A stretch of DNA of 64,000 nt, taken from positions 62,001 to 126,000 of the forward strand of contig SMNH02000005.1 of NCBI GenBank assembly GCA_006383075.2. The letters run 5' to 3'. Of this stretch, positions 1 through 64,000 are shown piece after piece. Under the pieces are notes generated by a model. It was not told the origin of the DNA and made no database searches. It saw nothing but the letters and a program-made list of their open reading frames with translations. Position numbers and translations under genes: made by a program. The DNA is from Kordia sp. TARA_039_SRF. Lineage in GTDB: Bacteria; Bacteroidota; Bacteroidia; Flavobacteriales; Flavobacteriaceae. Each line of letters starts with the position of its first letter. The stretch's first letter is position 1.

Positions 1-674
1 CATCCCTGATAAACCCAAACGTATTCATACTCACAAGAAGTAGAATTTGCAGGATCACAAGTATCAGGGCTTGGAGTACAAAGACAGGAGTTATCACCAG
101 CTTCGTGACGACCACTTCCTGTACATCTTTCGTTATAGGTACAGATAAAAGAATCTAAAACCTCCACAAATTCAGGAACGCAACTAACCGTACTTTTTGA
201 GATTAAAGAATTACCTTGTATAATATCTACTTCAAATATATTAGTATCATAAATTATTTCTCCATTTTGATCAAATGTATAATGATATTTAAGTAAGTAT
301 TGTTCAAAAGTATTATCGTTATATTCTTTATAAGTGTAATTTTCTAAAATACCAGGTGTTAATGTATTTCTATAAACAAAAAACGTGTAAGTTGTAAAAT
401 TTTCTTGCTCTATAATTTGAACATGACTTTCTTCTATTTGAAAATCTAATTCAATTGATGATTTTTTTCGATGATTAATTTTATCAAGAAGTGGACGAAT
501 ATTTTGCTCAACTTTTGGACGGGAGTTTTTTAAATGTTCAATAGAGGTAATAGATATATTTAATTCCTTTTGGTTATATTCATTAGGGACTTTATCCAAG
601 TTATCATCATTACATGCTAAGTTTAGGAATAATATCCCAACACATAAAATACGGAGTGACCTCATTAGTTTCAT
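1..674 (-). CDS. Cysteine-rich lipoprotein, unknown function (3' end cut by window)
   Basis: The reading frame runs leftwards from an ATG at 674 and is still open at base 1, giving 224 codons. The N-terminus is a lipoprotein signal: positive start (MKLMR), hydrophobic stretch, then a lipobox LNLAC with the acylated Cys near residue 21. The middle is charged and beta-rich with no motif I recognise. The last 60 visible residues contain many Cys (CVPEF, FICTYNERC, CLCTPSPDTC, TSCEYEY), suggesting a disulfide-rich extracellular tail. The product is probably exported and anchored to a membrane. I do not recognise the family. No partner gene is visible: the neighbour across the 330-bp gap is mscS, also on the minus strand but a housekeeping channel. 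Confidence 0.75.
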   Translation of the reverse strand, partial: MKLMRSLRILCVGILFLNLACNDDNLDKVPNEYNQKELNISITSIEHLKNSRPKVEQNIRPLLDKINHRKKSSIELDFQIEESHVQIIEQENFTTYTFFVYRNTLTPGILENYTYKEYNDNTFEQYLLKYHYTFDQNGEIIYDTNIFEVDIIQGNSLISKSTVSCVPEFVEVLDSFICTYNERCTGSGRHEAGDNSCLCTPSPDTCDPANSTSCEYEYVWVYQG

Positions 675-1004
675 TTGTTACATAATTTCTACAAATGTAA
701 AATAAAACCTACATATGTGGAATGAGGTTTCCCGTAATCATTTCAAATTCCCAATAAAAACACCACCCGAAACCGCCTCGCAGCATTGCAGGAAACTTTC
801 GGGAAGTCCCGAAACGTTCTCGCAGACCTGCGACAAGCTTTCGGGAGCTTACAAAACCGTCTCGCAATACTGCGACACGTTTTCCGACGCGTTGGAAACC
901 TTCCTGCAGTGCTGCGAGACACTTTCCAACGCATTTGAAACCTTCCTGCAGACCTGCGAGACGCAATATGCTACTTAAAAAAGGAAGAAAGTTGAAAAAA
1001 TATG
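675..1004. other. Spacer holding a tandem repeat
   Basis: This 330-base gap lies downstream of mscS and upstream of the truncated lipoprotein gene, both on the minus strand. Its main content is the 42-bp tandem repeat at 769-966. The flanks (675-768 and 967-1004) are ordinary AT-rich DNA with no gene that I can support. Confidence 0.6.
769..966. repeat. 42-bp tandem repeat, about 4.7 copies, made of alternating hairpins
   Basis: Units start at 769, 811, 853, 895 and 937, exactly 42 bp apart. Each begins with GAAAC or AAAAC. Each unit holds two short palindromes. One is TCGCAG-AC-CTGCGA (820-833) or a variant. The other is TTTCGGGA-AG-TCCCGAAA (797-814) or TTTCC...GGAAA (881-898). GC content is far above the surroundings. 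Because 42 is divisible by 3, both strands stay open and would encode 14-residue repeats, but no start context or family supports translation. I regard it as a structured repeat or RNA element rather than a gene. Confidence 0.85.
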
Positions 1005-1883
1005 CTAAGAATCCTGCTCCGTATCTTTATTGGTATTCTGCTGAATAACCGTACGAATTGGAAACGGAATGTTAATACCGTTTTTGTCAAAGGCTTCTTT
1101 GATGGTCATGACAGCTTCACTTTTAACTTCCAACGCGGTGAGGTTTTCTTGGGCATCTACCCAAAAACGCAAAAGGAAATCAATGGAACTATTACCAAAA
1201 TCGGTGTAGTAAAACTCAATATTTTCACCACGGTTGGGCGGATATAGATTTTCAATGGCTTCAATAGATATTTTCTTCACCTTTCGCAAATCAGATTCGT
1301 AACCAACGCCACAAGTAATCGTGGTTCGGATGCGTTTGGTAAGTCCGTAATTTTTAAACGGATTCTCCATAATCATACGATTCGGAACGACGACAATATT
1401 ATTATCTGCTTCTTTAATTTTGGTATTTCGCAAATCAATTTCAACGACTCTTCCTGAAAAACCGTTAGTTTCTACCCAATCGCCAATGTTCATTTCATCT
1501 TTAATCGCTATAAACAATCCTGAAAAGGTATTGGACAATGTACCTTGCAACGCCAAACTGACGGCCAAACCAGCAACTCCTGCACCTGCAAGCAAGGATT
1601 TTAGTGTGCCGTCCAAATTCAGCACAGAAAGCGCTAAAATAATTCCTAAGACAACAATCAAAATGGCAAAAACATTGGACACCAATCCACGAATGGAAGG
1701 TTGTTTGATGACTTTTTTAAGATATCGATTAGTAAGGCTTTGGATGTTTCTCGAAATCCAAGTCGCAAACACAAAAATTAACAGCGCGATTAGTAAATTC
1801 GGCAAATTCAACACGACTGAATCTACCCAGCTAGAAAGTTTATCTAAAAGTTTTGACCACGAGGATTGTAATTGCTCTTCCAT
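1005..1883 (-). CDS. MscS-family small-conductance mechanosensitive channel
   Basis: Inner-membrane channel of the MscS family, which opens under membrane tension and releases solutes on hypo-osmotic shock. At 292 residues it is close to the size of E. coli MscS. Three hydrophobic segments are visible at about 27-43, 67-88 and 94-126. The last is the pore helix, with the Gly/Ala-rich pattern GAGVAGLAVSLALQGTLSN followed by the conserved NTFSG. The beta domain follows (GDWVETNGFSGRVVEIDLRNTKI), then the alpha/beta domain, ending with INIPFPIRTV as in the family. The start is an ATG at 1883. Which MscS subtype it is cannot be told from sequence alone. It appears to be a single-gene unit. Confidence 0.93.
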   Translation of the reverse strand: MEEQLQSSWSKLLDKLSSWVDSVVLNLPNLLIALLIFVFATWISRNIQSLTNRYLKKVIKQPSIRGLVSNVFAILIVVLGIILALSVLNLDGTLKSLLAGAGVAGLAVSLALQGTLSNTFSGLFIAIKDEMNIGDWVETNGFSGRVVEIDLRNTKIKEADNNIVVVPNRMIMENPFKNYGLTKRIRTTITCGVGYESDLRKVKKISIEAIENLYPPNRGENIEFYYTDFGNSSIDFLLRFWVDAQENLTALEVKSEAVMTIKEAFDKNGINIPFPIRTVIQQNTNKDTEQDS

Positions 1884-2047
1884 AAAATATTTTTTGCTAT
1901 TGGTTAATCGTTACGATACACGTTCCTGCCAACTAAGGTAACAAACGTTTTGCAATCCTGCTATTTTTGATTGAAAAAGGGTGTTGTATAGATTGTTTCA
2001 TAATGATTTTTAGTAACTTACTAATACGAAACCAATACTTTACCATC

Positions 2048-2254
2048 ATGAAAAAAAGAAATCTTAAAAATTTAAAGCTAAAGAGGAATGTCATTTCCAA
2101 TTTGACAACAGCAAAAATCACAGGAGGAACGCAATATGTATGTCCTACATTTGCAGCAGACCGCGTGACGTGTCCAGGATACGACGGCAATCCAAAACCT
2201 TGTCAATACCCAAAAAGTAACGACGCCATTATTTGCCAAAAACCCGCAGAGTAG
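2048..2254 (+). CDS. GG-leader natural-product precursor (class I lanthipeptide-like)
   Basis: A 68-residue peptide starting at the ATG at 2048; a longer frame opens at 1967 but its extra N-terminus looks non-coding. The leader MKKRNLKNLKLKRNVISNL has the Lys/Asn/Leu pattern typical of Bacteroidota lanthipeptide-like precursors and ends with KITGG at residues 23-27. The putative core starts TQYVCPTF and has four Cys plus several Thr and Ser, which could form lanthionines or disulfides. Known family members are cut after GG by a peptidase-containing ABC exporter. No LanB/LanC, radical SAM or exporter gene is adjacent: the neighbours are mscS and a hydrolase. It is an orphan precursor, and the final structure is unknown. 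Confidence 0.75.
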   Translation: MKKRNLKNLKLKRNVISNLTTAKITGGTQYVCPTFAADRVTCPGYDGNPKPCQYPKSNDAIICQKPAE

Positions 2255-2272
2255 TCAAAAAAAATTAGAATC

Positions 2273-3208
2273 TTAGTAGTCAAGCATCCAGCGAATTAAT
2301 TCTTCTTTGTCAACAATTGACCAACTGTGCGGATGTCGTTCGCCATTGGCTCTATAGCCTTTGTTTTCAGTGGAAATATAAGTCACGTGTTTGAAGTTTT
2401 TAGCGATTAATTGCTCCGCAAGACGTTTTATGTAAAAAGCATTCATCTGCTCGTAATCTACCATGCGTTGTTGTCGCCACCAAAGTGTGTCAGGTTCGGT
2501 GTAGAAACGAAGTTTGGTGTTTTGTAAGCCCGAAAGATTATCGGTGTAATTTGTTTGCGAAGTGAACACTGCGTATTTTTCATACGCTTCAATCGCTTCC
2601 GCAGGATTGCCAAATCGCTCACCCAACATTTTCAATAAAAAACGACCTTCTTGCACAGAAACATCTGAAAAATTACGTTGCACATTCTTTTCAGCACTTC
2701 GGTATAAAGCGGCTAAATCAATAGGAGAATCTACAATAAAAATGCCTTTAGGCTGTATGCCAAAGTTGGTATGTTTTGTTACATAATTTCCCAAATGCAA
2801 GGCTACATTACCACCACTAGAAAATCCGCCAAAAAATACGTTGGTATTCGGCAATGCATGTTTTGTGAAAATCTCTTGTATTTGATGCGAAAGTGAATCC
2901 AATTCACCCTGCTCAAACCAAAGCTTTTGATTATAATTAACATAAACCACCGCAATACGATGCTGTTTGGCAGTTTTTAAAATACCAAACTCTCGTTGAA
3001 TATCTTTTGCGACTTCAGGAAAACCACCAAATAAAACCAATACAGCAGCAGTCTCAGCTTTAGGTTGCGCCAATTCGTATGCAGTTGTTGTAACATTCTT
3101 GTAAACAGTTTCTTGCGGAGTATTCGTGTTGGTTTTTTTGGAATCATTACAAGCGCTAAAAAGCACACATACAAATATCAGTAGACAACTATAATTTTGA
3201 ATTTTCAT
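2273..3208 (-). CDS. Lipoprotein alpha/beta hydrolase
   Basis: 311 residues. The N-terminus is a lipoprotein signal ending LFSAC, with the lipid-bearing Cys at residue 20, so the enzyme is probably anchored in the periplasm or on the outer membrane. An alpha/beta-hydrolase fold is indicated by the nucleophile elbow GGFSSGGN, whose central Ser is the likely nucleophile. A hydrophobic strand (AAVLVLFGGFPE) before the elbow could supply the oxyanion region, and a C-terminal HPHSW could supply the catalytic His. The acid residue was not assigned. The substrate cannot be predicted; esterase, lipase or peptidase are all possible. It converges on the precursor peptide gene at 2254 with an 18-base gap, so the two are not co-transcribed. 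Confidence 0.75.
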   Translation of the reverse strand: MKIQNYSCLLIFVCVLFSACNDSKKTNTNTPQETVYKNVTTTAYELAQPKAETAAVLVLFGGFPEVAKDIQREFGILKTAKQHRIAVVYVNYNQKLWFEQGELDSLSHQIQEIFTKHALPNTNVFFGGFSSGGNVALHLGNYVTKHTNFGIQPKGIFIVDSPIDLAALYRSAEKNVQRNFSDVSVQEGRFLLKMLGERFGNPAEAIEAYEKYAVFTSQTNYTDNLSGLQNTKLRFYTEPDTLWWRQQRMVDYEQMNAFYIKRLAEQLIAKNFKHVTYISTENKGYRANGERHPHSWSIVDKEELIRWMLDY

Positions 3209-3721
3209 GAGGTTGTTTAGAAATTTAGACCTTCTAAAGGTATCACAATCTACGCTTGGAATAAAATACTAAGCGATTTTATCTTTTTTAGAAAATCATC
3301 ACGATTTTTAGAAAAATTTATCTCGAAAATGGGAAACTAAGTTTTTGTTATTGAACTTGAGTTTATAATAAATAACAATGGTTTTCTCTTTTCCGCAGTG
3401 TAGCAGGGTTTTTTCGTTAAAAATTTCTGAAACCTTGGAAGAAATTTAGAAAAAATCATGCGGTTTTGGTTTTCTCCTTAAAGAGAAAGCCAAAAACACC
3501 TCTGGAAAAGTGCCTTTTCTTTTGTTTCTTTTCTTTGGGCAAGCAAAGAATAAGAAAATAAACAACTGATTTTTAGTTTTTTAAAATTTAGTTTATAGAG
3601 AAAAAACAATTTTATTTGAATAAAACTTATAGCAAAATGACGTTATTTTAGTAATGTAAACAACCTAAATACGACCTATTAAAAACAAAACATAAAAAAA
3701 CTAACCACAAATCTCACAATT
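3209..3721. other. AT-rich spacer with an imperfect hairpin element
   Basis: No supported gene lies in this 513-base gap between the divergent hydrolase and DUF2892 genes. The only structured part is near 3500-3560. TTCTTTG (3531-3537), a six-base loop and CAAAGAA (3544-3550) form a hairpin that extends outward with one bulge. It resembles the TTTCTTTG...CAAAGAAA elements scattered between genes in many Bacteroidota. The rest is A/T-rich and would hold the promoter of the DUF2892 gene. Confidence 0.5.
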
Positions 3722-3934
3722 ATGAAGAAAAACATGGGAGCTGCTGATAGAATTATCAGAGTCATCATCGCAGCAATAGTAGCAACCTTATACTTTACAG
3801 ACACCATTACAGGTACACTCGGAATTGTACTGTTGGTACTTGCAGGTATTTTTGTATTGACAAGTTTTATCAGTTTTTGTCCGCTATATGCCCCTTTTGG
3901 AATCAGTACGTGTAGCATCAGGGGAAAAAAGTAA
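3722..3934 (+). CDS. DUF2892 / YgaP-type small membrane protein
   Basis: 70 residues matching the DUF2892 pattern: MGAADRIIRVIIAAIVATLYF near the N-terminus, then a second hydrophobic helix (LGIVLLVLAGIFVLTSFI), and the family ending FCPLYAPFGIST. The two helices form a small inner-membrane hairpin. In some bacteria this domain is fused to a rhodanese (YgaP), but here it stands alone as is common in Bacteroidota. The Cys in SFCPLY and STCS are conserved features of the family. Function is unknown, with a possible link to sulfur handling. A strong terminator follows at 3961, so it is a single-gene unit. Confidence 0.9.
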   Translation: MKKNMGAADRIIRVIIAAIVATLYFTDTITGTLGIVLLVLAGIFVLTSFISFCPLYAPFGISTCSIRGKK

Positions 3935-3960
3935 GGTTCAATTAGCTTTAAAATTATCAA

Positions 3961-3994
3961 AAACGGTTTGGGTGAAAACGCAAACCGTTTTTTG
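3961..3994 (+). terminator. Intrinsic terminator after the DUF2892 gene
   Basis: Perfect 10-bp stem AAACGGTTTG (3961-3970) / CAAACCGTTT (3981-3990), 10-base loop, then a T-rich tail. Confidence 0.9.
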
Positions 3995-4178
3995 TTTGTC
4001 TTTTTATGAAAGAATAAAAATGCACGTCTGATAAACGATAAAAACTTCTTAAAAAATCACTTCAAAAAATCAAAATTTTACTATTTAACCATTTAATAAT
4101 CAACACGCAATCGTTATAGTGTTGTTCTCGGTAAGATAATCGTGAAAAGAATAAGGAAATTGCTTTTTATTTTACTAA

Positions 4179-4213
4179 TTTCGAAAAATTAAACGCTAAT
4201 TATTTCGAAAAAT
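4179..4213 (+). promoter_or_regulatory. Direct repeat overlapping the glgE start codon
   Basis: TTTCGAAAAAT occurs at 4179-4189 and again at 4203-4213, the second copy overlapping the ATG at 4212. The repeat is centred on the semi-palindrome TTTCGAAA and spaced 24 bp (just over two helical turns), as expected for an operator of a dimeric regulator. No regulator is identified; it could be chance in AT-rich DNA. Confidence 0.3.
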
Positions 4214-6149
4214 GCAAAACCAACAACGTGTCGTCATCGATTATATTTCTCCACAATTGAATGGAGGTGAATTTTTTATCAAGCGAATTGTCAACGAAAT
4301 CGTCACGGTAAATGCCCATGTTTTGGTCGATGGACATGATGTGATTGCCGCTTCGGTACTGTACAAACACGAAAAAGAACGAACCTGGAAAGAAGTGCGT
4401 ATGCATGAACTAGGAAATGACGAATGGCAAGCGTCTTTTATGGTTGAAAAACAAGGTTTCTACACGTACAAAGTAGAGGGTTGGGTAGATTATGCATTGA
4501 ATTGGCAACACGGCGTAGAACGCAAAATTGACGACAATCAATATATCATTTCAGAATTGTTAGAAGGTGCTGAACTTTTAAAACCATTACTCAAAAAGGC
4601 TAACAAAACAGAAAAAGACTATCTCGGTGAATGCATTGATGCTTTTCAGGATGCAGAACAATACGAAAAAGCGATTACGGAAGCGAAAAGTCATCGTTTG
4701 CACGAAATCTTTCTAAAATATCCAGAAAAACACTTAGCAAATACTTCACACGAATTGCAAATTTATGTAGACCGTAAAAAAGCGCAATTCAGTACGTGGT
4801 ATGAATTTTTTCCACGTTCAGCTTCAGAAACAGAAGGACAACATGGAACATTCAACGATTGCGAACGTCTCTTGCCACGCGTTGCAAACATGGGATTTGA
4901 CACCTTGTACTTTCCGCCAATTCACCCAATTGGAGAAGTGAATCGCAAAGGAAAAAACAACACCACAGAAGCTAAAAAAGGTGATGTGGGTTCAGCGTGG
5001 GGCATTGGTTCACAATACGGCGGACACAAAGATATACATCCAGAATTGGGAACGAAAGAAGATTTTAAACGTTTGGTGGCGAAAGCCAAAGAACAAGGAA
5101 TCGAAATTGCGATGGATTATGCATTGCAAGCTGCGCCCGATCATCCTTGGGTAACCTCACATCCTGATTGGTTTAAATGGCGACCAGATGGAACGGTACA
5201 ATACGCAGAAAACCCACCGAAAAAGTATCAAGATATCTTGCCAATTTATTGGGAAAGCGAAGACTATAAAAACCTTTGGAACGAATGTTTGGAGATTCTT
5301 TTAGAATGGATTGATTGTGGTGTGCGTGTATTTCGTGTAGACAATCCACATACGAAACCGTATTATTTCTGGAGTTGGATTATTGCTGAGGTGAAAAAGA
5401 AATTCCCAGACGTTATCTTTCTCGCGGAAGCGTTTACCAAACCAAAAGTCATGCAGCAATTGGCAAAGCAAGGCTACACACAATCATACACGTACTTTAC
5501 ATGGCGAAACAGCAAGCATGAATTGATAGAATACATGAACGAGCTCACGCAAACCGACCAAAAGGAATACATGCGACCAAATTTTTGGCCAAATACGCCA
5601 GACATTAATCCGTATCATTTGCAAGGCGCGAACGAATCAAAGTACATTCAGCGCTATGCCTTAGCGGCAACGTTGAGTTCCAACATCGGGATTTACGGGC
5701 CTGTATTTGAGCAAATGATTGACGAAGCAATTCCAGGAAAAGAAGAATACTACATGTCTGAAAAATTTCAATTGTGTCATTACGATTGGTTTAAAGAAAA
5801 CAAGTTGACAACGCTCATTACGCGTATCAATCACATTCGTCATGAGAACGAAGCGCTGCAACAAACCAACAACATCAAATTCTGCCACATTGAAAACGAT
5901 AACCTCATCGGTTTTTACAAGTGGAATCAAGATAAAACGAGTGAATTGTTGATTATCATTAGTTTAGATCAATACTATCCGCAACAGGGAACAGTACAAT
6001 TGCCGTTGCACGATTTGGGTATTCAGCAAGGTCACAAAGTGGAAGTGCATGACTTGGTAACGGGCAACAGCTACAATTGGTATGACGAGTGGAATTATGT
6101 GGAATTGCATCCTGCGTTGCCATTTCATATATTTAAAATCAATAAATAG
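4212..6149 (+). CDS. glgE: Alpha-1,4-glucan:maltose-1-phosphate maltosyltransferase GlgE
   Basis: Transfers maltose from alpha-maltose 1-phosphate to the non-reducing end of an alpha-1,4-glucan (GH13 subfamily 3). The 645-residue length fits. The N-terminal domain (about 1-115) has the DUF3416-type beta sandwich (VIDYISPQLNGGEFFIKR). The GH13 barrel follows, with FDTLYFPPIHPIGEVNRKG, MDYALQAAPDHPW and the GlgE signature RVDNPHTKPYYFW, whose Asp377 is the nucleophile. LAEAFTKP carries the probable acid Glu406. The conserved N-terminal start follows an AT-rich leader. It is the first gene of an operon with the maltokinase (17-base gap) and glgB (3-base gap). The pathway makes cytosolic glycogen-like glucan. 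Confidence 0.95.
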   Translation: MQNQQRVVIDYISPQLNGGEFFIKRIVNEIVTVNAHVLVDGHDVIAASVLYKHEKERTWKEVRMHELGNDEWQASFMVEKQGFYTYKVEGWVDYALNWQHGVERKIDDNQYIISELLEGAELLKPLLKKANKTEKDYLGECIDAFQDAEQYEKAITEAKSHRLHEIFLKYPEKHLANTSHELQIYVDRKKAQFSTWYEFFPRSASETEGQHGTFNDCERLLPRVANMGFDTLYFPPIHPIGEVNRKGKNNTTEAKKGDVGSAWGIGSQYGGHKDIHPELGTKEDFKRLVAKAKEQGIEIAMDYALQAAPDHPWVTSHPDWFKWRPDGTVQYAENPPKKYQDILPIYWESEDYKNLWNECLEILLEWIDCGVRVFRVDNPHTKPYYFWSWIIAEVKKKFPDVIFLAEAFTKPKVMQQLAKQGYTQSYTYFTWRNSKHELIEYMNELTQTDQKEYMRPNFWPNTPDINPYHLQGANESKYIQRYALAATLSSNIGIYGPVFEQMIDEAIPGKEEYYMSEKFQLCHYDWFKENKLTTLITRINHIRHENEALQQTNNIKFCHIENDNLIGFYKWNQDKTSELLIIISLDQYYPQQGTVQLPLHDLGIQQGHKVEVHDLVTGNSYNWYDEWNYVELHPALPFHIFKINK

Positions 6150-6166
6150 CGACAAAACTTTCAGTG

Positions 6167-7789
6167 ATGACTAAAAAAACCACCAAAACCAAAACGCAGT
6201 ATAACTTTAACGACTCGTGGGAAACACTGTTAGAGAACAAATCCTTTGTTAACGCTTTTCTCTCAGAAGTTTTAGAAGATTATATCATTAAACAGCGTTG
6301 GTATGGTGGAAAAGCTAGCAAGTTGAAATACATTGAATTGTCGGAATATTTCCGCATTCAGCAGCATGGCGAAGTGTATTACGGATTGATTTTAGAAGTC
6401 AATTTTGAAGAAGCCTTCTATCAACATTACTTTTTACCGATTGCTTTTGTGTCGGATGAGAGCTTTGCACAAGAAGACCGTATTCTGCCTATTAGTATTC
6501 AAGACCAAGAAGGTTTTATCATTGATGCCATTAACTTAGAAGCGTTTAGAAAGTTAGTGTTTGAGCGCATTCTCACCGCCATTCCAAACGATTTGACACG
6601 TGTGCAATATCATAAAAGTGTCTTGTTTAATGACGAATATGAATCGTCGCGTTTTATGGGCTTGGAGCAAAGCAACACGTCTATTGTGTATAATGAAAAT
6701 TATGTGTTGAAATTCTTCCGAAGAATTTATGCCAATAAAAATCCAGACTATGAAATGAGCCGTTTCTTGTCGGAAAAAAAACAATTCAAAAACACACCAG
6801 CCTATTTGGGAAGTTTAAGTATTGTTGATTCTGACAATGAAAATATCACTATTGGACTCATGCAAGAAATGGTGCCCAACGAAGGTGATGCGTGGGATTA
6901 CATGCTGAAAGAACTGCAAAAAGTGTTTCAAACGCTAGAAACCAAAAACATTGACATTGCACAACTGCCCGAAACGGAACTCTTTGAACGTTTAAGCATT
7001 CGCGATGTGCCACCGAGAATTATTGATTGGGTTGGATTGAATCTTTTCTTAAAAGTGCAAAAACTTGCAGAACGCACCGCAGAAATGCACATTGCTCTCG
7101 GAAGTGAATTTGAAGAAACTGCTTTTACACCGACGCATTTTAACGGCGATTACACTGTATGGTTGAAAAATAGATTGCTCTATCAATTTCAAAACCGATT
7201 AAATACAGTAGAGAACAATCTACATAAGTTAGAAGGCTTGTCTTTGGAATTGGCGCATGAATTTTTAGACAATAAAAACGACATCCGTAAGCGATTGGTC
7301 AATTTTGATTGGACAAAGCTAAAAGGCGAACGAATTCGCGTACATGGCGATTATCATTTAGGTCAAATCTTAGTCAAAGAAGATGATTTTTACATTCTCG
7401 ATTTTGAAGGAGAACCTGAAAGTACCATTCGCGATAGAAAAGTAAAACAACCGCCACTAAAAGACGTTGCAGGTTTGTTTAGAAGCTTTCATTACGCGAT
7501 TTACGCCACTATTTTCAACAATAGCGAACAATACAAACACGAGCAGCAACAGCTTTTTGATGCGGGCGAATTGCTGTACACATATTTTATTGGCGTATTC
7601 TTAAAAACATACATCGAAAAAATTCAAGATGCCAACCTCAACATTGGCTACCGACAAGAACGCATCTTTTTACTAAAATATTCGTTGCTTGAAAAAGCAA
7701 TCTACGAACTTGGGTACGAACTCAATTCACGACCTCTTTGGGCAGTTATTCCGCTCAAAGGCATCACAAACATTATCAATCACAAATAA
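6167..7789 (+). CDS. Maltokinase (trehalose synthase C-terminal-type)
   Basis: Phosphorylates maltose with ATP to alpha-maltose 1-phosphate, the substrate of the GlgE encoded just upstream. The kinase core is seen in RIRVHGDYHLGQILVKEDDFYILDFEGEP, with the catalytic Asp in HGDYHLGQ and the metal-binding Asp in DFEGEP; this is shared with aminoglycoside-phosphotransferase-like kinases and Pep2/Mak. The N-terminus IKQRWYGGKASKLKYIEL is typical of the maltokinase domain that in many bacteria is fused to TreS. Here the 540-residue protein has no TreS amylase domain. I chose the ATG at 6167 over a GTG one codon earlier. Such proteins are often labelled trehalose synthase in databases, but that name would be wrong here. 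Confidence 0.9.
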   Translation: MTKKTTKTKTQYNFNDSWETLLENKSFVNAFLSEVLEDYIIKQRWYGGKASKLKYIELSEYFRIQQHGEVYYGLILEVNFEEAFYQHYFLPIAFVSDESFAQEDRILPISIQDQEGFIIDAINLEAFRKLVFERILTAIPNDLTRVQYHKSVLFNDEYESSRFMGLEQSNTSIVYNENYVLKFFRRIYANKNPDYEMSRFLSEKKQFKNTPAYLGSLSIVDSDNENITIGLMQEMVPNEGDAWDYMLKELQKVFQTLETKNIDIAQLPETELFERLSIRDVPPRIIDWVGLNLFLKVQKLAERTAEMHIALGSEFEETAFTPTHFNGDYTVWLKNRLLYQFQNRLNTVENNLHKLEGLSLELAHEFLDNKNDIRKRLVNFDWTKLKGERIRVHGDYHLGQILVKEDDFYILDFEGEPESTIRDRKVKQPPLKDVAGLFRSFHYAIYATIFNNSEQYKHEQQQLFDAGELLYTYFIGVFLKTYIEKIQDANLNIGYRQERIFLLKYSLLEKAIYELGYELNSRPLWAVIPLKGITNIINHK

Positions 7790-7792
7790 TAT

Positions 7793-9703
7793 ATGGCAAA
7801 AGTAATTCCACATAGTTTATTTTCAGACTTTGATATCAATCTCTTCAAAGCAGGGAAACACTACAAACTCTATGAAAAATTTGGTTCACACATGATTACA
7901 GTTGATGGCGTAGCAGGAACCTATTTTGCGGTTTGGGCGCCAAGTGCAAAAACCGTATCTGTCATTGGCGATTTTAACTATTGGATAGAAGGCGAACACC
8001 AACTCAATGTGCGTTGGGATGCAAGTGGAATATGGGAAGGATTCATTCCGAACGTAGGCAAAGGAAGCATTTACAAATACAAAATTCAAAGTCACCACGG
8101 AGATATTAAAACGGAAAAAGCAGATCCATATGCGCGTCGTTGTGAACATCCGCCAAAAACGGCTTCCATTGTTTGGAATGCTGACCACGATTGGAAAGAT
8201 ACCGATTGGATGGCAAAACGTAAAAAGCACAATGCATTGGATGCGCCATTTTCAGTGTACGAAGTGCATTTGGGCTCGTGGAAGAAAAAAATGGAGGAAA
8301 ACCGTTTCCTAAGCTATACAGAAATGGCAGATGAGTTGGTCGATTATGTAAAAGAAATGAACTTTACGCATGTCGAATTGATGCCTGTCATGGAATATCC
8401 GTACGATCCAAGTTGGGGATATCAATTGACAGGTTATTTTGCGCCAACCTCACGCTTTGGCTATCCAGAAGAATTCAAACTCTTGGTGGACAAACTTCAT
8501 CAAAACGACATCGGAATCATTTTAGATTGGGTACCATCGCACTTCCCAGAAGATGCGCACGGACTCGGTTTCTTTGATGGAACACACTTATACGAACATC
8601 CTGATCGACGAAAAGGCTATCATCCTGATTGGAAAAGTTTGATTTTTAATTACGGTCGAAATGAAGTCAAGTCGTTCTTAATCAGTAATGCTATTTTTTG
8701 GCTTGAACAATACCATGCAGACGGTTTACGTGTAGATGCGGTGGCGTCGATGTTGTTTTTAGATTACTCTCGAAACGATGGCGAATGGGAACCAAATCAA
8801 TTTGGCGGACGTGAAAATCTAGAAGCGATTGCGTTTATGCGTGAAATGAACGAAGCTGTCTATCAAATGTTTCCCGACGTACAAACCATTGCAGAAGAAT
8901 CGACATCGTTTCCAATGGTATCGCGACCAGCAAGCATTGGTGGACTCGGTTTTGGCATGAAATGGATGATGGGTTGGATGCACGATACGCTTCAGTATTT
9001 TGCCAAAGAACCAATTTACAGGAAACACCATCAAAACGATTTAACATTTAGCATGACCTATGCGTTTACGGAAAACTTTATGTTGCCGTTGTCGCATGAT
9101 GAGGTTGTGTATGGAAAACATTCGATTCTAGGTAGAATGCCAGGCGACGAGTGGCAACGATTTGCCAACTTACGTTTGTTGTATAGCTATATGTTTACGC
9201 ATCCAGGTGCGAATTTACTCTTTCAAGGAGCGGAATTTGGACAAAGTGGAGAATGGAACTTTCAACAAAGTCTCGATTGGCACTTGTTGCAATACGACGT
9301 ACACAAAGGCGTGCAAACTTTGATTAAAGATTTAAACACATTATACAAATCTGAACCAGCTTTACACGAAAAGCAATTTACAGCAGAAGGTTTTGAATGG
9401 ATTGATTACAACGATGCGGAAAACTCAGTGTTAGTCTACATCCGAAAAGGAAAAAAGCCAGAAAACGATGTGATTATCGCCTGCAACATGACACCAATCC
9501 CACGCGAAGATTACAGAGTTGGTTTGCCCAAAAAAGGAATACTCAACGAAATTTTCAACAGTGATTTAAAACAATATGCTGGAACTGGAGATTTTTCAAA
9601 CAAGACCATAAAGACAGAGAAAAAAGACTGGCAATTCCGAAATCATTCTGCAAAAATTACCATTCCGCCATTGGGCATGGTTGCTTTTAAATATCAGTCA
9701 TAA
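7793..9703 (+). CDS. glgB: 1,4-alpha-glucan branching enzyme GlgB
   Basis: Cuts alpha-1,4-glucan and re-attaches the piece by an alpha-1,6 link, making the branched product of the GlgE pathway. At 636 residues it matches the family. The N-terminal CBM48 domain is visible as TYFAVWAPSAKTVSVIGDFNYW (about residues 41-62). The GH13 barrel shows ELMPVMEYPYDPSWGYQLTGY, GLRVDAVASMLFLDY with nucleophile Asp315, AEESTSFP with the acid Glu368, and LPLSHDEVVYGK. The ATG at 7793 lies three bases after the maltokinase stop, so the two are translationally close and co-transcribed. Downstream come two hairpins and a 219-base gap before the GH31 gene. Confidence 0.96.
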   Translation: MAKVIPHSLFSDFDINLFKAGKHYKLYEKFGSHMITVDGVAGTYFAVWAPSAKTVSVIGDFNYWIEGEHQLNVRWDASGIWEGFIPNVGKGSIYKYKIQSHHGDIKTEKADPYARRCEHPPKTASIVWNADHDWKDTDWMAKRKKHNALDAPFSVYEVHLGSWKKKMEENRFLSYTEMADELVDYVKEMNFTHVELMPVMEYPYDPSWGYQLTGYFAPTSRFGYPEEFKLLVDKLHQNDIGIILDWVPSHFPEDAHGLGFFDGTHLYEHPDRRKGYHPDWKSLIFNYGRNEVKSFLISNAIFWLEQYHADGLRVDAVASMLFLDYSRNDGEWEPNQFGGRENLEAIAFMREMNEAVYQMFPDVQTIAEESTSFPMVSRPASIGGLGFGMKWMMGWMHDTLQYFAKEPIYRKHHQNDLTFSMTYAFTENFMLPLSHDEVVYGKHSILGRMPGDEWQRFANLRLLYSYMFTHPGANLLFQGAEFGQSGEWNFQQSLDWHLLQYDVHKGVQTLIKDLNTLYKSEPALHEKQFTAEGFEWIDYNDAENSVLVYIRKGKKPENDVIIACNMTPIPREDYRVGLPKKGILNEIFNSDLKQYAGTGDFSNKTIKTEKKDWQFRNHSAKITIPPLGMVAFKYQS

Positions 9704-9727
9704 GAATTATAAAAGATAATCAAATTA

Positions 9728-9798
9728 TTGCTAGCGCGAGTTTTAAACTCACGCTAGCATTTAGAATTTCCGATAGTCCAAGTTTTTAACTCGGACTA
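9728..9798. repeat. Two adjacent palindromes with a shared core
   Basis: Palindrome 1 (9728-9759) pairs TGCTAGCG with CGCTAGCA around GAGTTTTAAACTC. Palindrome 2 (9774-9798) pairs TAGTCC with GGACTA around AGTTTTTAACT. The arms differ while the core is nearly the same, which suggests two members of one repeat family with variable arms. They lie between glgB and the GH31 gene and could stop or pause transcription, though no T tract follows directly. Confidence 0.65.
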
Positions 9799-9922
9799 CA
9801 TAAAAAAGTATTTTTAAAAAAATAATAATCAACTACAACGTTATCGTTAATAAGTCAGGCTTTTAAAGCTTTCAAAATTCTAAACTTTTCCGTTTTTTTA
9901 CATCTTATATAAAAATTGCAAG

Positions 9923-12325
9923 ATGATTGTAAATACGGAGTTAGAACAGAAAGGAAATTTGTTTCCTTCCAAAATCATAAATTTCAGCAAAGATGTTGAT
10001 ACTTTATACTTTACCGCCGAAAATGATGTAGTGATGCAAATGCGTATTGTGCGCGATAGTGTATTGCGTTTTAGATACACAACCACAGGAACTTTTGAAA
10101 ACGATTTCTCGTACGCCATTACCAAATACGCAAGTACAGGATACAATCATTTAGAGATTGAAGAAGACGAAGAAAAATATATTATTACAACGTCCAAACT
10201 AATTTGTCACATCGCGAAAGCGAACATGAAAGTACAATTGTACGATGTGAAAGATAATGTACTTATCAATGAAGATGAACTCGGTTTTCACTGGGAAGAA
10301 AGCTACGAATTCGGTGGAAACATCGTAAAAATGAGCAAAACAGTCAATGAGCGCGAAAGCTATTTCGGACTCGGAGACAAGCCAGATCACTTAAACCTTA
10401 AAGGAAAACGTTTTCAAAATTGGGTAACCGATTCGTATGCATACGGAAGAGATACTGACCCAATTTACAAAGCTATTCCTTTCTACACAGGCTTGCATCA
10501 TAACAAAGCATACGGAATCTTTTTTGACAATACATTTAGAAGCTATTTTGATTTTGCGCACGAGCGAAGAAATGTAACGAGTTTTTGGGCGCAAGGTGGC
10601 GAGATGAATTACTATTTCATCTACGGACCGCAAATGCAAGATGTTGTTGAAAATTACACAGATCTTACGGGAAAACCACATCAATTACCGCCGTTATGGG
10701 CATTAGGATATCATCAATGTAAATGGAGTTACTATCCAGAAAGTAAAGTAAAAGAAGTCACGCAAAAATTTAGAGATTTAAAAATTCCGTGTGACGCGAT
10801 TTACTTGGATATTGATTATATGGACGGTTTCCGCTGTTTTACGTGGAATAAAGAGCATTTTCCAGACCCAAAACGCATGGTGAAAGAATTGGCTGCCGAT
10901 GGTTTCAAAACGGTTGCTATTATTGATCCAGGAATTAAAATTGACAAAGAATACAGTGTTTTTAAAGAAGCGCTCGATAAAGATTATTTTTGTAAACGTG
11001 CGGACGGACCGTACATGAAAGGAAAAGTGTGGCCGGGAGAATGTTACTTCCCTGATTTTACACGTTCAGAAGTCCGCGATTGGTGGTCAGGGTTATTCAA
11101 AGAACTCATTGAAGACATCGGAATCAAAGGAGTTTGGAACGATATGAACGAACCAGCTGTGATGGAAGTGCCCAACAAAACTTTCCCAGACGATGTACGC
11201 CACGATTACGACGGAAATCCTTGCAGTCACCGAAAAGCACACAACGTATACGGAATGCAAATGGCGCGCGCTACCTATCAAGGTTTAAAGAAATTTAACT
11301 ACCCAAAACGTCCGTTTGTCATTACTCGTGCTGCCTATTCAGGAACGCAACGTTATACCTCAACATGGACAGGTGACAACGTAGCAACTTGGGAACACTT
11401 ATGGATTGCCAATGTACAAGCACAACGCATGGCAATGTCTGGTTTTTCCTTTGCGGGAAGTGATATTGGTGGATTTGCCGAACAACCACAAGGAGAATTG
11501 TTTACGCGTTGGATTCAGCTAGGAATCTTTCATCCGTTTTGTAGAGTACATTCTTCGGGAGATCATGGCGATCAAGAACCGTGGGCTTTTGATGAAGATG
11601 TAACGGATGTAGTTAGAAAGTTTGTAGAATTACGTTATCAGTTACTCCCATACTTGTATACGGCTTTTTGGAATTTAGTAGATCATGGCACGCCATTGTT
11701 GAAATCGCTTGTGATGTTTGATCAAGAAGATCATCAAACGCATTACCGAACAGACGAATTTATCTTTGGTGACCAAATTTTAGTATGCCCAATTCAAGAA
11801 CCCAACAGCAAAGGTCGCAGAATGTACATTCCGCGAGGCGAATGGTACAACTTCTGGACAGATGAATTGGTAGAAGGAGGAAAAGAAAAATGGGTAGATG
11901 CTGAAATTGACAGCATGCCAATTTTTGTAAAAGCGGGAGCAGTAATTCCAAAATATCCTGTGCAACAATATGTAGGCGAAAAGAAAATTGATGAAGTAAC
12001 CTTAGATATATATTATGCAGAAGGAAAAGAGCGTTCACAATTATTTGACGATGCACATGACGGTTACGATTACACCAAAGGACGTTACAGTTTGCGTACC
12101 TTCAAACTTACAGGAAAACCGAAAGAACTCATCATTCAACAGCATAAAGAAGGAAAGTATATTTGTGAATATGAAAAGTTTAGAATAAATATTCACGGAT
12201 TGCCGTTTAAAATCAAGGAAATTCAGTTAGACAATGTGACCGTGCCTTTAAAAGATGTCAAAGCTTCGACTTCGGGCGATATTATTGTAGACAAAGATTT
12301 CTCCGAAATTCACATCATCGGATAG
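9923..12325 (+). CDS. Glycoside hydrolase family 31 alpha-glucosidase
   Basis: 800 residues with clear GH31 motifs. GVWNDMNEPAVME carries the nucleophile Asp407. TSTWTGDNVATWEHL carries the general acid Asp485. MSGFSFAGSDIGGF and FHPFCRVHSSGDHGDQEPW form the rest of the sugar-binding pocket. It would release glucose from the non-reducing ends of alpha-glucans or maltose; alpha-xylosidase activity is less likely but not excluded. No signal peptide is visible, so it is probably cytosolic. It follows the glgE-mak-glgB operon after a 219-base gap with hairpins, so it may have its own promoter. Its position suggests breakdown or trimming of the glucan or its maltose precursors. Confidence 0.93.
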   Translation: MIVNTELEQKGNLFPSKIINFSKDVDTLYFTAENDVVMQMRIVRDSVLRFRYTTTGTFENDFSYAITKYASTGYNHLEIEEDEEKYIITTSKLICHIAKANMKVQLYDVKDNVLINEDELGFHWEESYEFGGNIVKMSKTVNERESYFGLGDKPDHLNLKGKRFQNWVTDSYAYGRDTDPIYKAIPFYTGLHHNKAYGIFFDNTFRSYFDFAHERRNVTSFWAQGGEMNYYFIYGPQMQDVVENYTDLTGKPHQLPPLWALGYHQCKWSYYPESKVKEVTQKFRDLKIPCDAIYLDIDYMDGFRCFTWNKEHFPDPKRMVKELAADGFKTVAIIDPGIKIDKEYSVFKEALDKDYFCKRADGPYMKGKVWPGECYFPDFTRSEVRDWWSGLFKELIEDIGIKGVWNDMNEPAVMEVPNKTFPDDVRHDYDGNPCSHRKAHNVYGMQMARATYQGLKKFNYPKRPFVITRAAYSGTQRYTSTWTGDNVATWEHLWIANVQAQRMAMSGFSFAGSDIGGFAEQPQGELFTRWIQLGIFHPFCRVHSSGDHGDQEPWAFDEDVTDVVRKFVELRYQLLPYLYTAFWNLVDHGTPLLKSLVMFDQEDHQTHYRTDEFIFGDQILVCPIQEPNSKGRRMYIPRGEWYNFWTDELVEGGKEKWVDAEIDSMPIFVKAGAVIPKYPVQQYVGEKKIDEVTLDIYYAEGKERSQLFDDAHDGYDYTKGRYSLRTFKLTGKPKELIIQQHKEGKYICEYEKFRINIHGLPFKIKEIQLDNVTVPLKDVKASTSGDIIVDKDFSEIHIIG

Positions 12326-12356
12326 AATTTCTATAGGAATCAAGATAATAAGATTC

Positions 12357-12388
12357 AAGAGTCAAGACGTATGTTTTGGCTCTTTTTT
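12357..12388 (+). terminator. Intrinsic terminator after the GH31 gene
   Basis: AAGAGTCAAGAC (12357-12368), a four-base loop and GTTTTGGCTCTT (12373-12384) form a 12-bp stem with two G-U pairs, followed by T's. Confidence 0.85.
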
Positions 12389-12416
12389 ATTTTGTGATGA
12401 TTTCAATGATTTATAC

Positions 12417-12585
12417 AAAAAGAGGCTGTTTTTAGAAGTTTACTAATTCGTCAAACCGAACTCGATTCGGTTTCCCATAACAGTTGGCAATCAACAGAAT
12501 GAGATTCTGAAGCCTGTGCTGAATTTATTTCAGTATCAAGCTCAGAATGACGACATTAAAGATAACTTCTAAAACAACCTCTTTT
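12417..12585. repeat. Interspersed palindromic element, copy 1
   Basis: Member of a family also found at 22168 and 52315. The ends are imperfect inverted repeats (AAAAAGAGGCTGTTTTTAGA at the left, and its imperfect complement ending CCTCTTTT at the right). Inside is the shared core with the CCGAACTCGATTCGG palindrome, then TTCCCATAACAGT, then a region ending CAAGCTCAGAATGACG. In this copy the right inner hairpin is longer, with extra bases at about 12510-12535. It sits where the GH31 gene and the GIN-domain gene converge. Confidence 0.85.
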
Positions 12586-12616
12586 GAGCCTGTCCAAATT
12601 TTGATTGTTGAATCTT

Positions 12617-13345
12617 CTAGTTCATAGAAATACTACCCGAGCCTGCTACTTTTGTATCTTGTTTAGATGGATTTCCTTTGCAAACAATATCACCCGAACC
12701 TGCCACACGTGCTTTAATAGACTCCGTTGCGTGCAATCGAATATCGCCAGAACCTGCCAAACTTACGCTAGCACTTTTCGCTTTCAATTTATACGCATGA
12801 ATGTCTCCTGAACCTGATAACGCCAATTCGATACTGTCTGTAGTTCCTCTTGCGGTCATGTCGCCCGAACCTGAAACTGCCATTGTCAAATCTCTCGTAT
12901 CAATATCAATGGTCACATCGCCTGAACCTGATAAAGCCATTTTAAAAGTATCTGACTTTATGGTATCTTTTGTATACACGTCGCCCGAACCAGATAATGC
13001 TACTTTGCTAATATCTCTAAAAGGTACTGTGATTACTAAAGAATTCCCTCTGCTCGTACGTAAACTATACCCTTTTTTGGTTTTAATTTTTAACACATCG
13101 TTTTTTACTTCGGTTTCAATATGTTCCAAAAGATTGGATTCTCCTTTAAGCGTAATGTTTCCTTCCGAACCTGCGACCAATTCTACATCAAAAAAGCCAG
13201 AAACGCTTACGGCGTCATATTCTGAAGTAGTTCTAGTAATGGTGGTTACGTTTCCATTTCCTTTAATTTTCTTTTTTCCCCATTGTGCATGGGAAACGGT
13301 AGTTGCTAAAAATAGCGCAATGATAAATACTGTTGTTTTTTTCAT
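12617..13345 (-). CDS. Secreted head-GIN (DUF2807) beta-repeat protein
   Basis: 242 residues. A Sec signal peptide (MKKTTVFIIALFLATTVSHA) is followed by a DUF2807 / 'putative auto-transporter adhesin, head GIN' domain. The sequence shows about seven repeats of the form xxSGSGDV or AGSGDI (for example ALSGSGDVYTKD, AVSGSGDMTARG, SLAGSGDIRLHA), consistent with a beta-helix-like solenoid. It is exported, possibly to the outer membrane or surface. It is the last gene of the four-gene leftward unit starting with the sigma factor at 15580; a 45-base gap separates it from the preceding gene. The biochemical role of the family is unknown, and the adhesin name is only a database label. Confidence 0.88.
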   Translation of the reverse strand: MKKTTVFIIALFLATTVSHAQWGKKKIKGNGNVTTITRTTSEYDAVSVSGFFDVELVAGSEGNITLKGESNLLEHIETEVKNDVLKIKTKKGYSLRTSRGNSLVITVPFRDISKVALSGSGDVYTKDTIKSDTFKMALSGSGDVTIDIDTRDLTMAVSGSGDMTARGTTDSIELALSGSGDIHAYKLKAKSASVSLAGSGDIRLHATESIKARVAGSGDIVCKGNPSKQDTKVAGSGSISMN

Positions 13346-13390
13346 GATGAATGATTGTTTAGAGTGAATGTTGTTTAATAAGTTGATGAA

Positions 13391-14482
13391 TTATAATTTA
13401 TTGAATCGGATGCTTCCGTATTCTGAATTGATTGAAATATGGTTGCTACCCGATTTGTTTCCGTGATAGCCTTCGTAGTAACCTTCGCCATCTTCCACAC
13501 GTTTGATGGTAAAGTTGAAATCTTCGTCGCCTTTGAGACTTGCATACTCTAGATTGAACTCAAAACTAAAAAAATAGTTTGGTTGATACCCAATTTTAAT
13601 CCCTGCATATTCAGATTCGATATCGATATTGCCTGCGTTATTAGTCATTTCAGCAATTTTGATGGAACCGTAATCAGCTTCCAAATCTACATTTCCAGAA
13701 ATTTTGCCTAAACGAAGTGATAAATAATCGCCAACGCCTTGTACATTATTCGCTTCTCCAATTTGAATCGATTTGTAATCACAGCTATATTCAATGTTGC
13801 GAACTTTTCCAAAAACCGATTGTGTATAATCTGCGTTCAGTTTAATGTCTTCCGCTTCATTTATTGTGAAAGAAGAATAATCTGCGTTGATACGCCCGTC
13901 TTTCATATACGCAACGGTGACGTTGTTACTATAGTCAAAACTCAACGTGTTGTGAGGTGCTAATAACTCTCCGATTTCCATACCGCCATAATCTGAGCTA
14001 AGTGAAACTTTATTTTCGGCTTTGTTGAGGAAAATTTTTCCGTAATCGTTCGAAATATCCAATTCATTGCCTTTAGGAAACTTGATGTTATAATTTACGG
14101 TTACGTTGACATTATTTCGTTTATTCCATTTCCACCACGCTTTGGAGCCATCGTTAAATCTGGTTTTTGCGTTGACCATGTTGGATGTATTGGTAAAATC
14201 AACACCAATTTGTGCCAAACGTTCCGTGACTTTACTTTCCGAATTTCCATTGGTTTGAATCACCACTTCAATGGCAACAGTATTTTTATTCCAAGAAGTC
14301 AGTTGTACTGTTCCGTAACTGTTAGTGACTTTCAGCAACGCATCTGAATTTACTGAAAACTCTTTGGTAATGGTTTTTTCTTTGGTGTGTTTCCCTTTCA
14401 TTTTTCCTGTTCCGTCAGATGCGAACATCGCAGCAGGAAGTATCAGTAAAAGGAATGTTAGTTTATATAATTGTCTGTTCAT
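13391..14482 (-). CDS. Secreted DUF4097-like beta-repeat protein
   Basis: I chose the ATG at 14482 (MNRQLYKLTFLLLILPAAMF), which gives a signal peptide; a longer frame starts at 14506. The 363-residue protein carries repeats such as SDYGGMEIG, ADYSSFTIN, ADYTQSVFG, CDYKSIQIG, ADYGSIKIA and SEYGSIRFN. These mark a beta-solenoid like DUF4097 proteins. The start overlaps the end of the anti-sigma-like gene by 20 bases, so the two are probably translationally coupled. Together with the next gene it forms a pair of exported beta-repeat proteins controlled with the sigma factor. Function unknown; a role in sensing or buffering envelope stress is inference from the gene order. Confidence 0.8.
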   Translation of the reverse strand: MNRQLYKLTFLLLILPAAMFASDGTGKMKGKHTKEKTITKEFSVNSDALLKVTNSYGTVQLTSWNKNTVAIEVVIQTNGNSESKVTERLAQIGVDFTNTSNMVNAKTRFNDGSKAWWKWNKRNNVNVTVNYNIKFPKGNELDISNDYGKIFLNKAENKVSLSSDYGGMEIGELLAPHNTLSFDYSNNVTVAYMKDGRINADYSSFTINEAEDIKLNADYTQSVFGKVRNIEYSCDYKSIQIGEANNVQGVGDYLSLRLGKISGNVDLEADYGSIKIAEMTNNAGNIDIESEYAGIKIGYQPNYFFSFEFNLEYASLKGDEDFNFTIKRVEDGEGYYEGYHGNKSGSNHISINSEYGSIRFNKL

Positions 14483-15029
14483 TTTTGAATATTTTAATTT
14501 CATCAATTTGTTGTAAAACGTTTTCTAGCAATTCGATACGCAATTGAAAATTGGTAATCATTGCGTGAATGATGCGTTTATCGTCTCCAGTTTCAATGAA
14601 TTGTTTTTTTAGTTTTTTATAATCGTTTTCGAGGCGTTCTAGGCGTTTCATTGCATCTTGAATAACCTCTTTAGTGTCTTCGTTTTCTTCTGCTTTTACT
14701 TTCTTTAATTCAGTTTCAATCAACGCCGCAAAATACAGTTGTGATTTTTCCACTTCGGGCGACAACGTTATCTGAGATTTTTCTACGGAAGTGTTCCCAA
14801 AATTGGTTCCGATAAAAATTCCCAAGCTCACTAAAATAACACACGCCGCGGCAATTTGCTTCCACCAAGTAAACCATACAATCGGTTGCTTGGTTTCGGT
14901 GGTTTCTTGCGTTTGCTGTTGTTGTAGCTTTTTCAAAAACCGATGTTCGTGTCCAACCTCAGGAGTTTCGATGTTAAAATCGTCCTGTAATCGTTCAAAC
15001 AAGTTGCTGATGTTGTCGTTCTTTTTCAT
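14463..15029 (-). CDS. Single-pass membrane protein, probable anti-sigma factor
   Basis: 188 residues. The cytoplasmic N-terminus (about 1-55) is charged and Gln-rich. One transmembrane helix follows (IAAACVILVSLGIFIGTNF, about 58-76), then a periplasmic part with long Lys/Glu-rich helices. This layout and the gene order match Bacteroidota anti-sigma proteins that hold an ECF sigma factor at the membrane. There is no classical zinc-binding anti-sigma motif (HX3CX2C), so the assignment rests on context. The ATG at 15029 overlaps the sigma factor's stop by four bases (ATGA), showing tight translational coupling. Confidence 0.65.
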   Translation of the reverse strand: MKKNDNISNLFERLQDDFNIETPEVGHEHRFLKKLQQQQTQETTETKQPIVWFTWWKQIAAACVILVSLGIFIGTNFGNTSVEKSQITLSPEVEKSQLYFAALIETELKKVKAEENEDTKEVIQDAMKRLERLENDYKKLKKQFIETGDDKRIIHAMITNFQLRIELLENVLQQIDEIKIFKNEQTII

Positions 15030-15580
15030 ACTAATACTTCTAGTTTTTTTCGCAAACTTTCTTTAGCGCGCGAAATGGTTGTTCGGCAATTCGCATAGCT
15101 AATATCCAGAATGGAGCAAATTTCTTCATAATCATATCCTTCAATCAAATGTAAGGTCAAAGAAACTCTGTAATTGTCTTTCAGTGTTTTTAAAGTTTGC
15201 AATACTTTTTGAGCCTGTAAGCTTGTAAACTCTTCATCTGAAGCAATTCCGTTGCTGTCTTCGACCTTGTATAGCATTGTGTCGATAGGAACTTCTTCTT
15301 TCTTTTTTCTTTTCTTGTACAAGTAAATACTTCGGTTCACTACGATTTTTTTCAACCATGCGCCAAAGGCAACTTCTCCGCTAAAAGAATCCAGCTTGGT
15401 AAAAGCACTTAAAAAGGCTTCTTGCATGGCGTCTTCTGCTTCTGCGCTGTCTTTTACAATTCGAAAAGCGGTATTGTACATCGCTTTGTAATAGCGATTG
15501 TACACTTCCATTTGCGCAGTTTGATTTCCTTCTTTGCACAACGTAATGAGTTGTTCAGTATGTAACTTTTGGTGGCTCAA
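15026..15580 (-). CDS. ECF-type RNA polymerase sigma factor
   Basis: 184 residues. Region 2 is seen in YNRYYKAMYNTAFRIVKDSAEAEDAMQEAFLSAFTKLDSF, with the DAMQEAF core that binds RNA polymerase. Region 4 follows near the C-terminus: YRVSLTLHLIEGYDYEEICSILDISYANCRTTISRAKESLRKKL, a helix-turn-helix for the -35 element. The start must be the TTG at 15580, because a stop codon lies three codons upstream and no ATG lies between. It heads a unit of an anti-sigma-like protein and two exported proteins, so it probably controls its own operon. The inducing signal is unknown. Confidence 0.93.
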   Translation of the reverse strand: MSHQKLHTEQLITLCKEGNQTAQMEVYNRYYKAMYNTAFRIVKDSAEAEDAMQEAFLSAFTKLDSFSGEVAFGAWLKKIVVNRSIYLYKKRKKKEEVPIDTMLYKVEDSNGIASDEEFTSLQAQKVLQTLKTLKDNYRVSLTLHLIEGYDYEEICSILDISYANCRTTISRAKESLRKKLEVLV

Positions 15581-15829
15581 AAAGTTTTAGTTTACAGTAA
15601 AGAGAATGGGTGAAACGGTTTGTTACACTTTTCACTAAAATTATTTAATATTTCTTGAATTTTTGCGTTTTTGCAGAGAAAGCTTGGCACAACAATTGAC
15701 AATTAGTAAGTGATGTAATCAACAAAATCAATGCTTTGGCTGATTTATAGGCGATTACAACACCTACAGAAAAAATAAATACAAAGACTTCATTCTGTTT
15801 GTATGACAGAATGACTTAGAAAGATACAC

Positions 15830-18289
15830 ATGAGTGAGACAAAGTTTTTAAATATGGACAGTTTGTCATTTCAATCTATTGATGAAGATGCGGAATTGAT
15901 TCCGTTAATGACGCCCGAAGATGAAGAAGAAATTAATCGAGAAGAATTGCCACAAACTTTACCAATTCTTCCGCTGCGAAATACCGTTTTATTTCCTGGC
16001 GTAGTGATTCCAATTACGGCTGGACGCGATAAATCTATTCAACTGATTAAAGATGCGAATAATGGCGGAAAAGTCATCGGAGTAGTTTCTCAAAAAGATG
16101 AAGCTGTTGAAAATCCGAAATTAGAAGACATCAACACATTAGGAACCGTAGCGCGAATTTTACGCGTATTGCAAATGCCTGATGGAAACACTACAATTAT
16201 CATTCAAGGAAAAAAACGCTTTGAAGTAGATACCTTATTGCGTGATACACCGTACATGGAAGCTACGGTAAAAGAAGTTCCTGAAACGCGTCCTGAAAGA
16301 GATGACGAGGAGTTTACGGCAATTTTAGACTCCATTAAAGATATTGCATTACAAATTATCAAGGAAAGTCCAAACATTCCTTCGGAAGCTTCTTTTGCCA
16401 TTAAAAACATTGAAAGTTCGTCGTTCCTTATCAACTTCATTTCATCAAATATGAACTTGACGGTGAAGGAAAAACAAGAACTTTTGGCAATAACCGATTT
16501 AAAGTTACGTGCACTAGCGACGCTAAAAAGCATGAATTTGGAGATGCAAAAGCTCGAATTGAAGAACGATATTCAATCCAAAGTACGCAACGATTTAGAT
16601 CAGCAACAACGTGAATATTTCTTGCATCAGCAAATGAAGACCATCCAAGAAGAATTGGGCGGCGGCTCGTACGAGCAAGAAATTGAAGAAATGCGAAAGC
16701 GTGCTAAAAAGAAAAAGTGGAACGAAAAAGTAAAGAAGCATTTTGACAAAGAATTGGCAAAAATGCAACGTATGAATCCACAAGTTGCCGAATATTCCAT
16801 ACAACGTAACTATTTGGAGCTCTTTTTAGACTTGCCTTGGAATGAATTTAGCAAAGACAAATTTGATTTAAAGAAAGCACAAACCATTCTTGACCGTGAT
16901 CATTCTGGTTTGGAAGACGTGAAAAAACGTATCATAGAATATTTAGCAGTATTAAAACTGCGTAATGATATGAAATCGCCTATTTTATGTTTGTACGGAC
17001 CTCCTGGAGTTGGTAAAACCTCGCTTGGAAAATCGATTGCAGAAGCGCTGGGCAGAGAATATGTGCGTATTTCGCTTGGCGGATTGCGTGATGAAGCCGA
17101 AATCAGAGGACATCGTAAAACTTATATCGGAGCGATGCCAGGACGTATTATTCAAAGTTTGAAAAAAGCAGGAACATCCAATCCTGTGTTTGTGTTGGAT
17201 GAAATTGATAAACTATCTAGCAGTCACAATGGCGATCCGTCGTCTGCGATGTTGGAAGTATTAGATCCTGAGCAAAATACCGAATTCCACGATAATTTCT
17301 TGGAAATGGGTTACGACTTGTCAAAAGTGATGTTTATCGCAACAGCCAATAGTTTAAGTACTATTCAACCAGCATTGCGAGACCGAATGGAGATTATCAA
17401 TGTGACAGGATATACGACGGAAGAAAAAATTGAAATCGCAGGAAAACATCTTTTAAAGAAACAATTAAAAGAACACGGACTTACCGATAAAGATTTAAAA
17501 ATAGGGAAGAAGCAACTCGAAAAAATCGTGGAAGGTTACACACGTGAAAGTGGTGTGCGCGGATTGGAAAAGCAAATTGCTAAAATGGTACGTTATGCGG
17601 CAAAATCTATTGCGATGGAAGATGCGTACGATAAAAAAGTGACCAATGCTATTATTGAAGATGTATTAGGTCCTGCACGCATGGAGCGCAATAAATACGA
17701 AAATAATGATGTAGCAGGTGTTGTGACAGGTTTGGCGTGGACAAGTGTTGGCGGCGATATTTTATTTATAGAATCTACACTTTCTAAAGGAAAAGGAACG
17801 CTGACCATCACAGGGAACTTAGGAAAAGTGATGAAGGAATCTGCTACGATTGCGATGGAATATATGAAGTCAAACGCAGATGAGTTGGGCATTCAACCAG
17901 AAGTATTTTCAAAATACAACGTACACATTCACGTGCCAGAAGGTGCTACCCCAAAAGATGGCCCAAGTGCTGGAATTACGATGTTGACCTCATTGGTTTC
18001 CTTATTTACACAGAAAAAAGTGAAGAAAGATATTGCCATGACAGGAGAAATCACGTTGCGAGGAAAAGTACTGCCTGTTGGCGGAATTAAAGAAAAAATA
18101 TTGGCAGCAAAACGTGCGGGAATTAAAGAAATCATTCTATGTGCACAAAATGAACGCGATATTTTAGAAATTAAAGAATCGTATTTAAAAGGATTGAAAT
18201 TCCACTATGTAACTGAAATGCGAGAAGTTATAAAACATGCCATTACGGATGAGCCTGTGAAAAACGCAAAAGTATTGTCGGTAGACTAA
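15830..18289 (+). CDS. lon: ATP-dependent protease Lon (endopeptidase La)
   Basis: Homo-oligomeric cytosolic AAA+ protease that degrades misfolded and regulatory proteins. 819 residues. The N-terminal substrate-binding domain begins [19 protein letters not shown] (about 45-63). The Walker A motif GPPGVGKT is at 390-397 and Walker B is FVLDEIDKL. In the C-terminal protease domain the catalytic Ser713 lies in [10 protein letters not shown] and Lys756 lies 43 residues later, matching the Ser-Lys dyad spacing of E. coli Lon. The ATG at 15830 is used; the extra acidic N-terminus is common in Bacteroidota. It is a single-gene unit followed by a terminator. Confidence 0.97.
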
Positions 18290-18318
18290 CGGAATTTGAA
18301 CTCGAAATTGAATTTGAA

Positions 18319-18353
18319 AATGAACTTGAATGTATGTTTGAGTTCATTTTTTT
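18319..18353 (+). terminator. Intrinsic terminator after lon
   Basis: AATGAACT (18319-18326) pairs with AGTTCATT (18341-18348) and is followed by a run of T's. Confidence 0.85.
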
Positions 18354-18424
18354 ATGACATTACAAAAGTGTTTTCAAAAGAATATACTATCATTTTTTAA
18401 TTCGTTCTGAGGTTTGAATTTCAA

Positions 18425-18492
18425 TGTCATTCCGCACTTGATGCGGAATCTGTTTTCTATGCTGTCAGATTCCTGCCTTCGCAGGAATGACA
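18425..18492. repeat. REP-like palindromic repeat between lon and the radical SAM gene
   Basis: The ends TGTCATTCC and GGAATGACA are inverted. Inside lie two hairpins: TTCCGC...GCGGAA (18430-18447) and TTCCTGC-CTTC-GCAGGAA. The layout resembles REP or MITE-type elements seen in many genomes. It lies where two genes converge, like the three larger elements in this window, but the sequence is different. Confidence 0.75.
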
Positions 18493-18517
18493 TGGGAATT
18501 CAATTGTAATTTCAGCT

Positions 18518-19729
18518 TTAAACCACACTAAAAAACTCTAAATCCTGTTTATATAAATCTTCAATACTGTCAAAATCTAGAGTATTGAGATAATCGATAA
18601 TTTCGTCAGCGTCCATTTTGGAAATACTGTCGTCGTACATGCTTGGCACCAATTTCATCATGGTATTTTGTATGTGCGAAATCAACAAAATCATGTCTTC
18701 GCAATACACAGACGGATTGTTGAAACCATTTTCCTTTTTGTGACGATGTACTAAACGACCACCGCGACAGACACTTGCAACGGGACATTCCAAACACTTT
18801 GTGCACAGTTTTTCCATGCTGTCTTGAAAATACAATTTTCCTAAAGGTGATTGTATGATTTCTTCAAAATCGTTGTTGACAACATTCAAACTCGTTTTGG
18901 TGAAGTTTTCGCCGCAGCCTTTTAGCGAATCAACAGCTTCAATATCGCCATTGGTTTCTATGACTAAGGCATGTGCTTCGTGACGCGCGATTTTTTGTGA
19001 GCCTAAAATAGCATTGGTCAAACCGTTAAAAAATGGAATAATTGGTCGGTTTTTATCTTGAATCCATAAATCGTATAATTCTATTAGCCATTTTCCCATC
19101 TCTTTTGGTTGATATGGAAAACTGTCATGTGTGTAATCTGGTAATAGAAAATTCACATAATCAGAAGAAATATCGGTTAAGTGTTGATATGTAACTTCCG
19201 CAGATTCGTCTAAATTCATCACACTAATTACAGATACAAACCCAAGTTTGCGTTTGAGCAATTTCAATCCTCGAATTACATCGTCGTAACTGCCATTTTC
19301 TTTGTGATCTTTCCGATACATGTCATGCGCTTTTTTAGTGCCATCTAAACTTACGCCAGGAAAAATTTTATATTCTTTTAGTACTGCAGCCCAATCATCA
19401 TCTATCAAAACGCCGTTGGTTTGCACGTTGTATTCAAACGTAGTTTCAGGGAATAGTTCTTTTAAGCTTTCCGCCTGACGGATAAATTTTCCAAAAAAAG
19501 ACTTGTCAATCAACAACGGTTCGCCACCGTGAAACGTAAAGGTAAACACTTCCTGCGGATGCGCTTTTAAGTAATTTTCCACACGATTGATGATTTGTGG
19601 AATAAGACTTTCCTTCATGAATTTTGGTTGATTCCGAAACGATGTATCGCCCAAATTGTACATAAAACAATACGAGCAATTCAAATTACATCGACTGGCA
19701 ACTTTTAAAACTAAACGATTGAAGTGCAT
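18518..19729 (-). CDS. Radical SAM/SPASM peptide maturase
   Basis: 403 residues from the ATG at 19729; a longer frame from 19777 would start inside a terminator hairpin and is rejected. The radical SAM cluster motif is C14-NLN-C18-SY-C21 (CX3CX2C), which binds the 4Fe-4S cluster that cleaves S-adenosylmethionine. The N-terminus LVLKVASRCNLNCSYCFMYN and the FHGGEPLL motif resemble the FxsB/GrrM-type peptide-modifying enzymes. The C-terminus has a SPASM-like Cys set (CTKCLECPVASVCRGG, then a Cys in YCEDM) for auxiliary clusters. It lies 113 bases after the small peptide gene at 20091-19843, which is probably its substrate. Known relatives form three-residue cyclophanes or thioethers; the reaction here is unknown. 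Confidence 0.88.
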   Translation of the reverse strand: MHFNRLVLKVASRCNLNCSYCFMYNLGDTSFRNQPKFMKESLIPQIINRVENYLKAHPQEVFTFTFHGGEPLLIDKSFFGKFIRQAESLKELFPETTFEYNVQTNGVLIDDDWAAVLKEYKIFPGVSLDGTKKAHDMYRKDHKENGSYDDVIRGLKLLKRKLGFVSVISVMNLDESAEVTYQHLTDISSDYVNFLLPDYTHDSFPYQPKEMGKWLIELYDLWIQDKNRPIIPFFNGLTNAILGSQKIARHEAHALVIETNGDIEAVDSLKGCGENFTKTSLNVVNNDFEEIIQSPLGKLYFQDSMEKLCTKCLECPVASVCRGGRLVHRHKKENGFNNPSVYCEDMILLISHIQNTMMKLVPSMYDDSISKMDADEIIDYLNTLDFDSIEDLYKQDLEFFSVV

Positions 19730-19756
19730 ATAAAAAAAGAGTAAAGTGAAAAATTG

Positions 19757-19817
19757 AAAAAAACAGTTGCTCAACACGTATAACTAAACATGTAAGGCAA
19801 TTTGAAGAGCAACTGTT
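19757..19817 (-). terminator. Intrinsic terminator/attenuator between precursor and maturase
   Basis: Reading leftwards, AACAGTTGCTC (19817-19807), a 34-base loop and GAGCAACTGTT (19772-19762) form a perfect 11-bp stem followed by T's. Most transcripts should stop after the peptide gene, with some read-through into the enzyme gene. Confidence 0.8.
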
Positions 19818-19842
19818 ACGATTTTATGTTTAAATATTAATA

Positions 19843-20091
19843 TTAACCTTCTTGGCGTACAGGCGCATGTTCTACTGGCTCATACGGCAATTCTCCATCT
19901 TTTAAACAACGTCCTAAACGCTCGTGCCAATAATAACCATCTGGACATCTTGGTCCGCCACCGCCAGTTGGGTAGTGAATAATATCATCGATAGGAACAT
20001 CTGCAAGTCCTCCAAAGATGTTGTCTAAATCTTCAATCTGTTTTTCAGATAACGCATCTACTGTTTTGTGTAAAAAAAACTTTTTTTTCAT
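19843..20091 (-). CDS. GG-leader RiPP precursor, partner of the radical SAM enzyme
   Basis: 82 residues, ATG at 20091. The leader MKKKFFLHKTVDALSEKQIE... ends with FGG at residues 26-28, like double-Gly leaders. The putative core is LADVPIDDIIHY, then a Gly run, then a Cys-bracketed block, CPDGYYWHERLGRC (Cys49 and Cys62), and a tail rich in Pro and Glu. The aromatic cluster YYWH next to charged residues is the kind of site that cyclophane-forming radical SAM enzymes modify, though this is inference. The gene is followed by a terminator and then the maturase, an order typical of RiPP loci. No peptidase or exporter gene is adjacent. I do not recognise the peptide family. Confidence 0.75.
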   Translation of the reverse strand: MKKKFFLHKTVDALSEKQIEDLDNIFGGLADVPIDDIIHYPTGGGGPRCPDGYYWHERLGRCLKDGELPYEPVEHAPVRQEG

Positions 20092-20405
20092 AATAGTTTT
20101 GATTGTTTTGATCTCTACTCTAATATTTAAAATGGCTTTTGGAGTTCCTCCATTGGTGAATTAATTCGTATTCAATGTACGTTGATTTGTAGCTTAAAAA
20201 CAAGGAAACCCAGTGCGGTTTTATAAAATGTCATCAAAAATAAATTGCTTTCATTGCTATATTTGCAAAGGATTGCCAAGAAAAAGTGTAGTTTTGCTAC
20301 TGAAAAAAATCAATTAAAAGAAATATCTAAAGTTTTTTAAAAAAGGTGTAAAATATTTACAACATGTAAGCGTTTTGATTAAAAGATTTTAGTTACTTTG
20401 TACAC
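20092..20405. promoter_or_regulatory. Divergent promoter region between the precursor peptide and porQ
   Basis: This 314-base AT-rich spacer must hold promoters for both directions. Towards porQ, TTTG near 20374 and TACTTTG at 20394-20400 are roughly the -33/-7 boxes but one base short of the usual TAnnTTTG. Nothing else is recognised. Confidence 0.4.
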
Positions 20406-21425
20406 ATGCAGAAAAAGCTCCTCTTTTCCTTTTTTTTGTTGATGACGACATTGGCTTCCGCGCAAATTGGAGGGCGATATACGTATCAGTTTTTAAACCT
20501 AATTTCGTCACCTCGACAAGCGGCTCTTGGCGGAAAGGTGATTACCAATTATGATAAAGATGTAAATCAAGCATTATTCAATCCAGCAACGATTAATTAC
20601 CGAATGGACAATCAGTTGTCTGTCAATTATGTTAATTACTTAGGTGATGTCAATTACGGTTCTGCTGCGTATGCGTATACTTGGGACAGAAGAGTGCAAA
20701 CCTTTCACGCTGGTGTAACCTATGTTTCGTATGGTCAGTTTGACGGATATGATGTGGAAGGAAATTCCACAGGGACTTTTACAGGAAATGAAGTCGCATT
20801 ATCGCTTGGTTACGCGTACAACATTCCACGAACAGATATTCATGTAGGTGCGAATGCTAAGTTTATCAATTCAAAACTAGAACAATACAATTCCTTTGGC
20901 GGCGCTGTCGATTTGGGAATTATGTATATTAATGAAGAATTGGAATTTAATGTCGCGTTGGTTGCCCGAAACATCGGAATACAATTTACAACTTATGCAG
21001 GCGTGCAAGAACAATTGCCTTTTGAGCTGATTTTAGGATTGTCACAAAAGCTAGAGCACGTTCCAATTCGTTGGCATCTTACTTTTGAAAACTTACAGGA
21101 ATGGAATATTGCATTTGCCAATCCGAACCGTGCAGAGCAATCGATTGAAGGTGGCACTACCGAAGAAAAAGTAGGTTTCTTGCAAAATGTTATCAGACGT
21201 ACCATTGTAGGTGTAGAATTGTTTCCAGACAGAGGTTTTAATATTCGATTGGGGTATAATTTCCGTAGAGGAGAAGAGCTTAAAATTATTGACCAACGTA
21301 ATTTTTCAGGAATTACGGCAGGTTTTGGACTTCGCATCAATAAGCTTAAATTTGATTATACCTACGCACGTTATGCAATTGCAGCCAATACAAGTATGTT
21401 TGGTGTTACGATTAATTTGCAATAA
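20406..21425 (+). CDS. porQ: Type IX secretion system protein PorQ
   Basis: 339 residues. A signal peptide (MQKKLLFSFFLLMTTLASA) is followed by the PorQ signature QIGGRYTYQFLNLISSPRQAALGGKVITNYDKDVNQALFNPATIN. The rest is alternating beta strands ending in an aromatic C-terminal strand, as in an FadL-type outer-membrane barrel. PorQ is part of the type IX secretion system found only in Bacteroidota; with PorU/PorV/PorZ it belongs to the machinery that attaches exported proteins to the surface. It is followed 33 bases later by cmk, an order seen in other flavobacteria. The other type IX genes lie elsewhere. Confidence 0.92.
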   Translation: MQKKLLFSFFLLMTTLASAQIGGRYTYQFLNLISSPRQAALGGKVITNYDKDVNQALFNPATINYRMDNQLSVNYVNYLGDVNYGSAAYAYTWDRRVQTFHAGVTYVSYGQFDGYDVEGNSTGTFTGNEVALSLGYAYNIPRTDIHVGANAKFINSKLEQYNSFGGAVDLGIMYINEELEFNVALVARNIGIQFTTYAGVQEQLPFELILGLSQKLEHVPIRWHLTFENLQEWNIAFANPNRAEQSIEGGTTEEKVGFLQNVIRRTIVGVELFPDRGFNIRLGYNFRRGEELKIIDQRNFSGITAGFGLRINKLKFDYTYARYAIAANTSMFGVTINLQ

Positions 21426-21457
21426 GCGTACAATTCAAAAGGAAAAAGAACGCGCTC

Positions 21458-22150
21458 ATGAAAAAAATTATCATTGCCATTGATGGCTTTTCATCTACAG
21501 GAAAAAGTACCATTGCCAAGCAACTCGCAAAAGAACTAGCTTATATTTATGTAGATACTGGCGCTATGTATCGAGCAGTTACGCTGTATGCAATGCGTAA
21601 AGGTTTTATTGATGAACATCACTTTGAGGAAAGCGATTTGGTTACAGCTTTAAATGACATTCATTTAAGTTTTGTATATAATGATGAATTGGGCTTTGCC
21701 GAAATGTACTTGAATGATGAAAATGTTGAAAAAGAAATCCGAACCTTGCAAGTGTCTGACCATGTAAGTAAAGTAGCGGCAGTTCCAGAAGTTCGGTATC
21801 AGTTGGTAAAACAACAGCAACAAATGGGCAAAGAAAAGGGCATTGTGATGGATGGAAGAGATATTGGAACTGTAGTTTTTCCCGATGCAGAATTGAAAAT
21901 ATTTATGACTGCTTCTCCTGAAAAAAGAGCGATTCGTCGTTACAAAGAATTGATTGAAAAAGGCGATGATGTCAAGTATGAAGATGTGTTACGAAACGTT
22001 CAAAACAGAGATTATATAGATTCTCACAGAGAAGATTCACCCTTGCGAAAAGCAGAAGGCGCTGTAACAATTGACAATAGTGATATGGGACTTAAAGAAC
22101 AGTTTGAACGTATTTTGAGTTTGGCGCAGCGGATTATTAACGCCGCATAA
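21458..22150 (+). CDS. cmk: (d)CMP kinase
   Basis: 230 residues. Transfers phosphate from ATP to CMP or dCMP in pyrimidine nucleotide recycling. The P-loop is IAIDGFSSTGKSTIAKQL (about 4-21). The CMP-binding parts show YVDTGAMYRAVTLYA and VMDGRDIGTVVFPDAELKIFMTAS. The later IDSHREDSPLRKAEGAVTIDNS is also conserved. The length and motif spacing match bacterial Cmk. It is co-directional with porQ (33-base gap) and probably co-transcribed. A palindromic repeat with terminator-like ends follows at 22168. Confidence 0.97.
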   Translation: MKKIIIAIDGFSSTGKSTIAKQLAKELAYIYVDTGAMYRAVTLYAMRKGFIDEHHFEESDLVTALNDIHLSFVYNDELGFAEMYLNDENVEKEIRTLQVSDHVSKVAAVPEVRYQLVKQQQQMGKEKGIVMDGRDIGTVVFPDAELKIFMTASPEKRAIRRYKELIEKGDDVKYEDVLRNVQNRDYIDSHREDSPLRKAEGAVTIDNSDMGLKEQFERILSLAQRIINAA

Positions 22151-22167
22151 AAACTTTTGAAAATAAA

Positions 22168-22310
22168 AAAAGAGACTGTCTAAAAAGTTCCAATTTCGTC
22201 AAGCCGAACTTGATTCGGGTTCCCATAACAGTCGAAAATTAGTGTGATGAGATTCTGAGTCAAGCTCAGAATGACGTTAGTTTAAATTAAATTTTTTAGA
22301 CAGTCTCTTT
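22168..22310. repeat. Interspersed palindromic element, copy 2
   Basis: Best-preserved copy. The terminal inverted repeats are AAAGAGACTGTCTAAAAA (22168-22185) and TTTTTTAGACAGTCTCTTT (22292-22310). Inside, CCGAACTTGATTCGG and ATTCTGAG-TCAAG-CTCAGAAT are nested palindromes. With flanking A and T tracts, it would act as a bidirectional terminator between the converging cmk and LysM genes. No coding capacity. Confidence 0.9.
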
Positions 22311-22331
22311 CTATTCTTATAATGTCGTCAA

Positions 22332-22715
22332 TTACGATACATTCGGAATCACTAACTCTTGTCCTGGATGAATAACATCTGGATTGTCTAAAATATCTGT
22401 ATTGGCTTTAAAAATAGCGTGGTACTGATTTGCTTTTCCATAGTAATGCTTTGCAATTTTACCTAAGGTATCACCACTTTTTACAGTATGACGGTGAAAA
22501 ACAGATTCGTCAGCTACTTTAATATCTGCTTCAATATCTTGTGGCATTTCTCCACCAAGTTCTTTGATTTTATCCCAAAGTAGGTTCTTTTCATATTGCG
22601 TTCCAGCAGTTCCACTAACTTTCAATATACCATTTACTTCTTGTACATCTCCGTTTTGAATATTCAATTCTTCGCCAAGGTCTAATACTGGTTGATATTT
22701 CGATTTTACACTCAT
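22332..22715 (-). CDS. BON/LysM domain protein (YgaU/Kbp-like)
   Basis: 127 residues. The N-terminal half (about 1-70) has a BON-like pattern (VNGILKVSGTAGTQYEKNLLWDKIKEL). The C-terminal half is a LysM domain, HTVKSGDTLGKIAKHYYGKANQYHAIFKANTDILDNPDVIHPGQELVIP. This arrangement is that of E. coli YgaU (Kbp), a potassium-binding cytosolic protein. Despite the LysM, no signal peptide is seen. The role in potassium sensing is inferred from the family. The gene is a single unit, converging on cmk across repeat copy 2. Confidence 0.88.
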   Translation of the reverse strand: MSVKSKYQPVLDLGEELNIQNGDVQEVNGILKVSGTAGTQYEKNLLWDKIKELGGEMPQDIEADIKVADESVFHRHTVKSGDTLGKIAKHYYGKANQYHAIFKANTDILDNPDVIHPGQELVIPNVS

Positions 22716-22861
22716 TCTTTTGTTATTTTAATTATTAATATTATAAAGATAAAGCAAAAAAATAAATTTTAGGTTATAAGAATGTTACAATCTTTTTTTT
22801 CGATAAAAATCGAATTTTACAGACAAATTGCACGAAAGCGTGTGGTTTGCACGACTATTTG

Positions 22862-22892
22862 TTTGTAAATCAAAATAATAATCTTACTTTTG
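22862..22892 (+). promoter_or_regulatory. Bacteroidota-type promoter of rpsA
   Basis: TTTG at 22862-22865, 19 bases, then TACTTTTG at 22885-22892: an exact TTTG-N19-TAnnTTTG match. Transcription would begin near 22899. Confidence 0.8.
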
Positions 22893-22968
22893 CACTCCTT
22901 TTTAGCATGACGGAGAATCGAAAAGGGAATAAAAAAATTATATAAACATAACATTCTACTACTTTTAC

Positions 22969-22989
22969 ATGCGAAGACTCTCTAAATGA
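22969..22989 (+). CDS. Possible six-codon upstream ORF of rpsA
   Basis: ATG CGA AGA CTC TCT AAA TGA encodes MRRLSK. Its TGA overlaps an in-frame ATG of rpsA (22986) as ATGA. This could couple translation from the uORF to an rpsA start 10 codons upstream of the usual one. It is short enough to be chance. Confidence 0.25.
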   Translation: MRRLSK

Positions 22990-23015
22990 GTAGTATACAA
23001 ATTTTACATCAGCAC

Positions 23016-24791
23016 ATGGCTGAAGAAAACACAAACACAGACGTTCAGGACGTTAAAAACCCTGAAGAATTCTTAGCAAACTTCAACTGGCACAATTACG
23101 AAGAAGGAATTGACCAAGTAGAAGACGAAAAGTTAGAAGAATTCGAAAAATTAGTAGCAGAAAATTTCGTTGATACAGATGACGATGCTGTAGTAGATGG
23201 AACTGTAGTTAGAATGACCGACAGAGAAGCGATTATTGACATTAATGCTAAATCTGAAGGAGTTATTTCTTTAAACGAATTTCGTTACAATCCTGATTTA
23301 AAAGTAGGAGACAAAGTTGAAGTATTAATTGACGTTCGTGAAGACAAAACAGGTCAGTTAGTATTATCACACAGAAAAGCGAGAACTATCAAAGCGTGGG
23401 ATCGTGTAAATGCGGCTCATGACAAAGGAGAAATCGTTAATGGTTTTGTGAAGTGCAGAACTAAAGGTGGTATGATTGTAGACGTATTCGGAATTGAAGC
23501 GTTCTTACCAGGATCTCAAATTGACGTGAAGCCAATTAGAGATTACGATCAGTATGTAAACAAAACTATGGAATTCAAAGTGGTTAAAATTAACCATGAA
23601 TTCAAAAACGTGGTAGTTTCTCATAAAGCGCTTATCGAAGCAGATATCGAAGAGCAGAAGAAAGAAATTATCGGTCAATTAGAAAAAGGTCAAGTATTAG
23701 AAGGAGTTGTGAAAAACATTACTTCGTACGGTGTATTCATCGACCTTGGAGGTGTTGACGGATTAATCCACATTACCGATCTTTCTTGGTCACGTATCAA
23801 CCATCCAAACGAGGTTGTTGAATTAGACCAGAAATTAAACGTAGTAATCCTTGATTTTGATGATAACAAATCAAGAATCCAATTAGGATTAAAACAATTA
23901 AGCGCACATCCATGGGAAGCTTTAGATTCTGAATTAAAAATCGGAGATAAAGTAAAAGGAAAAGTAGTTGTTATTGCTGATTATGGAGCATTTATCGAAG
24001 TAGCAGAAGGTGTTGAAGGATTGATTCACGTATCAGAAATGTCTTGGTCTACACACTTACGTTCGGCGCAAGATTTCGTAAATGTGGGTGATGAAGTAGA
24101 AGCGGTTATCTTAACATTAGATAGAGAAGATCGTAAAATGTCATTAGGTATCAAGCAATTAACGCCAGATCCATGGACAGATATTACTACGAAATACCCT
24201 GTAGGTTCTAAGCACACAGGAACGGTTCGTAACTTTACTAACTTTGGTGTATTCGTAGAATTAGAAGAAGGTATTGACGGATTGATTTATATCTCTGACT
24301 TATCTTGGACTAAGAAAGTGAAGCATCCATCTGAGTTTGTTACGGTTGGTGACAAATTAGAAGTATTGGTATTAGAATTAGACGTAGAAGGACGTAAATT
24401 AAGTTTAGGTCACAAACAAACTACTGAAAATCCTTGGGATAAGTACGAAGCTGAGTTTGGTGTAGGAACTACGCACACTGCGGAAATCACTGATACAAAT
24501 GACAAAGGAGCAACGGTTGCTTTAAACGATGATGTAGTAGCATTTATTCCTTCTCGTCACTTAGAAAAAGAAGACGGAAAGAAATTGAAGAAAGGTGATA
24601 CAGCGGAGTTTAAAGTTATTGAGTTCAACAAAGAATTCAAGAGAGTTGTAGCTTCTCATACAGCAATTTTCCGTGAGGAAGAGCAAAAGAATGTACAAGC
24701 AGCTGCTAAAAAGCAGCAATCTGCTGAAAAGACAACGCTTGGAGATTTAGATGCTTTACAAGAATTGAAAGACAAAATGGAAGGAAAATAA
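23016..24791 (+). CDS. rpsA: 30S ribosomal protein S1
   Basis: Binds mRNA on the 30S subunit. The 591-residue protein begins MAEENTNTDVQD, like other flavobacterial S1 proteins; a start at 22986 would add 10 residues and is the alternative. Several S1 (OB-fold) repeats are visible, for example GQVLEGVVKNITSYGVFIDLGG, GDKVKGKVVVIADYGAFIEV and GSKHTGTVRNFTNFGVFVEL. The acidic N-terminus WHNYEEGIDQVEDEKLEEFEKLV is typical of the phylum. No Shine-Dalgarno sequence is seen, as usual for Bacteroidota. It is a single-gene unit with a matching promoter (22862-22892) and a strong terminator. Confidence 0.96.
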   Translation: MAEENTNTDVQDVKNPEEFLANFNWHNYEEGIDQVEDEKLEEFEKLVAENFVDTDDDAVVDGTVVRMTDREAIIDINAKSEGVISLNEFRYNPDLKVGDKVEVLIDVREDKTGQLVLSHRKARTIKAWDRVNAAHDKGEIVNGFVKCRTKGGMIVDVFGIEAFLPGSQIDVKPIRDYDQYVNKTMEFKVVKINHEFKNVVVSHKALIEADIEEQKKEIIGQLEKGQVLEGVVKNITSYGVFIDLGGVDGLIHITDLSWSRINHPNEVVELDQKLNVVILDFDDNKSRIQLGLKQLSAHPWEALDSELKIGDKVKGKVVVIADYGAFIEVAEGVEGLIHVSEMSWSTHLRSAQDFVNVGDEVEAVILTLDREDRKMSLGIKQLTPDPWTDITTKYPVGSKHTGTVRNFTNFGVFVELEEGIDGLIYISDLSWTKKVKHPSEFVTVGDKLEVLVLELDVEGRKLSLGHKQTTENPWDKYEAEFGVGTTHTAEITDTNDKGATVALNDDVVAFIPSRHLEKEDGKKLKKGDTAEFKVIEFNKEFKRVVASHTAIFREEEQKNVQAAAKKQQSAEKTTLGDLDALQELKDKMEGK

Positions 24792-24820
24792 TTTTCTAAC
24801 ATTTTTGTAAATACACGAAG

Positions 24821-24849
24821 GCCGTTTCAGTTTTGAAACGGCTTTTTTT
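24821..24849 (+). terminator. Intrinsic terminator after rpsA
   Basis: GCCGTTTC (24821-24828), a six-base loop, GAAACGGC (24835-24842), then seven T's. Confidence 0.95.
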
Positions 24850-24891
24850 ATGGTTCTCTTCAAAATTAAAGTATCATTCTAAAAAAATCTG

Positions 24892-24899
24892 TACTTTTG
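24892..24899 (+). promoter_or_regulatory. -7 box of the pyrR promoter
   Basis: TACTTTTG fits TAnnTTTG, 28 bases before the pyrR ATG. No clear TTTG -33 box is seen upstream. Confidence 0.55.
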
Positions 24900-24927
24900 T
24901 ACTCCAAATACCATTTGGACAAACACT

Positions 24928-25479
24928 ATGAGTCAAAAAACCTTATTGAACTCAAAAGAGATCGGAATTATTCTACATCGATTGGCGTGTCAGCTTATCG
25001 AAAATCACCTTGATTTTTCAAATACAGTGCTTGTTGGAATTCAACCGCGAGGAATTTTTCTAGCAGAACGTTTAACGCGTATTTTGCGAGATGAATATGA
25101 CGTTAATAACATTCAATTAGGATATTTGGACATCACTTTTTTCCGTGATGATTTTCGCCGTAGCGAGAAAATTCTTGAAGCCAACAAAACCAAAATCGAC
25201 TTTGTAGTAGAAAATAAAAGAGTGGTTTTTATTGACGATGTGTTGTACACAGGAAGAAGCATTCGCGCAGCATTAACAGCGATTCAATCGTTTGGAAGAC
25301 CAGACGATATTGAGCTATTAGTGCTCATCGACAGGCGTTTTAGCAGACATTTGCCAATTCAACCAAATTATCGTGGACGACAAGTAGATGCCATCAATAA
25401 AGAGCGTGTAAAGGTGAATTGGGAAGAAAATGAAGGTGAAGACATGGTATATCTTATTAATCAAGAAAAAGACAAGTAG
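24928..25479 (+). CDS. pyrR: PyrR, pyr operon regulator / uracil phosphoribosyltransferase
   Basis: 183 residues. It resembles PyrR, which binds pyr mRNA when UMP is high and also has uracil phosphoribosyltransferase activity. The PRPP-binding motif is VVFIDDVLYTGRSIRAALTAI, and the conserved VGIQPRGIFLAERL lies near the N-terminus. The end VLIDRRFSRHLPIQPNYRGRQVDAI is typical. It is followed directly by pyrB (a two-base gap), as in other Flavobacteriia. I could not find a PyrR-binding RNA loop before it; in the window only pyrR and pyrB of the pathway are present. Confidence 0.93.
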   Translation: MSQKTLLNSKEIGIILHRLACQLIENHLDFSNTVLVGIQPRGIFLAERLTRILRDEYDVNNIQLGYLDITFFRDDFRRSEKILEANKTKIDFVVENKRVVFIDDVLYTGRSIRAALTAIQSFGRPDDIELLVLIDRRFSRHLPIQPNYRGRQVDAINKERVKVNWEENEGEDMVYLINQEKDK

Positions 25480-25481
25480 AA

Positions 25482-26414
25482 ATGAGTGAATTAAGTGTCA
25501 ACCACTTGCTAGGAATAAAATATCTGAACGAAAAAGATATACAACTCATTTTCGAAACTGCTGATCAATTCAAAGAAGTAATCAATCGTCCGATAAAAAA
25601 AGTACCTTCTTTGCGCGACATCACGATTGCGAATTTATTCTTTGAAAATAGTACGCGTACCAAACTTTCGTTTGAGTTGGCAGAAAAACGATTGTCAGCA
25701 GATGTTATCAACTTTTCAGCATCGCAATCATCTGTAAAAAAAGGAGAAACACTCATTGATACCGTCAACAATATTCTGTCTATGAAAGTAGACATGGTAG
25801 TGATGCGACATCCAAATCCTGGCGCGGGCGTTTTTCTTTCCAAACATGTAAATGCAAGTATTGTAAATGCAGGCGACGGCGCACATGAGCATCCTACGCA
25901 AGCTTTATTAGATTCGTATTCTATTCGTGAAAAACTAGGCGATGTAGCGGGAAAAAATGTAGTCATTGTAGGTGATATTTTGCACAGTAGAGTAGCGCTC
26001 TCCAACATTTTTGCACTCAAACTACAAGGTGCCAATGTAAAGGTATGTGGTCCTAAAACACTATTGCCAACGTATATTGAAAGTTTAGGAGTTGGTGTAG
26101 AAACCAATTTGCGAAAAGCATTAGAATGGTGTGATGTTGCCAATATGTTACGCGTTCAAAATGAGCGATTGGACATTAGTTATTTTCCTTCTACGCGAGA
26201 ATATACGCAGCTATTTGGAGTCAACAAAGCGTTGCTAGATTCTCTTGACAAAGAAATCGTGATTATGCATCCAGGACCAATCAATCGCGGTGTGGAAATT
26301 ACAAGTGATGTAGCAGATTCCAAACAATCTATCATTCTCAATCAAGTAGAAAACGGTGTGGCAATCAGAATGGCGGTCATTTATTTGCTAGCTTCAAAAA
26401 TTAAAAACGTATAG
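25482..26414 (+). CDS. pyrB: Aspartate carbamoyltransferase, catalytic subunit
   Basis: Condenses carbamoyl phosphate and aspartate in the second step of pyrimidine synthesis. 310 residues, matching the catalytic chain. The carbamoyl-phosphate loop is ENSTRTKLSFELA, and later parts include VMRHPNPGAGVFLSKH, DGAHEHPTQALLDSYSIRE and IMHPGPINRGVEI. No regulatory subunit (pyrI) is adjacent, so it is probably the trimeric form without the E. coli-type regulation. It overlaps almost directly with pyrR and shares its promoter. Confidence 0.96.
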   Translation: MSELSVNHLLGIKYLNEKDIQLIFETADQFKEVINRPIKKVPSLRDITIANLFFENSTRTKLSFELAEKRLSADVINFSASQSSVKKGETLIDTVNNILSMKVDMVVMRHPNPGAGVFLSKHVNASIVNAGDGAHEHPTQALLDSYSIREKLGDVAGKNVVIVGDILHSRVALSNIFALKLQGANVKVCGPKTLLPTYIESLGVGVETNLRKALEWCDVANMLRVQNERLDISYFPSTREYTQLFGVNKALLDSLDKEIVIMHPGPINRGVEITSDVADSKQSIILNQVENGVAIRMAVIYLLASKIKNV

Positions 26415-26429
26415 TTTTTTTGCATGTTC

Positions 26430-26454
26430 CGTTTTGTAAAAATGGTACAAAACG
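26430..26454 (+). terminator. Hairpin after pyrB, terminator-like
   Basis: CGTTTTGTA (26430-26438), a seven-base loop and TACAAAACG (26446-26454). There is no clear T tract, so termination is uncertain. Confidence 0.4.
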
Positions 26455-26542
26455 TGTTTAGTGTTCGCTAATTTTCGTAACTTGTTATGTACATTTTAAA
26501 ATGTAGTCTCAAAAAACTAAAAACCCTCTAAACTTTGAACCT

Positions 26543-26875
26543 ATGATTTTAGATAAGCAAGAAAATATTTTAATCATTACTCAAGAATCGTCAAATATCA
26601 TTGCGTTGGTACAAAAAATAGAAGCGCGTTATGACGACATTAAGAATGATAATATTATCGTAAATTTATTTTCGTTTGGAAACGTCACCAAAAGCGATTT
26701 GGTAGAATTTTTACAACTTTCTAAAAAACATCGCGAAGCCAAACATTCATTTGTTATTGTAACCAATAAAATAAGTACTGACGAGTTGCCAGAAGCTATC
26801 ATGACAGTGCCAACGTTGCAAGAAGCATTTGACATCATTGAAATGGAAGAAATAGAACGCGATTTAGGTTTTTAG
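26543..26875 (+). CDS. Small alpha/beta (STAS-like) protein before ribonuclease Z
   Basis: 110 residues with alternating strands and helices (NILIITQESSNIIALVQKIE, IIVNLFSFGNVTKSDLVEFL, HSFVIVTNKISTDELPEAI) and an acidic end. The pattern looks like a small STAS/SpoIIAA-type fold, but no named motif is seen. It sits 28 bases upstream of rnz, an order I believe is common in Flavobacteriaceae. Because of this it is often mislabelled ribonuclease Z. I cannot assign a function. No signal peptide or membrane segment. Confidence 0.7.
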   Translation: MILDKQENILIITQESSNIIALVQKIEARYDDIKNDNIIVNLFSFGNVTKSDLVEFLQLSKKHREAKHSFVIVTNKISTDELPEAIMTVPTLQEAFDIIEMEEIERDLGF

Positions 26876-26903
26876 CTTCCAACACATAAAAAAACAAATA
26901 CGA

Positions 26904-27812
26904 GTGAAATTAACCATATTGGGCTGCTACGCCGCTACACCTACAAAACATACCAATCCGACAGCACAAATACTAGAAATCAGAAACCACATCTTTTTAA
27001 TAGATTGCGGAGAAGGAACACAAGTACAACTTCGGCGAAGCAAAGTGAAATTTGCACGTATCAAACATATTTTCATCTCGCATCTACACGGCGATCATTT
27101 CTATGGACTCATCGGATTGATTTCTACATTTATGCTGCTAGGTAGAAGCGCAGACTTGCATATTTACGGTCCGAAAGGATTAAAAGAATTAACCTTACTA
27201 CAACTCAAACTCACCAAATCGTGGACAAGTTATCAATTGTGTTTTCACGAATTGGAAAGCGATGCACCTGAAGTACTTTTTGAAGATGACAAAGTTACGG
27301 TGACAACCATTCCGTTAAATCATCGTGTGTATGCCAATGGTTTTCTATTTAAAGAAAAAGAAAAAGAGCGTAAACTCAATATCAACGCAGTATTGAACTA
27401 CGAAATAGAGAAGTGTTACTATCAAAACATCAAAAAAGGGAAAGATATTACCTTAGATTCTGGAGAAATCATTCCAAATGAGAAACTCACGTTTGATCCG
27501 CCAAAACCAAAAGGATATGCCTTTTGTAGTGATACAGTGTATTCCCCTCAAATTATACCGCAAATTAGAAATGTAGATGTGCTCTATCACGAAGCTACTT
27601 TTTTAGACAAACACGAACATTTAGCCCAAAAAACAAAGCATACTACTGCCAAACAAGCTGCTATGATTGCCAAAGAAGCGAATGCTGGGCAATTAATTTT
27701 AGGACATTTTTCCACACGTTATGATGGCTTTGACGTTTTCAAAGAAGAAGCCGAAACGGTGTTTGAAAATGTAGTATTAGCTGATGATGGTACAACTTTT
27801 GAGTTTGATTAA
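26904..27812 (+). CDS. rnz: Ribonuclease Z
   Basis: 302 residues of the metallo-beta-lactamase fold. It cuts the 3' trailer of tRNA precursors. The zinc-binding motif is FISHLHGDHFYGL, with further ligands in AFCSDTVYSPQ, VLYHEATF and LGHFSTRYD. The start is a GTG at 26904 (KLTILGCYAATPTKHTNPTAQ), where the family N-terminus fits. It is followed 21 bases later by the TPR/AraC regulator gene, though co-transcription is not proved. The protein is cytosolic. Confidence 0.94.
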   Translation: MKLTILGCYAATPTKHTNPTAQILEIRNHIFLIDCGEGTQVQLRRSKVKFARIKHIFISHLHGDHFYGLIGLISTFMLLGRSADLHIYGPKGLKELTLLQLKLTKSWTSYQLCFHELESDAPEVLFEDDKVTVTTIPLNHRVYANGFLFKEKEKERKLNINAVLNYEIEKCYYQNIKKGKDITLDSGEIIPNEKLTFDPPKPKGYAFCSDTVYSPQIIPQIRNVDVLYHEATFLDKHEHLAQKTKHTTAKQAAMIAKEANAGQLILGHFSTRYDGFDVFKEEAETVFENVVLADDGTTFEFD

Positions 27813-27833
27813 TATATAAGTAAAACATCTCGT

Positions 27834-29546
27834 ATGACATCGTATAGAATTCTAAGAATTGCTATGGTTTCTGTGCTGCTTTTTTGTTTGTGGAATTGCA
27901 GTAAAAAACAAAAAGAGTGGCAATTGTCTCCAAAAGATCGTGAGCAATTGTCAGTGATTGGAAATATGATCAATGAAGACATCGAAAAAGCAGATGAATT
28001 GATAGATATATTACTGCTCAAAGCTTCTACAAATAACGACATTCTTTTAAAAGCAAATGCCTATCTAAAGCGCGGTATCGTATTGACGAAAAAAGGTGAA
28101 TTCATCAATGCGCGCGATACGCTGATTAGTGGTGTCAACATGATTAAAAACATCAAAAACTTACCCTTAAAAAATATTTTTCTTTTACGTATAGGAAATG
28201 TGTACGCTCTTGATGATGAGAGTGATATTGCTATGAATTATTATACGAAAGTCTATGAAGATGCGGCAACCAAAAACAACAAAAAAGAAATTTTTCTAGC
28301 GCGTGCCAACATGGCAAAAATCTTGCGAAATGCAAAAAGATATGATGAAGCTTTAAAAATTTACAAAGAGTCGTATGAGCAAAGGGAATTGCTAAACATT
28401 CAGCCTAAAAACTTGGCGAGAGTGCTCATGGGAATCGGTGGTACATTTTTAAAACTACAACAAGCAGATTCCGCATTATATTACAGTCGAAAAGGGTTTC
28501 ATATCAGTAAATCAATCAATGACAAATCTGGCGAAAGTTTTTTTCATCATGACTTCGGAGTCGCGTATTACTTAAAAAAAGAATATGGAAAAGCTTTGCA
28601 GCATTTAGATACTGCTAAAACATATATTACTTATCTAAAAAACGACGAACGTTTATCGGAAACTCTTTTCAATATTGGCAGATGTTACTATAAATTGCAA
28701 GAATACGACACTGCGATTGCCAAATTTAGCGAAGTGACTACCATTATTAGGCAAGCTGAAAAACTAGGAAGTAAAGGGTTTGACCCTATCTATTTAGAAG
28801 ACATGTATGATTTACTGTCAAAATGTTATTTGGCAAAACAAGACGCAGAAAAATCAGCCATGTATGAAGCCAAAAAAGATCAAATCAGTCATTTAAAAAA
28901 TAAAGAAAACAATGAAATAGCGAGAGCTATGCATGAAAGTGATTTCAACATAAATAATGAATTCATACAAACAGTTTTAACAGCCAATCAACAGGCATTG
29001 TCAAGGTATAGAGGTGTTTTAATCATTATCGGGATTATTTGTATTGCCGCTATCTATTTTGTATTTCATTATAAAAAAGAAGCTAAAAAGAATAAAGAAA
29101 TTTTTGAAAAGCTCGTGCAAGCTTTAGAAGAGAAGGAGAGTAAAGAAGCTCAAAAACCAAAAGAAATTGCCATTACCGATGTAAAAGTAGAAGCTGTATT
29201 AAAGCGTTTGGCAAAACTTGAAGAACAACACTATTTTTTAGAATCTACCTGCTCGCTTGCAGCTATGGCAAAAAAAGCTAAAACCAATACCACATATCTC
29301 ACACAAATAATCAAGCAATACAAAGGCAAGACCTTTTATCAATATATCAATAAACTTCGTATTGATTATTCCATTGATCGGCTAAATAAAGATTATCAAT
29401 TCCGAAAATACGCCATCAAACACATCGCTTTGGAAGTCGGTTATAAAAGTCCAGAATCTTTTACTAAACATTTTAAAAAATCAACAGGAATCAATCCTTC
29501 TTATTACATTAAAGAATTGGATAAGCGTAATAAAAACAAGGTGTGA
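27834..29546 (+). CDS. Membrane TPR sensor with C-terminal AraC-type DNA-binding domain
   Basis: 570 residues. The N-terminus is a signal sequence (MTSYRILRIAMVSVLLFCLWNC) with a lipobox-like LWNC. The next 350 residues are TPR repeats (for example AMNYYTKVYEDAATKNNKKEIFLARANMAKIL), probably periplasmic. One transmembrane helix follows (VLIIIGIICIAAIYFVFHY, about residues 386-404). The C-terminus has an AraC-type pair of helix-turn-helices: KAKTNTTYLTQIIKQYKGKTFYQYINKLRIDYS and IALEVGYKSPESFTKHFKKSTGINPSYY. This one-protein sensor class is common in Bacteroidota. Two GG-leader peptide genes follow at once and share an upstream box, so it may control them; this is inference. Confidence 0.88.
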   Translation: MTSYRILRIAMVSVLLFCLWNCSKKQKEWQLSPKDREQLSVIGNMINEDIEKADELIDILLLKASTNNDILLKANAYLKRGIVLTKKGEFINARDTLISGVNMIKNIKNLPLKNIFLLRIGNVYALDDESDIAMNYYTKVYEDAATKNNKKEIFLARANMAKILRNAKRYDEALKIYKESYEQRELLNIQPKNLARVLMGIGGTFLKLQQADSALYYSRKGFHISKSINDKSGESFFHHDFGVAYYLKKEYGKALQHLDTAKTYITYLKNDERLSETLFNIGRCYYKLQEYDTAIAKFSEVTTIIRQAEKLGSKGFDPIYLEDMYDLLSKCYLAKQDAEKSAMYEAKKDQISHLKNKENNEIARAMHESDFNINNEFIQTVLTANQQALSRYRGVLIIIGIICIAAIYFVFHYKKEAKKNKEIFEKLVQALEEKESKEAQKPKEIAITDVKVEAVLKRLAKLEEQHYFLESTCSLAAMAKKAKTNTTYLTQIIKQYKGKTFYQYINKLRIDYSIDRLNKDYQFRKYAIKHIALEVGYKSPESFTKHFKKSTGINPSYYIKELDKRNKNKV

Positions 29547-29583
29547 GCGCTATTTAAAATTGCTTTCATATTACCTTAAATTG

Positions 29584-29603
29584 TCTAATTTAAGGCATTA
29601 TGA
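29584..29603 (+). promoter_or_regulatory. Shared upstream box, copy 1 (before the peptide gene at 29666)
   Basis: TCTAATTTAAGGCATTATGA here and TCCAATTTAAGGAATAATGA at 29864-29883 agree at 17 of 20 bases. Each precedes a GG-leader peptide gene (62 and 100 bases ahead of its ATG). Binding by the adjacent AraC-type protein is inference. Confidence 0.5.
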
Positions 29604-29665
29604 AAATGAAATATAATTCACGTTCAATAGTTTTAGCAATACAATTAACTTTTTAAACTTTAATT

Positions 29666-29836
29666 ATGAAAAAAAACAGACTAAAAAAACTACGATTATC
29701 AAAAGTTGAAATTGCTCATATCAGCACGGTACTTTCCAGAAAAATCAAAGGAGGAACAGATACCATTTCCGATAGAGCTTTTCCTCCAATGTCGCAAGCA
29801 CCAGACGAACAAACCATATGTTATCAGGTAGAATAA
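29666..29836 (+). CDS. GG-leader precursor peptide, 56 residues
   Basis: ATG at 29666 and TAA at 29834-29836. The leader MKKNRLKKLRLSKVEIAHIS has the Lys/Leu pattern of Bacteroidota natural-product precursors and ends with KIKGG at residues 26-30. The short core starts TDTISDRAFPPMSQAPDEQT and has only one Cys, near the end (ICYQVE), so few lanthionine bridges are possible. It could be a peptide with little modification or a signal. No maturation or export gene is adjacent. It lies between the TPR/AraC regulator and a second GG-leader gene. Confidence 0.65.
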   Translation: MKKNRLKKLRLSKVEIAHISTVLSRKIKGGTDTISDRAFPPMSQAPDEQTICYQVE

Positions 29837-29863
29837 AAAGCTTGATTTTACTGTTCGAAATCA

Positions 29864-29883
29864 TCCAATTTAAGGAATAATGA
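29864..29883 (+). promoter_or_regulatory. Shared upstream box, copy 2 (before the peptide gene at 29984)
   Basis: TCCAATTTAAGGAATAATGA; see the copy at 29584-29603. The sequence between the two boxes and their genes is otherwise different. Confidence 0.5.
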
Positions 29884-29983
29884 GTTGAATTTGAATGTTG
29901 CTCTTTCTAAATTCGATACACAATCGATTGAAAAGGTAATGCCGAAAACCTATAAAAACGTAGGCACTTTAAAACATTAAATC

Positions 29984-30211
29984 ATGAAAAAAAGAAATCT
30001 TTCAACTCTAAAATTAAGAAAAGCTACCGTAAGTACGTTAACGAAGGAAGCTACTTCAGGAGGATTCACAAGTTTTTGGTCATGTCATTCCGATATGTCA
30101 GAATGTTTGTGTTCTGGTGTGCCTGGATGTCCAATGCCACTTCAAACAAACGAAGGACCATGTCCAGGAGGAACAGCAGGATGCAATACAACACACAATC
30201 AAGAGCCTTAA
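29984..30211 (+). CDS. GG-leader precursor peptide (class I lanthipeptide-like), 75 residues
   Basis: ATG at 29984. The leader MKKRNLSTLKLRKATVSTLT resembles that of the peptide at 2048 and ends with TSGG at residues 24-27. The core starts FTSFWSCHSDMSECLC and has six Cys together with several Ser and Thr, so lanthionine or disulfide bridges are possible. The Gly/Pro-rich end (GPCPGGTAGC) is unusual. A strong terminator follows. No modification enzyme is in the window next to it. Together with 29666 it forms a pair downstream of the TPR/AraC regulator. Confidence 0.75.
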   Translation: MKKRNLSTLKLRKATVSTLTKEATSGGFTSFWSCHSDMSECLCSGVPGCPMPLQTNEGPCPGGTAGCNTTHNQEP

Positions 30212-30235
30212 TTCATCTGAAAACAAACAGATATT

Positions 30236-30266
30236 AAAGAGACAGCGAAAGTTGTCTCTTTTTTTA
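30236..30266 (+). terminator. Intrinsic terminator after the peptide gene
   Basis: AAAGAGACA (30236-30244), an eight-base loop and TGTCTCTTT (30253-30261), then more T's. Confidence 0.9.
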
Positions 30267-30396
30267 TACACAAAAAATCGTGTACAACTTCATGAAAAAC
30301 TTACGATAAATGAACTCGCTTTTACTTCAAAAAACGGATGAAAAACTGTAAATTAGCCATATTGAGAATTGTTGAAAAAGAAGAAAGCGCAAACGC

Positions 30397-31044
30397 ATGA
30401 AACAAGATTTAAGCGATTACCGAAAATCCTACGAAAAAAGTGAACTCTTAGAAGAAAACTGCGTTGAAAATCCGATAGAAATGTTTCGCAATTGGTTTGT
30501 AGAAGTTGAGCAATCGGAAACAGTAGCAGAAGTCAATGCAATGACGCTAAGCACGATTGGTTTGGACAGTTTTCCTAAAAGTAGAGTGGTGTTGTTAAAA
30601 AAATATACGCATGAAGGATTTATCTTTTACAGCAATTACAACAGTGAAAAAGGAAAAGCCATGGCAGCAAATCCAAGGGTTTGTATCTCGTTTTTTTGGC
30701 CTGCGATGGAACGCCAAATCATCATCAAAGGAAACGTAGAAAAAATTGCTGAAAACCTATCAGACGGCTATTTTGAGTCGCGTCCACGCGGAAGTCAATT
30801 AGGCGCATTGGTATCTGACCAAAGTTCTGTAATTCCGTCGCGCGAATATTTAGAACAAAAACTAGCAGACATAGAAAACGCTTACGAAGGCAAAGAAATA
30901 GAACGACCTTCACATTGGGGCGGATACATTGTAAAACCAAAAGAAATGGAATTCTGGCAAGGAAGAGCCAATCGGTTACACGACCGAATTCGCTACCAAT
31001 TACAACCAGATTATTCATGGAAAATAGATCGCCTAGCACCATAA
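30397..31044 (+). CDS. pdxH: Pyridoxamine 5'-phosphate oxidase
   Basis: 215 residues. FMN enzyme that makes pyridoxal 5'-phosphate. Typical sequences are SRVVLLKKYTHEGFIFYSNYNSEKGKAMAANP (FMN site), FFWPAMERQIIIKGNVEKI, ESRPRGSQLGALVSDQSSVI, and the C-terminal EFWQGRANRLHDRIRY ending in IDRLAP. The length is standard. The ATG at 30397 gives the expected N-terminus. It lies 16 bases before sixA and may be the first gene of a unit with the polyphosphate genes. Confidence 0.96.
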   Translation: MKQDLSDYRKSYEKSELLEENCVENPIEMFRNWFVEVEQSETVAEVNAMTLSTIGLDSFPKSRVVLLKKYTHEGFIFYSNYNSEKGKAMAANPRVCISFFWPAMERQIIIKGNVEKIAENLSDGYFESRPRGSQLGALVSDQSSVIPSREYLEQKLADIENAYEGKEIERPSHWGGYIVKPKEMEFWQGRANRLHDRIRYQLQPDYSWKIDRLAP

Positions 31045-31060
31045 ACTAAAACACACACCA

Positions 31061-31546
31061 TTGAAAACGCTCATCATTGTCCGACACGCCAAATCATCTT
31101 GGGAATATCCTGTAGATGACAAAGACCGCCCATTAAAACTGCGCGGTATCAAAGACGCACATTTAGTGGCAAATCATATCGCAGATGCCATTGAAACACC
31201 TGAAATTATCTACTCTAGCATAGCTAATAGAGCGTTGCATACCTGCGCTATATTTACGCGCTGTTTGGAATATCCATTTGACAAAATTAACATCAAAGAC
31301 GATATGTACGACTTTGGAGGCGCTGGATTAGTCGCTACGGTAAAATCTTGTGACGATGCTGTGAATACCTTGATGGTTTTTGGACACAACCACGCCATAA
31401 CAGCAGTAGCAAATACCTATGGAAGTCAACTGTTTGACAATGTTCCGACAAGTGGTGTTGTGGTGATACAATTTGATACCGATTCTTGGAAAAAAATCAG
31501 CGAAGGCACCACCATTTTAAAAGTATTCCCAAAAGACTTAAAATAA
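31061..31546 (+). CDS. SixA-like histidine phosphatase
   Basis: 161 residues of the histidine phosphatase superfamily. The phospho-accepting His lies in LIIVRHAKSSWEYP (about residues 4-17), and the second catalytic His is in MVFGHNHAI. The start is a TTG at 31061. SixA in E. coli removes phosphate from histidine-containing phosphotransfer proteins; here the small size matches but the target is unknown. The stop overlaps the ppk1 ATG by one base (TAATG), so the genes are translationally linked and polyphosphate metabolism is the likely context. Confidence 0.85.
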   Translation: MKTLIIVRHAKSSWEYPVDDKDRPLKLRGIKDAHLVANHIADAIETPEIIYSSIANRALHTCAIFTRCLEYPFDKINIKDDMYDFGGAGLVATVKSCDDAVNTLMVFGHNHAITAVANTYGSQLFDNVPTSGVVVIQFDTDSWKKISEGTTILKVFPKDLK

Positions 31547-33648
31547 TGGATCATACCAAAAATAACTACATCAACAGAGAAATAAGTTGGCTTCAATTCA
31601 ACGGTCGCGTATTGCAAGAAGCAGCTGACAAAACAGTTCCGCTTATTGAACGTTTGCGCTTTATCGGAATCTTTTCTAACAACTTAGACGAGTTTTTTAA
31701 AGTGCGTTATGCTACGGTAAAACGTATTGCACAAGCAGGAAAAGGAGGAAGAAGTGTGCTTGGTGGTGCCAAAGCGAAAGACCTTTTAGAGCAAATTACT
31801 AAAATAGTTATCAAGCAACAGACAGAGAGTTTGCGCATTCTAAATGAAGTGCAAAAAGAGCTTGAAAGGGAAAACATATTCATCATCAATGAGCAAAAAG
31901 CATCGCCAAGTCAAAGTGCGTATATTGAAAAATATTTCATTGAAAAAGTAAGTCCCGCTTTGGTGACCATCATTTTGGATGACATTGATGAAATGCCTGG
32001 TTTAAAAGACAAAGCTGCGTATTTGGCAATTAGAATGGTGATGAAAGAACAAACCAAAAACACCAAAAAAGTTACGCGATTCTTTAAGCCAAAAGTCAAA
32101 AAAATAAAATACGCACTAATTGAAATTCCAAAAACGATTGATCGTTTCATCGTGTTGCCAAGCGAAGGCGAAAAAAAATACATCATCATTCTCGATGATT
32201 TGATTCGTCATTCGTTAGGAAATATTTTTAGCATTTTTGAATATGAAAGCCTGTCTGCACACATGATTAAAATCACGCGTGATGCTGAATTGGATATTGA
32301 CAATGATTTAACGAAGAGTTTCATTCAAAAAATATCAAGCAGTGTCAAAGGACGTAGAAGTGGAGAACCTGTACGATTTGTATACGACAAAACCATTCAC
32401 AAAGATACGTTTGAATACCTAATTCAAAAAATGGGTATTGATGATATTGATAGTTTGATTCCTGGTGGACGTTATCACAACCGAAAAGATTACATGTCCT
32501 TTCCGAGTTTAGGTCGTGAAGACTTGCTCTACAAATCCTATCCGCCATTGCCGATAAAAGGACTCAATATGGAAGGAAGTCTCTTTGAAAAAATTGCTCA
32601 AAAAGACTATCTACAATTCGCACCGTATCACACCTTTGCTTATGTTGTCCGCTTTTTGCGAGAAGCTGCCTTAGATCCGCGCGTGGAAAACATAAAAATC
32701 ACTGTATATCGTTTAGCAAAAATCTCGCACGTAGCAAGTTCGTTGGTCAACGCCGTTAAAAATGGTAAAAAAGTAACCGTTCAAATAGAATTACAAGCGC
32801 GATTTGACGAAGCAGCAAATATCAAATATGCAGAACAATTACAAAGTGAAGGTGTACATCTTATTTTTGGTGTACAAGGGTTAAAAGTGCATAGTAAAAC
32901 CTGCGTTGTTGAGCGCCGCGAAAATGACAAAATTGTTCGCTATGGTTTTGTAAGTACTGGAAATGTGAACGAATCAACTGCGAAAATTTATACAGACTAT
33001 ACGCTTTTTACCGCCGATCAAAACATTTTAAAAGAAGTAGCAAAAGTATTCGATTTCTTCGAAACCAATTACAAAGTGGCAAAATACAAGCATTTAATCG
33101 TATCGCCACACTACACGCGAAATGCGTTTTATAAGCTGATTAATGCGGAAATAAAAAATGCCAAAGAAGGAAAAGAAGCGTATATTAAAATAAAAGTCAA
33201 CAGTTTATCAGACTATAAAATGATTGATAAATTGTACGATGCGAGTCGTGCTGGCGTGAAAATTCAGTTGATTGTGCGTGGAATTTGTTGTTTAATTCCT
33301 GGTGTGAAAGGAATGAGTGAAAACATAGAAGCCATAAGTATTGTAGACAAGTTTTTAGAACACCCAAGAATGTTTATCTTTGGAAATGAAGGTGATCCGA
33401 AAATCTATATTTCTTCTGCCGATTGGATGACACGAAATATAGACAAAAGGGTAGAAGTGACGTGTCCGATATACGATGAAGACATAAAAAAAGAATTGCT
33501 AGACACCTTTGATATTGGTTGGAGCGATAATGTAAAAGCACGTGTATTCTCTGAAAAACAAGACAATGCATACCGAAAAAACCAACTGATAAAAGTACGT
33601 TCACAATTTGCTACGTACGATTACTATTTAGAAAAATTATCAAATTAA
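31546..33648 (+). CDS. ppk1: Polyphosphate kinase 1
   Basis: 700 residues from the ATG at 31546; a frame reaching back to 31486 adds an unlikely Lys/His-rich N-terminus. Reversibly transfers the terminal phosphate of ATP to polyphosphate. The N-terminal domain starts YINREISWLQFNGRVLQEA. The phospholipase D-like domain carries the autophosphorylated His449 in GLKVHSKTCVV, matching His435 of the E. coli enzyme, followed by YGFVSTGNVNESTAKIYTDYTLFTA. The family ending is seen in NIDKRVEVTCPIYDEDIK. It lies 18 bases before the ppx gene. Confidence 0.96.
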   Translation: MDHTKNNYINREISWLQFNGRVLQEAADKTVPLIERLRFIGIFSNNLDEFFKVRYATVKRIAQAGKGGRSVLGGAKAKDLLEQITKIVIKQQTESLRILNEVQKELERENIFIINEQKASPSQSAYIEKYFIEKVSPALVTIILDDIDEMPGLKDKAAYLAIRMVMKEQTKNTKKVTRFFKPKVKKIKYALIEIPKTIDRFIVLPSEGEKKYIIILDDLIRHSLGNIFSIFEYESLSAHMIKITRDAELDIDNDLTKSFIQKISSSVKGRRSGEPVRFVYDKTIHKDTFEYLIQKMGIDDIDSLIPGGRYHNRKDYMSFPSLGREDLLYKSYPPLPIKGLNMEGSLFEKIAQKDYLQFAPYHTFAYVVRFLREAALDPRVENIKITVYRLAKISHVASSLVNAVKNGKKVTVQIELQARFDEAANIKYAEQLQSEGVHLIFGVQGLKVHSKTCVVERRENDKIVRYGFVSTGNVNESTAKIYTDYTLFTADQNILKEVAKVFDFFETNYKVAKYKHLIVSPHYTRNAFYKLINAEIKNAKEGKEAYIKIKVNSLSDYKMIDKLYDASRAGVKIQLIVRGICCLIPGVKGMSENIEAISIVDKFLEHPRMFIFGNEGDPKIYISSADWMTRNIDKRVEVTCPIYDEDIKKELLDTFDIGWSDNVKARVFSEKQDNAYRKNQLIKVRSQFATYDYYLEKLSN

Positions 33649-33666
33649 CACAAAAAAGAATCCATT

Positions 33667-34590
33667 TTGAGAATTAGAAAATTTGCCGCCATTGATATTG
33701 GATCGAATGCTATACGATTGTTAGTTGCAAATGTGATTGAAGAGGAAAATAAAGAACCAAAATTCAAAAAAAGCTCGTTGGTGCGTGTGCCAATTCGTCT
33801 GGGACAAGACGTTTTTTTGAATGGCGAAATTTCTAAAACAAATATTCAACGTATGACGAATGCTATGAAATCCTATCGTTTACTGATGGATGTGCATGGT
33901 GTGGAAATGTACATGGCGTGCGCGACTTCCGCAATGCGCGATGCAAAAAATGGAACTGCTGTAGTAGAACGCATCAAGAAAAAAGCAGATATCAATATTG
34001 AAATTATCGACGGAAAACGCGAAGCACAAATCATTGCGTCAACCGATTTACACAATGTCATTGAAAAAGAAAAAGACTATCTCTACGTGGATGTTGGTGG
34101 TGGAAGTACGGAATTGACAATTTTCTCCAACGGAAAAATAAAAACATCACGCTCTTTCCAAATCGGAACAGTACGATTGCTCAACGAAATGATTACGGAA
34201 GACGATTGGAAAGAAGTTGAAAAGTGGATTAAGCGTAATACGAAAGACTTAAAACGTTTGTCGCTTATTGGTTCTGGTGGAAACATCAATAAATTGCATA
34301 AAATGTCAAACACTGCTATTGGCGAACCGCTGTCGTTTATCTATCTCAATGCGCAATATCAGTTCCTACAAAGTTTAACTTATGAGCAGCGTATTTCTGA
34401 ATTAGGATTAAATCCTGATAGAGCCGATGTCATCATTCCTGCAACGCGAATTTATCTCTCTGCCTGTAAATGGAGTGGCGCGCAAAAAATATTTGTACCA
34501 AAAATTGGATTGGCAGATGGTATTATAAAGACATTATTCTTCGAATCGTCGAAAAAACAGCAAAAAGGCACGAATATTTTGAATGTTTGA
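33667..34590 (+). CDS. Exopolyphosphatase / Ppx-GppA family
   Basis: 307 residues with a TTG start at 33667 (RIRKFAAIDIGSNAIRLLV). The ASKHA fold is shown by the first phosphate loop IDIGSNAIRL and the second YLYVDVGGGSTELTIF. It is shorter than E. coli Ppx because it lacks the C-terminal HD domain, as is usual in Bacteroidota. It would release phosphate from polyphosphate ends or hydrolyse pppGpp. Co-direction with ppk1 (18-base gap) favours the polyphosphate role, but sequence alone cannot separate the two activities. Confidence 0.9.
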   Translation: MRIRKFAAIDIGSNAIRLLVANVIEEENKEPKFKKSSLVRVPIRLGQDVFLNGEISKTNIQRMTNAMKSYRLLMDVHGVEMYMACATSAMRDAKNGTAVVERIKKKADINIEIIDGKREAQIIASTDLHNVIEKEKDYLYVDVGGGSTELTIFSNGKIKTSRSFQIGTVRLLNEMITEDDWKEVEKWIKRNTKDLKRLSLIGSGGNINKLHKMSNTAIGEPLSFIYLNAQYQFLQSLTYEQRISELGLNPDRADVIIPATRIYLSACKWSGAQKIFVPKIGLADGIIKTLFFESSKKQQKGTNILNV

Positions 34591-34629
34591 TACTGTGATA
34601 TGTATTTTTAAAAAACTAAAACACCCAAA

Positions 34630-35232
34630 ATGAAAAAAATCATACTCCTTTCGTTCGTATTATGTTCCAGTTTTATGTTTGCACAAGAAATGGACAAAAC
34701 AGCAGAAACTGATGAAATTGATGCTAAAAAATACGTGAGTGTTGATACGGAAACACGTTACGGTTTTAAAGCAGGAATCAATATCTCCAATTACAGCAGT
34801 ACGAACATAGATGATATTCAAGATGGTTTGAATGATGCGCGAATCGGTTTTGTTGCTGGTTTTTTTATTGATATGAGTATTGCAGGTAAAATACGCTTTC
34901 AACCAGAATTTTTATACTCAGCACAAGGTGCGAAAGAAAAAGCCTTACGCGCTGATTATTTACAAATACCATTAATGCTAAAATACGAACTCACCGAATT
35001 CTTAAATATTCAATTGGGACCACAAGTTGGTGTGAAAATTCACGAATTTGAAGACAGTTTTAAAAACTTCGACTTCGGCATCAACGGTGGATTTGGACTC
35101 ACGCTTGTAGAAAACCTAGTTTTAGAAGCACGTTACAATCTAGGTTTGGCAGACATGTTCGACGAAGACAGAGCGCCAAACATTGAAGGGAAAAACGCGG
35201 TAATTCAAATTGGGTTGTCGTATAGACTTTGA
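34630..35232 (+). CDS. Outer-membrane beta-barrel (PorT/OmpA-barrel-like) protein
   Basis: 200 residues with a Sec signal peptide ending MFAQ and a beta-barrel pattern: TRYGFKAGINISNY, IRFQPEFLYSAQGAKEK, LQIPLMLKYELTEFLNIQLGPQVGVKI, INGGFGLTLVENLVLEARYNLGL, ending in a hydrophobic strand with a terminal Leu (IQIGLSYRL). It fits the 'porin family / outer membrane protein beta-barrel' domain common in Bacteroidota. A role in permeability or scaffolding is unknown. The ATG is at 34630, 39 bases after the ppx gene, so it may be the last gene of the operon. Confidence 0.85.
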   Translation: MKKIILLSFVLCSSFMFAQEMDKTAETDEIDAKKYVSVDTETRYGFKAGINISNYSSTNIDDIQDGLNDARIGFVAGFFIDMSIAGKIRFQPEFLYSAQGAKEKALRADYLQIPLMLKYELTEFLNIQLGPQVGVKIHEFEDSFKNFDFGINGGFGLTLVENLVLEARYNLGLADMFDEDRAPNIEGKNAVIQIGLSYRL

Positions 35233-35609
35233 TGCAGACTTGCTTCGCTTTTAGAGTTTTAGATTTTTCTTTAGTATCGCTTTGCTCATACAAATGTTCA
35301 GTATCTAATTTTCAATTCTTCAATAAGTCACTACGAGGAACTAGTGACGCGGTAGTCTGGTTGTTGTAAAGCAGTATTTTTCTATGAATGCTTTATAAAA
35401 AGTAAGTTAATCAAAGACAATCATTACTATTTGAAGCACGAGATTGCCGCAAGTTTTGCAAACTCTCGCAAAGACGTTTCAAAAACGCGCAGCGTTTCCA
35501 AAAAAAGTCCAACAGCGCTTGGACTGAGCTTGTCGAAGTGAAGCGTTCCAGATTCTAACAGCGCCTGCGGTCTAAAGCGAAGCGTATCTAAGAGCAAAGC
35601 GAGTCTAAA
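35233..35609. other. Spacer with degenerate palindromic repeats
   Basis: 377 bases without a gene between the barrel gene and miaE, which converge. Several short GC-richer pieces (for example GACTGAGCTTGTCGAAGTGA near 35522, and clusters of GAAGCG/CGCTTC) look like remnants of scattered repeats. No single clean repeat unit could be defined, and no clear terminator is seen. Confidence 0.4.
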
Positions 35610-36194
35610 TCACCCGTGCATCGTTTCTTTTCTGCCCAAATCTTTCATAATTTCCGCTTCATAATCCAACAACGCTTGCCATTTTTTATCAACTTCTTCG
35701 CGGTCACCGTATTGCCTAGCAAAACCTAAAAACATTGTGTAGTGATTGGCTTCACTTTTCATCAAATTTCTATAAAAAGTAGCCAATTCTTGTTCTTCTA
35801 TATGTTCGGAAAGTAATTTAAAACGTTCGCAGCTTCTAGCTTCAATCAATGCAGCATATAACAATCGATGAACGAGTTGTGTGGTTCTGCTGCCGCCTTT
35901 TGGGAAAAATTGTACCAGTTTTATAACATATTCATCCTTTCTATCACGTCCCAGCTTCCAGCCTCTTGCTAAAATTCGGTCGTGTACCATTTTAAAGTGG
36001 CTCATTTCTTCTTTGACCAATGCAATCATCGCTTCAACTAATTCAGGATATTCTGGAAAACTCACAATCAAGGAAATCGCGGTGCTTGCTGCTTTTTGTT
36101 CGCAAAACGCGTGATCGGTTAAAATTTCTTCAATATTCTTTTCGGCAATATTTACCCAACGCGGATCGGTTGGTAATTTCAGTCCTAACATCAT
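35610..36194 (-). CDS. miaE: tRNA-(ms2io6A37) hydroxylase
   Basis: 194 residues. Ferritin-like diiron enzyme that hydroxylates the isopentenyl side chain of modified A37 in tRNA. The conserved diiron ligands lie in DHAFCEQKAASTAISLIVS, VKEEMSHFKMVHDRI, ALIEARSCERFKLLSEHI and SEANHYTMFLGFA. The start is the ATG at 36194 or the next codon. It follows dnaX by five bases in the same direction, so they are likely co-transcribed. The modification needs MiaA/MiaB elsewhere in the genome. Confidence 0.93.
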   Translation of the reverse strand: MMLGLKLPTDPRWVNIAEKNIEEILTDHAFCEQKAASTAISLIVSFPEYPELVEAMIALVKEEMSHFKMVHDRILARGWKLGRDRKDEYVIKLVQFFPKGGSRTTQLVHRLLYAALIEARSCERFKLLSEHIEEQELATFYRNLMKSEANHYTMFLGFARQYGDREEVDKKWQALLDYEAEIMKDLGRKETMHG

Positions 36195-36199
36195 AACAA

Positions 36200-37975
36200 T
36201 TAAATTTCTAAGTCAAAATCCTTTCGTAATTGTTCTACCAGCGGATTGATTTCTTTTAACTTTTCATACTTATCGCGCGTCGTAAACGCATACTTTTTCT
36301 CCGTCAATTCGTTTACGGTAATATCTAACGACACATCGTAATTATTCAATTCAGCGCGAACAAATTCCAACAACGGATATTGCGCACGTTCAATCTCTAC
36401 ACGCATCGTATCGTTTGGCAATTCAATGCAAATAACAGTGTCGTTTTTCAATCTAGGAACATCTGTGGACAGCAACGACGCCATGATTTTCTCTCCTTTT
36501 TTCGAGATTTTTTCCACGTATGCATTCCACACTTCTCGCATGCGTTCTTCCGTAAACGCATCTTTTGGCAACTCCTTTTGCTGAACAACTCTACTTTGCT
36601 GTTTCTTTAAATGTTCTTGCTTCGCTTTGATGCTCGACAATGACAAGCCTGATACTCTATTTTTCATCATAGAAATATCAATTTTCGGCTTCGGTGGAGG
36701 CGTTGCTACGTTTGGTGGTGTTTTTTCCACTTCCGTAGATGGTTTCTCAGTGACGGTTGTTGCTGAATTTGACGATGATTGCGGTTCTTCAACCGTTCGT
36801 ACGTTTGGTGCTTCTTGAACCTTCGTTATTTCTTCTTTGGAAGATTTTGGTGTTTTTTTACTGTGCGAAATAAAAAATGTAGCAGGAATTATGAACCGTT
36901 CGCTATTTTTTTTTTCTCCATCATACGTGATAGAGGCAAGTTGCATTAGGCATAATTCCACCAATAATCGCTGGTTACGACTGGTTTTGTATTTTAAATC
37001 ACAATCGTTTGCCAGTTCAATTCCTTTCATCAGAAATTGTTGTGAGGTTTTTTGCGATTGCTCCAAATATTTTTGCTTCGTTTGGTCGCCAACTTCCAAC
37101 AGCTCAATCGTGGAAGGATTTTTACAAACGAGTAAATCTCTAAAATGCGACGCGATTCCCGCAATAAAATGATGTCCGTCAAACCCTTTGGAAAGTGTTT
37201 CGTTAAAATCAACCAATAACTGTGGAATATTGTTTTCCAACATCAAATCCGTCGCCTTGAAATAGATTTCATAATCGAGCACATTCAAGTTTTCGGTTAC
37301 GGCTTGTCGTGTGAGTTGTTTTCCAGAAAAACTAACGACTCTATCAAAAATTGACAAAGCATCACGCATGGCACCATCGGCTTTTTGCGCAATAATGTGA
37401 AGCGCATCATCGTCTGCTTCTACACCTTGACTTTCGGCAATATATTTTAAATATTCTTTCGCATCTTTCACGCCAATTCTTTTAAAATCGAAAATTTGGC
37501 ATCGTGATAAAATCGTCGGAATAATTTTATGTTTTTCCGTCGTTGCCAGAATGAAAATAGCGTGTTTTGGTGGTTCTTCAAGTGTTTTCAAGAATGCATT
37601 AAACGCAGCTTGCGACAACATGTGAACCTCATCAATAATATACACTTTGTATTTTCCAACTTGTGGTGGAATGCGTACTTGCTCAATCAGACTTCGTATA
37701 TCGTCAACGGAATTGTTAGAAGCAGCATCCAATTCAAAAATATTGAAAGCAAAATCTTCATCTGGATTTTCCGTACCATCTTGATTGATTTTTTTCGCTA
37801 GAATTCGCGCACACGTCGTTTTTCCAACACCACGCGGACCGCAGAATAATAACGCTTGCGCTAAATGATTACTTTGTATGGCATTTTCTAAGGTATTTGT
37901 AATCGCTTGTTGACCGACAACATCTTTAAATGTTTGCGGTCTGTACTTACGAGCTGATACAATGAAATGTTCCAT
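36200..37975 (-). CDS. dnaX: DNA polymerase III subunit gamma/tau
   Basis: 591 residues. AAA+ ATPase of the clamp loader. Walker A is ALLFCGPRGVGKTTCARIL (about residues 41-59), followed by IIDEVHMLSQAAFNAFLKTLEEPP and the sensor region ATTEKHKIIPTILSRCQIF. The usual zinc-binding Cys between Walker A and the next strand are absent; the segment is KKINQDGTENPDEDFAFNIFE. I believe this is a trait of Flavobacteriia, not a defect. The C-terminus is low in similarity and holds tau-like parts. No slippery frameshift sequence was sought systematically. Confidence 0.95.
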   Translation of the reverse strand: MEHFIVSARKYRPQTFKDVVGQQAITNTLENAIQSNHLAQALLFCGPRGVGKTTCARILAKKINQDGTENPDEDFAFNIFELDAASNNSVDDIRSLIEQVRIPPQVGKYKVYIIDEVHMLSQAAFNAFLKTLEEPPKHAIFILATTEKHKIIPTILSRCQIFDFKRIGVKDAKEYLKYIAESQGVEADDDALHIIAQKADGAMRDALSIFDRVVSFSGKQLTRQAVTENLNVLDYEIYFKATDLMLENNIPQLLVDFNETLSKGFDGHHFIAGIASHFRDLLVCKNPSTIELLEVGDQTKQKYLEQSQKTSQQFLMKGIELANDCDLKYKTSRNQRLLVELCLMQLASITYDGEKKNSERFIIPATFFISHSKKTPKSSKEEITKVQEAPNVRTVEEPQSSSNSATTVTEKPSTEVEKTPPNVATPPPKPKIDISMMKNRVSGLSLSSIKAKQEHLKKQQSRVVQQKELPKDAFTEERMREVWNAYVEKISKKGEKIMASLLSTDVPRLKNDTVICIELPNDTMRVEIERAQYPLLEFVRAELNNYDVSLDITVNELTEKKYAFTTRDKYEKLKEINPLVEQLRKDFDLEI

Positions 37976-37998
37976 AGAATTCGGGTAATCTTACGTGA

Positions 37999-38006
37999 CA
38001 AATATA
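37999..38006 (-). promoter_or_regulatory. -7 box of the dnaX promoter
   Basis: On the minus strand TATATTTG fits TAnnTTTG, 23 bases upstream of the dnaX ATG. The nearest TTTG lies at 16 rather than 19 bases, so this is uncertain. Confidence 0.4.
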
Positions 38007-38132
38007 ATAATACATATCTAATCAAACACAGCAAAACTATAGATAGTTGTTTCTTTTTATCAACAGTTTTTCGTAACATTTTAAAGCAAAAGATATTTTA
38101 AACAACATACGCTTTATATGCAAACAAAACAG

Positions 38133-38140
38133 TATTTTTG
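38133..38140 (+). promoter_or_regulatory. -7 box of the rnpB promoter
   Basis: TATTTTTG fits TAnnTTTG and lies directly before the RNA start. No clear -33 TTTG is seen. Confidence 0.6.
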
Positions 38141-38144
38141 CGGC

Positions 38145-38445
38145 AAGCAGGCTACCTTATCGCCGTGTGCCAAAGCAAGTTTGGGACAAGGAGGAAAGTC
38201 CGAACACCGTAGTGCATTGTAGCGGATAACATCCGTCCGTCGTGAGGCGAGGACCAGTGCAACAGAAAGTATGTACAGGTAATGCTGTAGTGAAATCAGG
38301 TAAACTCTACAAGGTGCAATGCCATGTATATGAGCGTTTGAGAGCTGCACGTTCAATGCTCAAGGGTAGGCAGTTAGAGATTGCTGGTAACAGTAATTTT
38401 AGATAAATGATAAGGCTCGACAGAATTCGGCTTACGGCCTGCTTT
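38145..38445 (+). ncRNA. rnpB: RNase P RNA (class A-like)
   Basis: Catalytic RNA that removes 5' leaders from pre-tRNA. The hallmark GAGGAAAGTCCGAACACCG lies near 38190. The ends pair as the P1 stem: AAGCAGGC (38145-38152) with GCCTGCTT (38437-38444). Conserved 3' parts include the ACAGAATTCGGCTTACGGCC region. T's follow the P1 stem, so it also terminates itself. The ends are estimates from P1, accurate to a few bases. It lies head-to-head with dnaX. Confidence 0.95.
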
Positions 38446-38798
38446 TTCATATAGTGCAGGCGTATAAAATGAATTTCTTCGCAGGGAAAAAATATTTTTC
38501 AGTGAGTACTACAATAATTTTTTTGGATAGAATTTTTAGGGTTTAGAAAAAAAGAGAGAAACGTCTCGATTAAATTTGAAGAAAACTTAGTATTAACTTA
38601 ATAATTCACATATGAAAAAATGATACAAATTCTTGACAATTTCTCTCCTTAATATACTTCTATGTACTAACACTCAAATTTTAAGTTCATAAAATTTAAA
38701 TAAACTAACTTGATATTATAAGTGTAAATGTACTTCGGTTTTTCTTAAATAAAGATAAAAAACTTATAACTTTTGTAAGGTAAAACCGTATTTATTTT
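38446..38798. other. AT-rich spacer after rnpB
   Basis: 353 bases between rnpB and the cysteine-rich peptide gene. I see no gene, no RNA and no clear repeat; a small GAGA...TCTC hairpin near 38555-38570 is the only structure. Confidence 0.5.
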
Positions 38799-38984
38799 TT
38801 AACAATACCAATATCCAGTTCTTGGATCATAGCAATTAAAGCAAGTTCCATTTTGGCATATTTGGTTAATTGTACAATCAGATTGTGATGAACATTCTTT
38901 TGGAGGTCTTCCACCCAAAATATTTTTTTGTGTAGATTTTGCTAACTCTTTAGTTCCTTGTAGCTTACGAATATTTTTTAACAT
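38799..38984 (-). CDS. GG-leader cysteine-rich peptide (bacteriocin-like)
   Basis: 61 residues from the ATG at 38984. The leader MLKNIRKLQGTKELAKSTQK continues to NILGG (residues 21-25), a double-Gly leader of the ComC/bacteriocin type found in Bacteroidota. The core of 36 residues has six Cys, in ECSSQSDCTINQICQNGTC, FNC and the final YWYC, enough for three disulfides. The spacing is unlike the lanthipeptide-like peptides elsewhere in this window. It is isolated between rnpB and yebC, with no modification or transport gene nearby. It may be an antimicrobial or signalling peptide, which is inference. Confidence 0.7.
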   Translation of the reverse strand: MLKNIRKLQGTKELAKSTQKNILGGRPPKECSSQSDCTINQICQNGTCFNCYDPRTGYWYC

Positions 38985-39180
38985 AACTGAGGTGTTTTGA
39001 TTTGTAGGTAAAAGTAAATATTCTAAGTATCAATTGCTTACGGTGAATCCGTAGTTGTGCTATTGTATATTGGAGTTTTCTGAAATTTTAATTCAAAAGA
39101 GAAATAAAAGAGATATTGTATGATGAGTTGCTATGTCATAGTAAAACAATGAGTTAAAGAATAAAACGCTTTTGTATAAA

Positions 39181-39208
39181 AAAAACCACGCCGTAAAGCG
39201 TGGTTTTT
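39181..39208. terminator. Bidirectional terminator downstream of yebC
   Basis: AAAAACCACGC (39181-39191), a six-base loop and GCGTGGTTTTT (39198-39208): a perfect 11-bp stem flanked by A and T tracts on both sides. Confidence 0.9.
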
Positions 39209-39227
39209 AGTATATTTTTTCAAGCGA

Positions 39228-39938
39228 TTATTCCGCCATGGTGTGATACACATTTTGGACATCGTCATCTTCTTCTAACTTTTCTAAAAGTTTTTCAATA
39301 TCGGCAGTTTGTTCTTCATCCAATGGTTTAGTGACTTGTGGAATGCGTTCAAAACCAGAGGATAAAATTTCAATTTCACGACTTTCCAATTCTTTCTGAA
39401 TAGCTCCGTAACTTTCAAAAGGCGCGTATAATAATATGCCATCATCATCTACAAAGACTTCTTCTACACCAAAATCGATAAATTCCAATTCCAATTCCTC
39501 CACATCTTGTCCTTCGGCTGGAATTCGGAAATTACACGTATGATCAAACATAAACTCCACAGAACCCTGCGTTCCTAAACTTCCGTCACATTTATTGAAA
39601 TAACTACGAACATTGGCTACCGTTCGGTTGTTGTTGTCCGTTGCTGTTTCTACCAAAATTGCTATTCCGTGCGGACCGTATCCTTCAAACAACACTTCTT
39701 TATAATCTTCCGTATTCTTATCTGAAGCTTTCTTAATGGCACGCTCAATATTGTCTTTTGGCATGTTGGCAGCTTTCGCATTCTGAATTACTGCACGCAA
39801 TCTTGAATTGGTATCAGGATTTGGACCACCTTCTTTTACTGCCATTACAATATCCTTTCCAATTCGGGTAAAGGTTTTTGCCATTGCAGACCAACGTTTC
39901 ATTTTTCGTGCTTTTCTAAATTCAAATGCTCTTCCCAT
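39228..39938 (-). CDS. YebC/PmpR-family protein
   Basis: 236 residues. The N-terminus MGRAFEFRKARKMKRWSAMAKTFTRIGKDI and the region GPNPDTNSRLRAVIQNAKAANMPKDNIERAIKK identify the family. The conserved YEGYGPHGIAILVE-like segment appears as LFEGYGPHGIAILVETATDN. Family members are described as transcription regulators (PmpR) or, in recent work, as factors that help ribosomes pass difficult motifs; sequence does not separate these. The ATG is at 39938. It is a single-gene unit with a terminator. Confidence 0.93.
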   Translation of the reverse strand: MGRAFEFRKARKMKRWSAMAKTFTRIGKDIVMAVKEGGPNPDTNSRLRAVIQNAKAANMPKDNIERAIKKASDKNTEDYKEVLFEGYGPHGIAILVETATDNNNRTVANVRSYFNKCDGSLGTQGSVEFMFDHTCNFRIPAEGQDVEELELEFIDFGVEEVFVDDDGILLYAPFESYGAIQKELESREIEILSSGFERIPQVTKPLDEEQTADIEKLLEKLEEDDDVQNVYHTMAE

Positions 39939-39980
39939 TATGCGTGTCTTTTTTTAATTTTTACAAATATATAAGTTGTG

Positions 39981-41024
39981 TTACTCTTTTGGAATATGTC
40001 GGCTTAAAAATTTTGCCGAAGCCTGATTCCATTCATTGATGATTTTAGTACGTTTTTTATTGAGTTGCTCGTTGGTTTTGTTAAAATCATTCACTGCGTT
40101 GTTATAATCGTTCACCATTTTGTTGTATTGATCTACGTCTTTTTTGGTACGATCTTTTGGTTTTTTCTTGTCAATCGCATCTTTAATCGCTGTAAATTTT
40201 TCACTCAACAAGAAAAACTCTACTAATTTTGGCATTTCGTTTTGAGTTTCTTCTAAGTAAAACTCCAAAGCTTTTTTTGTAGCTTTTATTAGAGAAGTAT
40301 CCTCTTTATACATTGTAACAGTGTCCAAATCTTGCATGCCTTCTTTGGCGAAATTTTGCAACGCATTCAAATTTTGTTGCATCGCACTGATATCGCCTTT
40401 TGATAAACCATTGAGCAGAAACGTTTCTTGAATATTACTTTTAAAAAACACCAAATACACATCGTTTCGATGATCAAAAACTTTGTTGGAGATTTCCATC
40501 TTTTTTCCCAATTCTGTTTCTGATTCTATGAGTTGAATATTATTTCTAGCAGCGTATGCTTCCAAGGCTGTTTCGTATGATTCTTGCGCTTGTTGCATGC
40601 GCTCGTCTACTTTTTTTTGCGCCAAAATATACGCTTCCATAAAGTCGTACGATTGCTCAGCGACTTCTTTCATATCTACAATATTGGCATAATCATTCTT
40701 TAAAATGTTCATGCGCAACTCCATATAATCCAACACTTGCGTTTTATATGCTTCTTCACCTTTAAACGGTTGGGCATTTTTAATTTTAATCATGGCGCGT
40801 TCTACCGATTTTATCAAGCGTTTTCGGTCACCTTCAATTCTGCGTGCACTTTTGCTATGCGCCACTGATTTGGTGTATTTCCACATGCTTTTGCTAATTT
40901 TTGTATTTTCTTTCCCGATAAAGGTCAAATACGCATTTGCCGTTTTAAAACTTTGAGCAGTGGTCGTTTGTAATGTAAAAGCGCTCATCAGCACGAAGAG
41001 CATTGTAAAGTAGTGTAATTTCAT
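39981..41024 (-). CDS. Exported helical protein of unknown function (LIC11966-like)
   Basis: 347 residues from the ATG at 41024, which lies four bases after the protease stop; a longer frame reaching 41087 overlaps the protease gene and is rejected. A signal peptide (MKLHYFTMLFVLMSAFTLQTTTAQ) is followed by long charged helices with many Lys and Glu and no Cys. It resembles the LIC11966-type surface proteins described in other bacteria, but I am not sure. Being coupled to the processing protease, it might be processed by it or assist it; this is inference. Confidence 0.7.
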   Translation of the reverse strand: MKLHYFTMLFVLMSAFTLQTTTAQSFKTANAYLTFIGKENTKISKSMWKYTKSVAHSKSARRIEGDRKRLIKSVERAMIKIKNAQPFKGEEAYKTQVLDYMELRMNILKNDYANIVDMKEVAEQSYDFMEAYILAQKKVDERMQQAQESYETALEAYAARNNIQLIESETELGKKMEISNKVFDHRNDVYLVFFKSNIQETFLLNGLSKGDISAMQQNLNALQNFAKEGMQDLDTVTMYKEDTSLIKATKKALEFYLEETQNEMPKLVEFFLLSEKFTAIKDAIDKKKPKDRTKKDVDQYNKMVNDYNNAVNDFNKTNEQLNKKRTKIINEWNQASAKFLSRHIPKE

Positions 41025-41028
41025 GATT

Positions 41029-43050
41029 TTAGTTGGATAATTGTTGTATGTAATCTGAAAGAATGCGATATGTTTCTTCAATTTCATGGTCAGTTTGAAT
41101 ACTTTTTATCGCATACGAATTTTCTTTGGCTTTGTTTTTATTGTAGGCTAAAATTTCTTTATAATCTTCCAAATTCACTACTTCAAACGTATCATGTGTC
41201 ATTTCAATGTCATCCGATTTTTCAAAAATGGCATTAAAGCGGTTTAAATCGTCTTCAATTCCTGCTACAGTCAACGGCATTTCACGTTCACTTTGTAAAT
41301 AGGAAAGTAAATTTTTATTGATTTCTTGAATGGTGTTGGAAGCTTTATTCTTTTGAAGTCTGGCAACACTTCGCGCACGCAAGTCGTCGTAATTTGCCGC
41401 TTCTGGAATTTTAAAATAGACATTTTTTTGAATGGTATCACTCACAATCACATTTGGATTTTCACTTTCGCCATCTTCAATGCCCGTTAGCAAACTTGGA
41501 AATTCAATATCAGGAACAATCCCAATAGCTTGATGCGAATTGCCTTTAAAACCATACATTTTTTCAATGGTAATGCGCAAAAAACCCTCTTCACGTTTTA
41601 ACGGTACAATTTGTTGAATGGTTCCTTTTCCGTAGGTTTTACTTCCTACAATAATTGCACGATTGTGATCGCGCAACGCAGCGGCAATAAATTCAGATGC
41701 AGACGCACTTTCATGATTGATTAAAATCACCAACGGCTTGGTAAATAACGTTCCACGATTCAAGTCTTTAATAATGGTTTTATTGTTTTTTTGGTCGCGA
41801 TAAATTCCAATAGGACCTTTGTCAATAAACATTCCTGCCAAATCAATCGCTTGTTTCATAGAACCTCCGCCATTTCCACGCAAGTCTAAAATTAGTCCGT
41901 CAATATCAACAGCATTCAACTTAAACAATTCTTTGGCGATATCATTCGCGCTTCCAAAGCCAAAATCCATATTTGTGTAAAAACTTGGCAACGAGATATA
42001 CCCGATATTTTGCGCGCCTTTTAGAATAAAACTATTGACCGCATTTTCTTCAATTTTTAGATTTTCTTTGCGTAAAACGACTGTTTTATTAAGATTTTTA
42101 TCTGTCAAGAAATTAATTGTAATCGTTTTGTTATTTTCCTCGTTAATAAAATCATATAAATTGACCAACGAAAGACACGTTGTATTGATTTTGGTATCGT
42201 TGGCTTCTAGCGATAACACCAAATCGCCCGCGTTGATTTCTTTTTCTTTCCATGCTGTACTTCCCGTTTGCAAGCCTGCAACCACAATTTTTCCATCACT
42301 ATTTTTCGAAAACCACACACCAATAGAGCTTGTTTCCGTACCAATAGAATTCATGAAATTTGTATTGTCTGTTGGGTCAAAAAAGCTGCTATGCGGATCA
42401 AAATAGGAGCAAACTACATCTAAAAAAGTGGTTTCTACATGTGCTTGCAATCCGTTGATTGCTTGTAATTTGTCTACGATAAAACATTTGTTTTCGGAAA
42501 TGACTTTTTGTTTGAGTTGCGCTTTTATTTTAGGAAAATTAGAAGGTTCGCTCAGCGATAAATAATCGCGAATCATGTCTATTCTAATCTTTTTGGACCA
42601 ACGTCTTTGAAGTGTTTTTTGAGTTTTTGAAAACTCTGATTTTTCTTTGAAATTACCATAATATACACTGTCTTTTCCAGAAAAATCGAGTGTAGCTTTT
42701 TCTAGTTGTTCAATGGTTGCTTTCGTTTGTTTTAAATGTTTTTCATAAAAAGAAGTAAAGTCATGAATAAAATCACATTCGCCATTTAACAAATAATCAT
42801 CAAGCTTATCTTTTAAAGGTGCTAGCGATTCAATAGCTGCTTTCGAATATAACAAACGGCGACTATCTAATCGCTCCAGCAAAGTCGTAAAAACATAGGC
42901 TGAAAATGCATCATCAATTGCTTTAGGTTTATAGTGATTCTCCTCAAGCATTGTTAAAACTAAGCGCGATTTATTACAAAAAGAAGAATCAATTTGTGCA
43001 AAGGTGGAAGTTGCCACAAAAAGCAACAGTATACGAAAAAAAGTGTGCAT
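41029..43050 (-). CDS. Carboxy-terminal processing protease (S41, Prc-like)
   Basis: 673 residues, with an N-terminal signal (MHTFFRILLLFVATSTFAQ). A PDZ domain is seen in SIGVWFSKNSDGKIVVAGLQTGSTA. The S41 catalytic core has GLILDLRGNGGGSMKQAIDLAGMF, the nucleophile Ser in NHESASASEFIAAALRDH, and the Lys in GSKTYGKGTIQQIVPL. It is a periplasmic serine protease that recognises protein C-termini. It is followed four bases later by the helical exported protein. The large size with long N-terminal part is typical of Bacteroidota Prc homologues. Confidence 0.93.
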   Translation of the reverse strand: MHTFFRILLLFVATSTFAQIDSSFCNKSRLVLTMLEENHYKPKAIDDAFSAYVFTTLLERLDSRRLLYSKAAIESLAPLKDKLDDYLLNGECDFIHDFTSFYEKHLKQTKATIEQLEKATLDFSGKDSVYYGNFKEKSEFSKTQKTLQRRWSKKIRIDMIRDYLSLSEPSNFPKIKAQLKQKVISENKCFIVDKLQAINGLQAHVETTFLDVVCSYFDPHSSFFDPTDNTNFMNSIGTETSSIGVWFSKNSDGKIVVAGLQTGSTAWKEKEINAGDLVLSLEANDTKINTTCLSLVNLYDFINEENNKTITINFLTDKNLNKTVVLRKENLKIEENAVNSFILKGAQNIGYISLPSFYTNMDFGFGSANDIAKELFKLNAVDIDGLILDLRGNGGGSMKQAIDLAGMFIDKGPIGIYRDQKNNKTIIKDLNRGTLFTKPLVILINHESASASEFIAAALRDHNRAIIVGSKTYGKGTIQQIVPLKREEGFLRITIEKMYGFKGNSHQAIGIVPDIEFPSLLTGIEDGESENPNVIVSDTIQKNVYFKIPEAANYDDLRARSVARLQKNKASNTIQEINKNLLSYLQSEREMPLTVAGIEDDLNRFNAIFEKSDDIEMTHDTFEVVNLEDYKEILAYNKNKAKENSYAIKSIQTDHEIEETYRILSDYIQQLSN

Positions 43051-43154
43051 GAATGCGAATAGAATTTGTAGTAACGTTAGTGTACGAATTTAGCAAATCT
43101 TTTGCTTTTTTCGTAGGAAAGTTAGTTGAAAATGCATTCGCGAATAATTCTTAA

Positions 43155-43976
43155 TTATTCTTTCATTTTTCCAGAAATATATTCCAACGTTTCTTGATTG
43201 GTTGTCGCTAAGTGTTTTGGAAGTTTGTTGTCTTTTGGTAATACCGCTAAAAAGCGGTCAAAATTGGACGTATATACGTTTTTGAAAAGCGGTTTTTCAA
43301 CATTCATACTTTTTAAAATCTCTGCAAAGAATTCCTCATGATGAATTAAATCTTCCGCACCTAAGTGAAAAATACCACTTTTACGACGGTTAATCATGTA
43401 GTGAATTTGTTGCGTCAATTTTCTATCAGAAATCGTATTCATCACCAAATGCGGAAAGACTTCAATTGGGATTTTTTCTTTCAAGCATTGCTTTATTTCC
43501 AGAATTCGCGGCGAATTGTGCCCAAAAACCATCGGCAAACGAATGATGGCATATTTTTTCTGCGGTAAGCGCATCAGCATATTTTCAATGCGAATTTTGA
43601 GTTTTCCGTAAATACTTTCCGAAAGCGTTTTATCGTATTCATACGAAGGATAACTGTTATACGCATCAAATACATTGGCTGAGGACAAAAAGAACAGTTT
43701 GCAAGGTTTTGTTTTGATGTATTCGGTTAAATAGATATGCGCTTCAATTTGTGCGGCAAAATCGCCACGCAAGGCAGAAATGATGATGGTAGGCTGAATT
43801 TGCGTCACAATTTCGTCAATACCATCATAATCCAAATCGTAGCGAATAAAATGCTGATTTTTCGCAAACGATTTGTTGCTGTAAAAAGTACCGTATACAT
43901 CAAAGTAGGAGCAGAGCTCTTTATAAATCGCCTGACCTATATAGCCGCTTGCTCCTAATATTAATATTCTGTTCAA
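43155..43976 (-). CDS. NAD(P)-dependent sugar-nucleotide reductase-like protein (extended SDR)
   Basis: 273 residues. The Rossmann motif is ILILGASGYIGQAIYKEL (GASGYIGQ). Later, FFLSSANVFDAYNSYPSYEYDKTLSESIYGKLK holds the catalytic Tyr and Lys (YGKLK), as in RmlD-type dTDP-4-dehydrorhamnose reductases. The protein is smaller than usual and its substrate is unknown. The start is a TTG at 43976. It follows gcvT by nine bases, so they are probably co-transcribed, but the pathways are unrelated. Confidence 0.8.
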   Translation of the reverse strand: MNRILILGASGYIGQAIYKELCSYFDVYGTFYSNKSFAKNQHFIRYDLDYDGIDEIVTQIQPTIIISALRGDFAAQIEAHIYLTEYIKTKPCKLFFLSSANVFDAYNSYPSYEYDKTLSESIYGKLKIRIENMLMRLPQKKYAIIRLPMVFGHNSPRILEIKQCLKEKIPIEVFPHLVMNTISDRKLTQQIHYMINRRKSGIFHLGAEDLIHHEEFFAEILKSMNVEKPLFKNVYTSNFDRFLAVLPKDNKLPKHLATTNQETLEYISGKMKE

Positions 43977-43985
43977 AAGCTGTTG

Positions 43986-45071
43986 TTATTGTTTTTTGTA
44001 AAAAGGAAGTTTGATGATTTTAGCAGGAATTCGCTTTTTGCGAATTTGAATGTAAATAGTACTGTCAACACCTGCAAAAGACGTTGGTACATAGCCCATT
44101 CCGATTCCTTTTTTGATAGAAGGTGACATGGTTCCAGAAGTTACCATTCCTAACGGATTTCCTTCAATATCGACAATATCATATCCGTGACGCGGAATGC
44201 CACGATCTTGCATTTCAAAGGCAACTAATTTCCGTGTAGTTCCCATTTTTTTCTGTGCTTCCAAATACTCACGGTTGGAAAAGTGTTTCGTGAATTTGGT
44301 AATCCAACTCAAACCAGCTTCAATCGGAGATGTGGTTTCGTCAATATCATTCCCGTATAAACAGTATCCCATTTCTAAGCGAAGTGTATCTCTTGCTGCC
44401 AATCCAATCGGTTTGATGCCATACGATTCACCTGCTTCCATGACTTTGTTCCAAATATGGACAACATCTTCGTTTTTGCAGTAAATTTCAAATCCGCCCG
44501 AACCTGTATAGCCTGTTGCAGAAATAATGACATCGTCAACTCCTGCAAACTTTTCAATGCGAAACGTGTAGTATTTTAAATTGACCAAATCCACTTCAGT
44601 AAGCGATTGCATAGCTTCAGCAGCTTTTGGTCCTTGAATAGCCAATAACGAATATTCTTCCGAAACATCTTCTAAAATGGCTCCAACATCATTCTGACTT
44701 GTAATCCAGTTCCAGTCTTTTTGAATGTTTGCAGCATTGACTACTAATAAATATTCTTCTTCATGGATACGATAAATAATCAAATCGTCAATAATTCCTC
44801 CCGTAGCATTTGGCATACAGCTATATTGCGCTTTTCCATCTTTCAATTTGGCAGCATCATTCGTACTAATCTTTTGAATTAATGCTAAAGCATTTGGCCC
44901 CGTAATTAAAAATTCGCCCATGTGACTTACGTCAAAAACGCCCACGCCATTACGAACCGTTTCGTGTTCAATATTAACACCTTCGTATTGTACTGGCATG
45001 TTATATCCTGCAAAAGGAACCATTTTTGCGCCGAGTGCTTCGTGTGTTTTGGTTAGTGCTGTATCCTTCAT
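43986..45071 (-). CDS. gcvT: Aminomethyltransferase of the glycine cleavage system
   Basis: 361 residues. T-protein: transfers the aminomethyl carbon from the H-protein lipoyl arm to tetrahydrofolate and releases ammonia. The N-terminus [24 protein letters not shown] and [16 protein letters not shown] are typical. The folate site is visible in [13 protein letters not shown] and [21 protein letters not shown], ending in [20 protein letters not shown]- and P-protein genes are not in the window. The ATG is at 45071. Confidence 0.96.
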
Positions 45072-45250
45072 TTGTGATTTTCTTAAATTGATTGCGAATT
45101 TATGAAAAATCAGCCTAAATGAATGAGGAATTTGCAGTTGTTTCTCGTTTTTTAATCGCTTTTTAGGATTTTCACAAATTTGAGCGATTTTGATAGTTTT
45201 TTATGATTGGTAGTTTGTTGATTTAAAGGTTAATGAGTTTAGCGTTTCTA

Positions 45251-46540
45251 TCAAAGTTTTATGTATTTAAAAAACGACTTTAATTCTTCATAAGAACTAA
45301 TTTCTATGGCATGCTTTTCTTTGTGGATGATTTCTTGAATTTGTGATGGAATGTCCAGTTGTATGTCTAAAGTAGATTCCACTGTTGGTAAAAACTTGAC
45401 AGGATGCGCCGTTTCTAGAAATATTCCGTAAGCGTCTTTTAAATCGTGCTTTTTCAACCCTAAATAACCAACGGCACCATGCGGATCGGCAATATAGTTG
45501 TGTTGATGGTAAATGTTTTTCATAGCAACTTTCGTTTCCGCATCCGTAAAACTGTAAGACGAAAAATGCTGTTTGATGGTTGCTAAATCATTCCCATACA
45601 ATTCTTGAATACGGACAAAATTGCTCGGATTCCCAACATCCATCGCATTGGAAATTGTTGCAATAGATTTTTGTGGCTTATATTCGCCATTTTGCAAATA
45701 GTTAGAAACGGTATCGTTTACATTGGTCGCTGCGATAAAATGCTGAATCGGTAATCCTAGTTTTTGTGCCATTATGCCTGCACAAATATTCCCGAAGTTT
45801 CCACTTGGAACCGAAAACACAATGTTTTTATGTTGTTTGTGTAATGCCTTGTACGCAAAGAAAAAGTAGAACATTTGTGGCAACCAACGCGCAATATTGA
45901 TAGAGTTTGCAGACGTTAAGGTACGTTGAATTTCAGCATCTAAAAAAGCAGTTTTGACCATTTCTTGGCAATCATCAAAAACACCATCTACTTCCAACGC
46001 TGTGACGTTTTGTCCTAAGGTTGTCAATTGTTTTTCTTGAATATCGCTGACTTTTCCACTTGGATAGAGAATGACAACATCTACACCTTTCACGCCTAAA
46101 AAACCATTCGCAACGGCACCACCAGTATCGCCCGAAGTGGCAACTAACACTGTAACTTTTTCTTCTTTTTCACGATTAAAATAACCCAAACAACGCGCCA
46201 TAAATCGCGAACCAACATCTTTAAACGCCATTGTTGGACCGTGAAACAATTCGAGCGTTCCAATATTTTCTTCAACGGTAACGACAGGAAAGTCAAAACT
46301 CAGCGTTTCTGCTATAATTTCTTTTAAAACTGCACTCGGAATATCATCACCTACAAATTGTTGAATCGCTTCAAAGGCAATTTCTTCATGCGAATAGTTG
46401 TCAATATTCTTGATAAAATCTTCTGATAAAGGTGTGATGTTTTCAGGGAAATAAATACCGCGATCAGGTGCCAATCCTTTGATAACAGCTTCTTTAAAAG
46501 ATACTTTTGGTGAATTATGATGTAGACTGTAATAGTTCAT
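45251..46540 (-). CDS. thrC: Threonine synthase
   Basis: 429 residues. Pyridoxal-phosphate enzyme that turns O-phosphohomoserine into threonine. The cofactor Lys lies in GPTMAFKDVGSRFMARCLGY, and the phosphate-binding loop is VLVATSGDTGGAVANGFLG. The SVPSGNFGNICAGIMA motif is also conserved. It is the last gene of the leftward thr operon, 275 bases after thrB; that gap holds a repeat and low-complexity DNA, so a second promoter cannot be excluded. The ATG is at 46540. Confidence 0.96.
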   Translation of the reverse strand: MNYYSLHHNSPKVSFKEAVIKGLAPDRGIYFPENITPLSEDFIKNIDNYSHEEIAFEAIQQFVGDDIPSAVLKEIIAETLSFDFPVVTVEENIGTLELFHGPTMAFKDVGSRFMARCLGYFNREKEEKVTVLVATSGDTGGAVANGFLGVKGVDVVILYPSGKVSDIQEKQLTTLGQNVTALEVDGVFDDCQEMVKTAFLDAEIQRTLTSANSINIARWLPQMFYFFFAYKALHKQHKNIVFSVPSGNFGNICAGIMAQKLGLPIQHFIAATNVNDTVSNYLQNGEYKPQKSIATISNAMDVGNPSNFVRIQELYGNDLATIKQHFSSYSFTDAETKVAMKNIYHQHNYIADPHGAVGYLGLKKHDLKDAYGIFLETAHPVKFLPTVESTLDIQLDIPSQIQEIIHKEKHAIEISSYEELKSFFKYIKL

Positions 46541-46552
46541 TTTTTTTGTTTT

Positions 46553-46600
46553 TTTGTTGGTTGTTGGTTACTGGTTGGTTGTTTTTTGTTTTTGTCGATT
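46553..46600. repeat. Low-complexity TTG/GTT tract
   Basis: The sequence runs GTTGGTTGTTGGTTACTGGTTGGTTG with T-rich flanks. It is just upstream of thrC and has no coding support; it is slippage-prone. Confidence 0.7.
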
Positions 46601-46630
46601 TGTTTTTTTTAGCTGCGCTATTTTTTATTT

Positions 46631-46762
46631 CATAGTGCTTCTCGATACATTTTTCCTTTCATTTCGACAAACTCAATGTGCAGGAAAAACACTAGAAGTG
46701 ACGTTTGGCTTTTTATTGAAAAACTCAAAGATTGAAAGATTAAAAGTTTTAATTTTATTCAA
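46631..46762. repeat. Dispersed repeat A (partner at 47811), with a heptad tract
   Basis: About 130 bases matching 47811-47943 closely: TTCTCGATACATTTTTCCTT, then GACAA(A/G)CTCAATGTGCAGGA, and ending AATTTTATTCAA. Both copies lie just upstream (in gene direction) of thrC and thrB. It is not a known mobile element. Confidence 0.85.
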
Positions 46763-46799
46763 TACCTAATACCTAATACCTAATACCTAATACCTAAAA
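46762..46799. repeat. Heptanucleotide microsatellite (TACCTAA)n
   Basis: TACCTAA is repeated about five times directly after repeat A. It lies between thrB and thrC and may vary in length by slippage. Confidence 0.85.
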
Positions 46800-46815
46800 C
46801 CCAACACCTAAAATC

Positions 46816-47736
46816 CTAAATAACCCGACAACCATTCGTATTTATTTTAGACACATGAATATCGTAATCGATGTGTAATTTTTTATAGGTTTCAGACATG
46901 GAATCCGCTACTTTTTCTGCGATTTCTTTTCCTTTGCTTAATGCGAAAATGGACGGTCCAGAACCTGAAATTCCAGCTCCTAATGCGCCTGCATGAATGG
47001 CATTTGCTTTTACCTCATCAAATCCTGGAATTAAGATAGAACGTAACGGTTCTACGATTTCGTCGTGCAATGATCTGCTGATTAAATCATAGTCCGATGT
47101 GTACAATCCGCTAATCAAACCGCCGAGATTTCCAATTTGTATGATGGATTCTTTGAGCGTGATTTTTTGCTTTAATACCGAACGCGAATCAGACGTTTTG
47201 ACTTCAATTTGCGGATGAATCACCGTCGCGTACAATTCATCAGGTGTTGGAATTTTAATGATGTCCAACGGTTCATAGCTTCGCACTAAGGTGAATCCGC
47301 CAAGCAATGCAGGCGCTACATTGTCTGCATGTGCAGTTCCACTAGCTAGTTTTTCGCCTTCCATGGCAAAAGGAACCAATTCTTTGGTAGAAAAAGGTTT
47401 TCCTAACAATTCGTTCATCGCCCAAACAGTTCCTGCTGAACTCGCCGCACTGCTTCCAATACCACTTCCTGCTTTGATATTTTTATAGATTTCAATCTCA
47501 AAACCGTGATTAATATTGAGTTTGTCTAACATTGCCAAACCTGCAATACCTGCGACATTTTTTTCGGTTTCAAGCGGTAAATCTTGTCCGACAAGTTTCG
47601 AAATCGTAATTCCTTTTTCAGGCGTTTTCCGAATTATCATTTCGTCGCCAACCGTATCTAAGCAAAGTCCAAGGACGTCAAAGCCACAGGAAACATTGGC
47701 AATAGTTGCGGGCGCGAATATTTTGAGTTCGTTCAT
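46816..47736 (-). CDS. thrB: Homoserine kinase
   Basis: 306 residues from the ATG at 47736 (MNELKIFAPATIANVSCGFDVLG); a longer frame reaching 47790 runs toward the repeat and is rejected. GHMP kinase that phosphorylates homoserine. The ATP loop is IKAGSGIGSSAASSAGTVWAMNELL, and the third motif is GALGAGISGSGPSIFALSKG. It lies 234 bases after thrA, separated by repeat B and a microsatellite, and is co-directional with thrA and thrC. Confidence 0.95.
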   Translation of the reverse strand: MNELKIFAPATIANVSCGFDVLGLCLDTVGDEMIIRKTPEKGITISKLVGQDLPLETEKNVAGIAGLAMLDKLNINHGFEIEIYKNIKAGSGIGSSAASSAGTVWAMNELLGKPFSTKELVPFAMEGEKLASGTAHADNVAPALLGGFTLVRSYEPLDIIKIPTPDELYATVIHPQIEVKTSDSRSVLKQKITLKESIIQIGNLGGLISGLYTSDYDLISRSLHDEIVEPLRSILIPGFDEVKANAIHAGALGAGISGSGPSIFALSKGKEIAEKVADSMSETYKKLHIDYDIHVSKINTNGCRVI

Positions 47737-47810
47737 TTTTTGTTCTTTGTTTTTCGTTGTTTGCACTTGTTTTATCTTAGTGTCAAACATTCACTTTTAC
47801 ATTTGGTGTT

Positions 47811-47943
47811 TCAGAGTACTTCTCGATACATTTTTCCTTTCATTTCGACAAGCTCAATGTGCAGGAAAAACACTCGAAGTGACGGTTGGTTTTATTATTG
47901 AAAAATTAAAAGATTCAATGATTGAAAATTTTAATTTTATTCA
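47811..47943. repeat. Dispersed repeat B (partner at 46631), with a heptad tract
   Basis: Second copy of the repeat at 46631-46762. Differences are scattered, such as AAGCTC against AAACTC. Like copy A it is followed by a heptad tract, but of a different unit. Confidence 0.85.
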
Positions 47944-47971
47944 ACATTCAACATTCAACATTCAACATTCT
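47942..47971. repeat. Heptanucleotide microsatellite (CAACATT)n
   Basis: CAACATT is repeated about four times, directly after repeat B and touching the end of thrA (47970). Confidence 0.85.
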
Positions 47972-50417
47972 AAAACTTCCCAATACGTATAACGTCTGCA
48001 AAAATACCTGAAGCGGTTACTTCTGCACCTGCGCCAGCACCTTTGATGAGTAACGGTTGCGCTACGTAGTGATCCGTAAAAAATAGTACAATGTTATCGC
48101 TTCCTTCCAAATTGTAAAAAGGATGATCGGCAGGAATGTGTTGCAATCCTACGTTGGCTTTTCCATCTTCAAAAGTCGCGACGTATTTCAGGCGACAGTC
48201 TTTGTCATTGGCTTCTTTAAAGATTTGCTGAAAGTGTGCTTCATGCGTTTTTAGCGAAGCGTAAAAGTCTTCGTTGTTATCTGTTTCCAGTGTTTCTTTT
48301 GGTAAGAATGAATTATTTTGAATGTCATCCAATTCTAAAATATAACCACTTTCACGTGCGAGAATGAGAATTTTTCGTGCGACATCAACACCGCTTAAAT
48401 CAATTTTTGGATCAGGTTCCGTGTAGCCTTCTTTTTGGGCTTGTAAAACCACATCGTGAAAGGTATTTTCGTTGCTGAAATTATTAAATACAAAGTTTAA
48501 ACTTCCCGATAAAACCGCTTGTATTTTGTGAATACGGTCTCCCGAAGCGATTAAATTTTTTAAAGTGTCAATAATTGGCAATCCCGCACCAACGTTGGTT
48601 TCAAACAAAAATGGCGCATTGTATTTTTGCGAGACTTGCTTCAAATTTTGATAATTTTCATATTCGGAAGCACAAGCAATTTTATTACAAGTGACTACTG
48701 AAATACTATTTTTTAGATACTGATCATATACTTTGGAAACGTCATGACTCGCTGTGATATCAATAAAAATACTGTTGCGCAAGTTGAGCGATTTTACTTG
48801 CTCGCCAAACTTTTCCAAATCGGCTTCAACGCCTTCGCTGAGTAACTTTTTCCAGTGTTTTAATTTGATGCTTTCTTCATCAAAAACCATGGTTCTCGAG
48901 TTGGAAATTCCGATAACGCGAATATTGAGTTTGAGTTGTTCGCGTAAATATTCTTGCTGTTTTTGCAATTGTGCTAAGAAACGTTCGCCCACATTTCCAA
49001 CGCCAGTTACAAACAGATTGAGTTGTTTTACTTTTTCTTCAAAGAATTCTTCGTGTAGTGCGTTTAATGCTTTTTTGGCATCTTCACTATTGATAACCGC
49101 AGAAATATTTTTCTCAGAAGCTCCTTGTGCAATCGCGCGAATGTTTACGTTGTTTTTACCGAGCATACTAAACATTTTTCCACTCAAACCTTGGTGGTTT
49201 TTCATGTTTTCACCAACTAATGCAATGATGGCTAATTGCTGCTCCACCAAAATCGGATCTACTTTTCCAGAAGCGATTTCGTAAGCAAAGGTTTCGTCAA
49301 TGGCAATTTTAGCTTTGGAAGCTTCTTTGTCGTTAATTCCAATACAGATAGAATGCTCCGAAGAAGCTTGCGTAATAAGGATAATGTTGATTTGCTCCGC
49401 TAGTAAAGTCTCAAATAAGCGTTTGGAAAACCCTGGAATTCCAATCATTCCGCTTCCTTCCAGCGTAAGCAATGAAATATTTTCAATGTAACTAATACCT
49501 TTTACAGCGCGTTGTTTTCCGTTCGGATTTTTAGAAATATGAGTTCCTTCTTGCTCAGGTTTAAAGGTGTTTTTGACCAAAATAGGAATTTCCTTATTAA
49601 GCACAGGTTGAATGGTTGGCGGATAAATGACTTTCGCACCAAAGTGTGACAATTCCATCGCTTCTTGATAGGAAATATGCGGAATTGGTGTCGCCTGCTT
49701 TACAATACGAGGATTCGCCGTGTACATTCCGCTAACGTCTGTCCAAATTTGCAATTCTTCAGCATCTACAGATGCTGCAATAATGGCTGCAGTATAATCA
49801 GAACCACCGCGACCAAGTGTTGTAGTTTCTCCTTTTTCTGTTGCTGCAATAAATCCTGGTAAGATGACAATTTGTTTGTCATTTGCTTTGAAAAAGTTAT
49901 GACAATTTTCTTGTGTAACTTTCATCAGTACTTGCGCCGTTTCGTAACTTTCCGTAGTAATAATCAACTCGCGACTGTCTTTGTAAATGCTATTCAATTT
50001 TCGACTAGCCATAACTTCCGAAATGATGAAAGACGATAACAATTCGCCAAAACTTGCAATCGTAGCTAAGGTTTTTGGTGTCAATTCGCGTAGCAAATAA
50101 CAACCTTCGTATAAAGTTTCTAAATAATTCAGCAAACGTTTCGTGTGACTGATAATAGCACTTTGTTCCGTTACAGGAATCAAATCTTTAACTACTTGTA
50201 TATGTCTGTTCTCAATTTCTTTTAATAATGATTTGTAATATTCGTCTTTAACGGCTGCCAATTCTGCAGTTTTTAACAGCATATTTGTTGTGTTGCCAAA
50301 AGCAGAAACGACGACAGCAATCGTGTCTTTTTGAGAAGCTTTGGAGATGATATCAATGACCAAATTTATGTTTTGCGCATTGGCGACAGAAGTACCGCCA
50401 AATTTGAGTACGTTCAT
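47970..50417 (-). CDS. thrA: Bifunctional aspartate kinase / homoserine dehydrogenase
   Basis: 815 residues in the ThrA architecture. The N-terminal kinase starts VLKFGGTSVANAQNINLVID and includes TTLGRGGSDYTAAIIAA. Two ACT domains follow (about residues 310-460), likely for feedback by threonine. The C-terminal dehydrogenase has FVTGVGNVGERFLAQL (NAD(P) loop) and FETNVGAGLPIIDTLKNL. The ATG is at 50417. It is the first gene of the thr operon, downstream of the leader peptide and attenuator at 50497-50592. Threonine synthesis from aspartate needs Asd elsewhere. Confidence 0.97.
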   Translation of the reverse strand: MNVLKFGGTSVANAQNINLVIDIISKASQKDTIAVVVSAFGNTTNMLLKTAELAAVKDEYYKSLLKEIENRHIQVVKDLIPVTEQSAIISHTKRLLNYLETLYEGCYLLRELTPKTLATIASFGELLSSFIISEVMASRKLNSIYKDSRELIITTESYETAQVLMKVTQENCHNFFKANDKQIVILPGFIAATEKGETTTLGRGGSDYTAAIIAASVDAEELQIWTDVSGMYTANPRIVKQATPIPHISYQEAMELSHFGAKVIYPPTIQPVLNKEIPILVKNTFKPEQEGTHISKNPNGKQRAVKGISYIENISLLTLEGSGMIGIPGFSKRLFETLLAEQINIILITQASSEHSICIGINDKEASKAKIAIDETFAYEIASGKVDPILVEQQLAIIALVGENMKNHQGLSGKMFSMLGKNNVNIRAIAQGASEKNISAVINSEDAKKALNALHEEFFEEKVKQLNLFVTGVGNVGERFLAQLQKQQEYLREQLKLNIRVIGISNSRTMVFDEESIKLKHWKKLLSEGVEADLEKFGEQVKSLNLRNSIFIDITASHDVSKVYDQYLKNSISVVTCNKIACASEYENYQNLKQVSQKYNAPFLFETNVGAGLPIIDTLKNLIASGDRIHKIQAVLSGSLNFVFNNFSNENTFHDVVLQAQKEGYTEPDPKIDLSGVDVARKILILARESGYILELDDIQNNSFLPKETLETDNNEDFYASLKTHEAHFQQIFKEANDKDCRLKYVATFEDGKANVGLQHIPADHPFYNLEGSDNIVLFFTDHYVAQPLLIKGAGAGAEVTASGIFADVIRIGKF

Positions 50418-50496
50418 GAGTTTTGTTTTGAATGGTTAATCGGTAATGTTATGTTTTTTGAAAAATGTGTATATAAACACCTGCTGATTGTATAAA

Positions 50497-50592
50497 TTAA
50501 ACCCCAAAAGGGGTTGTAGTAGCAACCGTTACAGTGATCATAATCGCTGTAATATGTGTTGATGTAGAAAGATTTGTTACTACTAATTGCAT
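50497..50592 (-). CDS. thrL: Threonine operon leader peptide (attenuator)
   Basis: 31 residues (M Q L V V T N L S T S T H I T A I M I T V T V A T T T P F G V) from the ATG at 50592 to the TAA at 50497. Nine Thr and three Ile mirror the thr/ile-rich leader of E. coli thrL. It is on the same strand as thrA, 79 bases ahead of it, and follows the operon promoter. Within its RNA, 50585-50576 pairs with 50526-50517 (10 bp, one G-U). GGTTG (50527-50523) can instead pair with CAACC (50516-50512). AACCCC can pair with GGGGTT (50515-50510/50505-50500). The three structures exclude each other in turn, the classic attenuation layout. Confidence 0.85.
   Translation of the reverse strand: MQLVVTNLSTSTHITAIMITVTVATTTPFGV
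50500..50515 (-). terminator. Attenuator hairpin of the thr operon
   Basis: AACCCC-TTTT-GGGGTT, a perfect 6-bp stem near the end of the leader peptide gene, followed by a weak T-rich run (TTTAATTTAT). Confidence 0.65.
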
Positions 50593-50612
50593 AAGTATCG
50601 TATGATGTTATT

Positions 50613-50643
50613 CAAATGTATTACTTTTATGACCATAAACAAA
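50613..50643 (-). promoter_or_regulatory. Promoter of the thr operon
   Basis: On the minus strand TTTG (50643-50640), 19 bases, then TACATTTG (50620-50613): an exact match to the Bacteroidota promoter. Transcription would begin near 50606, about 14 bases before the leader peptide ATG. Confidence 0.8.
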
Positions 50644-50768
50644 TTATATAGTTATTTTTTACGGATTACTAGTGAAAAACGTTTTTCTTTAAAAATGCAC
50701 TAAAAAAGTATCCTTAATTGTAAAGAATTTCATTAAATGTGTAATGCTTAGCGCTAATTTAACTCTAC

Positions 50769-52307
50769 ATGAAAATATATTCAGCCGAACAAATTTACGA
50801 AGCCATCAATCAAACGATTGAAAAGAATCAAATTACCTCTAATGATTTAATGGAATATGCGGGAACTCAAATTTTTAATTGGTTTCATACGCGTATGCAA
50901 GGTGCGCAAGTTCCTATTCATATTTATTGCGGTATTGGAAATAATGGCGGCTGTGGATTGGTTTTGGGACGACAACTTCTGCACCATGGGTATAATGTGC
51001 ATGTGTATATTGTAAATTTTAGCACGAAACGAACAAAAGATTTTTTAATCAACTATGATCGTATTAAAGAATTTAAAGTGTGGCCGCGTTTGCTGAATTC
51101 AGGAGAAGAATTTCCAGAAATGCATCGAGATGACATTATTGTGGATGCGATTTTTGGAATTGGATTGAATCGTGAAACGTCCGATTGGGTAAAGGATTTA
51201 ATCAAATATATCAACGCATCAGAAGCGTATACAGTTTCGTTGGATGTTCCGTCGGGATTGTATCCAGATCACGGACCAGAAGATAAAGAAGCGGTAATTG
51301 AAAGTAATTATACATTGACGAGTCAAGCGCCAAAACTAAGCTTTTTCTTGCCAGAAACGGGCATTTATATGCAACAATGGGAAGCAATTGATATCGGACT
51401 CGATCAAGAATATTTGCGTACAACAGAAACAGAAGTTCAACTCATTGATAAACTTGAAGTATTACCGTTATATATTCCAAGAGAAAAATATGCGCACAAA
51501 GGCTCGTACGGACACAGTTTGATTGTAGGCGGAAGTCACGGAAAAATAGGCGCTGTTACTTTGGCGAGTTCAGCGTGTTTGCGAGTCGGAGCAGGATTGG
51601 TTACTGCGTATATTCCAGCATGTGGTTATGAAATTGTACAAACTTCATTGCCAGAAGCGATGGTACTTTGTGATGCAAATGAAAAACATATTTCAGACAT
51701 TTCTTTTGATATAGTGCCGAAAGCTATCGGAATCGGTGTTGGTTTGGGAACAGAGACAATTACAGTAAAAGCATTGGAAGTATTTTTAAAAGAAAACACG
51801 CATCCATTGGTCGTTGATGCAGACGCATTGAATATACTGGCGGCGAATCCGAAGTTGTTACAATTTGTACCGGAACATTCTATATTCACACCGCATCCAA
51901 AGGAGTTGGAGCGTTTGATAGGCGAGTGGAAAGACGATTTTGACAAACTAGCCAAAGCCAAAGCTTTTGCGAAAAAGTATAATATCGTACTCATCATCAA
52001 AGGTGCGCATACGATTATTATTTATGATTCGTATGTGTATATCAATAATACAGGAAATCCAGGCATGGCAACTGCTGGAAGCGGCGATGTGTTGACAGGA
52101 ATGCTTACAGGATTGCTTTCACAAGGATACGATTCGTTAAAAGCTGCGTTATTTGGTGTGTATTTGCATGGAAAAGCAGGCGATATTGCATTGTCTGGCT
52201 TAGGATATCAAGCGTTGATAGCGAGTGATATTGTAGACTTTATTGGCGATGCGTATTTAGATTTATTCAAACAACCAGAAGAGCCATCTGCGGAAGCGGA
52301 GGAATGA
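50769..52307 (+). CDS. nnr: Bifunctional NAD(P)H-hydrate epimerase / ADP-dependent dehydratase
   Basis: 512 residues. Repairs damaged NAD(P)H hydrates. The N-terminal YjeF_N epimerase domain (about 1-210) has IYCGIGNNGGCGLVLGRQLL and VDAIFGIGLNRE. The C-terminal carbohydrate-kinase-like dehydratase has GSYGHSLIVGGSHGKIGA, LVVDADALNILA, FTPHPKELERLIG and NTGNPGMATAGSGDVLTGML. The order and length match E. coli Nnr. It starts from the spacer opposite the thr promoter, so the two divergent units share a regulatory region. Repeat copy 3 follows the stop. Confidence 0.95.
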   Translation: MKIYSAEQIYEAINQTIEKNQITSNDLMEYAGTQIFNWFHTRMQGAQVPIHIYCGIGNNGGCGLVLGRQLLHHGYNVHVYIVNFSTKRTKDFLINYDRIKEFKVWPRLLNSGEEFPEMHRDDIIVDAIFGIGLNRETSDWVKDLIKYINASEAYTVSLDVPSGLYPDHGPEDKEAVIESNYTLTSQAPKLSFFLPETGIYMQQWEAIDIGLDQEYLRTTETEVQLIDKLEVLPLYIPREKYAHKGSYGHSLIVGGSHGKIGAVTLASSACLRVGAGLVTAYIPACGYEIVQTSLPEAMVLCDANEKHISDISFDIVPKAIGIGVGLGTETITVKALEVFLKENTHPLVVDADALNILAANPKLLQFVPEHSIFTPHPKELERLIGEWKDDFDKLAKAKAFAKKYNIVLIIKGAHTIIIYDSYVYINNTGNPGMATAGSGDVLTGMLTGLLSQGYDSLKAALFGVYLHGKAGDIALSGLGYQALIASDIVDFIGDAYLDLFKQPEEPSAEAEE

Positions 52308-52314
52308 TATACAT

Positions 52315-52457
52315 AAAAAAAGACTGTCTGAGGAGTACAGATTTCGTCAAACCGAACTTGATTCGGTTTCCCATAACAGTTAAAAATCAGTGTGATGAGA
52401 TTCTGAGTCAAGCTCAGAATGACGCTAATTAATACTTTTCAGACAGTCTCTTTTTTT
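52315..52457. repeat. Interspersed palindromic element, copy 3
   Basis: Ends AAGACTGTCTG (left) and CAGACAGTCTCTTTTTTT (right) are inverted. The inner CCGAACTTGATTCGG and ATTCTGAG-TCAAG-CTCAGAAT palindromes match copy 2 almost exactly. It sits where nnr and the TlpA-like gene converge. Confidence 0.9.
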
Positions 52458-52480
52458 ATTTTATAATTTAAAGTGATTGA

Positions 52481-53818
52481 TTATATCTTTAATTCGTCGA
52501 ATAATGCTATCAATTTTGGATTGGAAGGTCTTGGCGCATCTGCATTCACTATTTTACCATCAGGACCAATCAAAATAAATCGTGGAATTCCTTCAATAGC
52601 ATAATCTGTTACAAATTTTGACTGCCAAGCATTATCTGCCATTAATTGAATTCCGCCTAATTCTTTCTCTACAACCATTTTTCGCCACGTATCATACGCG
52701 TTTTTCTGATCGATGGAAATAGAAACAAAGGCAATATTTTTATCGTGATATTGTTCTTCAACTTTTTGTAATGAAGGAATTTCTCCAATACAAGGGCCGC
52801 ACCAAGTCGCCCAAACGTCAATGTACACGTATTTTCCTTTTAAGTCTGCCAAAGAAGTTGTGCCTCCTTTGTGATTTTCGTAATCGAATGTTGGAGAATC
52901 TTTTCCAGCAACTAGATTTTGAACTTTTTCATACTTTTTAGTAGCTTCTTTCACCAATTTCTCATTCGTAGAAATTTCTTTTATGGTAGTATACACAAGG
53001 TCCAAATCCTTTGATGAAGGCGAAAGTGCGTACACCAATTCTTCTGCCAGTGCATTTTTGATATTCTGTGATTTTAAATCTTTGATAAGTGTTAATGCTT
53101 CCGTTTTGGTAGAATCTGTATAGAATTTTTCAAAGTAATGCTGTGAAACAATTTGTTGGTATGCTTCAAAGTTTTTAAAATCTTCTGCATTGTCAAAATC
53201 TAACTCTTTTAGCGGATTTAAGAAACCTTCAGAAACTTTAAAATCTTGTTTCTTTGTAAAATACGGATGGTACGATGGATATCTCAATAAATTGACAAGA
53301 TATTCATAGTTGATATTTTCTTCTTCCAAAGCTATAAACGCAGGATTCAAATCTTTTGCCTTTTTTAATGCATCCACTGCCTTTGCTTTTTTCTCTTTAA
53401 TCGTTTCTAAAAAAGCAGCTTCTTCATTTGTATATACTTGTTGAAAGTTCATTTTTCTGTCCTCAACAGCTTTTTCAACTAAGTATGTGTTTTCCGCTGC
53501 TCCTTTTCCTTTGTAAGCTAAGTTGTTGAATTGACGCGCATTGGTAGTTAGGTGTAATGAATCGCCAGGCGATAAAAACAATGTTGCACGATTTCTTCCG
53601 TAAGTAGCTGTGTAAAAACCAGCATCTACAGATAACGTGTCTACAAAAGAACCGTCTTTATCTACGCTAATTTCTTGCTTAAAATCTCCAGCAGAAACAA
53701 CGATTTTATCTTGTTTAGGATTTTCTATTTTTCCAGCTAGGATTGCATAGTCTATTTTCGGCTCACTTTCACATGAAACAATTGCCAGTGCGGCAATTAG
53801 TAGCAATATTTTTTTCAT
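52481..53818 (-). CDS. TlpA-like thiol-disulfide lipoprotein
   Basis: 445 residues from the ATG at 53818. A start at 53863 is rejected because it lies upstream of the promoter -7 box. The lipoprotein signal ends AIVSC (acylated Cys). An N-terminal DUF4369-type domain (about 20-130) precedes a helical linker and a C-terminal thioredoxin domain with WATWCGPCIGEIPSL, whose active-site Cys are residues 340 and 343. It is probably a periplasmic or outer-membrane-attached disulfide reductase, as in other Bacteroidota. Its substrate is unknown. It converges on nnr across repeat copy 3. Confidence 0.9.
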   Translation of the reverse strand: MKKILLLIAALAIVSCESEPKIDYAILAGKIENPKQDKIVVSAGDFKQEISVDKDGSFVDTLSVDAGFYTATYGRNRATLFLSPGDSLHLTTNARQFNNLAYKGKGAAENTYLVEKAVEDRKMNFQQVYTNEEAAFLETIKEKKAKAVDALKKAKDLNPAFIALEEENINYEYLVNLLRYPSYHPYFTKKQDFKVSEGFLNPLKELDFDNAEDFKNFEAYQQIVSQHYFEKFYTDSTKTEALTLIKDLKSQNIKNALAEELVYALSPSSKDLDLVYTTIKEISTNEKLVKEATKKYEKVQNLVAGKDSPTFDYENHKGGTTSLADLKGKYVYIDVWATWCGPCIGEIPSLQKVEEQYHDKNIAFVSISIDQKNAYDTWRKMVVEKELGGIQLMADNAWQSKFVTDYAIEGIPRFILIGPDGKIVNADAPRPSNPKLIALFDELKI

Positions 53819-53838
53819 TTTTTGATGTTTAATTTTCT

Positions 53839-53846
53839 CAAATGTA
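53839..53846 (-). promoter_or_regulatory. -7 box of the TlpA-like gene promoter
   Basis: TACATTTG on the minus strand, 20 bases upstream of the ATG at 53818. The -33 region has only a weak TTG. Confidence 0.55.
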
Positions 53847-53939
53847 CTAGATTCTTTATTCAATCAATAAATTATTAACAATTATTTGGTTAATACGAAT
53901 TGAATTTTGACTTTTGAAAGATAATTTGATTACACCGTC

Positions 53940-55445
53940 ATGATACACCATATAAGTTCGAAAAGACTTGATATTAGCATTATTCAAGATATTTTACATT
54001 CTGATACACAATTGGCTTTATCTACAGAAGCTATCGAAAAAATCATTGCATGCCGCGAATATTTAGACCAACGTCTGCAAAACCAAAAAACACCTATTTA
54101 TGGTATTAATACTGGATTTGGTTCGTTGTGTAATGTGAAAATTTCTGAAGAGCATTTGTCGAAATTGCAAGAGAATTTAGTGACTTCCCACGCATGTGGA
54201 ACAGGCGAGCGCGTGCCAAAAGATATGATACGATTGATGCTGTTACTAAAAGTGCAATCGCTGAGTTATGGACATTCAGGCGTGCAATTGGAAACCGTAC
54301 AACGCTTGATTGATTTTTACAATCACGACATTTTGCCTGTAGTTTTTGAACAAGGTTCGCTAGGTGCTTCGGGCGATTTGGCTCCGTTGGCGCATTTGGC
54401 ATTGCCATTATTGGGGAAAGGAACGGTATATTATAAAGACAAAGAAGTTCCAGCAGCGGAAGTGTTGGCAGCACTTGATTGGGAGCCGATTCAATTGAAA
54501 GCGAAAGAAGGTTTGGCATTGTTAAACGGAACGCAGTTTATGAGTGCCTACGGTGTTTTTTCATTATTAAAAGCGTATAAATTATCGTATTTGGCAGATT
54601 TTTTCGCAGCGATTTCATTGGAAGCTTTTGATGGCAGAATTGAACCTTTTAATGATTTAATTCACATCATTCGCCCGCACAACGGGCAATTGCAAACGGC
54701 AAAACGTATTCAAGAGTTTGTTGAAGGAAGTGAGTTGATTTCGCAAGAAAAGAAACATGTGCAAGATCCGTATTCGTTTCGTTGTGTGCCGCAAGTGCAT
54801 GGTGCAACTAAAGATACGCTGGCATTTATCCGAAAAACTTTTGAGACAGAAATTAACTCTGTAACCGATAATCCAAATATTTTTATTGCAGAAGATGAAA
54901 TCATTTCTGGTGGTAATTTTCACGGACAACCGTTGGCATTAGCATTAGATTATTTAGCAATCGCTATGGCGGAATTAGGAAATATCTCGGAGCGAAGAAC
55001 ATTTCAATTGGTGTCTGGTTTGCGTGAGTTACCTGCATTTTTAGTGAACAATCCAGGATTGAATTCTGGGTTTATGATTCCACAATACACAGCCGCAAGT
55101 ATCGTAAGTCAAAACAAACAATATGCAACGCCAGCAAGTATTGATTCTATTGTATCTTCAAACGGGCAGGAAGATCATGTAAGCATGGGCGCAAATGCTG
55201 CAACGAAAGCTATTAGAGTTATTGATAATGTAGAACGCGTGTTAGCGATTGAACTATTGAACGCGTCGCAAGCATTGGTGTTTAGAGAGCCACTGAAAAG
55301 TTCTGAATTTATCGAATCGTTTTTAAAAGTATATCGAGTAGATGTTCCTTTTGTAGATGAAGATAGAGAATTGCACGTTGCGATTAATGATACGTTGTCA
55401 TTTTTACAACATACCGTGATAGAGAATGCAGTGCTTTTTGGCTAG
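53940..55445 (+). CDS. hutH: Histidine ammonia-lyase
   Basis: 501 residues. Removes ammonia from histidine to give urocanate. The MIO cofactor is formed from Ala143-Ser144-Gly145 in GSLGASGDLAPLAHLALPLLG. The TSHACGTGE motif (Ser-His) is typical of histidine-specific enzymes rather than phenylalanine or tyrosine lyases. Other conserved parts include ITDNPN-like SVTDNPNIF and NFHGQPLALALDY. No other hut gene is nearby. The next gene is an unknown protein. Confidence 0.94.
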   Translation: MIHHISSKRLDISIIQDILHSDTQLALSTEAIEKIIACREYLDQRLQNQKTPIYGINTGFGSLCNVKISEEHLSKLQENLVTSHACGTGERVPKDMIRLMLLLKVQSLSYGHSGVQLETVQRLIDFYNHDILPVVFEQGSLGASGDLAPLAHLALPLLGKGTVYYKDKEVPAAEVLAALDWEPIQLKAKEGLALLNGTQFMSAYGVFSLLKAYKLSYLADFFAAISLEAFDGRIEPFNDLIHIIRPHNGQLQTAKRIQEFVEGSELISQEKKHVQDPYSFRCVPQVHGATKDTLAFIRKTFETEINSVTDNPNIFIAEDEIISGGNFHGQPLALALDYLAIAMAELGNISERRTFQLVSGLRELPAFLVNNPGLNSGFMIPQYTAASIVSQNKQYATPASIDSIVSSNGQEDHVSMGANAATKAIRVIDNVERVLAIELLNASQALVFREPLKSSEFIESFLKVYRVDVPFVDEDRELHVAINDTLSFLQHTVIENAVLFG

Positions 55446-55478
55446 TATCTTAAACCACTTCAGTAAATCAACTATATT

Positions 55479-56225
55479 TTGAATACACCAATTGATATTT
55501 TATCCTTAACTAAAATAATCGAGGACATTAATTCGCTTGATTTTTTTTATGAGGTTGGAAGTAAGGTCATTCTTTTCGATGAAACAAGCCATCAAGCCAA
55601 AGAAATTTCTACAAGAAAGTATTATGATTTGGTTATCGAAATACGAATTCGACAAGGAGAAATTGTATATTTTAATCACCATTTAGATAAAAAATTTGGG
55701 AATGAGTTTGTTGCTATTTGGGAAAAAGAAATTTTAAATCGCGGCTTAGAATATTCTGTAAGCAATCTAATAGGCGAAATAATTGAAGATTATAAAACTA
55801 TCGAATTTGGAATACCAAACTACACAGACATAGAGCAGATAGTTAAAAGTTTGTATGTTTTTCAAATACTAATCAAGGCAATTTTAAGAAACGGAAAGCT
55901 TCCCATGTCATTTTGGAATGAAAATCATCCTAAATTTGATAGCTGGAAGAAATATTTTACAGTACATCCTATTGTAGCAGGAATAATAGATGCGATGATA
56001 GATGAAATTACTAAAATGCCAGCAGCAATTTCTACGCTTTATGAACTTGCATATATTGAAACTACAGAGCAATTGATACTTGATCGTTTTTTTAATGTCG
56101 AAGTAAATAAGAAGACAATTGAAATGTATCAAGAACAAGAGCAAATGAGTCTTGTAGAAAGTAAGTACAAAGCAGGAAGAGTGTTTATTTCTGTTGGACT
56201 TTTACTAGGAAGTAAAGAAGAGTGA
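55479..56225 (+). CDS. Hypothetical protein, 248 residues
   Basis: Starts at TTG 55479 if the frame is used from its beginning; no ATG gives a convincing alternative near the start. It is hydrophilic with no signal peptide and a mix of helices and strands (KILNTPI-like N-terminus, then YDLVIEIRIRQGEIVYFNHHLDK and EIIEDYKTIEFGIPNYTDIEQIVKSLYVFQILIKAIL). No motif is recognised. It follows hutH by 33 bases and may be co-transcribed. The gene is supported by its length and amino acid composition but not by any family. Confidence 0.55.
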   Translation: MNTPIDILSLTKIIEDINSLDFFYEVGSKVILFDETSHQAKEISTRKYYDLVIEIRIRQGEIVYFNHHLDKKFGNEFVAIWEKEILNRGLEYSVSNLIGEIIEDYKTIEFGIPNYTDIEQIVKSLYVFQILIKAILRNGKLPMSFWNENHPKFDSWKKYFTVHPIVAGIIDAMIDEITKMPAAISTLYELAYIETTEQLILDRFFNVEVNKKTIEMYQEQEQMSLVESKYKAGRVFISVGLLLGSKEE

Positions 56226-56227
56226 TT

Positions 56228-56620
56228 TTACAAAAATGACGTTGCCCAAGAAATTGCTTCAGTTTGTGTTTTGAATATTTGCATTGGCTTATTGAAAAAA
56301 TGCTTCTCAATTTTCACATTATGATTGTCAATAAATTTACCTGAAACAATGGCGATGGCTTTTAAGTTTTCTATTTCAAATACTTTTAAATATATCATAG
56401 GATCAACTGCATACGAGTTTTTTCGAACGGTAATATATGCAAATGGCTTTGACGGAAAGTGCTTCTTAGCAATAACCATGAGTTCTTTAGCAGCTTCTTG
56501 ATTCATCGTAACACCTTCATTGATTTCCGCTTTCATATACGCATCATAAATTTCTACTTTACCTACAGGTAAAATATACTTTTTAATATAAGAGTTACTA
56601 TTTCCGTTTGCTACACGCAT
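56228..56620 (-). CDS. Small STAS-like protein, 130 residues
   Basis: Shares a pattern with the next gene on the same strand (57326-56841): both have Y-I-x-x-RKNSY-x-x-DPxIY in the middle (here AYITVRKNSYAVDPMIYLKV), a segment KxIAxVxxxKFxxxNxxVEKxxxxK, and an end with FxTxxxAxxWxxxL. They are paralogues of a family I do not recognise by name; the alternating fold suggests a STAS or SpoIIAA-like domain. No signal peptide or membrane segment. The unit is upstream-flanked by an 8-bp hairpin at 56700-56720. Confidence 0.65.
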   Translation of the reverse strand: MRVANGNSNSYIKKYILPVGKVEIYDAYMKAEINEGVTMNQEAAKELMVIAKKHFPSKPFAYITVRKNSYAVDPMIYLKVFEIENLKAIAIVSGKFIDNHNVKIEKHFFNKPMQIFKTQTEAISWATSFL

Positions 56621-56699
56621 TAATTAAACTGTTATCAATAATCAAGATTTGAATGTTTTGGCATTTGTGCCGAACTATTTTTAATTTTTCTTCTACATG

Positions 56700-56720
56700 C
56701 TTCGTGGACTTACCGCGAAG
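56700..56720 (-). other. Hairpin upstream of the 130-residue gene
   Basis: CTTCGTGG (56700-56707), a five-base loop and CCGCGAAG (56713-56720) on the plus strand give an 8-bp stem with one G-U pair. On the minus strand it lies in the region before the gene starting at 56620. No T tract, so it may be regulatory. Confidence 0.4.
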
Positions 56721-56840
56721 TGTCCTTATTAAAGATAGTATTTTTAATTGCCAACAACTAAAAAATTAGATGAACTGCGCAAAAGTAGAAAGATTTGGGC
56801 TTTTTCTTGTTAAAAAAGAATAGAATTAGGGGAATTATTT

Positions 56841-57326
56841 TTAAGATTTATCTGAAAAAGGAACTTTTTGATCATCTAACGGCACAAGTGTGTCTAGCCA
56901 ATTTACAGCAGCATTTAGTGTTGTAAATAGTTCACAGCGACCTTTGTAGAGCGCTTTTTCAACACGCGCATTAAGGGTAGAGAACTTTTGATTTGTAACA
57001 AAGGCAATTCCTTTTGGAGAACCATTTTCGGGAAGCATCGCATAAATTCTTGGGTCAATAGAGTAGGAGTTTTTTCTATAAGAAATATAGCTGAACGGAC
57101 CTGAATAGTTTTCTTTTACAAACTCATAATAAGATTTTAAAGTTTCAAAAGAAATATGAACTCCTTGATGTACTTCTCCAATGATTAAATCATTGTAAAA
57201 ATATAAATTCCCTTCGTCGAAATTGTATACTTTTTTTAACTCTTTTCCTGTAATATTCATAATTGGTAGATTATTCATGGCAAATTTAGAATCTGCAACT
57301 ATAGAAACATTATATGAAATATACAT
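56841..57326 (-). CDS. STAS-like protein, paralogue of the gene at 56228
   Basis: 161 residues from the ATG at 57326 (MYISYNVSIVADSKFAMNN); a TTG six codons earlier (57344) is the alternative. It shows the same RKNSY-x-x-DPRIY block (SYISYRKNSYSIDPRIYAML), KGIAFVTNQKFSTLNARVEKALYKG and ending LFTTLNAAVNWLDTL as the 130-residue neighbour. It is longer at the N-terminus, with KYNF-like strands. The two genes lie in tandem with a 220-base gap. Function unknown. Confidence 0.65.
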   Translation of the reverse strand: MYISYNVSIVADSKFAMNNLPIMNITGKELKKVYNFDEGNLYFYNDLIIGEVHQGVHISFETLKSYYEFVKENYSGPFSYISYRKNSYSIDPRIYAMLPENGSPKGIAFVTNQKFSTLNARVEKALYKGRCELFTTLNAAVNWLDTLVPLDDQKVPFSDKS

Positions 57327-57390
57327 CTTGGTTTTTTTAGACAAACGACACTTTTTTACCTTTCAAAAGCACGAAAAAGTGTAAAAAAAG

Positions 57391-57425
57391 AAAATCCTGC
57401 TTTCTGAGAAAACAGGATTTTATAA
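57391..57425. terminator. Terminator between clpC and the STAS-like gene
   Basis: AAAATCCTG (57391-57399), a 13-base loop and CAGGATTTT (57413-57421). It would end clpC transcription and lies upstream of the paralogue gene start. Confidence 0.8.
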
Positions 57426-57443
57426 TTTCTGATAATGAATTAC

Positions 57444-59999
57444 TTACGATTCAGTTGGCTTTTCAGCTTTTTCAATTGTAATGGTTAATTCATCATTATC
57501 TTCATCTAAATCCATGAAAATTTTGTCACCTTCATGAATTTTCGACGTAATAATTTCTTCCGCAAGTGCGTCTTCAATATATTTTTGAATCGCTCTTTTT
57601 AGCGGTCTAGCACCGTATTGCTTGTCGAAACCTTTGTCAGCGATATAATCTTTTGCTTTATCGCTCAACAATAAATCGTAACCTAAACCTTTAATTCGAG
57701 TATACAATTTCGCGATTTCGATATCAATAATCTTATGAATGTCTTCACGTTCAAGCGTATTGAAAATAACAACATCGTCAATTCTGTTTAAGAATTCTGG
57801 AGCAAACGCTTTCTTCAAGGCATTTTCAATAACACCTTTTGCGTGTTCGTCTGCCTGTGTTTTCTTGGCATTTGTTCCAAAACCAACTCCAGCACCGAAG
57901 TCTTTCAACTTACGTGCCCCAATATTAGATGTCATGATGATGATGGTATTTCTAAAGTCAATTTTACGACCGAGACTGTCCGTTAAATAACCGTCATCCA
58001 ACACTTGTAACAACATATTAAACACATCTGGATGTGCTTTTTCGACCTCATCCAACAATACAACTGCGTATGGTTTTCTACGAACTTTTTCGGTTAATTG
58101 TCCACCTTCTTCGTATCCAACATATCCTGGAGGCGCACCTACCAAACGTGAAATGGCAAATTTCTCCATGTATTCACTCATATCAATTCGAATTAATGCT
58201 TCTTCAGAATCGAATAACTCACGAGCCAATACTTTTGCTAACTGTGTTTTACCAACTCCAGTTTGTCCTAAAAAGATAAATGAACCAATTGGCTTATTAG
58301 GATCTTTCAGTCCAGCACGGTTACGCTGAATGGCTTTTACAACCTTTCCAACGGCTTCATCTTGACCAATTACTTTTCCTTTGATTAATTCAGGAAGTTG
58401 AGCTAGTTTGTTGCTTTCTGTTTGTGCAATTCTATTTACAGGAATTCCAGTCATCATAGAAACCACATCTGCCACATTGTCTTCATCAACAGTTTCTTTA
58501 TGTTGTTTCGATTCTTCTTCCCACTTTTCTTGCGAAATTGCCAATTCTTTTTCCAAACGTTTTTCGTCGTCTCTTAACTTGGCAGCTTCTTCGTATTTCT
58601 GCTTTTTCACGACAGAATTTTTCAATTCGCGCACTTCTTCCAATTGACGTTCCAAATCTAAAATTTGTTTTGGCACATCAATATTGGTAATGTGAACGCG
58701 TGAACCTGCTTCGTCTAAAGCATCAATTGCTTTGTCTGGAAGAAAACGATCGGTCATGTATCTATTGGTCAATGACACGCATGCTCTAATCGCTTCATCG
58801 GTATAATGTACATTGTGATGCTCTTCGTATTTGTCTTTGATGTTTTCAAGAATTTCAATCGTTTCTTCTACAGAAGTAGGTTCCACAACGACTTTCTGGA
58901 AACGTCTTTCCAACGCACCATCTTTTTCAATATATTGTCTGTATTCGTCAAGGGTAGTAGCACCAATACACTGGATTTCTCCTCTGGCAAGTGCAGGCTT
59001 AAACATATTAGACGCGTCTAAGCTTCCCGTAGCGCCACCAGCGCCTACAATGGTGTGAATTTCATCAATAAAAAGAATAATATCATCATTCTTTTCCAAT
59101 TCGTTCATCACGGCTTTCATGCGCTCTTCAAACTGTCCTCTGTACTTTGTTCCAGCGACCAAGCTTGCCAAATCTAGTGTAACTACTCTTTTATTAAAAA
59201 GAATACGCGACACTTTCCGTTTTACAATTCTATTTGCCAAACCTTCTGCAATGGCAGATTTACCAACGCCAGGTTCCCCAATTAAAATTGGATTGTTCTT
59301 TTTACGTCGACTCAAAATTTGAGAAACACGTTCAATTTCTTTTTCACGACCCACAACAGGATCTAATTTTCCCTCTTCGGCTAATGCGGTTAAATCTCTT
59401 CCGAAATTATCTAACACAGGCGTTTTGGACTTCTTATTGACTTTTCCACCGGAGTTTGAAGAACCAAATGGATTTTCTTTTGAAGATTCTTGTGAACTGC
59501 CACCATCATCGGAAAATGATTCCGCGCGAGGTGTATCTATATAATCATCGTCATTTGTTATCATATACTTAAATTGCTCTTTAACATTATCGTAATCCAC
59601 TTTTAGCTTGTTTAAAAGCTTCGTTGTCGGATCGTTTTCGTTTCGTAAAATGCACAATAATAAATGTGCAGTATTGATAGAAGAACTTTGAAAAAGTTTG
59701 GCTTCTAAAAATGTAGTTTTGAGTGCTCTTTCGGCTTGTCTGGTTAAATGTAAGTTGCGCTTTTCATTGGCAGCAACTGCCACATTTGGGTTTGCTGGAC
59801 TCAGTATCTCAACTTTTCGACGCAGGTGTGTCAAATCGACATCCAACGCGTTCAAAATGTTGATTGCTTTGCCGCTTCCATCACGAAGGAGTCCAAGCAT
59901 CAAATGTTCTGTGCCAATGAAATCATGGCCTAGACGCAATGCTTCTTCCTTGCTGTAGGCGATTACATCCTTTACTCTTGGGGAGAAATTATCATCCAT
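57444..59999 (-). CDS. clpC: ClpC-type ATP-dependent protease ATP-binding subunit
   Basis: 851 residues. AAA+ unfoldase that feeds substrates to ClpP. The N-domain begins DDNFSPRVKDVIAYSKEEALRLGHDFIGTEHLMLGLL. Two AAA+ domains follow, with Walker A motifs GEPGVGKSA and LGQTGVGKTQLAKVLAREL, separated by a middle region (about residues 430-500) rich in Glu and Lys, as in ClpC. The ClpP-binding loop GFG-type region is seen in FGAGVGFGTNAK. The ATG at 59999 follows AAAGGAAAC, a Shine-Dalgarno-like site unusual in this window. ClpP is not nearby. Confidence 0.94.
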   Translation of the reverse strand: MDDNFSPRVKDVIAYSKEEALRLGHDFIGTEHLMLGLLRDGSGKAINILNALDVDLTHLRRKVEILSPANPNVAVAANEKRNLHLTRQAERALKTTFLEAKLFQSSSINTAHLLLCILRNENDPTTKLLNKLKVDYDNVKEQFKYMITNDDDYIDTPRAESFSDDGGSSQESSKENPFGSSNSGGKVNKKSKTPVLDNFGRDLTALAEEGKLDPVVGREKEIERVSQILSRRKKNNPILIGEPGVGKSAIAEGLANRIVKRKVSRILFNKRVVTLDLASLVAGTKYRGQFEERMKAVMNELEKNDDIILFIDEIHTIVGAGGATGSLDASNMFKPALARGEIQCIGATTLDEYRQYIEKDGALERRFQKVVVEPTSVEETIEILENIKDKYEEHHNVHYTDEAIRACVSLTNRYMTDRFLPDKAIDALDEAGSRVHITNIDVPKQILDLERQLEEVRELKNSVVKKQKYEEAAKLRDDEKRLEKELAISQEKWEEESKQHKETVDEDNVADVVSMMTGIPVNRIAQTESNKLAQLPELIKGKVIGQDEAVGKVVKAIQRNRAGLKDPNKPIGSFIFLGQTGVGKTQLAKVLARELFDSEEALIRIDMSEYMEKFAISRLVGAPPGYVGYEEGGQLTEKVRRKPYAVVLLDEVEKAHPDVFNMLLQVLDDGYLTDSLGRKIDFRNTIIIMTSNIGARKLKDFGAGVGFGTNAKKTQADEHAKGVIENALKKAFAPEFLNRIDDVVIFNTLEREDIHKIIDIEIAKLYTRIKGLGYDLLLSDKAKDYIADKGFDKQYGARPLKRAIQKYIEDALAEEIITSKIHEGDKIFMDLDEDNDELTITIEKAEKPTES

Positions 60000-60257
60000 A
60001 TATCTTGTTTCCTTTCGACATTAAAATTAATACTTCAAACTGAATAATACAAAAATTGTTCCGCTATATCAGCATAATTGGCACAATAGAAGGAAAAAAA
60101 CATTCAATTCAAAGTGTAAGACGATATAATCTAAAAAACTTATCAAAAATTGTTAATAAAAAAACGTTAAAATGAGGTGTAAAATCCTCGCGCAATACTA
60201 GCAAATGTTGTATATTGGCTCGATTTGTAAAACTCGAAATATTAAAACTTAAAATAC

Positions 60258-62801
60258 ATGGCAGAAGGAGAAAAATTAATCCCCATTAATATTGAAGATG
60301 AGATGAAGTCTGCTTACATCGATTATTCGATGTCAGTCATTGTGTCACGTGCACTTCCAGATGTTAGAGATGGTATGAAACCCGTACACCGTAGAGTGTT
60401 GTTTGGAATGCATGAACTTGGAGTTAGATCCAGCTCCGCCCATAAAAAATCTGCAAGAATCGTAGGTGAAGTACTTGGTAAGTACCATCCACACGGTGAT
60501 ACGTCTGTATACGACGCTATGGTTCGAATGGCGCAAGAATGGAGTTTGCGTTACATGTTAGTCGACGGACAAGGAAACTTTGGTTCTATTGATGGCGATA
60601 GTCCTGCAGCAATGCGTTATACAGAAGCAAGAATGCGTAAGATATCTGATGACATGCTGGCAGATATTGACAAAGATACGGTTGACCATTCCTTAAACTT
60701 TGACGATACGTTAAAAGAGCCGACAGTGTTGCCAACACGTGTACCTGGCTTATTAATTAATGGTGCATCTGGTATTGCAGTTGGAATGGCAACAAACATG
60801 CCGCCACACAACTTATCGGAAGTAATTGACGGAATTCACGCTTACATCGATAATAATGATATAGAAATTGACGAATTAATTCAGCATGTAAAAGCACCTG
60901 ATTTCCCTACTGGAGGAATCATTTATGGGTATGATGGTGTGCGTGAGGCGTTTAAAACAGGTCGTGGACGTGTTGTTATGCGCGGAAAAGCTTCTATTGA
61001 AGAAGTACAAGGAAGAGAATGTATTGTTGTTTCTGAAATTCCGTATCAAGTCAATAAAGCAGACATGATTAAGAAAACTGCTGATTTGATTAATGAAAAG
61101 AAAATTGACGGTATTTCTTCTATTCGTGATGAATCTGACCGAAAAGGAATGCGCATTGTATATGTGTTGAAGCGTGAAGCGATTCCTAATATCGTTCTAA
61201 ATAAATTATACAAATATACAGCGTTGCAATCGTCTTTTAGTGTGAATAATATTGCATTGGTGAATGGACGTCCGCAATTGCTAAATTTAAAAGATTTAAT
61301 TCACTATTTTGTTGAACACAGACACGAAGTAGTAACGCGTAGAACGCAATACGAATTAAAGAAAGCGGAAGAACGCGCTCATATTTTAGAAGGATTAATT
61401 ATCGCTTCTGACAATATTGACGAAGTAATTGCCATTATTCGTGGATCGCAAAATGCAGAAGATGCTCGTAATAATTTAATTAAACGTTTTGAACTGACGG
61501 AAATTCAAGCGAAAGCTATCGTAGAAATGCGATTGCGTCAATTGACAGGTCTGGAACAAGACAAATTGCGTGCGGAGTATGACGAAATCATGAAAAGTAT
61601 CGAGGATTACAAAGATATTTTAGCGAACAAGTCAAGAAGAATGAACATCATCAAAGAAGAGTTGGCAGTCATTAAAGATAAATACGGTGATGAAAGACGT
61701 TCGATGATTGAATATGCTGGTGGCGATGTAAGTATTGAAGACTTAATTCCGGATGAAAAAGTAGTTATTACTATTTCACACGCAGGATACATTAAGCGTA
61801 CTTCGTTGACGGAATACAAAAAGCAAAATAGAGGTGGTGTTGGACAAAAAGGAAGTGCGACTCGAAACGAAGATTTCTTAGAGCATTTATTCGTTGGAAC
61901 CAATCACCAATACATGTTGTTCTTTACGCAACAAGGAAAATGTTTCTGGATGCGTGTATACGAAATTCCAGAAGGAAGCAAAACATCCAAAGGTAGAGCA
62001 ATTCAAAACCTTATCAATATTGAAAAAGAGGATAAAGTAAAAGCATTCATCTGTACGCAAAACTTAAAAGACGAAGAGTATATCAATAGTCATTATGTAA
62101 TTATGGCTACGAAAAAAGGACAGGTTAAGAAAACTCCTTTAGAGCAATATTCACGTCCGCGTACCAACGGAATCAACGCGATTACGATTAAAGAAGGTGA
62201 CGAATTGTTAGAAGCGAAGTTGACTACAGGAAACAGTCAAGTGATGTTGGCAGTAAAATCTGGAAAAGCCATTCGTTTCGAAGAAGAAAAAACACGTCCG
62301 ATGGGAAGAAATGCTTCTGGAGTGCGTGGAATTACCTTAGCAGATGAAAATGACGAAGTTGTAGGAATGGTTTCTGTAAACGATATGGAAAGCAATATTT
62401 TGGTAGTTTCTGAAAATGGATATGGAAAACGTTCAAGCTTAGAGGATTACCGAATTACCAATCGTGGTGGAAAAGGAGTAAAAACCATCTCTGTTACAGA
62501 AAAAACAGGTAATTTAGTAGCCATTAAAAACGTAAGTGATGAAGATGGTTTGATGATTATCAACAAATCTGGAATTGCAATTCGTATGGCAGTTTCTGAC
62601 TTAAGAGTTATGGGAAGAGCAACGCAAGGTGTTCGACTCATCAATATTAAAGGAAAAGATTCTATTGCGGCGGTTGCCAAAGTTCGTAACGAAGAAGAGG
62701 AAGAAGACGATGTAGTGGAAGGTATGGAAAATACGGACGCTACAGAAAATGGCACGGCAGTTGATATGAATAATGATAGTGATCAAGAATCACAAGAATA
62801 A
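60258..62801 (+). CDS. gyrA: DNA gyrase subunit A
   Basis: 847 residues. Type II topoisomerase subunit that breaks and rejoins DNA. The N-terminus shows [31 protein letters not shown], and the catalytic Tyr lies in [13 protein letters not shown]. The quinolone-region segment [38 protein letters not shown] is intact. The GyrA-box-like [17 protein letters not shown] and pinwheel repeats follow. The acidic C-terminal tail is typical. The ATG at 60258 gives the usual start. The next gene begins 40 bases later. Confidence 0.97.
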
Positions 62802-62841
62802 TAACAAATAAAAAACCTCAATTATTTTAAACATTCACAAA

Positions 62842-64000
62842 ATGAAAAAGACAATTTTAATTTTTTCAGCATTGTTGATTACAGCCTTTTCTTTTGCACA
62901 AAAGAAAGAACTTAGAGCCGCTGAGAAAGCATTAAAAAAAGAAAATTTAGCAGAAGCAAAAACCATTCTTGAAGGATTATCAGGTACTATACAAAGTGCA
63001 GATGCCAAGTATATAGCTAAATATTATTTCCTTACGGGAAGGACATATCAAAACATGGCAGACAAAGGAATGGACACCAACGCTTCGTTAAAAATGGCTG
63101 GTGAAGCATACAATAAATTGTTAGCTTTTGAAAAAGAACAACGGGACTTAACGTATACCAAAGAAGTTAAGCCAAGCTTACAAACTATGGTAAGTAAATT
63201 GGTAGATAAAGCTATCAATGCTCAAAATGCAAAGGAAAATGCTAAAGCTTCCGATTTCTTGCACATGGCATACACATTACAGCCAGAAAATAAGGATTTA
63301 TTATATTTTGCAGCTTCTAACTCTATTTCTGCAAAAGATTATGATACTGCTTTAGCGTATTATGAAGAGTTAAAAGATGCACAGTACACAGGTGAGCAAA
63401 CGAAGTATTTTGCTATCAATGTAGCAACTGGAAAAAAAGAATCTTTCACAGATAAAAATATCAGAGATTTATCGGTACGTTCTAAATCGCACAGCAATCC
63501 AACACAGGAAAAAACGAAGTCTAGATTGCCGGAAATCGTAAAAAATATTTCTTGGATTTATACAAATCACGTAGGTGATAATGATAAAGCATTAGCAGCT
63601 GTAGAAGAAGCTATCAAAATCAGTCCAGATGATCCTTCATTATTATTAACAAAAGGAAACTTGTATTACAAAATGGGTGATACGGCTAAGTTTAAAGAAA
63701 TCATGCAGGAAATCATTACTAAAAATCCTAATGACGTAGATTCATATTACAACATCGGTGTAATTAGCGCAGAAAATGGTGATGTAGAAGAAGCGAGAGC
63801 AGCGTACAGAAAAGTATTAGAATTAGATCCTGGTTATGTAAATGCAGCAGTAAACTTATCTAAAACTTATTTAGATGAAGCTTCTGAGGTTGTTGATAAA
63901 ATGAACCAATTAGGAAACTCATCTGCGGACAATAAGAAATTTGGAGAATATCAAGAAGAGCAAATTGCTTTGTACAAGGAATCACTCAAAGTTTTAGAAG
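62842..64000 (+). CDS. Tetratricopeptide repeat protein, exported (3' end cut by window)
   Basis: ATG at 62842 and 386 codons to the window edge. A signal peptide (MKKTILIFSALLITAFSFAQ) is followed by several TPR motifs (ALAYYEELKDAQYTG, ALAAVEEAIKISPDDPSLLLTKGNLYYKMGDTAKF, VEEARAAYRKVLELDPGYVNAAVNLSKTYLDEA). It is probably periplasmic or outer-membrane-linked and acts as a protein scaffold. Placement just after gyrA (40 bases) suggests co-transcription, but I do not know a functional link. Confidence 0.85.
   Translation, partial: MKKTILIFSALLITAFSFAQKKELRAAEKALKKENLAEAKTILEGLSGTIQSADAKYIAKYYFLTGRTYQNMADKGMDTNASLKMAGEAYNKLLAFEKEQRDLTYTKEVKPSLQTMVSKLVDKAINAQNAKENAKASDFLHMAYTLQPENKDLLYFAASNSISAKDYDTALAYYEELKDAQYTGEQTKYFAINVATGKKESFTDKNIRDLSVRSKSHSNPTQEKTKSRLPEIVKNISWIYTNHVGDNDKALAAVEEAIKISPDDPSLLLTKGNLYYKMGDTAKFKEIMQEIITKNPNDVDSYYNIGVISAENGDVEEARAAYRKVLELDPGYVNAAVNLSKTYLDEASEVVDKMNQLGNSSADNKKFGEYQEEQIALYKESLKVLE

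Follow-up and report, generated by a model that had tools for sequence, protein, structure and literature searches.

Does the small open reading frame that lies upstream of a radical SAM enzyme gene in this Kordia DNA encode the substrate of that enzyme and, if it does, what would the enzyme make of it? Within the window, by which we mean the whole 64,000-nt stretch of DNA that was analysed, the peptide gene occupies positions 19,843–20,091 on the minus strand and encodes 82 amino acids. The predicted precursor consists of a leader (residues 1–28) that has an N-terminal KKFFLHK and a predicted helix and that ends in F26-G27-G28, a linker that carries P33 and P41-T42, a core loop (C49-x2-G52-x2-W55-x6-C62; codons at 19,906–19,947, minus strand) in which Y53-Y54-W55-H56 lie between the two cysteines, and a variable tail (residues 63–82). 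Its stop codon is separated by 113 bases from the ATG of a 403-residue radical SAM peptide maturase (18,518–19,729, minus strand) with a CX3CX2C motif (C14, C18 and C21) and a reduced SPASM region. The mechanical open reading frame of the enzyme runs from the stop at 18,518 back to a GTG at 19,777; we took the ATG at 19,729 as the start because it is common to the relatives. The initial annotation of this DNA had described the coordinates of the region, the length of the peptide, its FGG leader end and its cysteines around YYWH exactly as we find them, and its inter-gene distance and three enzyme cysteines were confirmed.

Relatives were collected by a scan of the genome contigs (5 loci) and from overlapping samples of 397 family, 11 genus, 296 order, 299 g128 and 395 class genomes, g128 being a genus of the same family that we guess is probably Flavobacterium. 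Removal of duplicates left 45 distinct enzymes, window included, 11 of which had a peptide with GG and the C-x2-G-x2-W-x6-C signature directly upstream on the same strand: those of six Kordia species or strains, of Aquimarina, of Tenacibaculum and of three g128 genomes. One Kordia locus (L019, genome G398) carries two such peptides in tandem, which brings the set to 12 peptides from 11 loci. In a tree of the 45 enzymes, the 11 peptide-linked enzymes formed one side of a single branch (support 100/99), and presence of the peptide required one change, against a mean of 10.1 in shuffled assignments (0 of 500 shuffles as low). Every member of this clade has the peptide (11/11), so that the two genes stay together where this enzyme clade occurs, a check that the initial annotation had proposed. 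The signature occurred in none of the 83 upstream open reading frames listed for the other 34 enzymes, even when F, Y or V was accepted in place of W. One of the 11 loci (L041) comes from a 76%-complete genome in which the enzyme match holds two stops; this enzyme may be broken or misassembled, and the locus was counted for pairing. The neighbouring genes in Aquimarina and Tenacibaculum differ from those in Kordia, and the pair is therefore not kept together only by a fixed locus.

The pair is sparsely distributed, being present in two of the 397 family genomes (both Kordia) and three of the 299 g128 genomes. When the enzyme profile was run at E 1e-90 on the class genomes (395, as a rule with at most four candidates scored in each), no member turned up beyond that of the window's own genome, and the 15 plasmid records with related enzymes hold distant ones (<60% identity). 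In 286 order genomes the peptide profile matched three, two of them members and the third a peptide at locus L073 (E 7.4e-5). An earlier peptide search of 299 family genomes gave four matches at E 0.01, two of which were the window and a near relative. The peptide matches in G164 and G205 (E 0.005 and 0.007) contain stops and were set aside as chance. Judged from the pattern of inheritance, precursor and enzyme form a genuine RiPP-type module that is passed on as a pair.

Thirteen residues are invariant in 12/12 peptides (M1, K2, K3, K9, G27, G28, P33, P41, T42, C49, G52, W55 and C62), with C49, G52, W55 and C62 at fixed spacing, and position 61 is R in ten. Position 39 is always H (nine peptides) or Y (three). 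The initial annotation was thus right about the conservation of the Trp and both Cys, whereas its suggestion of YYWHER as the modified region did not hold for that stretch as a conserved site: position 53 is Y, F, Q or T, position 54 is Y, V or E, position 56 is H, N or S, position 57 is E in five peptides, S in two and H, V, D, T or N in one each, and position 58 is likewise variable, which leaves W55 as the only invariant aromatic residue. The signature is also more than chance, since among 1,331 distinct ATG-start open reading frames of at least 30 aa (144,127 aa, six frames, window and loci L001–L073) it occurred in 12, all of them these precursors.

The seven Kordia peptide genes are under purifying selection, with a dN/dS of 0.31 (simple count, all pairs). 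Split by region, these seven gave ratios of 0.15 (leader), 0.30 (linker), 0.17 (loop) and 0.68 (tail), and the three from g128 gave 0.05 (leader), 0.61 (loop) and 0.77 (tail). Leader and loop frame are thus conserved, whereas the tail varies freely. Conservation of core and leader together, a point raised in the initial annotation, was therefore found in Kordia, whereas the three g128 loops vary outside the fixed residues. The window peptide had no match in NCBIfam, and the matches of other members were weak, each for one of the 12: a CCRG-2 RiPP model (0.0017), two bilirubin reductase models (0.015 and 0.022), a bacteriocin signal (0.13) and a class I lanthipeptide leader (0.38). In the predicted structure of the peptide (mean pLDDT 53) residues 16–25 are helical and residues 53–56 and 61–64 form strands that, weakly, would fit a hairpin. 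PDB matches of the peptide profile to a colicin, a complement factor, an antibody and an R-spondin (E 0.063 to 9) were regarded as chance.

The enzyme belongs to the radical SAM proteins (Pfam PF04055, at 67.4 bits with 29.5 required), and the CX3CX2C cysteines are present in all 25 aligned enzymes, window included. The same holds for C312, C315, C321 and C343 (25/25), and C272 is present in 24 of the 25, other Cys columns being scattered. The 'SPASM-like' cluster of the initial annotation is thus real in its four-Cys part and is reduced, since among these 25 enzymes only C272 is general besides it and the full SPASM set is absent. We take these four residues to be auxiliary cluster II alone, with ligands assigned from sulfatase maturase. 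ChlB, the nearest solved structure, has the same four Cys in alignment and a residue other than Cys at position 272; it was solved bound to its leader and was recovered by phmmer at 3.2e-45, and Foldseek aligned the enzyme model (pLDDT 89) to it at 3.6e-29 (TM 0.80, 29% identity). The K. periserrulae enzyme is 97% identical to that of the window, and the window Kordia is close to this species.

At E ≤1 the enzyme matched 74 NCBIfam families, of which we consider the best 25. These were led by YhhB (NF041707; 2e-88, residues 7–360, 296.8 bits against a cut-off of 445) and FxsB (TIGR04269; 7.3e-81, 272 bits against 370), followed by sulfatase maturase (1.7e-57), XyeB and DynA and, lower, GrrM/OscB (TIGR04261; 8.8e-35, 120.4 bits against 310). 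The earlier description as FxsB/GrrM-like is therefore apt for FxsB, and for YhhB and the ChlB structure, whereas GrrM is more distant. Because none of these best 25 matches reached its curated cut-off, we treat the enzyme as a sister family of the YhhB/FxsB cyclophane synthases; the module is a distinct family, sister to YhhB/FxsB-type systems and without a name in the NCBIfam and Pfam releases searched. Sulfatase maturases form formylglycine, and the sulfatase motif is C-x-P-x-R. The peptides read C-P/A/L/V-x-G and the neighbouring genes scanned were lon, porQ and cmk; Cys oxidation of the sulfatase-maturase type is unlikely.

In Kordia, the pair was found in six of 11 genomes and sits between lon and porQ in 7/7 loci checked (six distinct). 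In the window, lon (15,830–18,289, plus strand; TIGR00763, 933.8 bits against 608) encodes an ATP-dependent protease and is the convergent neighbour, and porQ (20,406–21,425, plus strand; NF033711, 464.7 bits against 220) encodes a type IX secretion component, with cmk beyond it. In the five Kordia genomes that lack the pair, lon and porQ are adjacent, with 254–663 bp between them, and for this reason we take both genes to be unrelated to the module. The earlier statement that no protease or exporter adjoins the pair accordingly stands for a dedicated exporter or leader peptidase and fails for lon, which is a protease gene.

Between the peptide and enzyme genes lies a terminator-like RNA hairpin (19,764–19,815, minus strand), followed on the coding strand by a T run. 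It has 11 outer pairs and is more stable than expected (z −4.41, 0 of 200 shuffles as stable). Folding of three further Kordia loci gave z values of −2.51 (2 of 200 shuffles as stable), −4.95 and −4.61. Six Kordia loci can be aligned over the hairpin, of which the genome has a single copy. It is missing from the output of a terminator scan, presumably for its loop size, since that scan accepts loops of 3–8 bases only. The hairpin probably acts as an attenuator, which would lower the expression of the enzyme relative to the precursor. In all five pair-less Kordia genomes, no relic of enzyme or peptide coding sequence scored beyond shuffles, and in three of them the inter-gene region scored above all 100 shuffles; the stretch of 109 bases that precedes the peptide gene did so in one (L066). 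These traces suggest that the pair was lost in some Kordia lineages, and insertion of the pair beside an older hairpin is a possible alternative.

We next consider how the precursor would be recognized, cut and exported. A motif near the N terminus, [KR][FVY]x[LFI]x[KNRSED], occurs in 22 of the 44 nearest upstream open reading frames (8 of the 11 that belong to the clade and 14 of the other 33); 2,000 shuffles that ignore relatedness gave 1.2 on average and 7 at most. The pattern was chosen after viewing the peptides. Because the nearest frame was picked blindly, it was a non-precursor or a wrongly started frame at a number of loci (L009, L018 and L019 among them), which makes the count too low. 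The motif is offered as a lead, a candidate recognition site of the enzyme, and PDB titles in which ChlB appears with its leader region, or together with an R3A mutant of the precursor, agree with such recognition. By analogy with the solved ChlB–leader complexes, the enzyme would bind the N-terminal end of the leader, an arrangement that we hold to be fairly probable; no RRE domain was among the Pfam matches of the enzyme. The leader ends in GG in 12/12 peptides, and the genome holds five matches to the C39 peptidase domain above its cut-off, three of them in open frames of 733–742 aa and all five on contigs other than that of the window. From these two facts we infer that an unclustered C39-peptidase ABC transporter encoded elsewhere quite likely cuts the leader after Gly28 and exports the peptide.

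The enzyme very probably modifies the core of the precursor. Peptides beside sister enzymes contain aromatic-x-x cores, examples being WGR (L058), WTK (L027), FAK and WTQ (L049), YAE (L046) and HSQ, given here without a count, and by analogy these cores correspond to the three-residue cyclophane pattern; an aromatic-x-x site is present at W55 in 12/12 peptides. Between a thioether and a C(sp2)–C(sp3) cyclophane, we therefore lean towards the cyclophane as the product. The simplest proposal, since W55 is the only invariant aromatic residue of the clade, would be a link from the Trp55 indole to the C-beta of residue 57 (i to i+2); this placement is tentative and, in our estimate, just short of an even chance. 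Cys49 and Cys62 would probably pair as a disulfide after export, closing a stapled beta-hairpin. Taken as a whole, the reading of a W55–57 carbon–carbon link, a disulfide loop and cleavage and export by a GG-type system encoded elsewhere appears reasonably probable. As for the role of the exported peptide, a short-range antibacterial or a surface- or glycan-binding function is a guess.

Several observations count against this reading. The residues found at position 57 include Val and Thr, a variety that is not as expected of an acceptor; a W55 link gives no explanation for the invariant P41-T42 after H/Y39; an invariant Cys pair would also be expected of a thioether; the loop of the three g128 peptides changes quickly outside the fixed residues; the wider family of the enzyme holds other chemistries, among them those of the sulfatase maturases and of TvgB; and the pair is missing from five of the 11 Kordia genomes. 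Room for other explanations comes from the variety at residue 57, from the invariant H/Y-x-P-T and from the Cys pair.

One of these would join Cys49, Cys62 or both to a carbon of another residue, in the manner of sactipeptides or ranthipeptides, with no disulfide. It would account for the invariance of both cysteines, and it draws on two relatives of the enzyme, namely the PapB ranthipeptide maturase family (NF047865), whose match is significant though lower (4e-28), and the thioether former 5why/5wgg, which comes directly behind the sulfatase maturases among the structural neighbours. The PapB match nevertheless reached 98.6 bits against a cut-off of 340, and the cyclophane families score far higher. 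Cysteine pairs are, moreover, uncommon beside the sister enzymes, because only five of their 33 nearest upstream open reading frames have at least two Cys, and three or four of these five probably owe them to a frame start upstream of the true start. By contrast, constant loop spacing that includes a Gly and an aromatic residue is to be expected of a disulfide hairpin, and we consider a thioether product unlikely. The modification might instead lie in the linker, as a cross-link, cyclophane or other, from His/Tyr39 to Pro41 or Thr42, leaving the C49–C62 loop as an unmodified disulfide hairpin. YhhB makes both His and Tyr links (PMC11002830), which would suit a position that is always H or Y, and all 12 peptides keep P41 and T42. 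W55 is, however, equally invariant and has at i+2 a residue with a C-beta hydrogen in every peptide. The i+2 acceptor in the linker would be Pro, for which we know of no precedent, and a linker site is in our judgement improbable. That the peptide is not modified at all, being an ordinary disulfide hairpin for secretion whose gene just happens to adjoin that of the enzyme, would fit the loop, which alone has the spacing of the unmodified domain CBM_14; it fits poorly with a peptide that accompanies a single enzyme clade in four genera (11/11), whose signature is found in no other of the 1,331 open reading frames and whose N-terminal leader motif is common to other precursors of the enzyme superfamily, and we regard it as very unlikely.

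The CBM_14 (peritrophin-A) hairpin has the form C-x2-G-x2-aromatic-x6-C, the same spacing as the precursor loop, which matches the chitin-binding hairpin of 4z4a and that of tachycitin; the precursor differs in having one Cys pair where CBM_14 has several. CBM_14 was listed for five of the 12 peptides, aligned over the loop (best E 0.0035), with scores that all stayed below its gathering score of 22.1 bits (best 17.9), and matched neither the three g128 peptides nor reversed copies of six of the 12. No known domain stood above threshold for the peptide, in line with the initial annotation, and CBM_14 appears below threshold only. With the loop of L011 as a phmmer query, a complement factor ranked first (E 0.024) and the CBM14 protein 4z4a came after it (E 0.17). 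The likeness may reflect convergence on a stable disulfide hairpin, and we treat it as a lead for function, without family membership. At its most specific, this lead would make the mature product a cyclophane-stapled hairpin of chitin-binding type, a disulfide-closed loop of CBM_14 geometry with the link on its central Trp, which after secretion would bind GlcNAc polymers such as the chitin of diatoms or other prey or bacterial peptidoglycan; we rate this as a long shot. If true, it would to our knowledge be the first RiPP on a lectin-like scaffold, and a literature search that combined chitin-binding, cyclophane and RiPP returned no paper.

In this compact family of marine and related flavobacteria, the loop of the substrate has a constant length and contains a single invariant aromatic residue and a single pair of Cys, so that tests for the site of a radical cross-link should be unusually simple. 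A loop that proved to be both disulfide-closed and cyclophane-stapled would offer a doubly constrained, genetically encoded hairpin scaffold. Knowledge of Kordia secondary metabolites is described as acutely scarce, if non-existent, in an mSystems study (PMC10734526). A genome-mining study (PMC11118758) reports in its accessible parts that Kordia is rich in rSAM-modified peptides and lanthipeptides, and its figure draws selected Kordia clusters with labels such as rSAM1, the text in those parts naming no peptide or enzyme family. Among the titles and abstract openings searched, none names this peptide family; subscription papers lay mostly outside that coverage, and an earlier description is possible.

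The module shares features with several known systems. The precursor leader is of the class that we take to be the double-glycine RiPP leaders of Bacteroidota, with which it has in common a predicted leader helix and the GG end. The GG peptide at L073 has a different core, and within 3.2 kb there is no radical SAM gene of this kind beside it. YhhB is the best curated match of the enzyme, with a score below the cut-off; according to PMC11002830, YhhB forms three-residue cyclophanes from Tyr or His to the C-beta of Arg and TvgB is assigned to cyclopropyl formation, whereas the precursor core here is a Cys loop with one Trp. FxsB and ChlB are close by family score and by solved structure, respectively. 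Reference titles quoted by PMC12636437 name ChlB as a cyclophane synthase, and the same paper describes an HExxH domain fused to it; the 403-residue enzyme has none, and its precursor differs from those of FxsB and ChlB in carrying a double-Gly leader. The kind of system is thus known, and what is new is the variant, a double-Gly precursor whose Cys loop holds one Trp.

The genome of the window carries a second, paralogous system besides the main pair of double-glycine-leader precursor and radical SAM enzyme (locus L002, contig C3 of genome G000, positions 291395-292555, minus strand). Its precursor has FGG and a core reading CPVVAVSAKA..YDKIDTFLQA, and its enzyme is YhhB-like, scoring 347.2 bits against the cut-off of 445 for this triceptide maturase family. 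The third component is a 280-aa protein that no family of Pfam or NCBIfam matches with a score above its cut-off. Trios resembling that of L002 also occur at other Kordia loci and at loci of g128 and g241 genomes.

Within the window, the intergenic segment after lon (18425-18495) contains imperfect palindromes, ATTCCGCACTTGATGCGGAAT followed by ATTCCTGCCTTCGCAGGAAT, which have the appearance of either a terminator or a short repeat of the dispersed kind.

At locus L019 (G398), the main-family precursor is duplicated in tandem ahead of a single enzyme gene, and the copies have diverged, differing at the core loop (FYWHSGVQRC versus YYWNVNRGRC). Two tandem precursors also lie upstream of a related enzyme at L042 (G939); aromatic residues are almost absent from their cores besides the HSQTHSQ repeats, and these precursors are candidate substrates for His-based cross-linking. 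At L043 (G826), the upstream ORF is a sister precursor whose core ends in CFAKCDFCEAQWAQA, with three Cys near F-x-x and W-x-x sites; in this it differs from its relatives at L044, L045 and L049, ORFs that contain no Cys.
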